This document shows, piece after piece, positions 1-20,809 of a stretch of 20,809 bases of DNA. A model generated the notes under the pieces. That model made no database searches and was not told the DNA's origin. It worked only from the letters and a program-made list of their open reading frames with translations. The DNA is taken from positions 1 through 20,809 of IMG/VR virus record IMGVR_UViG_3300025168_000849; one strand, written 5' to 3'. This DNA comes from a virus. The first letter of the stretch is position 1. Each line of letters starts with the position of its first letter. Made by a program: the position numbers and the translations under genes.

Positions 1-426
1 TGTCCCCCATTCTGGTTGACTAGGTTGGTCGGTGGATTTCTTATTGTTGAAAACCAGGGCACCACGTAATGCTGCCTCGCCCATCAAAGTCAAGCTGTCT
101 ATAACAAGTACATCTTTATTAGTCCAAGTTTTAACTGAACCAAAATCTTCGTCGCCATCCTTCCAGTTAGTAATCATTTGTACGCCCTTACGGAAAGCTG
201 TTGCTTGTCCTAAAGAATCTTTACAAGTAACAAAGGATACATTTTTAACTGCATCTTTATTTAAAAACTCTGGAAGAATGGATAGACCGTCATCAAAATC
301 TAGGATACGTAAATTGTATCCAGCATTTGCAAGCGAGGCTAGTGCTGTGGTTTTACCCGAACCACTATCCCCTACCAACATAAGCTTTGTATACTCTGCT
401 GACTTGTGTGTTTTAATGTTTGCCAT
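1..426 (-). CDS. RecA-like P-loop ATPase (Sak4-type recombinase), 3' end cut by window edge
   Basis: The gene runs off the left edge with 142 codons visible, starting at the ATG at 426 with an AGGAG ribosome site eight bases upstream. The Walker A motif GDSGSGKTT lies at residues 19-27 and a Walker B strand VLVIDSLT at about 111-118, the order and spacing of a RecA/Sak4-like ATPase. Families of this kind in phages promote single-strand annealing or strand exchange during replication-linked recombination. It lies downstream of an Fe-S PD-(D/E)XK exonuclease in the same leftward arm, which supports a recombination role. The N-terminal region before Walker A is short, as in single-domain Sak4 proteins. 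A general NTP-binding protein remains possible because the C-terminal half is missing. Confidence 0.8.
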   Translation of the reverse strand, partial: MANIKTHKSAEYTKLMLVGDSGSGKTTALASLANAGYNLRILDFDDGLSILPEFLNKDAVKNVSFVTCKDSLGQATAFRKGVQMITNWKDGDEDFGSVKTWTNKDVLVIDSLTLMGEAALRGALVFNNKKSTDQPSQPEWGT

Positions 427-480
427 TTTTATCTCCTGTGAAGTTAACATACTAACATGAATTGCTTTCCGTGTCAATAC

Positions 481-582
481 TTATTTTATTCTTTCGTCAA
501 TAATTTTACCAATTACATATATCATAAATGTAATGAGTAATAAATCTGCTAGGATTAATCCCAACAAAATGTTGACGATCAT
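481..582 (-). CDS. Small single-pass membrane protein
   Basis: A 33-residue protein whose residues 1-24 form one hydrophobic helix (MIVNILLGLILADLL onward) followed by a charged tail ending DERIK. I chose the ATG at 582 because it has an AAGGTGG ribosome site four bases upstream. A longer reading from 669 adds 29 residues, but its ATG sits at the edge of a perfect hairpin and has only a weak ribosome site. It lies between the exonuclease and the Sak4-type gene in the leftward arm. Function unknown; tiny membrane proteins of phages can be holins, antiholins or host-membrane modifiers, but nothing here decides. Confidence 0.5.
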   Translation of the reverse strand: MIVNILLGLILADLLLITFMIYVIGKIIDERIK

Positions 583-652
583 GATACCCACCTTAAATAC
601 CAACCAACTAAATCTATTATACTTAATACTATTATTATATTTAATAGAGTAG

Positions 653-668
653 TGGTATCCGAATACCA
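653..668. repeat. Perfect 6-bp inverted repeat with 4-base loop
   Basis: TGGTAT, four bases, ATACCA. It abuts the ATG at 669 of a possible longer reading of the small membrane gene and would hide that start in a hairpin on the leftward mRNA. No T-run follows on either strand, so it is not a convincing terminator. Confidence 0.5.
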
Positions 669-696
669 TTTATCTCTTTGATATTTATTCTTTTTA

Positions 697-1626
697 TTAT
701 ACTGCTTCTGCATAAGCCTCCACTAAATCTGGATGAGGTTGTTTATCGAAATCATTATCCAGGAAAAGATTACGACGATCAGGTGAAGCTGAACAAACTT
801 CTTTAAATCTACAGCCACCATAGTTGTTACAAGCAGTGAAATCTGCTGGGTAATATTGTTTATTAAAATAATTTGTTGATGTATCTAATGTATGCATGGC
901 ATCTTTATACCACTCCATTATTAAATCTGTTGGTACATTGTATACACTACGGTCAAACCTAGTGAAGTGCACACCTGTTTGTACAGCATCAATAATAAAT
1001 CCTGCTACGTCCAGACCTAGTACTTCCCTGGCAGCCCATAGATAACTGAACACTTGATTGTTCGGCATGAAGTTACCAAAGTAATTAGAGTTAAGCGTTG
1101 TCTTCGTTGTCTTAACATCGCATAGATATAACTTACCTTCTAGTTGTACTACCTTATCAATACGACCAGAGAATCTGTACTCTCCATTACCAAAGGGTAC
1201 TTCAAACCTTTGCTCAAGGCAAGGCTCACCGTCTGGCATGGTAGCTATTTCAAACAGGTCTTCCCAAAATTCTTCTGCTCTCCAGGTAATAGCTCGTAAA
1301 GCTGCAGTCAACCCCCGTGCCTTATCTTCTGATAAGTTTAAGGACTCACCAAATTCCAGGAGCACATGCTTTATAGCTGCTACTACAGCTTCATCTTTTG
1401 TTGCCCCCTTGAATTTCTGAATGTCAAGGACTTCAAGTCCTTCATGTACAGCAGAACCAAAGCCTGTTGCCATACCGTATGCCTTAGACTTATACCCTTG
1501 TAAGTTAGTCCAGTTGTACATACGGGGGCATGATAGGAATGATGATAGACTTGATGTATCCCATATCTTTTGAATAGGGTTACCGTCTTGTAGTATAAAC
1601 TTCTTTAGTCTATCTGGTTGTTCCAT
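697..1626 (-). CDS. PD-(D/E)XK exonuclease with Fe-S cluster (RecB/Cas4-like)
   Basis: A 309-residue nuclease of the RecB/Cas4/AddB-type PD-(D/E)XK superfamily. Visible core residues are His61 (GSAVHEG), Asp157 (GRID), Asp170 and Lys172 (CDVKTTK), and the Gln191/Tyr195 motif (NQVFSY). Cys33 (LSCPR) together with Cys266, Cys272 and Cys278 (CNNYGGCRFKEVC) form the four-cysteine signature that holds a 4Fe-4S cluster in Cas4 and AddB. It should degrade DNA ends to give single-stranded tails. The start at 1626 shares one base with the stop of the preceding gene (TAATG) and has a strong AAGGAGG site. It pairs naturally with the downstream Sak4-type ATPase for recombination. The isolated phage context, with no CRISPR array or cas1, argues against a CRISPR role. 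Confidence 0.88.
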   Translation of the reverse strand: MEQPDRLKKFILQDGNPIQKIWDTSSLSSFLSCPRMYNWTNLQGYKSKAYGMATGFGSAVHEGLEVLDIQKFKGATKDEAVVAAIKHVLLEFGESLNLSEDKARGLTAALRAITWRAEEFWEDLFEIATMPDGEPCLEQRFEVPFGNGEYRFSGRIDKVVQLEGKLYLCDVKTTKTTLNSNYFGNFMPNNQVFSYLWAAREVLGLDVAGFIIDAVQTGVHFTRFDRSVYNVPTDLIMEWYKDAMHTLDTSTNYFNKQYYPADFTACNNYGGCRFKEVCSASPDRRNLFLDNDFDKQPHPDLVEAYAEAV

Positions 1627-1868
1627 TATGCCTCCTTAACTAGCATGTCCAATACATTTGTTTCGTATTGTTTAGGTTTAGTTCTTGATGATTTACTGGT
1701 GATACGTTTACCTGCTTTCTCTGTTGCTCGGATGTTTTCCCGGGTCGCACGTAAGTAAGTAACAATAGTTTGTATGTCTTCCTCACTCTCTGCTAATTCC
1801 AATGGGTCTTTATCCAACAAGTCGACAGGTATAACTAACTCATCTTCTTGCTTTACTTTATCAGTCAT
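1626..1868 (-). CDS. Hypothetical charged helical protein
   Basis: An 80-residue protein I do not recognise. It is acidic in the first 35 residues (DLLDKDPLELAESEED) and basic in the middle (KAGKRITSKSSRTKPK), and looks mostly helical without membrane segments. It shares one base with the following exonuclease start (TAATG) and overlaps the preceding gene by eight bases, so it is probably translationally coupled to both. That coupling suggests it is made together with the exonuclease, but no partner role can be shown from sequence. Confidence 0.75.
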   Translation of the reverse strand: MTDKVKQEDELVIPVDLLDKDPLELAESEEDIQTIVTYLRATRENIRATEKAGKRITSKSSRTKPKQYETNVLDMLVKEA

Positions 1869-2121
1869 TACTCTCTCCTAACTTTGTAAAGTGTGGTTCG
1901 TTTTGACCAGGTACTACGTTGATGGCACGTAACTCTGCATCGGGAATAGTAATTAATCCTTGTAAGACATATGGTATTGGGTATCTACATACATACTTAC
2001 GTAGTTCCTTGCTCCATTCTATTTTACATTTCTTAAATATTTCTTCAGCATGTTCTTTAGAGTCAGCCTCAACTAACCAATGCTGTGTATTCATATGTGA
2101 TGTTGTAATATCGTATTGCAT
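1861..2121 (-). CDS. Small beta-beta-alpha protein, resembles DpnD/PcfM-type folds
   Basis: An 86-residue protein starting at the ATG at 2121 after a good AAGGAGAG site. The N-terminal part (MQYDITTS, then WLVEADSKEHAEEIFKK) has a strand-strand-helix pattern with a VEAxSKxxA core, which recalls DpnD/PcfM-like small proteins. The same pattern recurs in the gene at 4234-4488, so the two may be paralogues. The C-terminal half contains PIPYVLQG and VVPGQNEP and is not recognisable. Function unknown; the fold assignment is from pattern only and moderately weak. Confidence 0.7.
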   Translation of the reverse strand: MQYDITTSHMNTQHWLVEADSKEHAEEIFKKCKIEWSKELRKYVCRYPIPYVLQGLITIPDAELRAINVVPGQNEPHFTKLGESND

Positions 2122-2172
2122 ATCTCTCCTTATTTTATTATTAATAGTATCACAGATAGAAAAAATGTCAAG

Positions 2173-2424
2173 CTAAAAGTTTAACAAAATTCCTACTGCA
2201 AATATAAACATGGCTATTGAATTGACTGTCATCAATGCTCGGTCATGCCACATGTAACCGACAATAAACCAACCAGTTACTCCACCTAAATGGAAGAACA
2301 AATTGAGTGGGCTTATCTCTACTGCTGTTAACACCATGCCTATGATGATGATAACAGAAGCTGTCCATTTAACATACCAGGATTTGCCGTGACCCGGTGT
2401 TACCTTCTTAAAAGTTTGGTTCAT
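2173..2424 (-). CDS. Three-helix membrane protein
   Basis: An 83-residue protein starting at the ATG at 2424. A reading that begins further upstream at 2526 is rejected because the upstream stretch is occupied by a better small gene in another frame. About 17 N-terminal residues (MNQTFKKVTPGHGKSW) are cytoplasmic-like, followed by three hydrophobic segments near residues 19-35, 40-57 and 62-83, ending at LLNF. A ribosome site AAAGGGGG precedes the start at a longish spacing. It overlaps the end of the 55-residue gene by 17 bases. I recall similar small membrane proteins in marine phages but cannot name a family; function unknown. Confidence 0.7.
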   Translation of the reverse strand: MNQTFKKVTPGHGKSWYVKWTASVIIIIGMVLTAVEISPLNLFFHLGGVTGWFIVGYMWHDRALMTVNSIAMFIFAVGILLNF

Positions 2425-2575
2425 ATTCGTGCCCCCTTTCATGTAGTTCCTTATAGTATTCATACAACTTTTTAAATTCGTGGTATGCTCTCCACCTATC
2501 TTCAAACTCTGCATTGTACATTTCATCTTCCCAATGTTTCATTCGTGTAGGTACATGGATTATTCTCTTATCCAT
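2408..2575 (-). CDS. Small basic-aromatic protein of 55 residues
   Basis: This short gene starts at the ATG at 2575, one base after an AGGAGAG-type ribosome site, and ends at 2408. The product begins MDKRIIHVPTRMKHWEDEMY and continues with a helix rich in Trp, Tyr, Arg and Glu, with no membrane segment or cysteine. It fills the gap between the gene ending at 2584 and the membrane protein starting at 2424, as expected in this close-packed arm. The composition (Trp15, Trp28, several Tyr) is not typical of chance AT-rich reading frames. Function unknown. Confidence 0.65.
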   Translation of the reverse strand: MDKRIIHVPTRMKHWEDEMYNAEFEDRWRAYHEFKKLYEYYKELHERGHEYEPNF

Positions 2576-2583
2576 ACTCTCTC

Positions 2584-2880
2584 CTAATGTAATGTTGGTT
2601 TAATTAGAGACCCATTCTCTAACCAATCTACTTCATCTAGTGCATTGTCTTGACCGAATGCCTCAACCAATGGACCTTTTTCCAGGATAGTAGCAACAGC
2701 GCTGCTAAACATATGCAAGGTACTCATTGTTCCTGTTCGCATAAGTAACATACGTAAACCTAACTCTAACATAGCACTGTTAATAATATCCACAGGATAT
2801 TTCTTTGACAGTTCTGTTATAGGCTCACGCATTTCTTCTATACATTTAGTGAACATATCTTCTAGTTTATCTTTCTTCAT
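2584..2880 (-). CDS. Hypothetical helical protein
   Basis: A 98-residue, mostly helical protein without recognisable motif. It starts at the ATG at 2880 and overlaps the stop of the preceding gene by four bases (ATGA), so it is probably translated by coupling. The central part (DIINSAMLELGLRMLLMR) is amphipathic and could mediate dimer formation. The C-terminus (ALDEVDWLENGSL) is acidic. No catalytic or metal-binding pattern is visible. Confidence 0.75.
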   Translation of the reverse strand: MKKDKLEDMFTKCIEEMREPITELSKKYPVDIINSAMLELGLRMLLMRTGTMSTLHMFSSAVATILEKGPLVEAFGQDNALDEVDWLENGSLIKPTLH

Positions 2881-3197
2881 AAGGTCTCTCCTTTATCAGT
2901 TACTAATACTAACTGTTCTTTCTCAAAAGAATTTTTTATAATAACATTATCTTTTGTTTCTTTAAAATGCAAATGATTATATTTATTCTCATCTACATCT
3001 TGGTTATCTTTCATCTGCAATGCATAGGCTTTTACAAACCTATACATTCTCATTCGTAAAGAAAATGGATTACTTGACGGGATAGATATCTGTGCGTCAT
3101 CACTATCTTGGTTGTCTAAATAATCTATTGCCTTATCTAATGCGTCTGAAATATCTATCGACTGCAATAGGTTCTGCGTCGTCGGATTCCATGCCAT
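2877..3197 (-). CDS. Hypothetical protein
   Basis: A 106-residue protein. I chose the ATG at 3197 (MAWNPTTQNLLQ) because of a strong GAGGAGG site six bases upstream; a longer reading from 3224 would add nine residues lacking such a site. The middle contains SLRMRMYRFVKAYALQMKD, a basic amphipathic helix. The start lies 65 bases inside the previous gene in another frame, an unusually long overlap. The stop overlaps the following start by four bases. Function unknown. Confidence 0.7.
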   Translation of the reverse strand: MAWNPTTQNLLQSIDISDALDKAIDYLDNQDSDDAQISIPSSNPFSLRMRMYRFVKAYALQMKDNQDVDENKYNHLHFKETKDNVIIKNSFEKEQLVLVTDKGETL

Positions 3198-3399
3198 TGG
3201 TAGCCTCCTCTTGTTGTAGTTCATAGTCGTCTTGGTCTAAAGTCAAATCATCTATATCTATTTTTGATTGACCAGTTGGTATCTGTACTGAGTAGCCGTC
3301 CATTACAAAGTCTCCTTCTTCCAGGATATCTTCATCTCTTGGCGTTGCTTCCCGCAAACCTACACCTTTACTCCATTTACTTTTCTTTTTCTTTTTCAT
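3133..3399 (-). CDS. Hypothetical protein with Lys-rich N-terminus and acidic body
   Basis: An 88-residue protein beginning MKKKKKSKWSKG and then strongly acidic (DIDDLTLDQDDYELQQEE), ending RYFRRIR. The start at 3399 has an AAGGAAA-type site. It overlaps the following gene by 65 bases and the preceding small membrane gene by 23 bases. The segment EDILEEGDFVMDGYSVQIP could be a small beta-structure. No known family recognised. The long two-sided overlap means part of the C-terminus is constrained by another frame. Confidence 0.65.
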   Translation of the reverse strand: MKKKKKSKWSKGVGLREATPRDEDILEEGDFVMDGYSVQIPTGQSKIDIDDLTLDQDDYELQQEEATNGMESDDAEPIAVDRYFRRIR

Positions 3400-3526
3400 A
3401 ATCTTTTTTCCTTACAAATATATAAACTGTGAAACATAGGAAACCGAACGTTACTATGTTGGGGGCAAAGAAGAAACTCAAAGCTCCCATAATATAAAAT
3501 CCATACACACATATGTATGTTACCAA
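3377..3526 (-). CDS. Small two-helix membrane protein, probable TTG start
   Basis: A short reading frame of 49 residues if it begins at the TTG at 3526, or 37 residues from the ATG at 3490. Two hydrophobic stretches (VTYICVYGFYIMGALSFFFA, then NIVTFGFLCFTVYIFV) are followed by a basic-acidic tail RKKDYEKEKEK, a membrane hairpin with positive residues next to the membrane. A GGTGG element precedes the TTG and the start overlaps the previous gene's stop by seven bases. It fills what would otherwise be a 120-base gap. No homologue recognised; the composition rather than a known motif supports it. Confidence 0.5.
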   Translation of the reverse strand: MVTYICVYGFYIMGALSFFFAPNIVTFGFLCFTVYIFVRKKDYEKEKEK

Positions 3527-3963
3527 TCCACCGAGTGTTGCCATTCTTGGTATCCTTTCTCCTCAATAATATTTCTTAGTGATAGCTGTGAATCTGCCAC
3601 AGCACCACGATTACAGTTAACAAACATCAACGCATTAGTGATGTTACCTTCTTCGTTAATAACATCAGCTATGTGTGGTGTGTAGTTCGCATTGGTTTCC
3701 ATTTGATTAATACATTCCACTGCTCGTACATCACACTCATACAGATGACCTTTGATTGACTTGCCTTCTGCTTGTCCATAGTCAAAGAACACAATAGGAA
3801 ATGCGTTAGCATAATCTCTCATCTGAAAGACCGAGTGTACGGTAAAGTATTCTCCCATATACTCAGACCTCTTTGTTAGTTCCTCAAGTCTGCCCCCTTT
3901 TTTTAATGTGCCATATGTAAAAAGCCTAGTCTTATAAGCCTCTTGCAACAGTGGGTTTGCCAT
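3520..3963 (-). CDS. Gamma-glutamylcyclotransferase-like (AIG2/GGCT fold) protein
   Basis: From the ATG at 3963 the product has 147 residues. The diagnostic loop FTYGTLKKGG (residues 15-24) matches the YGxLxxG substrate-binding loop of the GGCT/AIG2 superfamily, and INQMETNANY holds the candidate catalytic Glu89 followed by the conserved Tyr. Enzymes of this fold release 5-oxoproline from gamma-glutamyl amines or amino acids. A TTG start at 3978 with a better spaced AAGGAGG site would add five residues; either start overlaps the preceding gene. It shares the leftward arm with an amidoligase and a class II amidotransferase, a combination consistent with gamma-glutamyl chemistry. The real substrate is unknown. 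Confidence 0.82.
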   Translation of the reverse strand: MANPLLQEAYKTRLFTYGTLKKGGRLEELTKRSEYMGEYFTVHSVFQMRDYANAFPIVFFDYGQAEGKSIKGHLYECDVRAVECINQMETNANYTPHIADVINEEGNITNALMFVNCNRGAVADSQLSLRNIIEEKGYQEWQHSVDW

Positions 3964-4231
3964 TTTCGTACTGCTCAATTCTTCCTCCTTCAAGATGTTG
4001 TATCTCTGTTATACAATTAGTAGGGATAACTACACCCCCACCACCTGTCTTACTTTCCTCATCATAAGATGAGACAGTTACTATCTTACCACCGAAGTCT
4101 GTAAGTATCCACCCCACAGTTTCGACAGGTCGTAGTTGTTGTTGCCTTAACTCAGACAACTCTTGCCATGTGTTATCATCTGACATTGCATCAAGCCATT
4201 TGATTCTCACTAAGTCCATTGTGTTTAGCAT
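3932..4231 (-). CDS. Hypothetical protein
   Basis: A 99-residue protein starting at the ATG at 4231 with an AAGGAG site eight bases upstream. It contains the strand-rich segment VGWILTDFGGKIVTVSSYDEE, a glycine run TGGGGVVIP, and the ending CITEIQHLEGGRIEQY, which suggests a small beta-barrel or SH3-like fold. Similar short proteins occur in marine phages as I recall, without known function. It overlaps the start of the cyclotransferase-like gene by 32 bases, which suggests coupled translation. Confidence 0.75.
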   Translation of the reverse strand: MLNTMDLVRIKWLDAMSDDNTWQELSELRQQQLRPVETVGWILTDFGGKIVTVSSYDEESKTGGGGVVIPTNCITEIQHLEGGRIEQYENGKPTVARGL

Positions 4232-4233
4232 AA

Positions 4234-4488
4234 TTATTTCTCCTTGTCAATGGGTTTCTTTTTCATTATCTCTAAGACCTTTGTCTTAAAGTCTACTACA
4301 TTACCAGGAAACTTTGGTGATGAGTCAGGTAACTTGGGTTCCACTATGTAAGAGCCATTCTCTTTCCATGTCCTACTCGTTTGCTTTCCTTCGTTGTCAA
4401 GCACTCGTTCCCAGGCATCGTCCTTGCTGGTCGCCTCGACTTCGTAGGTACACTCAAGTGTTTCCCAAGTTGTTACATTATACTTCAT
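4234..4488 (-). CDS. Small beta-beta-alpha protein, possible paralogue of the 1861-2121 product
   Basis: An 84-residue protein. The first 35 residues (MKYNVTTWETLECTYEVEAT, then SKDDAWERVL) form two strands and a helix with the VEAxSKxxA core also seen in the gene at 1861-2121. The remainder (PKLPDSSPKFPGNVVDFKTK) looks extended and ends in a basic helix. The pattern recalls DpnD/PcfM-like proteins, whose function is poorly known. It starts at 4488, eleven bases inside the previous gene, with an AAGGAATAACT-type site, and is two bases from the next start. Confidence 0.72.
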   Translation of the reverse strand: MKYNVTTWETLECTYEVEATSKDDAWERVLDNEGKQTSRTWKENGSYIVEPKLPDSSPKFPGNVVDFKTKVLEIMKKKPIDKEK

Positions 4489-4963
4489 AGTTATTCCTTT
4501 CTTGCATTTGTCTTTCCCATTCTAAATCAAAACTTTCCCAGGTGTTAGCCTCATCGTTACCTGCAGCTTGGTGCAGCTCAGCTGTAATCCTGGATGCTCG
4601 CTTTCTTTGAGCCTCTAGTCTGCGTCTAGCCTTATCTCTTTTCGCAATGAAGTTAGGGTCAATGCTAAACAGTACTCGTCTGCCTACCTTACTAACCTTA
4701 ACACGATAAGGCTCAGCGTCTACGAGTTGTTGGTTGAGCCAGTTATCCCACTTACGCTTATGTTCTTTGGCGTGTACTGGGTAGCGAAGCCTGTAATACC
4801 TGGGCTTGCCATCAGCATTGACAGGTCTGATGAATGTATCAATCACATCAGTGCCTACTCGTATGCACTCCTCGTCTACGACATTGTCATCTTCATCATA
4901 GACAGGGTCGTATAATGGGGACTGATACCTAATTTGTTCTGCCCCCTTGATTAGTGGATTCAT
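4478..4963 (-). CDS. Hypothetical protein with basic coiled-coil C-terminus
   Basis: A 161-residue protein. Residues 1-45 include an acidic stretch (DPVYDEDDNVVDEE). Residues 46-105 (RPVNADGKPRYYRLRYPVHA onward) look like a mixed alpha/beta domain. Residues 106-161 form a basic, then acidic helix (AKRDKARRRLEAQRKRASRI). The start at 4963 lies one base after the stop of a tiny membrane gene and has an AAGGAGA site. The basic helix could bind nucleic acid, but no specific motif is present. No family recognised. Confidence 0.72.
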   Translation of the reverse strand: MNPLIKGAEQIRYQSPLYDPVYDEDDNVVDEECIRVGTDVIDTFIRPVNADGKPRYYRLRYPVHAKEHKRKWDNWLNQQLVDAEPYRVKVSKVGRRVLFSIDPNFIAKRDKARRRLEAQRKRASRITAELHQAAGNDEANTWESFDLEWERQMQERNNYEV

Positions 4964-4964
4964 C

Positions 4965-5084
4965 TTAGTCTCCTTTTGCTTTGCGTTCTAGTGTCATACG
5001 TACATCATGTACGATAACGAAAGTCCAATAAAATAATGGTAGTGAAATCACTCCACTCAAATAAATAATAATAGATAGTAACAT
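4965..5084 (-). CDS. Small single-pass membrane protein of 39 residues
   Basis: This short gene starts at the ATG at 5084 with a strong GAGGAGAG site and ends one base before the following gene. Residues 2-25 are hydrophobic (LLSIIIYLSGVISLPLFYW) and the tail (RMTLERKAKGD) is basic, giving a likely N-out/C-in single helix. It is the first gene downstream of the 294-base non-coding gap and so probably the first gene of the second leftward transcription unit. Function unknown. Confidence 0.65.
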   Translation of the reverse strand: MLLSIIIYLSGVISLPLFYWTFVIVHDVRMTLERKAKGD

Positions 5085-5183
5085 AATTTTCTCTCCTCGT
5101 CAATAGTTTTTTCTCGGCTGTACATGGGTGTACATGGCATTACACGAGGGTACCTACTTTTGGTGAACAGGCACACCCCTCTC

Positions 5184-5237
5184 TAATATACAATTTAAAA
5201 TATATATATATATTTATATATACTATATATAGTATAA
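5184..5237. repeat. AT-rich tract, mostly alternating TA
   Basis: Nearly pure A/T sequence including runs of alternating TA, located almost exactly between the two box arrays. Such a tract melts easily; it could be an unwinding element or provide a -10 region for a leftward promoter. It could also be a simple low-complexity repeat. Confidence 0.7.
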
Positions 5238-5269
5238 GGGTAGTGTACCCTACACAAGACGACCTTGTG
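5237..5269. repeat. Two adjacent small hairpins
   Basis: AGGGTA, 3 bases, TACCCT (5237-5251) is followed immediately by CACAAG, 5 bases, CTTGTG (5253-5269). Both are perfect 6-bp stems. They sit beside the AT-rich tract inside the paired box arrays. Neither is followed by a T-run, so they are more likely operators or origin hairpins than terminators. Confidence 0.6.
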
Positions 5270-5353
5270 CCACCTCATTGTAATATTGGTAACCCTCGTG
5301 TTCAGTCATGTTCTTCCATGTATAGTCGGGTTGTATCCTGCAACCTCATGTTG

Positions 5354-5368
5354 CCTGGATAATCCAGG
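5354..5368. repeat. 15-base palindrome
   Basis: CCTGGAT, one base, ATCCAGG, perfect on both sides. It lies just after the stop of the gene ending at 5379 on the leftward strand. It could be an operator half-site pair or a weak mRNA 3' hairpin; no T-run is present. Confidence 0.5.
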
Positions 5369-5378
5369 GGAAGAGCAG

Positions 5379-6029
5379 CTACGCTGCCGCATCAACTCTT
5401 TCCTGGATAGTATGTCTCCATGTTGGGTTTATCCTGTCGTGATGTTCCCACCATGTATGTGCTGTTGCCCCCTCATTAAACACTTGGTGGTGTTGTTGGG
5501 CACTGAATCTCATAGCTTTGACAGGGTGTGGTTGATAGTACATAGGTCTACCTAATTCATTCCCATTACCTAGCATGTTCCATGTAGGAAATTTTCTGTG
5601 GCTTTCATATCTGTATGTACCATGTGTAACAGGGTTAGACCTAACCAAATCAAATGTACCATTGTCCTCATAAGACTTGACAAGACTTGGGTATGATTGC
5701 CAGAATGTAGCACCATACTTATAGAATAGTTTGTTGACTAGACTATTTACTTTTGGTCTATCCTCTGACATTATGTTATCGTACTCATCTTGCGATAGTT
5801 CAGTACCTTTGATAGCTATACCATAATCTTTGTCGGTGTATAGTGAGAAAGGTTTTCGGCGAAACGAAGTTTTCTCTGGGTCAAAGGGGTGTTGACACAC
5901 CCCAAATTGTACATCTTTTAAATAGACTTGTCTAATTAGTGTTGTCCACTTTAACTTATTAGACCCACCATTTCTAGTAGTTATCTCATAAAAGTTTTTA
6001 GTTTCTAAATCAAATCTAAATATAGTCAT
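5379..6029 (-). CDS. Hypothetical protein downstream of the amidotransferase
   Basis: A 216-residue protein I do not recognise. It begins MTIFRFDLETKNFYEITTRN and looks like a beta-rich domain, with a helix near residues 80-110 (DEYDNIMSEDRPKVNSLVNK) and a His- and Trp-rich end (AQQHHQVF, HTWWEHHDRINPTW). The start at 6029 is one base after the stop of the class II amidotransferase-like gene, with a GGGAGGA site, so it is co-translated with it. The histidines could bind a metal, but no known pattern fits. Its position makes it a candidate partner of the amidoligase/amidotransferase pair. Confidence 0.75.
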   Translation of the reverse strand: MTIFRFDLETKNFYEITTRNGGSNKLKWTTLIRQVYLKDVQFGVCQHPFDPEKTSFRRKPFSLYTDKDYGIAIKGTELSQDEYDNIMSEDRPKVNSLVNKLFYKYGATFWQSYPSLVKSYEDNGTFDLVRSNPVTHGTYRYESHRKFPTWNMLGNGNELGRPMYYQPHPVKAMRFSAQQHHQVFNEGATAHTWWEHHDRINPTWRHTIQERVDAAA

Positions 6030-6030
6030 G

Positions 6031-6951
6031 TTACTTTCCTCCCTTTACTTCGCTGTTATACACAAGGTCATGCAACCATTGTGATACGCCAGTTGGATTT
6101 TCATATACAACTTCCTCAATTTCTTTGTATGTCATACCATACAAATCATTCTCATCTAAAGCTGTCCCTTCTTCAAGTATGTCTCTTGGTGGATTGACAT
6201 AGTTTTTGGTAGTGTTATCCTTAGTCTCTACATGAGTACGATAGATTGGTGTACCAGAGTAATGACCCATACCATAACCCCAATCATCATCTTCGTAAGT
6301 CCACTTGTTCTCTATCTTTTTTAGAGTGTCAGTATCTTCATCATACTTGTAGTCTCTAGACAAAGCATAGTTACCTCGTGGCTCTAATGAGTATGTGTTT
6401 GACAACCACATATCATCTGTTGTTTTTCCCTGGTCTTCGTTGATGATAGTAAACTCCTCTGTCTTACTATCCAGGAACAAGAGCTTGTCACTACCAATCA
6501 TATCAGACAACATCTCTTGCCAATCTGGATTGTATAGTAACTCTGGCTCATTGATTAGTTGTGGTCTGAGTATCCACTTGACAAACTGATGAGTATCAGA
6601 TTTGTTACTGTCAATCATGGGTGTAGGTAACTGAGGTCCATTGTGCATGAGCCATATATCTCTGTTACTTTCCTCTTTAGTTAATACCTGGTAAGGGTGT
6701 GACATAGCTTTGCTTGACTCCCCATTGGTATTGAATCTGAAATGTAAACCCATAGGCACATCTAGATTTTTGTAGCTATCCCATAGCTTGTTGATAGACT
6801 TGAATGATTTTGGCTTACCCAATTTGTGAACATGAACTTTGCCCTTGTTGGCAAACATAAGTCCAAACCCATCATCATTATTTAAGTATGCACAGTTCAT
6901 CATATTCTCTGTGATTACTTCTGGTTTTGTAGCTTGTATAATTAAGCACAT
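6031..6951 (-). CDS. Class II glutamine amidotransferase-like (Ntn hydrolase) protein
   Basis: A 306-residue protein starting MCLIIQ, so that Cys2 becomes the N-terminal nucleophile after Met removal. Canonical class II (GATase II) motifs follow in order: NNDDGFG (24-30), HFRFNTNG (70-77), the HP pair at 85-86, LMHNG (101-105) and SDTHQF (118-123). The family hydrolyses Gln to release ammonia for a partner enzyme; related Ntn enzymes act as amidases or peptidases. The remaining 180 residues, including an acidic DEDTDTL and YEDDDWGYG stretch, are not recognised. It lies 18 bases downstream of the amidoligase gene, which suggests they work together, either feeding ammonia or trimming amide bonds. 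No synthetase domain is fused to it. Confidence 0.88.
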   Translation of the reverse strand: MCLIIQATKPEVITENMMNCAYLNNDDGFGLMFANKGKVHVHKLGKPKSFKSINKLWDSYKNLDVPMGLHFRFNTNGESSKAMSHPYQVLTKEESNRDIWLMHNGPQLPTPMIDSNKSDTHQFVKWILRPQLINEPELLYNPDWQEMLSDMIGSDKLLFLDSKTEEFTIINEDQGKTTDDMWLSNTYSLEPRGNYALSRDYKYDEDTDTLKKIENKWTYEDDDWGYGMGHYSGTPIYRTHVETKDNTTKNYVNPPRDILEEGTALDENDLYGMTYKEIEEVVYENPTGVSQWLHDLVYNSEVKGGK

Positions 6952-6969
6952 AATATAACTCCTTTTCAG

Positions 6970-8178
6970 TTAAGCTATTTCTCTTAGATTGTTCTGCTCA
7001 TCAGACCAATCAACACTACGACTTGGCTTACCTATGCAATAGGATTTTCTTGTTAGCCAACCATAGAATATCTTATACTCACTTCTATTTTGTGGTAACT
7101 CCATGTATCTTATGAAGTCTTTATAAGATAGTTTTGTCATGCTCGTAGTCTTACTAAACCCTACTAAAGCATGGACAAATTCCATTACTCTGAACAAACC
7201 TTGCTTAGCAAGATTGCCCTTGAATATTCTAAACTCGATTGTATGTCGGTGCGACATATTGACAGCCTCATACTTCTCAGATGAATTTACAGCATCAGAA
7301 ATCTTCTTGCTAGATTTCTTTGCCCATTGGTCTGAATTGCGACCTGCAATATGATTCACAAACTCCTCATTTTTGTAGTCATTGATAAAGACAAGTAGCT
7401 TACCAATATCAAGCTGTGTTAAATGATTTCTTGATATGTGTATGTGCATACCTGTTGTATCAGTATTCCAGGATTTGAGGTGCTTGATTGCAGCTCCATT
7501 TAAAAATGTATGCCAATTCTCTCTATGAGCATTGAGTGTGGCTGGTGCTGTGACAATCTCAAAGCCATTGGATAGTGAGCCATCAGATTTCATAATAGCA
7601 AACTGTCCTGTCTTACCATTATAAAAATCATTGTGTGTCATTTCTCCAATCTCATAAGGACAATTATTTCTTCTCTCAACTTCTAACTCTACACCCATAT
7701 ATAGGGGGTATAGTTCTGTCCTGTCCTTGTCTGATACTTGGTAACTACAATGTGACATTACATCTTCATTGTATTCATAGATATAATCATCATGCTGTGA
7801 TTCAGATTCCTCATCATAATAATCATCTTCGCTTACATATGTATCTCTGTTCTCTGAGTATCTGTAATTGTCAATACAATTAGAACATATAGGGTTATCA
7901 TCATAAGCCCACCTTACATCATCTTCATATTCCCAGGAACCACAATCCTCACACTTACTAAATCTGTCAATGGCATCACCGAAAAGATTAGTGAGCCTTC
8001 TGTATCTTGTCATGTCATTTCGTATGAAATATCTTGATAACATTCTATCAACATCATTAAGAAAATCAACCTCGATATCATGACTATCTACAAACTCATC
8101 ATACTTTAGTTTACATAGATATGAATACATACTATCATCATTATAGTCTGTACTTCTCAGTTCTGATAGTAAAGTCAT
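6970..8178 (-). CDS. Amidoligase (GS-like COOH-NH2 ligase) with N-terminal zinc ribbon
   Basis: From the ATG at 8178 the product has 402 residues. Cys76, Cys79, Cys98 and Cys101 (CEDCG...CSNC) form a zinc ribbon, followed by an acidic Tyr-rich linker (about 110-145). The ligase core has the family signatures: GVELEVE (162-168), KSDGSLSNGFEIVTAP (197-212), GMHIHIS (243-249) and HTIEFRIFKGNL (312-323). These are the metal- and ATP-binding glutamates, aspartate, histidines and arginine of the putative amidoligase family, which forms amide bonds from a carboxylate and an amine using ATP. The start overlaps the stop of a 55-residue gene by four bases (ATGA); a GTG at 8190 is less likely. The next gene encodes a class II amidotransferase. 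The substrate is unknown. Confidence 0.88.
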   Translation of the reverse strand: MTLLSELRSTDYNDDSMYSYLCKLKYDEFVDSHDIEVDFLNDVDRMLSRYFIRNDMTRYRRLTNLFGDAIDRFSKCEDCGSWEYEDDVRWAYDDNPICSNCIDNYRYSENRDTYVSEDDYYDEESESQHDDYIYEYNEDVMSHCSYQVSDKDRTELYPLYMGVELEVERRNNCPYEIGEMTHNDFYNGKTGQFAIMKSDGSLSNGFEIVTAPATLNAHRENWHTFLNGAAIKHLKSWNTDTTGMHIHISRNHLTQLDIGKLLVFINDYKNEEFVNHIAGRNSDQWAKKSSKKISDAVNSSEKYEAVNMSHRHTIEFRIFKGNLAKQGLFRVMEFVHALVGFSKTTSMTKLSYKDFIRYMELPQNRSEYKIFYGWLTRKSYCIGKPSRSVDWSDEQNNLREIA

Positions 8179-8342
8179 TGTGTACCCCACTTGTTTAATA
8201 GTTCGCTAGTGATTGCCTGTTCCTCTTGAATAGACAACTCATCAACATCTGAGTCCAGGATTTGTTCGTCTTGTATTTCCTGTTGGTCAATAACCCAGTC
8301 AGTAAAGCTCATAGTTCTTTTAGTATCTGATTTAATAGGCAT
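8175..8342 (-). CDS. Small acidic protein of 55 residues coupled to the amidoligase
   Basis: This gene starts at the ATG at 8342 after an AAGGAG site and ends in the ATGA overlap with the amidoligase start. The product begins MPIKSDTKRTMSFTDWVIDQ and continues with a strongly acidic, probably disordered or helical stretch (DEQILDSDVDELSIQEEQ), ending LLNKWGTQ. The C-terminal residue is Gln. Length, acidity and C-terminal Gln loosely resemble Pup, the peptide ligated by the GS-like enzyme PafA, but the Gly-Gly before the end is missing. It may equally be an unrelated regulator or an adaptor for the ligase. Confidence 0.7.
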   Translation of the reverse strand: MPIKSDTKRTMSFTDWVIDQQEIQDEQILDSDVDELSIQEEQAITSELLNKWGTQ

Positions 8343-8344
8343 AA

Positions 8345-8635
8345 TTAAACTCCTTGTATTATCAGATTATCAGTATCAAATTCTACTGACACCATGTCAG
8401 TAGTAAATGTTGCCGATAGTTTACGATTATTAATATCTATAATCGGTCTTTTTTCAGTACCATTTATCTTATGTGTACCAAACTCATCAAACTCTATCAT
8501 AATATAATTCTTTGTATAACTTATATTATATCTCTTATCACATATAAAAGAATTGTCAAGTAATCTTTTACCTTCTATCCATAATCTTTTATTACCTCTA
8601 TGCGTTCCTAGTTTATACTCAAATACTGTTGCCAT
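8345..8635 (-). CDS. Small beta-rich protein, possible AbrB/SymE-like swapped hairpin
   Basis: From the ATG at 8635 (with a GAGG element upstream) the product has 96 residues. The order of strands and conserved phrases RLWIEGKRLLDNSF, YNISYT, IMIEFDEFGTHKI and RPIIDINNRKL resembles a type of phage protein I know with an N-terminal swapped-hairpin (AbrB/SymE-like) DNA-binding look, often found beside DNA methyltransferases. No methyltransferase is present in this window. It overlaps the previous gene by 17 bases and is two bases from the next start. The fold assignment is from pattern memory and uncertain. Confidence 0.72.
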   Translation of the reverse strand: MATVFEYKLGTHRGNKRLWIEGKRLLDNSFICDKRYNISYTKNYIMIEFDEFGTHKINGTEKRPIIDINNRKLSATFTTDMVSVEFDTDNLIIQGV

Positions 8636-8822
8636 ATACACCAACCTCTATGTAGTTTCTGAATCTTTGCTCGTCAAATCTCTCATTAGATTCTTTAGCA
8701 ATATAACAATAGTTGTCAATTTGATGACCTACTGTCATTAATTCAATAGTATTTCTTTTACAGTTCTTACTTAATTGTATAAATTCATTTGCTCTTTTTG
8801 TAAAGTCTTTTCTAGTCAGCAT
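8619..8822 (-). CDS. Small helical phage protein
   Basis: A 67-residue helical protein beginning MLTRKDFTKRANEFI, with a conserved-looking end NERFDEQRFRNYI. Short proteins of this design (N-terminal 'LTRKDF' and C-terminal 'RFDxxRF') are common in phage early regions, function unknown. The ATG at 8822 has an AGGAGA site eight bases upstream. It overlaps the next gene by 17 bases, consistent with translational coupling. Confidence 0.75.
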   Translation of the reverse strand: MLTRKDFTKRANEFIQLSKNCKRNTIELMTVGHQIDNYCYIAKESNERFDEQRFRNYIEVGVYGNSI

Positions 8823-8832
8823 ATTAATTCTC

Positions 8833-9060
8833 CTATTGTGTGAAACTGTCTACCCATATGGTATTATCACTTGTATCATAAGTAAACTTTTTCAAGTCAA
8901 TATCTAAATCTATCAGATTACTCATTAAATCAGTTTTCTGTAATTTTATATATCTACCCTCATCTGTACCTATAACAACATAAGCATAGATGTAATAACA
9001 ATTTCTCAGTAATCTTGTTAGTGTTCTCGTATCTTTAATCTCAATTCTATTCGTTTCCAT
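8833..9060 (-). CDS. Hypothetical small protein
   Basis: A 75-residue protein starting METNRIEIKDTRTLTRLLRN. It has a likely helix, two or three strands (YYIYAYVVIGTDEGRYIKL) and an acidic middle (NLIDLDIDLKKF), with no recognisable family. A weak AGTAGG site precedes the ATG. It is the second gene of the leftward arm, ten bases before the next start, so it probably belongs to the same early transcript. Confidence 0.7.
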   Translation of the reverse strand: METNRIEIKDTRTLTRLLRNCYYIYAYVVIGTDEGRYIKLQKTDLMSNLIDLDIDLKKFTYDTSDNTIWVDSFTQ

Positions 9061-9119
9061 TTTAACCTACTTTCTATAACTTACTTCTATATTATTAAAC
9101 TTGCTTGTCAAGTCTTTTT

Positions 9120-9314
9120 TTAAGCGTATCTACATTTATTACTTCTACCCCCTAACATTGAAAACCCTCTATAAGCACTTGATATCGGATAGTGTACTTT
9201 AGTATTTAGGTCTTTAAAACTCTCCTCTTTGTAATTTACTTCAAACATTTTCTTTTCAATCTTGGTGAAAGTTATGGCTTTAAACTTTCTTCTAGGCTTT
9301 TTATTTAACATCAT
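9120..9314 (-). CDS. Hypothetical small basic protein, first leftward gene
   Basis: A 64-residue basic protein (MMLNKKPRRKFKAITFTKIE onward) ending GGRSNKCRYA. It is the first gene leftward of the divergent control region, so it would be the first product of the early transcript. It is rich in Lys and Arg and could bind nucleic acid, but no motif is visible. The ATG has an AAAGG element four bases before it. Early small basic phage proteins are often host-takeover factors; that is context only, not shown by sequence. Confidence 0.6.
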   Translation of the reverse strand: MMLNKKPRRKFKAITFTKIEKKMFEVNYKEESFKDLNTKVHYPISSAYRGFSMLGGRSNKCRYA

Positions 9315-9424
9315 TAAACCTTTGTTTAACTTGGTTAAGGGAAGGTATCTAGCTGATCTTTATATCTTCCATTATTACAATCTATACTATTAAAACTTAA
9401 TTGCAATAGCTAATTTCACTAAAA

Positions 9425-9444
9425 TGTGGATAACCTGTGGATAA
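9425..9444 (-). promoter_or_regulatory. Two tandem perfect DnaA boxes
   Basis: TGTGGATAA occurs at 9425-9433 and again at 9436-9444. On the leftward strand each is TTATCCACA, the strongest E. coli-type DnaA box. The starts are 11 bases apart, on the same strand and near the same DNA face. An AT-rich stretch (9350-9424) adjoins them. I saw no other perfect copy in the window. They suggest a DnaA-dependent origin or DnaA-regulated promoter. Confidence 0.75.
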
Positions 9445-9448
9445 CTTT

Positions 9449-9466
9449 TGTTGTAAAAATACAACA
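9449..9466. repeat. Perfect 7-bp inverted repeat next to the DnaA boxes
   Basis: TGTTGTA, four A residues, TACAACA. It begins five bases after the second DnaA box. The same 7-mer recurs in the inverted repeat in front of terS (9854-9892), suggesting that one protein may bind both. Confidence 0.65.
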
Positions 9467-9484
9467 CATTTGGGGGAAGGTATT

Positions 9485-9571
9485 GGCTTAAAGCCTAGAA
9501 AAAAGAAAAGTGCGAAGTTTAAACTATTCCGAAAAAATGTCAAGCAAATAAAGTGCGACACATTGACGCAC
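9485..9571. repeat. Group of short palindromes
   Basis: Three separate elements: GGCTT A AAGCC (9485-9495), the perfect palindrome AGTTTAAACT (9516-9525), and GTGCG, nine bases, CGCAC (9553-9571). GTGCGA also occurs just before the second palindrome. They are short and could arise by chance individually; their density suggests a control or origin region. Confidence 0.45.
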
Positions 9572-9710
9572 CCAGGATTGGGGGCAAATGAGAACAAAAC
9601 GAGAACACCCATTTTCCTCAGAAATGACCAAGCACCTACCCCCACCCAAAAAAACTAGACGCCCAGATATATATATAATGCATCTCAAAAAATTTTAGCA
9701 AAAATTTAGA

Positions 9711-9744
9711 CTATTTTTCCCAGGGAAAAGTTTGCGGCAAATAG
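9711..9744. repeat. Nested inverted repeats near the late promoter
   Basis: An outer pair CTATTT/AAATAG (9711-9716 and 9739-9744) encloses TTTTCCC A GGGAAAA (9715-9729) and TTTGC G GCAAA (9731-9741). The elements share bases, so only some stems can form together. They precede the larger folded element by about 20 bases. Confidence 0.5.
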
Positions 9745-9762
9745 GATGCCCCCTTTAAATTG

Positions 9763-9843
9763 CGGGGAGGCGCGTTATATTTGAGAGAGTGAACGCTACT
9801 TAATCCTCCCCGTCTTACAGGAGACGTGTGGCGTGAACCACAC
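9763..9843 (+). ncRNA. Candidate folded element of three hairpins (RNA or packaging-site DNA)
   Basis: Stem 1 pairs CGGGGAGG (9763-9770) with CCTCCCCG (9805-9812) and continues inside with GCGTT (9772-9776) and AACGC (9792-9796). Stem 2 is CGTCT/AGACG (9811-9826), which competes with the last two bases of stem 1. Stem 3 is GTGTGG, six bases, CCACAC (9826-9843). The GC-rich stems stand out in an AT-rich background. It is not a tRNA: the outer stem encloses too few bases and there is no T-loop signature. No T-run follows, so it is not a simple terminator. It could be a leader RNA, an antitermination site or part of a cos/pac site beside terS. Confidence 0.45.
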
Positions 9844-9853
9844 ACAACTATTG

Positions 9854-9892
9854 TACAACATTTGCTCTTGCAATACAAGTATAAATGTTGTA
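9854..9892. promoter_or_regulatory. 10-bp perfect inverted repeat (candidate operator) at the terS promoter
   Basis: TACAACATTT (9854-9863) and AAATGTTGTA (9883-9892), with a 19-base spacer. One arm lies just upstream of the -35 element and the other overlaps the -10 element of the proposed promoter, a typical placement for a repressor or activator site. Arm centres are 29 bases apart, slightly under three helical turns. Confidence 0.6.
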
Positions 9893-9896
9893 TACT
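9868..9896 (+). promoter_or_regulatory. Sigma70-type promoter for terS
   Basis: TTGCAA at 9868-9873 and TATACT at 9891-9896 are separated by 17 bases (four and five of six consensus matches). Transcription would begin near 9903, which is the A of an ATG in the small terminase frame. No ribosome binding site precedes that ATG, so the message would be leaderless. Inference from motif spacing only. Confidence 0.5.
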
Positions 9897-9902
9897 ACTT
9901 CT

Positions 9903-10379
9903 ATGACTAAAGCAACTAAGATGCAACAACCTGACTCAGAGATTAAGTTAACTCCCCAGCAGGAAGCGTTCTGTAATGAGTTCATAAAAGATCTCAATAT
10001 CAAACAAGCCGCCATAAGAGCAGGCTACTCTGAGAAGCACGCAGCGAATAACGCATATAAGTTAACGAAAGACCCTGCGATTGTAGCAAGGATTGCCGAG
10101 CTGAAGTCTGAACAAACAAAACGTACTAAAATTGAAGCGGACGATATACTTAGGCGCCTAGTACGTATCTCTGAAAAGACTGAACAAGAAGGAGATTACA
10201 ACGCGGCTATCCGCTCCTTAGAACTTCTCGGTAAACATCAAGCGATGTGGACTGACAAGTCTATTAACGAGACGACTGTAACAAATGCGTTTGCTACAGG
10301 AAACTCACAGGAGGATATAGCGAGAGATGTCGAGCGTCTCAAACGCATAGCAGCACCCAAACTAAAACAACTAAAATAA
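9903..10379 (+). CDS. terS: Terminase small subunit
   Basis: From the ATG at 9903 the product has 158 residues. The segment LTPQQEAFCNEFIKDLNIKQ followed by AAIRAGYSEKHAANNAYKL is the classic N-terminal helix-turn-helix of the Terminase_2 small subunits, and RTKIEADDILRRLVRI is the matching central helix. The C-terminus is basic (RLKRIAAPKLKQLK). It recognises the packaging start on phage DNA and recruits the large subunit. An earlier ATG at 9885 lies inside the operator repeat and -10 element, so I prefer 9903, which lacks a ribosome site and would be the first base of the predicted mRNA. The folded region just upstream may contain its recognition site. Confidence 0.88.
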   Translation: MTKATKMQQPDSEIKLTPQQEAFCNEFIKDLNIKQAAIRAGYSEKHAANNAYKLTKDPAIVARIAELKSEQTKRTKIEADDILRRLVRISEKTEQEGDYNAAIRSLELLGKHQAMWTDKSINETTVTNAFATGNSQEDIARDVERLKRIAAPKLKQLK

Positions 10380-10388
10380 GGATACGAC

Positions 10389-10937
10389 ATGGCCGATAAG
10401 AAAAAGAAAGGCTTCTTTTCAAAAATAAAAGACGCATTAGACGGAGACAAAGTTAAACCAGGATTTCAAATTATCAATAGAACTGGTAGAGCAAAACCAA
10501 GACCAAAACAAAAACAAGTACCTAAAAATAAATTAAAAACTGTAATTAAAAAAGATATTAAAAATATTACTAAATCAATTAAGAGTGCACTAACTGGTGG
10601 CGGAAGCAAAGCTAAAGCAAGTACTATTAAAAGAAAAGACAAACCTAAGAAAGAAACTTCTAGAGAAGCTAATGCAAGAGCTGCAGGTGTTACTGGCAAA
10701 ATGCCAAAAGCTAAAGACAGCCAAGTAATGAAAGCGGAAGCAGCTAGACGTAAAAGATCTAAAGATAAAGCAGCTAAGAAAACTGCTAGAACAAAAGCAG
10801 CAGATAACAGAGACGCTAAGCGTGGTGGATTTATTTCCGCTAATGCAATGAAGTCTTCTGCAAAAAATGCTAATGCTAAAATGGCGGCAAACAAGAAACG
10901 TAAATCAGATGAACTAGTCTCTAGAGGAAGGAAATAA
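10389..10937 (+). CDS. Very lysine-rich protein
   Basis: A 182-residue, extremely basic and low-complexity protein (MADKKKKGFFSKIKDALDGD onward; Lys, Ala and Arg dominate). The middle contains IKKDIKNITKSIKSALTGGG, an amphipathic helix, and the C-terminal half is Ala/Lys repeats like histone tails. No enzyme motif. It starts ten bases after the terS stop with an AAGGA site and is followed one base later by another basic gene. It may bind or condense DNA, or be an internal virion protein. Function inferred only from charge. Confidence 0.8.
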   Translation: MADKKKKGFFSKIKDALDGDKVKPGFQIINRTGRAKPRPKQKQVPKNKLKTVIKKDIKNITKSIKSALTGGGSKAKASTIKRKDKPKKETSREANARAAGVTGKMPKAKDSQVMKAEAARRKRSKDKAAKKTARTKAADNRDAKRGGFISANAMKSSAKNANAKMAANKKRKSDELVSRGRK

Positions 10938-10938
10938 T

Positions 10939-11076
10939 ATGCAATATATGAAACCAAAAAACCAAATGATGGGAAGCATGAAACAACCAAAACCATTTAA
11001 AAAGAAAACCCCAATGAAGAAAAAGAAAAAACCTATGGCTAAAAAAAGAATGTCGCGGGTGATGCCAAAGTACTAA
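10939..11076 (+). CDS. Tiny Lys/Met/Pro-rich protein
   Basis: A 45-residue peptide (MQYMKPKNQMMGSMKQPKPF onward) with nearly every third residue Lys, ending RVMPKY. It starts one base after the previous stop with an AGGAAGG site, and its stop shares one base with the next ATG (TAATG). Such coupling in a late operon supports real translation. It has no hydrophobic core and is probably disordered; role unknown. Confidence 0.65.
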   Translation: MQYMKPKNQMMGSMKQPKPFKKKTPMKKKKKPMAKKRMSRVMPKY

Positions 11077-11309
11077 TGTCCAACCAACGGAAAGACATGG
11101 GATTAAATGAGGCTAGAGATTTTGTTCAAAGCAAGTCTCAAACTTTTTTAAAGAAAATAGCCGCGGGCGCATTAGGTTATGGTGTTAGTAAAATACCAGG
11201 TGCAACCGAAGGTTACAAAAAGATCAAAGAGAAAGTACCTAAAGGTTTCTCAGCGAGCTATGATCCAAGCAGTGGCAAAGCCAGTGTAGGATTTAAAATA
11301 AAATTTTAG
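11076..11309 (+). CDS. Small basic protein with glycine-rich middle
   Basis: A 77-residue protein. The first half is a helix (MSNQRKDMGLNEARDFVQSK), followed by IAAGALGYGVSKIPGATEGY, a short glycine/alanine-rich segment that may contact membrane or protein, and a C-terminal strand pair (FSASYDPSSGKASVGFKIKF) resembling a beta-hairpin. It starts in the TAATG overlap. No family recognised. It is part of the small-gene block between terS and terL. Confidence 0.7.
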   Translation: MSNQRKDMGLNEARDFVQSKSQTFLKKIAAGALGYGVSKIPGATEGYKKIKEKVPKGFSASYDPSSGKASVGFKIKF

Positions 11310-11319
11310 GGAGGAAAGC

Positions 11320-11550
11320 ATGGCTATAAAAGAAGTTAAGTCACATCCAGTAAATGGTCCTTACAATAACACTAGATACACATCTAGTGCTAAAGCAGGT
11401 AAGAACGGAACATATACTTGGTCGACTCAAGCAGAAGACTATGACTACAATAAAGGAGTACACGTATTTGATATTTATAATTTACCAGATGGCGCTACAC
11501 CAACTATTGGAGAGACAGTCAAAGTTGCAAATAGAAAAAAAAGTAAATAG
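11320..11550 (+). CDS. Small beta-rich protein
   Basis: A 76-residue protein starting MAIKEVKSHPVNGPYNNTRY after a strong GGGAGGA site. It is rich in Tyr, Thr, Asn and Gly and appears mostly strands (NGTYTWSTQ, VHVFDIYNLPDG), then ends in a basic tail NRKKSK. It might be a minor virion or decoration component, judged only by the late-operon position. No known family recognised. The second open frame over the same bases (from 11354) is a shadow. Confidence 0.7.
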   Translation: MAIKEVKSHPVNGPYNNTRYTSSAKAGKNGTYTWSTQAEDYDYNKGVHVFDIYNLPDGATPTIGETVKVANRKKSK

Positions 11551-11573
11551 AACCAACTAACACAGGAGATAGT

Positions 11574-11696
11574 ATGGGGACTCGCGTATTAACGCCAGCA
11601 CTAAAGGAATATAACGCATCCAATCCTCCGACAAACCTATATATGCAACTAGCATTATGGGGCGGAATTGCGTATGTCGTTAACATCGGAAGATAG
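11574..11696 (+). CDS. Tiny protein overlapping the start of terL
   Basis: A 40-residue product (MGTRVLTPALKEYNASNPPT onward) beginning after a clear CAGGAGAT ribosome site and ending at a TAG 23 bases inside terL in another frame. It contains one short hydrophobic segment (LYMQLALWGGIAYVVNIG) that could be a membrane helix. The good ribosome site and the gap-filling position support it, but its main task may be to couple translation into terL, whose own ribosome site is weak. Confidence 0.55.
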   Translation: MGTRVLTPALKEYNASNPPTNLYMQLALWGGIAYVVNIGR

Positions 11697-13248
11697 GGAT
11701 GCAGCCACTAGGCTAGCTATCCACCAATCAAGAGACGATCTCTTAGCGTTTGTAATGCTAATGAATCCTTCTTTCAGTATTGGTCCACACCACAGAGTGT
11801 TGTGTGATCAACTAATGAAATTAGAGAAGGGTGAGACGGATCGTCTTATGATTTTTATATCACCACGTTCTAGTAAATCATTAATCACATCTACTTACTT
11901 TCCAGCATGGGCGCTGGGGCGTAATCCATATTGGCAAGAAATTGCAGTATCGCATAGTGATGACTTAGCTACAAGGTTCGGTCGTGCTATTCGTGACATT
12001 GTAAATACAGATGCATACAAATCTATATTCCCAAAAATAAATATTCGTAAAGATAACAGAGCGGCAAACTCATGGGGTCTTGAATACAAAGGCAAGCAAG
12101 CAGGTTCATTCTTAGCAGCTGGTTCTGGTTCAGGTATCGCAGGGTTTGGTGCACACTTGGCAATCATTGATGATCCTATATCAGAGCAAGATGCCTACTC
12201 AAAGACTAGACGTGACAGTTTAAATGCATGGTACTCATCAGGTTTACGTACAAGGTTAATGCCTGGTGGTAAAGTTGTACTTGTTATGACAAGATGGCAT
12301 GAAACAGACTTAGCAGGTTTTTTATTAGATCAACAAGAGACTGCACCTATGGCAGATAAGTGGGAAGTAGTACGCATACCTGCCCTAAATACGACAGAAT
12401 CTTTAGAAACTTTAGAACCTGCACGTAAAAAGCTATTAAAACAAGGATATTTGTCCCAAGATTTTACTAAATTAAAGCTAGGTGAGTCCTTTTGGCCTGC
12501 ACCTGACAAAGAAGGTGGCTTTTGTTGGACAACTTCGGACATAATCAGGACTAAAAACAACACACCTGCTTTTAAATTTGACGCATTGTACGGACAATCA
12601 CCCTCATCTGAGGAAGGTAACATACTTAAAGCGGAATGGTGGCAGGATTGGACTAAAGAGGAAGCACCTGAGTGTACATATATTATACAATCATGGGATA
12701 CTGCGTTCTCAACTAGGACAACAGCCGATTATTCTGCAATAACTACGTGGGGTGTATTCGATAATGGGGTATCTGCCCCCAATGTGTGTCTATTAGGAGC
12801 TGAAAGGGGCAGATGGGACTACCCAACACTGCGACAGAAGGCAATTGACAAGTATGAACAGCATCAACCTGACTCAATCCTTATAGAGAAGAAGGCATCA
12901 GGTCAATCGTTGATACAAGACCTACGAATGACAGGACTTCCTATCTTTGAGTTTAATCCAGACAGAGATAAGGTGGCAAGAGTGTATGCAATCACTGCAT
13001 TGTTTCACAATGGTAGGATATATGCACCACATGACCGTACATGGGCACATGAAGTGATGGAAGAAGCTAGAACATTTCCAACAGGCAACCATGATGACTA
13101 CATTGACACACTATCCCAAGCATTACTTTGGATGCGTAACGGTGGTTACATAGAGCATAGCGAGAATACATGGGTTGACAAGGCCGAGCAAAGAGTATAT
13201 AATAGAAAAGAAGCAGCTTACGGCAAGAAGAGAGGGTTATATTATTAA
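11674..13248 (+). CDS. terL: Terminase large subunit (ATPase-nuclease)
   Basis: The 524-residue packaging motor. The ATPase half has a variant Walker A (FISPRSSKS, residues 61-69), Walker B with acidic pair (LAIIDDP, 162-168) and the coupling motif VMTRWHETD (204-212). The C-terminal RNase H-like nuclease shows the acidic triad Asp342 (QSWDTAF), Glu405 (ILIEKK) and Asp474/Asp478 (HDDYID). It cuts concatemeric DNA and drives it into the procapsid through the portal. I chose the ATG at 11674; a TTG two codons upstream is possible. The start overlaps a tiny gene by 23 bases. The portal gene follows after 12 bases. Length is normal for the family. Confidence 0.95.
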   Translation: MSLTSEDRDAATRLAIHQSRDDLLAFVMLMNPSFSIGPHHRVLCDQLMKLEKGETDRLMIFISPRSSKSLITSTYFPAWALGRNPYWQEIAVSHSDDLATRFGRAIRDIVNTDAYKSIFPKINIRKDNRAANSWGLEYKGKQAGSFLAAGSGSGIAGFGAHLAIIDDPISEQDAYSKTRRDSLNAWYSSGLRTRLMPGGKVVLVMTRWHETDLAGFLLDQQETAPMADKWEVVRIPALNTTESLETLEPARKKLLKQGYLSQDFTKLKLGESFWPAPDKEGGFCWTTSDIIRTKNNTPAFKFDALYGQSPSSEEGNILKAEWWQDWTKEEAPECTYIIQSWDTAFSTRTTADYSAITTWGVFDNGVSAPNVCLLGAERGRWDYPTLRQKAIDKYEQHQPDSILIEKKASGQSLIQDLRMTGLPIFEFNPDRDKVARVYAITALFHNGRIYAPHDRTWAHEVMEEARTFPTGNHDDYIDTLSQALLWMRNGGYIEHSENTWVDKAEQRVYNRKEAAYGKKRGLYY

Positions 13249-13260
13249 TAAGGATACGAA

Positions 13261-15660
13261 ATGGCAATTGAGAAAAAAATAGACTTAGACGAACTAGAAT
13301 CAGGTGTAAGTATGCCTGATGGTACAGAAGAATTAGAAGTAGAAGTAACAGATGATGCAGAACTAGAAACTGCAGAAGCAATGGGTCTGTTAGAAGACGA
13401 AGAAGTATTAGAAGATGAGTTTACTGCTAACTTAGCAGAACTTATGTCAGACGAAGACCTTGAATTAATTTCAGGTGAACTACTAGAAGGCTTTGAACGT
13501 GATAAAGAATCGCGTCATGAATACGATAACATTGCAGAAGAAGGTGTAACTCTATTAGGGTTTCAAGATGAACAAGGTGATGAACCTTTTCCAGGGGCAT
13601 GTAGTGCAACTCACCCTGTCTTAGCACAAGCAGTTGTAAAATTTCAAGCAAAAACATATAAAGAATTATTTCCAACAGAAGGTCCTGTACGTACGCGTAT
13701 CATGGGGCTAGACACAATGGAAAAACAAGAACAAGCAACACGTGTTCGTCAGTTTATGAATTGGCAAACACAAATACAAATGCCAGAGTATGGCCCAGAA
13801 CTAGATCGTTTATTATTTTATGTATCATTGTATGGTACTGCATTTAAGAAAACATATTGGGATCCAACCATGCAAAGAGCACGTACCGAATATATTAAAG
13901 CTAGTGATTTTTATGTAGATTATTATGCATCTAATTTAGAAACAGCAGAAAGATTTACACACAAATATGTTCTATCAAAAAACGAAATTAGAAAATTACA
14001 AATAGCAGGAATGTTCCGTGACATAGACGTTATGGAAACTGAGATTGATGAAGACGCTGCAACCGAAACAGCAAACGAAGCTGTGGGTAGAAGTAGACCT
14101 GGTCAAATAGATGATGAGGTTGAAATTTTAGAAATGCATGCTAATGTAGATTTACCAGGTTTTGAAAACGAAGATGGATTAAAACTTCCATACATTGTTC
14201 ACATGACTAAAGATCAACAAGTACTATCTATAACTAGAAACTGGGATGAAGAAGATATTTTAATGAAAAAGAAAATGTACTTCACACATTATACAATGAT
14301 TCCAGGTTTAGGTTTTTATGGTTACGGATATTTACATTTAATTGGTGGTCTTACTAAGACTGCTACTTCCTCTATGCGTCAACTTATTGATGCTGGAACC
14401 TTTGCAAACTTACCAGGGGGTTTCAAGGCACACGGTCTTCGTGTACTTGCCCCTGATGAGCCTATCTCACCAGGTGAATGGAGGGAAGTAAATAGTCCAG
14501 CAGGAGATTTACAAAAATCATTACAACCATTACCATTTAAAGAACCATCAGGAACTTTATTTAACTTAATGCAATATGTTACAAATCTTGCAAAAGAGTT
14601 TGCCGATGCGACAGATAGTGTAGTAGAACAAGGTTCTAACTACGGTCCAGTCGGCACTACAATGGCTTTGCTAGAGCAATCTTCAAAGCTATTCAACGCT
14701 GTGCACAAACGCTTACATGCTGCTCAATCCAAAGACCTGCGTATTCTCGCTAGAATCGATAGCGAATATCTTCCAGATATGTATCCTTATGAAGTCGCGG
14801 GTGGTGCACAGCAAGTTTTCAGAGAAGACTTCAATTTAAAATCAATTGATGTTATTCCAGTATCAGATCCTAACATGCCAACTGAGGCGCATAGGATTGC
14901 TAAGATAAATGCTATTATGTCTATAGCACAACAGAACCCAGCTGCATATAACATGCAGACTATTAGTATGGAACTGTTTGCGGCTATGGGAGTAGAAGAA
15001 CCCCAAAGATATTTAGCACAATCACAAAAACCTATGTCAGCTAATCCTATTACAGAGAACATGGCTGCTATGAAAGGTATGCCTTTACAAGCACAGATGG
15101 AACAGAATCATGATGCACATATTGTAACTCATGGAACTATCTTACGTAATCCAGCTTATAAAGAAAATCCACAACTGCAACAAATATTAATGGGGCACAT
15201 AACTGAACACTTAGCTATGAAGTATCAACAAGAAATGATGCAGATGATTCAAGATCCTCAAGCTCAACAAGCATTGATGATGGCTCAGCAACAAGGACAA
15301 CCACTACCAATGGAAATGCAAAATCAAATTGCAATGATGGCAGCAAATGCTTCAGACAAAGTATTACAGTTTGATGAAGAAAAAGCTAAGATCATGGCTG
15401 GTGAAAATCCTACTACTGAAGAAGAAAGAATGGAATTACAGAAACAAGATCTCGCATTGCGTGCGCAAGGGGAGATGAACAGGCTTAAGATACATCAAGA
15501 CAAGATGGATCTTGAAGAAGCGAAACTCATGACAACGGATGAAAACGAGGATGAGGATCGTGCGCTACGATTAAAAGAAGCGGAAATGAAATTTGCTAGT
15601 AACATGGCAAAAGATGCTGCCAAATCTATGGATGCAGCAGTTAAAATAACTAGACTATAA
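13261..15660 (+). CDS. Portal protein
   Basis: A 799-residue protein directly after terL, as expected for a portal. Residues 1-65 are acidic and variable. Then comes a typical portal core: GEPFPGACSATHPVLAQ-like loop (about 110-130), KAKTYKELFPTEGPV, and YGTAFKKTYWDP near 190. The strand-rich wing and clip follow, with TDSVVEQGSNYGPVGTTMAL near 455. From about 640 onward it is helical, rich in Gln and Met, resembling the barrel of P22-like portals, and ends with a charged coiled coil. The dodecameric portal forms the DNA entry ring and contacts the terminase. The size fits podovirus-type portals. Assignment rests on position, length and these motifs. Confidence 0.88.
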   Translation: MAIEKKIDLDELESGVSMPDGTEELEVEVTDDAELETAEAMGLLEDEEVLEDEFTANLAELMSDEDLELISGELLEGFERDKESRHEYDNIAEEGVTLLGFQDEQGDEPFPGACSATHPVLAQAVVKFQAKTYKELFPTEGPVRTRIMGLDTMEKQEQATRVRQFMNWQTQIQMPEYGPELDRLLFYVSLYGTAFKKTYWDPTMQRARTEYIKASDFYVDYYASNLETAERFTHKYVLSKNEIRKLQIAGMFRDIDVMETEIDEDAATETANEAVGRSRPGQIDDEVEILEMHANVDLPGFENEDGLKLPYIVHMTKDQQVLSITRNWDEEDILMKKKMYFTHYTMIPGLGFYGYGYLHLIGGLTKTATSSMRQLIDAGTFANLPGGFKAHGLRVLAPDEPISPGEWREVNSPAGDLQKSLQPLPFKEPSGTLFNLMQYVTNLAKEFADATDSVVEQGSNYGPVGTTMALLEQSSKLFNAVHKRLHAAQSKDLRILARIDSEYLPDMYPYEVAGGAQQVFREDFNLKSIDVIPVSDPNMPTEAHRIAKINAIMSIAQQNPAAYNMQTISMELFAAMGVEEPQRYLAQSQKPMSANPITENMAAMKGMPLQAQMEQNHDAHIVTHGTILRNPAYKENPQLQQILMGHITEHLAMKYQQEMMQMIQDPQAQQALMMAQQQGQPLPMEMQNQIAMMAANASDKVLQFDEEKAKIMAGENPTTEEERMELQKQDLALRAQGEMNRLKIHQDKMDLEEAKLMTTDENEDEDRALRLKEAEMKFASNMAKDAAKSMDAAVKITRL

Positions 15661-15670
15661 GGAGTATACT

Positions 15671-15937
15671 ATGCCAAATTTAGCATATAAACAACCTGCG
15701 CTGCAAAGAAACAAACCAATGGATTATGCAAAACCCGCAGGAACTAAATCAAAAGGAAGTTCTATGAAAAAGAAAAAACCAGCTACTAAAAAGAAACAAG
15801 GTTATAACGATAGAAAAGATGAATCTATTGCTATGCGTGTTAAAAAGAAAAGAACTAAGAAACAAATGAAATCAAGCCGCGACGAATCTTATGGCAAGTT
15901 TGGAAGTGGTAAAGGTAAAGGCAAGATCAATAAGTAA
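15671..15937 (+). CDS. Lysine-rich small protein
   Basis: An 88-residue, highly basic protein (MPNLAYKQPALQRNKPMDYA, then repeated KKKK stretches, ending GKGKGKINK). It begins ten bases after the portal stop with an AAGGAGT site and its stop shares one base with the next start (TAATG). It is probably disordered; the charge suggests nucleic-acid binding or packing inside the capsid. No family recognised. It opens a block of seven small, mostly basic genes. Confidence 0.75.
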   Translation: MPNLAYKQPALQRNKPMDYAKPAGTKSKGSSMKKKKPATKKKQGYNDRKDESIAMRVKKKRTKKQMKSSRDESYGKFGSGKGKGKINK

Positions 15938-16074
15938 TGCCTTTTAAATCGGCTAAACAACGGCGCTATCTTCACGCTAATCATCCTAAGATTGCTAAAA
16001 GATGGGAAGCAGAAGCTAGCGTCAAAACAAAAAAGAAAAAAAGTGGCAGTAAAAGCAAAATCAAAAAAAGCTAA
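15937..16074 (+). CDS. Small phage protein of the 'MPFKS..QRRYL..HP' type
   Basis: A 45-residue product beginning MPFKSAKQRRYLHANHPKIA, a start I recognise from many phage small proteins of unknown function, followed by a Lys/Ser tail. It starts in the TAATG overlap with the previous gene. Its last 28 codons overlap the next gene in the +1 frame, over a poly-A-rich stretch. The tail after residue 30 is low complexity, so a frameshift fusing it to the next frame is possible. Confidence 0.7.
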   Translation: MPFKSAKQRRYLHANHPKIAKRWEAEASVKTKKKKSGSKSKIKKS

Positions 16075-16222
16075 TCCATATACTAAACCTGGATTACGTA
16101 AAAGAATTGTATCACAAGTTAAGTCGGCGGCTACTCATGGTACTAAAGCAGGTCAATGGTCTGCTAGAAAAGCACAACTAGTAGCAAAGAAATATAAAGC
16201 TGCTGGCGGTGGTTATAAGTAA
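15992..16222 (+). CDS. Small conserved phage protein with GQWSARKAQLVxxxY motif
   Basis: A 76-residue frame ending in NPYTKPGLRKRIVSQVKSAA and GQWSARKAQLVAKKYKAAGG, a motif pair I have seen in many phage proteins of unknown role. No ATG is available: it must start at the TTG at 15992, the GTG at 16043, or be made by a +1 shift from the preceding 45-residue frame. No ribosome site fits well. The stop shares one base with the next gene. In other phages I recall this motif followed in the same protein by the SLxxWxxQKWRT domain that here lies in the next gene, so this may be a split version. Function unknown. Confidence 0.65.
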   Translation: MLKDGKQKLASKQKRKKVAVKAKSKKANPYTKPGLRKRIVSQVKSAATHGTKAGQWSARKAQLVAKKYKAAGGGYK

Positions 16223-16464
16223 TGGCTTTAACAAAAGCTCAAACAAGTTTAAAGAACTGGGGCAAACAAAAGTGGCGAACGAAGTCTGGGAAGAAGTCAA
16301 GCGTTACTGGAGAAAGATACCTGCCAGCCAAAGCGATCAAGGCCTTGAGCTCCGCAGAATACTCCGCGACTACGAAAGCAAAGAAAGCCGCGAAGAAAAA
16401 AGGGAAGCAATTCTCAAAGCAACCAAAGTCAATAGCAAAGAAAACAAAGAAGTATAGAACATGA
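16222..16464 (+). CDS. DUF5872-like small phage protein
   Basis: An 80-residue basic protein. The sequence SLKNWGKQKWRTKSGKK, then TGERYLPAKAIKALSSAEY and GKQFSKQPKSIAKKTKKYR matches, from memory, a widespread phage and bacterial domain of unknown function (DUF5872). It begins with the ATG in the TAATG overlap of the previous gene and ends in an ATGA overlap with the next one. A competing frame from 16209 has no such match and is a shadow. The extreme basic charge fits nucleic-acid contact; no activity known to me. Confidence 0.8.
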   Translation: MALTKAQTSLKNWGKQKWRTKSGKKSSVTGERYLPAKAIKALSSAEYSATTKAKKAAKKKGKQFSKQPKSIAKKTKKYRT

Positions 16465-16607
16465 AGGGCGTAAAACATTATACAAAAGATGGTAAAGAGT
16501 GGAAAGGTCCGACTCACAAAATGTCAGGTGGTAAATTACATACAGGTAAAACACACACTAAAAATAGCAAAGCATTAGTACACAAAAAAGGTAAAACTAA
16601 AAAATGA
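16461..16607 (+). CDS. Small basic phage protein (KHYTKDGKEWKG type)
   Basis: A 48-residue product beginning MKGVKHYTKDGKEWKGPTHK and continuing MSGGKLHTGKTHTKNSKAL, a His/Lys/Gly-rich pattern I recognise from marine phages, function unknown. It starts in an ATGA overlap with the previous stop and ends in another with the next gene, so translation is a coupled chain. The regular HxTGKTHT phrase could form a small structured turn or bind a metal; that is speculative. Confidence 0.72.
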   Translation: MKGVKHYTKDGKEWKGPTHKMSGGKLHTGKTHTKNSKALVHKKGKTKK

Positions 16608-16729
16608 AAAAACAAATAAAAAGTAAAGTAAAAAAAGTTATTAAAGGTTTAAAGAAAGCTTCAAGATCTCATGCAGCTCAAGCTAAAACTTTACAAACTA
16701 TAGTTAAAAAAGGTAAAACTAAGAAGTGA
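16604..16729 (+). CDS. Tiny Lys-rich helical protein
   Basis: A 41-residue product, MKKQIKSKVKKVIKGLKKAS then RSHAAQAKTLQTIVKKGKTK, forming a single basic amphipathic helix. It starts in the ATGA overlap at 16604 and its TGA overlaps the GTG start of the following gene. Similar short basic helices with LKKASKxHAxQAKxL occur in other phages as I recall. It may bind DNA or membranes; no function known. Confidence 0.68.
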   Translation: MKKQIKSKVKKVIKGLKKASRSHAAQAKTLQTIVKKGKTKK

Positions 16730-17034
16730 ATAAACCTGACTCAAGATTAAAAAGAGCTGGCGTATCTGGTTTTAATAAACCTAAACGTCTAAGCGACGGC
16801 AGTGGTAAGTCACACATAGTTGTAGCTAAAGAAGGTGACAAGATTAAGACAATTAGGTTTGGTCAATCAGGAGTAAAGACTAATCAAACAGTAGGACAAC
16901 GTAAAGCTTTTAAATCTAGACATGCAAAAAATATATCCAAAGGCAAAATGTCTGCGGCGTATTGGGCTGATAAGGTAAAGTGGAGTCCTAGTAAAACTAA
17001 ATCACCATCTAAGAAATGGAAAAAAGGATCATGA
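16726..17034 (+). CDS. Conserved small phage protein (SHVVVAKEGDKxKxIRFG type, DUF6321-like)
   Basis: A 102-residue basic protein starting at a GTG that overlaps the previous TGA. The segment KSHIVVAKEGDKIKTIRFGQ followed by QSGVKTNQTVGQRKAFKSRH and AKNISKGKMSAAYWADKVKW matches a phage family I remember as DUF6321; the name should be checked. It is the seventh small gene of the block after the portal. It ends in an ATGA overlap with a membrane-anchored coiled-coil gene. Function unknown; likely a virion or DNA-associated protein. Confidence 0.8.
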   Translation: MNKPDSRLKRAGVSGFNKPKRLSDGSGKSHIVVAKEGDKIKTIRFGQSGVKTNQTVGQRKAFKSRHAKNISKGKMSAAYWADKVKWSPSKTKSPSKKWKKGS

Positions 17035-17423
17035 AAGTAAGCGACAATACATCAATAGATATGCCAATAAGAAATTTGCTTAGCATAGTAATTGCTGTAG
17101 CAATTGGAGTATGGGCATACTTTGGAGTAATAGCAAGAGTTACAACAATAGAGACTTCATTAGTACTAGCTGAAAAAGATTTAGAAAAGAATACAGAATT
17201 TAGAATTAAATGGCCACGTGGTGAGATGGGAACCTTGCCTGCAGATTCAGAACAATACATGCTTATTGAGTTTATGTCAGAACAAGTAGAAGCTATGCAA
17301 ACAGAAATGGAATCTATGATGAGTAACACAGTTAATATAAATTTTTTAAAAGACCAAGTATCTAAGTTACAAAGTGATGTAGAAAAGTTAAAAGATAAAG
17401 TGAGGCAAAATGGGAATTATTGA
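17031..17423 (+). CDS. Membrane-anchored coiled-coil protein
   Basis: From the ATG at 17031 the product has 130 residues. One transmembrane helix (LLSIVIAVAIGVWAYFGVIA, about residues 16-35) is followed by a periplasmic-type helix with heptad-like spacing (VTTIETSLVLAEKDLEKN; DQVSKLQSDVEKLKDKV). The topology (short inside end, long outside coiled coil) resembles inner-membrane spanins of phage lysis cassettes, but similar proteins exist in marine phages without known role. The ATGA overlap with the previous gene favours this start over 17016. The next gene starts 14 bases before its stop in another frame, also a spanin-like arrangement. Confidence 0.75.
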   Translation: MKVSDNTSIDMPIRNLLSIVIAVAIGVWAYFGVIARVTTIETSLVLAEKDLEKNTEFRIKWPRGEMGTLPADSEQYMLIEFMSEQVEAMQTEMESMMSNTVNINFLKDQVSKLQSDVEKLKDKVRQNGNY

Positions 17424-17646
17424 AACAGTATTCGCTATGGTTATGTTTGTTAATGGTTCACTTGATGGACACATGATGACAGACGGATTATCAAAATGTT
17501 TAAAAGCAAAAAGAGAAGCGGAAAGAAATTTATCATCAGGTAGAGAAAATGTAATTCGTTATGAATGCGCTCAAGTAAAAGCAGAACTTAGACCAGATGC
17601 AGAAGGTAACTTAAAAATTTACAAAATCATTGAAGATAAATATTAA
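17410..17646 (+). CDS. Small, possibly exported protein with two cysteines
   Basis: A 78-residue protein. Residues 1-16 are hydrophobic (MGIIETVFAMVMFVNG) and could be a short signal or anchor. The rest is a charged helix with SKCLKAKREAERNL and IRYECAQVKAEL, whose Cys30 and Cys53 could pair outside the cytoplasm. Its start overlaps the end of the coiled-coil gene. I recall similar proteins in marine phages without assigned function. No lipobox is present, so it is not a standard outer-membrane spanin. Confidence 0.7.
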   Translation: MGIIETVFAMVMFVNGSLDGHMMTDGLSKCLKAKREAERNLSSGRENVIRYECAQVKAELRPDAEGNLKIYKIIEDKY

Positions 17647-17670
17647 TAATTAAACAAACCTGGAGGGGAA

Positions 17671-18117
17671 ATGTTAAAATACATAGCATCCATTCCTGTG
17701 GTATTGTCTATCTTGGCAGCCACGTATGGAGCATTCAATTACACAAGTAAAATTACTACACAAATAGATGCAAGTACAGATGCAATTGCTTTACTTACAG
17801 TGGAAGTAAAGAATTTAGAACAACGTATCTATGGAGATATAGATAATATTCACACAATTTTTAACGATAAAACAGGTAGAAACTCTAGCAACTATGCTTC
17901 AGCTAGGGAAGAGCTAGTAAAAGAAATGGCCGAGATGTCATCGTGGGTCGGCAGGCTTGAGGGTATTGTTGCAGCATTGCGTGATGGATCATACAAACTA
18001 GCATCCGAAGCAGAAATGCAAGCACTAGAAGAAATAGTAAGAACTAATACAGATTCAATAAGACAATTTAAATACGATATGAAAGATCTAGAGAATACTG
18101 TTTCTGGAGGATACTAA
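17671..18117 (+). CDS. Second membrane-anchored coiled-coil protein
   Basis: A 148-residue protein beginning MLKYIASIPVVLSILAATYG, a transmembrane helix, then a long helix with repeated acidic-hydrophobic spacing (DAIALLTVEVKNLEQRIYGD; MQALEEIVRTNTDSIRQF). It ends in a TAATG overlap with the next gene. A GGAGGGGAA site precedes the ATG. The design is the same as for the product at 17031-17423, so it may be a paralogue or second spanin-like or tail-associated component. Function not shown by sequence. Confidence 0.72.
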   Translation: MLKYIASIPVVLSILAATYGAFNYTSKITTQIDASTDAIALLTVEVKNLEQRIYGDIDNIHTIFNDKTGRNSSNYASAREELVKEMAEMSSWVGRLEGIVAALRDGSYKLASEAEMQALEEIVRTNTDSIRQFKYDMKDLENTVSGGY

Positions 18118-18599
18118 TGCGCTGGGTATTTCTTATATTAATATTTGTACTAATATTTAGTTGGGCATCAAGTGCCCATGCTAGGAATGATTACTTAGGT
18201 AACAGCAACAGTAGCTGTGAACGTGGTAGGGTAGAACTATACACAGAACTAAGGGGGCAAGATGGTAAGAGTATGTACCTAGATGGTGATGGTAATGTCG
18301 ATAACAATTATAATAGTTATAGTGATGACGTTAACGGAACTGTAGGTATACGTTTCAGCTGGCCTTTACAATCAACTTGTAATAATGATACAATAAGTTT
18401 ACTGCAAGAAAATGATAGACTACGTCAAGAGCTAGAACTTCTATCTGTTTGCGGTAAATACCAAGAACTAGAATTAGGTCCTGAGTTTGCTACTGTGCGA
18501 GAAATGTGTAAAGGTGTGTCAAAGAAAACAGAACCTAGTATAAAAGTAACAGTAGAAGAAGAAACACCTAAAGTAACCTTGACAGTCCCTATAAGATAG
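18117..18599 (+). CDS. Secreted protein with signal peptide
   Basis: A 160-residue protein with a clear Sec signal (MRWVFLILIFVLIFSWASSA, likely cleaved after AHA at about residue 22). The mature part has a beta-strand-rich domain (RVELYTELRGQDGKSMYLDG, then GTVGIRFSWPLQSTC) and a coiled-coil stretch (NDTISLLQENDRLRQELELL), then Cys residues at about 111 and 130. It ends in TVPIR. The strong export signal puts it in the periplasm or outer membrane. It follows a membrane-anchored coiled-coil gene in a TAATG overlap, suggesting a pair. No lipobox; function unknown, lysis or host-surface role possible. Confidence 0.78.
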   Translation: MRWVFLILIFVLIFSWASSAHARNDYLGNSNSSCERGRVELYTELRGQDGKSMYLDGDGNVDNNYNSYSDDVNGTVGIRFSWPLQSTCNNDTISLLQENDRLRQELELLSVCGKYQELELGPEFATVREMCKGVSKKTEPSIKVTVEEETPKVTLTVPIR

Positions 18600-18607
18600 T
18601 GTATAAT
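18579..18607 (+). promoter_or_regulatory. Consensus sigma70 promoter for the chaperone genes
   Basis: TTGACA (18579-18584) and TATAAT (18602-18607) are separated by exactly 17 bases, the full consensus at both boxes. It lies over the end of the previous gene and would start transcription near 18614. It is the best promoter match I noticed in the window. No heat-shock sigma32-type pattern accompanies it. Confidence 0.82.
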
Positions 18608-18613
18608 AATCTT

Positions 18614-18630
18614 GACTGCCGAAAGGAGTC
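18614..18630 (+). promoter_or_regulatory. Short 5'-leader hairpin with GAAA loop
   Basis: GACTGCC, GAAA, GGAGTC forms a six-pair stem with one bulged base at the predicted 5' end of the chaperone mRNA. It may protect the transcript end. It does not cover the ribosome site at about 18651, so a thermosensor role is not evident. Confidence 0.4.
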
Positions 18631-18662
18631 ACGATTTAATTTCGCTTAACAAGGAGGTTACT

Positions 18663-19076
18663 ATGATTAAATCACTCGTAGATTGGGAACCATATAAACC
18701 ATTCACAGTTGGGTTTGATTCTTTATTGGATAGACTACAAACTTTAGAATTGGATGTTCCTAATTACCCACCATATAATATTCGTAAGATTGATGAATTA
18801 AAGTATTCTATTGATTTAGCATTAGCTGGATTCGGTAAGAAAGACGTATCAATTAATTATGCGGATAATTCATTAACAATTAAATCTAAACCAAATGATA
18901 AAAAAGCCGACGATGTCGTACACCGTGGCATATCTCAACGCGCGTTTACGCGTACGTTTGCATTAGCAGATGATGTAGTAGTCAATGAGGCTAAGTTTGA
19001 GAACGGATTATTATCTATTGAATTAGAGAAAATTGTACCTGAGGAGAAGAGGCCGAAGGAAATAAAAATAAAATAA
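18663..19076 (+). CDS. Hsp20/IbpA-type small heat-shock chaperone
   Basis: A 137-residue alpha-crystallin-type protein, starting at the ATG at 18663 after an AAGGAGG site. The core (YPPYNIRKIDELKYSIDLAL at residues 35-54, then AGFGKKDVSINY) matches IbpA closely; the diagnostic ENGLLSIEL lies at 113-121 and an IxI anchor (IKI) at 134-136 near the C-terminus. Such chaperones hold unfolding proteins without ATP. It is the first gene after a consensus promoter and is followed by a GroES-like gene, so the two may aid capsid folding or protect infected cells. Host-derived origin is possible, but base composition looks like its neighbours. Confidence 0.92.
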   Translation: MIKSLVDWEPYKPFTVGFDSLLDRLQTLELDVPNYPPYNIRKIDELKYSIDLALAGFGKKDVSINYADNSLTIKSKPNDKKADDVVHRGISQRAFTRTFALADDVVVNEAKFENGLLSIELEKIVPEEKRPKEIKIK

Positions 19077-19078
19077 AC

Positions 19079-19100
19079 GAGTGGGGCGTAATGCCCCCTC
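19079..19100 (+). repeat. GC-rich hairpin after hsp20
   Basis: GAG, a bulged T, GGGGC, five bases, GCCCC, CTC gives an eight-pair stem. It follows the hsp20 stop by two bases. No T-run follows; the next ribosome site begins 10 bases later, so it may attenuate or stabilise rather than terminate. Confidence 0.5.
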
Positions 19101-19118
19101 ACTATTACAGGAGGTAAT

Positions 19119-19319
19119 ATGGCTACAGCCAACGACTACAAAGATAGATTATCTAAAATAATAGAGGAATCTATACAAGCTAATACTGCTCAAATCCTAC
19201 AAGGTGCTTCCACTATGGAAGATTATAAGTACATGCTAGGTATTCAACATACTCTAGGTGATCTCAAAGAAAGATTACAATCAGAACTTATTAAACTAAT
19301 AAAGGATTCACATGAGTAA
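19119..19319 (+). CDS. Small helical phage protein
   Basis: A 66-residue, mostly helical protein beginning MATANDYKDRLSKIIEESIQ, with a central segment LQGASTMEDYKYMLGIQHTL. Short phage proteins of this form (helix, 'YKYxxGxxxxL', helix) are common near structural genes, function unknown. A strong AGGAGG site precedes the ATG. It overlaps the next start by eight bases, so it is probably translated together with the GroES-like protein. Confidence 0.75.
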   Translation: MATANDYKDRLSKIIEESIQANTAQILQGASTMEDYKYMLGIQHTLGDLKERLQSELIKLIKDSHE

Positions 19320-19647
19320 GAAAAATCTACCAAAACCCGCAGGTTATAGGCTATTACTAAAGCCAAGAGAAATAGAAAACAAAACTGCAGGGGGCATTAT
19401 ATTAACTGACGAACTAGTAGAGCATGCTAAATTCTCATGCGTCATATCACAGATTATTGACATGGGACCTGATGCATACAAAGATCACAACAAAGCTAAC
19501 ACTGAATGGGCTAAGATTGGGGACTGGGTATTGACAGGAAAGTATGTAGGACTTAAGTTTGTATATGAGAAAGAAACATATTCAGTTATAAATGATGATG
19601 AAATCATAGCTATTGTACCTGATCCTTCAAAGATTAGTGCGAAATAG
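19312..19647 (+). CDS. groES: GroES-like co-chaperonin
   Basis: A 111-residue Cpn10 homologue. The N-terminus PKPAGYRLLLKPREIENKTA leads into the mobile loop with GGIIL at residues 27-31, which contacts GroEL. The barrel strands follow (KFSCVISQIIDMGPDAYKD; KIGDWVLTGKYVGLKFVYEK) and the end DDEIIAIV is typical. It should cap the host GroEL ring and may enlarge or adapt the chamber for phage capsid proteins, like T4 gp31. It overlaps the previous gene by eight bases and belongs to the hsp20 transcript. The next gene is the scaffold. Confidence 0.92.
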   Translation: MSKKNLPKPAGYRLLLKPREIENKTAGGIILTDELVEHAKFSCVISQIIDMGPDAYKDHNKANTEWAKIGDWVLTGKYVGLKFVYEKETYSVINDDEIIAIVPDPSKISAK

Positions 19648-19649
19648 CC

Positions 19650-19678
19650 TTGCATTACCAAACAAATTAGTATACAAT
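19650..19678 (+). promoter_or_regulatory. Possible promoter and leader for the scaffold gene
   Basis: TTGCAT (19650-19655) and TACAAT (19673-19678) are 17 bases apart. The direct repeat ATACAAT ATACAAT covers the -10 area. About 20 bases further a small stem CGGTT/AACCG precedes the GAGGAG ribosome site of the scaffold. The match is moderate. Confidence 0.4.
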
Positions 19679-19723
19679 ATACAATGATAGTGATAAACGC
19701 GGTTCACAACCGAGGAGATCTAA

Positions 19724-20725
19724 ATGATAGATGACGAAAATAAAAATGTAATTGACAATGAACCTGAAGAGGATATAATTGTTGAGTTACCAGACGAAGA
19801 AACTGCAGAAACTCAAGGGATTGAGACTGTAGAAAATACTGAAGAACCTAGTGGTACTGAGGTTTCTGAGGAAGAAGCAGTCGAAGAAGATACAGAAGAA
19901 GACGAGGAAGAAACTGAATCCGAATCTGTAGAAGATGACGCTGAAGAACCAAAGGATAAAAAAGTAGTAGGCAAGCGCGCTGAAAAACGTATTAAGCGAC
20001 TTGTTGCGCAGAAGAAGGAACTTGAAGAAAAGCTCAAAGGCTATGAGTCTGAAAAGAATGAATGGCTAAATGAGAAGAGCGAACTTAGAAGTAAGCAAGC
20101 TGACTCTGAGTTGGATGCAATCAACCAATATATGGAAAGATTGGATTCACAAGAATCTCAAGCTTTAAGTGTACTTAAATCTGCAAAAGAAGCTAGCGAC
20201 GTTGACGCTGAGATCAAGGCAACTGATGTCTTAGCATCTGTGAAAGCAGAGAAGCTAGTGGCCAAACAATATAAGGCTAGAGCAGAAAAAGGTTTAGGAA
20301 CAAATAAACCCGACAGTACTGCAAAGAAGGAAACTAAAGCAAAACCAACTGCTCAACTTCCAGATCGAAAAGCATTAGCTTGGCAGAAAAGGAATAAGTG
20401 GTTTGGGGGCAACGATACTGGAGACAGAATCAAGACCCAAGCAGCATTAGTTATTCACAGAGAACTTCTTGAAGAAGGTATTAACCCACAAGAAGTAGCA
20501 GAGGAATACTATAGCGAGCTAGACGCTAGATTAACATCAGAGTTTCCAACTCTTAGAAAACAGGCTGTTAGGAAAGTTCCAACAGTTGTAGGCGGAACGC
20601 GCTCCGCAACGGGAAAACGAAAAGTAACTTTGACAGGACCAGAAGTGGAAATGGCAAATAGACTAGGAGTTTCCTATCAAGACTATGCGCGAGAAAAAAT
20701 GCGCCAAAATAAGGCGGGGAGCTAA
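19724..20725 (+). CDS. Capsid scaffolding protein
   Basis: A 333-residue protein with a strongly acidic, disordered N-terminus (residues 1-75, many Glu/Asp), a long charged coiled coil (about 80-195, e.g. KRIKRLVAQKKELEEKLKGY) and a C-terminal helical hook (VTLTGPEVEMANRLGVSYQD near residue 300 onward). This acidic-coil-hook layout is typical of phage scaffold proteins, which assemble the procapsid and then leave. The position (after portal and chaperone genes and before the expected capsid gene) agrees. A GAGGAG site precedes the ATG. The assignment is by architecture and context, not a signature motif. Confidence 0.85.
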   Translation: MIDDENKNVIDNEPEEDIIVELPDEETAETQGIETVENTEEPSGTEVSEEEAVEEDTEEDEEETESESVEDDAEEPKDKKVVGKRAEKRIKRLVAQKKELEEKLKGYESEKNEWLNEKSELRSKQADSELDAINQYMERLDSQESQALSVLKSAKEASDVDAEIKATDVLASVKAEKLVAKQYKARAEKGLGTNKPDSTAKKETKAKPTAQLPDRKALAWQKRNKWFGGNDTGDRIKTQAALVIHRELLEEGINPQEVAEEYYSELDARLTSEFPTLRKQAVRKVPTVVGGTRSATGKRKVTLTGPEVEMANRLGVSYQDYAREKMRQNKAGS

Positions 20726-20726
20726 T

Positions 20727-20809
20727 ATGACACAAGCAACTAAAACAAGCCGTACGACTAGAGCTTCGGCAACTCGAACAAAAAGATCATTCGAGGCACC
20801 TTCTAAATT
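20727..20809 (+). CDS. Start of a further gene, 3' end cut by window edge
   Basis: An ATG at 20727, one base after the scaffold stop, follows a GGGGAG ribosome site. The visible 27 codons give MTQATKTSRTTRASATRTKR then SFEAPSK, a basic Ser/Thr/Arg-rich beginning. I recall short proteins with such starts lying between scaffold and major capsid genes in marine phages, but it could also be the capsid protein itself. Too little is present to decide. Confidence 0.65.
   Translation, partial: MTQATKTSRTTRASATRTKRSFEAPSK

Follow-up and report, generated by a model that had tools for sequence, protein, structure and literature searches.

A near-constant amidoligase and class II amidotransferase pair, with a cyclotransferase as looser partner, in a marine phage genome fragment

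The amidoligase and the glutamine amidotransferase (GATase) that are encoded side by side in a fragment of a marine phage genome form one unit, with a gamma-glutamyl cyclotransferase (GGCT) as a looser partner, and this pair recurs almost without exception, as a core that phages share with mobile elements of bacteria. The fragment is the IMG/VR record IMGVR_UViG_3300025168_000849, of which positions 1 to 20,809 (20,809 nt), hereafter the window, were analysed as a whole. Comparable sets of genes have been described from other phages, and the locus is mostly known in kind.

The genes of this locus lie on the minus strand in one arm. A zinc-ribbon, GS-fold amidoligase of the Amidoligase_2 type with 402 aa (6970..8178) was recognized from its ORF, Pfam, PHROG, alignment and a structure model, and it is followed by a GATase of class II, with N-terminal Cys and 306 aa (6031..6951; ORF, motifs and family profile). 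The ORF of a basic 216-aa protein without fold or function match (5379..6029) lies 1 bp past the GATase gene, and a GGCT-like protein (GGCT/GGACT, PF06094) of 147 aa, regarded as accessory, is encoded at 3520..3963 (ORF, Pfam). A translation check showed the ORFs of amidoligase, GATase and GGCT to be open at these coordinates, and key residues are kept in relatives, in agreement with the first-pass annotation, which had placed the three genes in one arm. Its distances were confirmed as well: the gap between amidoligase and GATase measures 18 bp, and the GGCT, described as 2 kb away, lies about 2.07 kb further downstream from the GATase. As ORFs, profile matches and conserved motifs were all confirmed, this trio is more than a chance arrangement. 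A stretch of 415 bp (4964..5378, minus strand) separates the amidoligase, GATase and 216-aa genes from the next ones; it is kept in all three close relatives aligned, and includes a palindromic AT-rich segment (5197-5236) and a 39-aa ORF (4965-5084). It is probably a control region. Promoter and terminator scans gave signals no higher than shuffles, the Rfam and tRNA scans returned no matches, and a PADLOC scan of the three window proteins returned no families at E <= 1e-5.

The product of 6970-8178 is a GS-like amidoligase with a zinc ribbon. By itself it matches Pfam Amidoligase_2 with E 8.9e-4 and 19.6 bits, below the cut-off of 22, and in the PHROG scan it matches phrog_16683 with 6.6e-30, while all 18 aligned amidoligase rows, that of the window included, reach E <= 0.1 against PF12224, the best of them 1.4e-11; the amidoligase profile gave no matches to PDB sequences. 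The structure predicted by AlphaFold (mean pLDDT 86) has a GS fold over about residues 151-402, with YbdK at Z 12.7 and glutamine synthetases up to Z 12.4, and Foldseek matched the YbdK-like 1tt4 with E 7.2e-6 at a low whole-model TM near 0.33. The residues E164, E166, D199, S201, E207, H245, H247, R280, E315 and R317 are present in 44 of 44 viral amidoligase rows, as judged by alignment; we take the acid, HxH and E-x-R motifs to have the same roles as in GS-like amidoligases. Broken catalytic sites, which would have spoken against the earlier annotation, are rejected by the conservation of the key residues.

In the zinc ribbon, C76, C79 and C101 are kept in 44/44 viral rows and C98 in 37/44, and of 85 amidoligase ORFs from bacteria, 81 show a CxxC...CxxC pattern. 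This conservation would suit a pair that docks through the ribbon on a host protein and modifies one of its carboxylates, either by amidation or by attaching an amine, in the manner of Pup ligase or depupylase, both of which share the GS-type fold with the amidoligase, and Dop is indeed among the structural matches (E 1.3e-4; Z 10.7). YbdK and glutamine synthetases, however, match equally well or better, so that the fold is no pointer to protein substrates, and such a reaction comes without a candidate target protein; we regard a protein or peptide substrate of this kind as unlikely.

Judging from its motifs and its family profile, the protein encoded at 6031-6951 is a class II glutamine amidotransferase. 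The window protein alone has no significant Pfam match to GATase_4 (E 0.21), which is matched by 8 of the 19 aligned GATase rows at E <= 0.1 (best 3.2e-6). Of 98 GATase ORFs, 96 carry the full set of class II motif patterns, MC, an Arg motif, HNG and [ST]DT, and the other two ORFs are truncated at contig ends. One row of the GATase alignment A2, from C. difficile phage AR1086-1, is a non-GATase and was taken out before later profiles; we infer that it is the row that matches RlaP, and the match of AR1086-1 with the A2-based profile was left uncounted. Among solved structures, the family profile is closest to PurF (1ao0, 5.6e-8). Together with a nuclease gene (697-1626, PDDEXK_1) and an ATPase gene (1-477, AAA_24) that Pfam finds in the same arm, the closeness to PurF could be read as a sign that these enzymes scavenge nitrogen or glutamine, or amidate nucleotides or DNA bases, in order to supply or protect phage DNA. 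No nucleotide-modifying partner is prominent among the bacterial neighbour families listed, which argues against such a role, and we consider it very improbable.

When the viral amidoligases were clustered at 70% identity, a GATase was found in 40 of 42 clusters, in 39 of them within 45 bp; at 50% identity it was found in 18 of 20, with 17 within 45 bp. Several viral loci are overlapping stretches of one contig, an overlap that these clustered counts are meant to offset. The non-adjacent case is a Rhizobium phage, with the GATase 1.3 kb downstream of the amidoligase; in two of 20 lineages, those of C. difficile phage AR1086-1 and of a Microcoleus phage, no GATase accompanies the amidoligase at the locus. 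Among bacterial-genome loci, the best 80 of 422 relatives and mostly from Ruminococcus and kin, the pair occurs in 74 of 80, with gaps of -106 to 226 bp. All three scanned motifs are present in 71 of these 74 GATases, and in three of the six loci lacking a GATase the sequence runs out no more than about 320 bases from where the amidoligase matches; 17 of the bacterial loci are distinct at 60% identity, and a GATase occurs in 14 of these. The distance matrices of amidoligase and GATase correlate with r 0.87 over 85 non-redundant pairs, a value that none of 2000 shuffles reached, and this correlation reflects shared descent too. Chance neighbours are ruled out by the pairing across lineages, and as this pairing is near-constant, the joint function postulated in the first-pass annotation is strongly supported for amidoligase and GATase.

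Many bacterial pairs are near recombinase, integrase or relaxase genes, a nearness that is uncontrolled, and mobility genes dominate the bacterial neighbour families listed, which are single-linkage BLAST groups with one member each scanned; of 70 neighbour proteins selected, 69 were scanned, the one dropped being a second amidoligase copy. A few bacterial pairs are beside defence genes, a nearness likewise uncontrolled. Viral neighbours were sorted by length and four profiles only. The available text of the phage-cassette literature contains no account of a spread of the pair onto integrative or mobilizable elements.

The window GGCT matches PF06094 with 2.8e-7 and 31.5 bits, above the cut-off of 22.8, and YGTL and E89 are invariant in all nine aligned GGCT rows. 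The HMM searches that had been suggested for the three enzymes thus gave a match above cut-off for the GGCT itself, and better matches with family alignments and profiles for amidoligase and GATase. Of 27 amidoligase records, 12 have a GGCT, as against none of 27 control records selected by their terminase (Fisher p 1e-4, kinship ignored). The amidoligase records, 8 from phages and 19 viral contigs, were chosen by hand among 101 loci with an eye to length and spread, and they include one closely related pair (L010, L013). In Rhizobium phage N3_13, the annotated amidoligase escapes the amidoligase profile although it is PF12224-positive. The controls are 23 of 80 loci, chosen mainly as long contigs, and four named phages; they represent a sister group whose terminases are about 38-43% identical to that of the window, are not matched per record, and leave out terminase relatives of at least 74% identity (short contigs), of which at least one, L114 (the contig of L060), has an amidoligase. 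As 12 of the 27 controls are under 25 kb, GGCTs were counted a second time in records longer than 25 kb, which gave 11 of 26 against 0 of 15 (p 0.003, kinship ignored). At 40% identity, the groups that bear a GGCT drop to 5 of 14. The GGCT was not found in 15 of the 27 amidoligase records, some of which are fragments, lies at least 10 kb from the pair in two records, and was found in 0 of 80 bacterial loci with the profile of the window's phage family in the available flanks. The GGCT as a partner of the pair has moderate support.

In butirosin systems of the BtrJ/BtrG type, an amine is gamma-glutamylated and a cyclotransferase later removes the group. A phage version, with gamma-Glu put on an amine by the ligase and taken off by the GGCT, as protecting-group or metabolite chemistry, would agree with the GGCT being commoner with the amidoligase than in the controls. 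But it is the GATase, an ammonia donor of the glutaminase type, that constantly accompanies the ligase, whereas many loci have no cyclotransferase, so that this add-and-remove chemistry, also raised in the first-pass annotation, is left without specific support and appears improbable.

Counterparts are found in the "peptidoglycan modification" cassette of phiEco32, LUZ24 and RIO-1, which according to the available text consists of amidoligase, GATase, ATP-grasp, COOH-NH2 ligase and cyclotransferase (PMC5498523, PMC11945000, PMC3890496), peptidoglycan as its target being a published hypothesis. Phage gene sets of this kind are traced to Iyer 2009 in PMC10580990 and to Hardies 2013 in PMC11945000 and PMC5498523; going by these citing papers, the link that the first-pass annotation ascribed to Aravind's group is real. 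For the phiEco32-like phage SU10, a proteomics table (PMC4281155) includes a GATase among the detected proteins, together with an ATP-grasp enzyme and a YtfP/UPF0131 protein, and therefore such genes are expressed. The relevant terms in the available part of the Giles interaction paper (PMC5705681) denote host proteins. Like the window, the phiEco32/LUZ24/RIO-1 cassette combines an Amidoligase_2 protein with a class II GATase and a GGCT, all encoded on one strand. In LUZ24 and phiEco32 the genes for amidoligase, GATase, ATP-grasp and GGCT are, in this order, ahead of primase/helicase with small genes interspersed, the window trio showing the same relative order. Related phages thus carry these genes together, whereas a lack of co-occurrence would have spoken against the first-pass annotation. 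With hhalign, the window-family profiles of amidoligase, GATase and GGCT matched the corresponding phiEco32/LUZ24 proteins with 67-96% probability, far above other cassette proteins, and the Rhizobium GATase also came first but is itself in the GATase profile. A COOH-NH2 ligase (PF14395) was found in 0 of 27 amidoligase records by a search of limited sensitivity, which matched LUZ24 and phiEco32 and missed the annotated RIO-1 gene, the window being a fragment. A RimK-type ATP-grasp was found in 1 of 27, below cut-off, with similarly limited sensitivity; the ATP-grasp genes annotated in LUZ24 and in Rhizobium phage N3_13 went undetected. In contrast to the cassette, the window amidoligase bears a zinc ribbon, an unrelated 216-aa gene follows the GATase, and the GGCT is about 2 kb off. 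The locus looks like a reduced variant of this cassette with the 216-aa gene added.

The marine OM43 phages MEP401 and MEP402 (PMC10580990) possess an adjacent homologous pair as well, at about 25-31% identity, whereas a GGCT was not detected and the 216-aa gene not found. The Mycobacterium phage Marvin group, represented by Raela, likewise has an adjacent amidoligase-GATase pair, with about 29% and 22% identity and no GGCT detected.

We think that amidoligase and GATase probably work as the two subunits of a single amide ligase that depends on glutamine. The N-terminal Cys of the GATase would split glutamine and release ammonia, the GS-fold amidoligase would use ATP to turn a carboxylate into an acyl phosphate, and attack by the ammonia would result in a primary amide, with the zinc ribbon probably serving as docking site for either the GATase or the acceptor. 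A point against this model is that free ammonium can serve as a substrate of GS-type enzymes. As described in the accessible literature, MurT/GatD would be comparable to the proposed pair in that two glutamine-fed proteins amidate a carboxylate of peptidoglycan. The folds of MurT/GatD are class I GATase and Mur ligase, both unlike the window's pair, and the comparison is an analogy only.

The most likely acceptor would be a carboxylate on a peptide in the envelope of the host, from a peptidoglycan stem peptide or its precursor, and we put an envelope acceptor slightly below an even chance. The zinc ribbon could equally indicate a protein or nucleic-acid acceptor, which speaks against the envelope model. 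Amidation would change the wall of the infected cell and might in this way, for instance, keep out other phages or tune lysis, and the accessory GGCT would trim gamma-glutamyl compounds as 5-oxoproline. The complete model, a two-subunit amide ligase acting on an envelope peptide carboxylate with an accessory GGCT, stands at about even chances. A broader and unlikely proposal is that the pair could serve mobile elements at large as a weapon: unrelated phages and integrative or mobilizable elements would carry it as a complete amidation module, fed by glutamine, that would alter one host target to exclude competing phages or elements; in the marine group of the window, the 216-aa protein would add specificity and the GGCT would recycle or reverse the mark. 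Phage amidoligase cassettes have been listed for more than a decade, and the functions in the available literature are hypotheses only; with a core of two genes, the problem narrows to expressing one two-protein enzyme and seeking a new amide. If the wall is the target, this would be a viral means of wall editing during infection.

For the 216-aa protein (5379-6029), Pfam gave no match, PHROG a best E of 0.21 and its profile a best E of 0.064 against PDB sequences, and the predicted model (mean pLDDT 70.6) gave no matches to PDB structures at E <= 0.001; its fold is therefore unassigned, which does not imply a novel fold. A diverged COOH-NH2 ligase or ATP-grasp was rejected, since hhalign against 33 LUZ24, phiEco32, Rhizobium and Acinetobacter phage proteins gave a best probability of 0.8%. 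With the profile of the window's phage family, the gene was found in 0 of 80 bacterial loci in the available flanks, and it is present in 16 of 39 viral amidoligase clusters at 70% identity.

The window, a viral record of 20,809 bases, is organized in two divergent arms, and the three enzymes that the first-pass annotation had placed in the leftward arm are all present there on the (-) strand: a zinc-ribbon amidoligase of the GS fold (6970-8178), a class II glutamine amidotransferase (GATase) with an N-terminal cysteine (6031-6951), and a cyclotransferase (3520-3963). The window's amidoligase alone scores 19.6 bits against Pfam, below the cut-off of 22, and the same Pfam family is matched at E <= 0.1 by 18/18 rows of an amidoligase alignment that includes the window protein. 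Its AlphaFold model has a mean pLDDT of 86, with the GS fold starting at about residue 151; it aligns to YbdK with a Z of 12.7 (VIA-align), and Foldseek gives an E of 7.2e-6, yet a TM near 0.33. The window's GATase alone is not significant in Pfam (E 0.21), and its family profile reaches PurF at 5.6e-8. Broken catalytic sites, which had been named as an argument against a module, were not found: the presumed catalytic residues of the amidoligase are unchanged in 44/44 viral rows, and the class II motifs are present in 96/98 GATase ORFs. Three of the four zinc-ribbon cysteines are also invariant in the 44 viral amidoligases, and the fourth, C98, is kept in 37/44.

The amidoligase and GATase genes are separated by 18 bp, and 1 bp past the GATase starts a gene for a 216-aa protein (5379-6029, (-) strand), which is conserved in marine phages of the window's group; a purine-rich ribosome-binding site precedes both downstream starts. 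All 10 close-relative contigs that reach that far keep one gene order, with the 216-aa gene behind the amidoligase-GATase pair, then three small genes and last the cyclotransferase, but this is shared descent, and independent evidence has to come from distant loci. Among viral amidoligase clusters, the GATase is in the locus in 60/62 at 90% identity, 40/42 at 70% and 18/20 at 50%, and in all GATase-bearing clusters except one (a Rhizobium phage) it starts at most 45 bp from the amidoligase. The clusters without it are one C. difficile phage and one Microcoleus phage. In bacterial genomes, the GATase follows the amidoligase in 74 of the best 80 of 422 relatives, and three of the six remaining loci end near the amidoligase. 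The 216-aa gene occurs in 16/39 viral clusters at 70% identity and 4/19 at 50%, its own profile found it in 0/80 of the same bacterial loci, and the protein is without significant match in Pfam, PHROGs, the PDB and the known cassettes. As the GATase is near-constant in distant loci and the 216-aa gene is found in far fewer of them, the core of the module is two genes, amidoligase and GATase. In the C. difficile phage AR1086-1 (4674-6863), kptA lies upstream of the amidoligase, and an apparent RlaP-like RNA-repair gene takes the place of the GATase behind it.

The cyclotransferase, which scores above its Pfam cut-off (PF06094) and retains both YGTL and a correctly placed Glu, is called an accessory of this pair. 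PF06094 was found in 12 of 27 amidoligase-bearing viral records, hand-picked for length and spread, corresponding to 9/19 groups at 50% amidoligase identity and 5/14 at 40%; in two records it lies at least 10 kb from the pair. In 27 phages chosen by their terminase, amidoligase, GATase and cyclotransferase were all absent; in known carriers the profiles detected 27/30 amidoligases and 28/30 GATases, one of them spurious, with PF06094 detected in the said 12 amidoligase records. The difference in PF06094 between amidoligase records and controls (Fisher p 1e-4; p 0.003 for records >25 kb) is in both cases uncorrected for descent.

Because the GATase has no recognised synthase domain and a GS-fold ligase nearly always stands beside it, it is best read as one of the two proteins of an amide ligase, namely the subunit that would release ammonia, a reading based on the established chemistry of both families. 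In the predicted complex, the GATase would release ammonia and pass it to the amidoligase, so that ammonia and not glutamate is the likely amine donor. This argues against the butirosin-like scheme, in which gamma-Glu is added by the ligase and then removed by the cyclotransferase, and which we therefore disfavor. The proposed joint function is supported in part, namely for the amidoligase-GATase core, with the cyclotransferase only as an accessory. As acceptor acid, peptidoglycan is the guess published in three papers (PMC5498523, PMC11945000, PMC10580990); we take it to be the likeliest single class, with less than even confidence. For the phiEco32-like phage SU10, proteomic detection is reported of a GATase, an ATP-grasp enzyme and a YtfP/UPF0131 protein (PMC4281155), so such genes are expressed there. 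Searches of open-licence full texts yielded no experimental test of phage amidoligase action.

The module's kind is already known, and the window variant is new in detail. LUZ24 and phiEco32 carry a COOH-NH2 ligase, amidoligase, GATase, RimK-type ligase and cyclotransferase in a single run ahead of primase/helicase, RIO-1 has these five kinds in a different order, and they are likewise listed for UFV-P2 (PMC3890496). The window locus shares three of the five (amidoligase, GATase, cyclotransferase), whereas the COOH-NH2 and RimK-type ligases were not found in its relatives by searches that also missed some annotated controls. The gain of this analysis lies in narrowing the module to a core of two genes that is spread widely on mobile elements.

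Mobility genes are often near the pair in the best 80 of 422 bacterial relatives, where neighbor BLAST groups, each named from its one scanned member, comprise serine recombinases (in 36 loci), tyrosine integrases (in 31), MobA-type relaxases (in 26) and NikA-like proteins (in 17); 69 neighbor proteins of non-redundant loci include Resolvase (9), Relaxase (4) and Phage_integrase (2) matches. In Polynucleobacter, the pair adjoins an integrase (L195:5681-10036) or stands between an integrase and a SIR2-like gene (L196:6095-11835). In two Ignavibacteriae loci (L192:7479-12212 and L194:7656-16659) it lies beside QatB/QatC/QatD and beside genes for a type IIG restriction enzyme, a TIR-like protein and an Argonaute-like protein, the last with a restriction-type partner. 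These defense-gene neighbors are few, uncontrolled cases, and an exclusion or defense role is worth testing, no more. Amidoligases in Clostridium prophages are reported in PMC11318856, and searches of open-licence full texts gave no description of mobilizable elements that bear the pair. In the genome of Ruminococcus flavefaciens strain YRD2003, the pair is present more than once, on at least four contigs (L206, L234, L252, L257). In the Acinetobacter phage record PX050566.1, the amidoligase profile and the GATase profile each match three times, and for each profile two of the matches score equally and lie near the record's two ends.

The rightward arm of the window encodes the small and large terminase subunits, Hsp20 (18612-19076), GroES (19312-19647) and a large protein at the portal position, both chaperone genes lying ahead of a gene that we guess to encode the scaffold. 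Among named phage records, the best terminase matches are 023Pt_psg01, the Pelagibacter phages HTVC027P and HTVC023P, and DSL-LC04 (37-40% identity), and in HTVC027P GroES is likewise found downstream of the terminase. In the leftward arm, a 39-aa ORF (4965-5084) with a hydrophobic N-terminal half is nearly identical in DNA across three aligned close relatives, and a palindromic AT-rich segment (5197-5236), which is perhaps part of a control region, lies inside a strongly conserved non-coding stretch.
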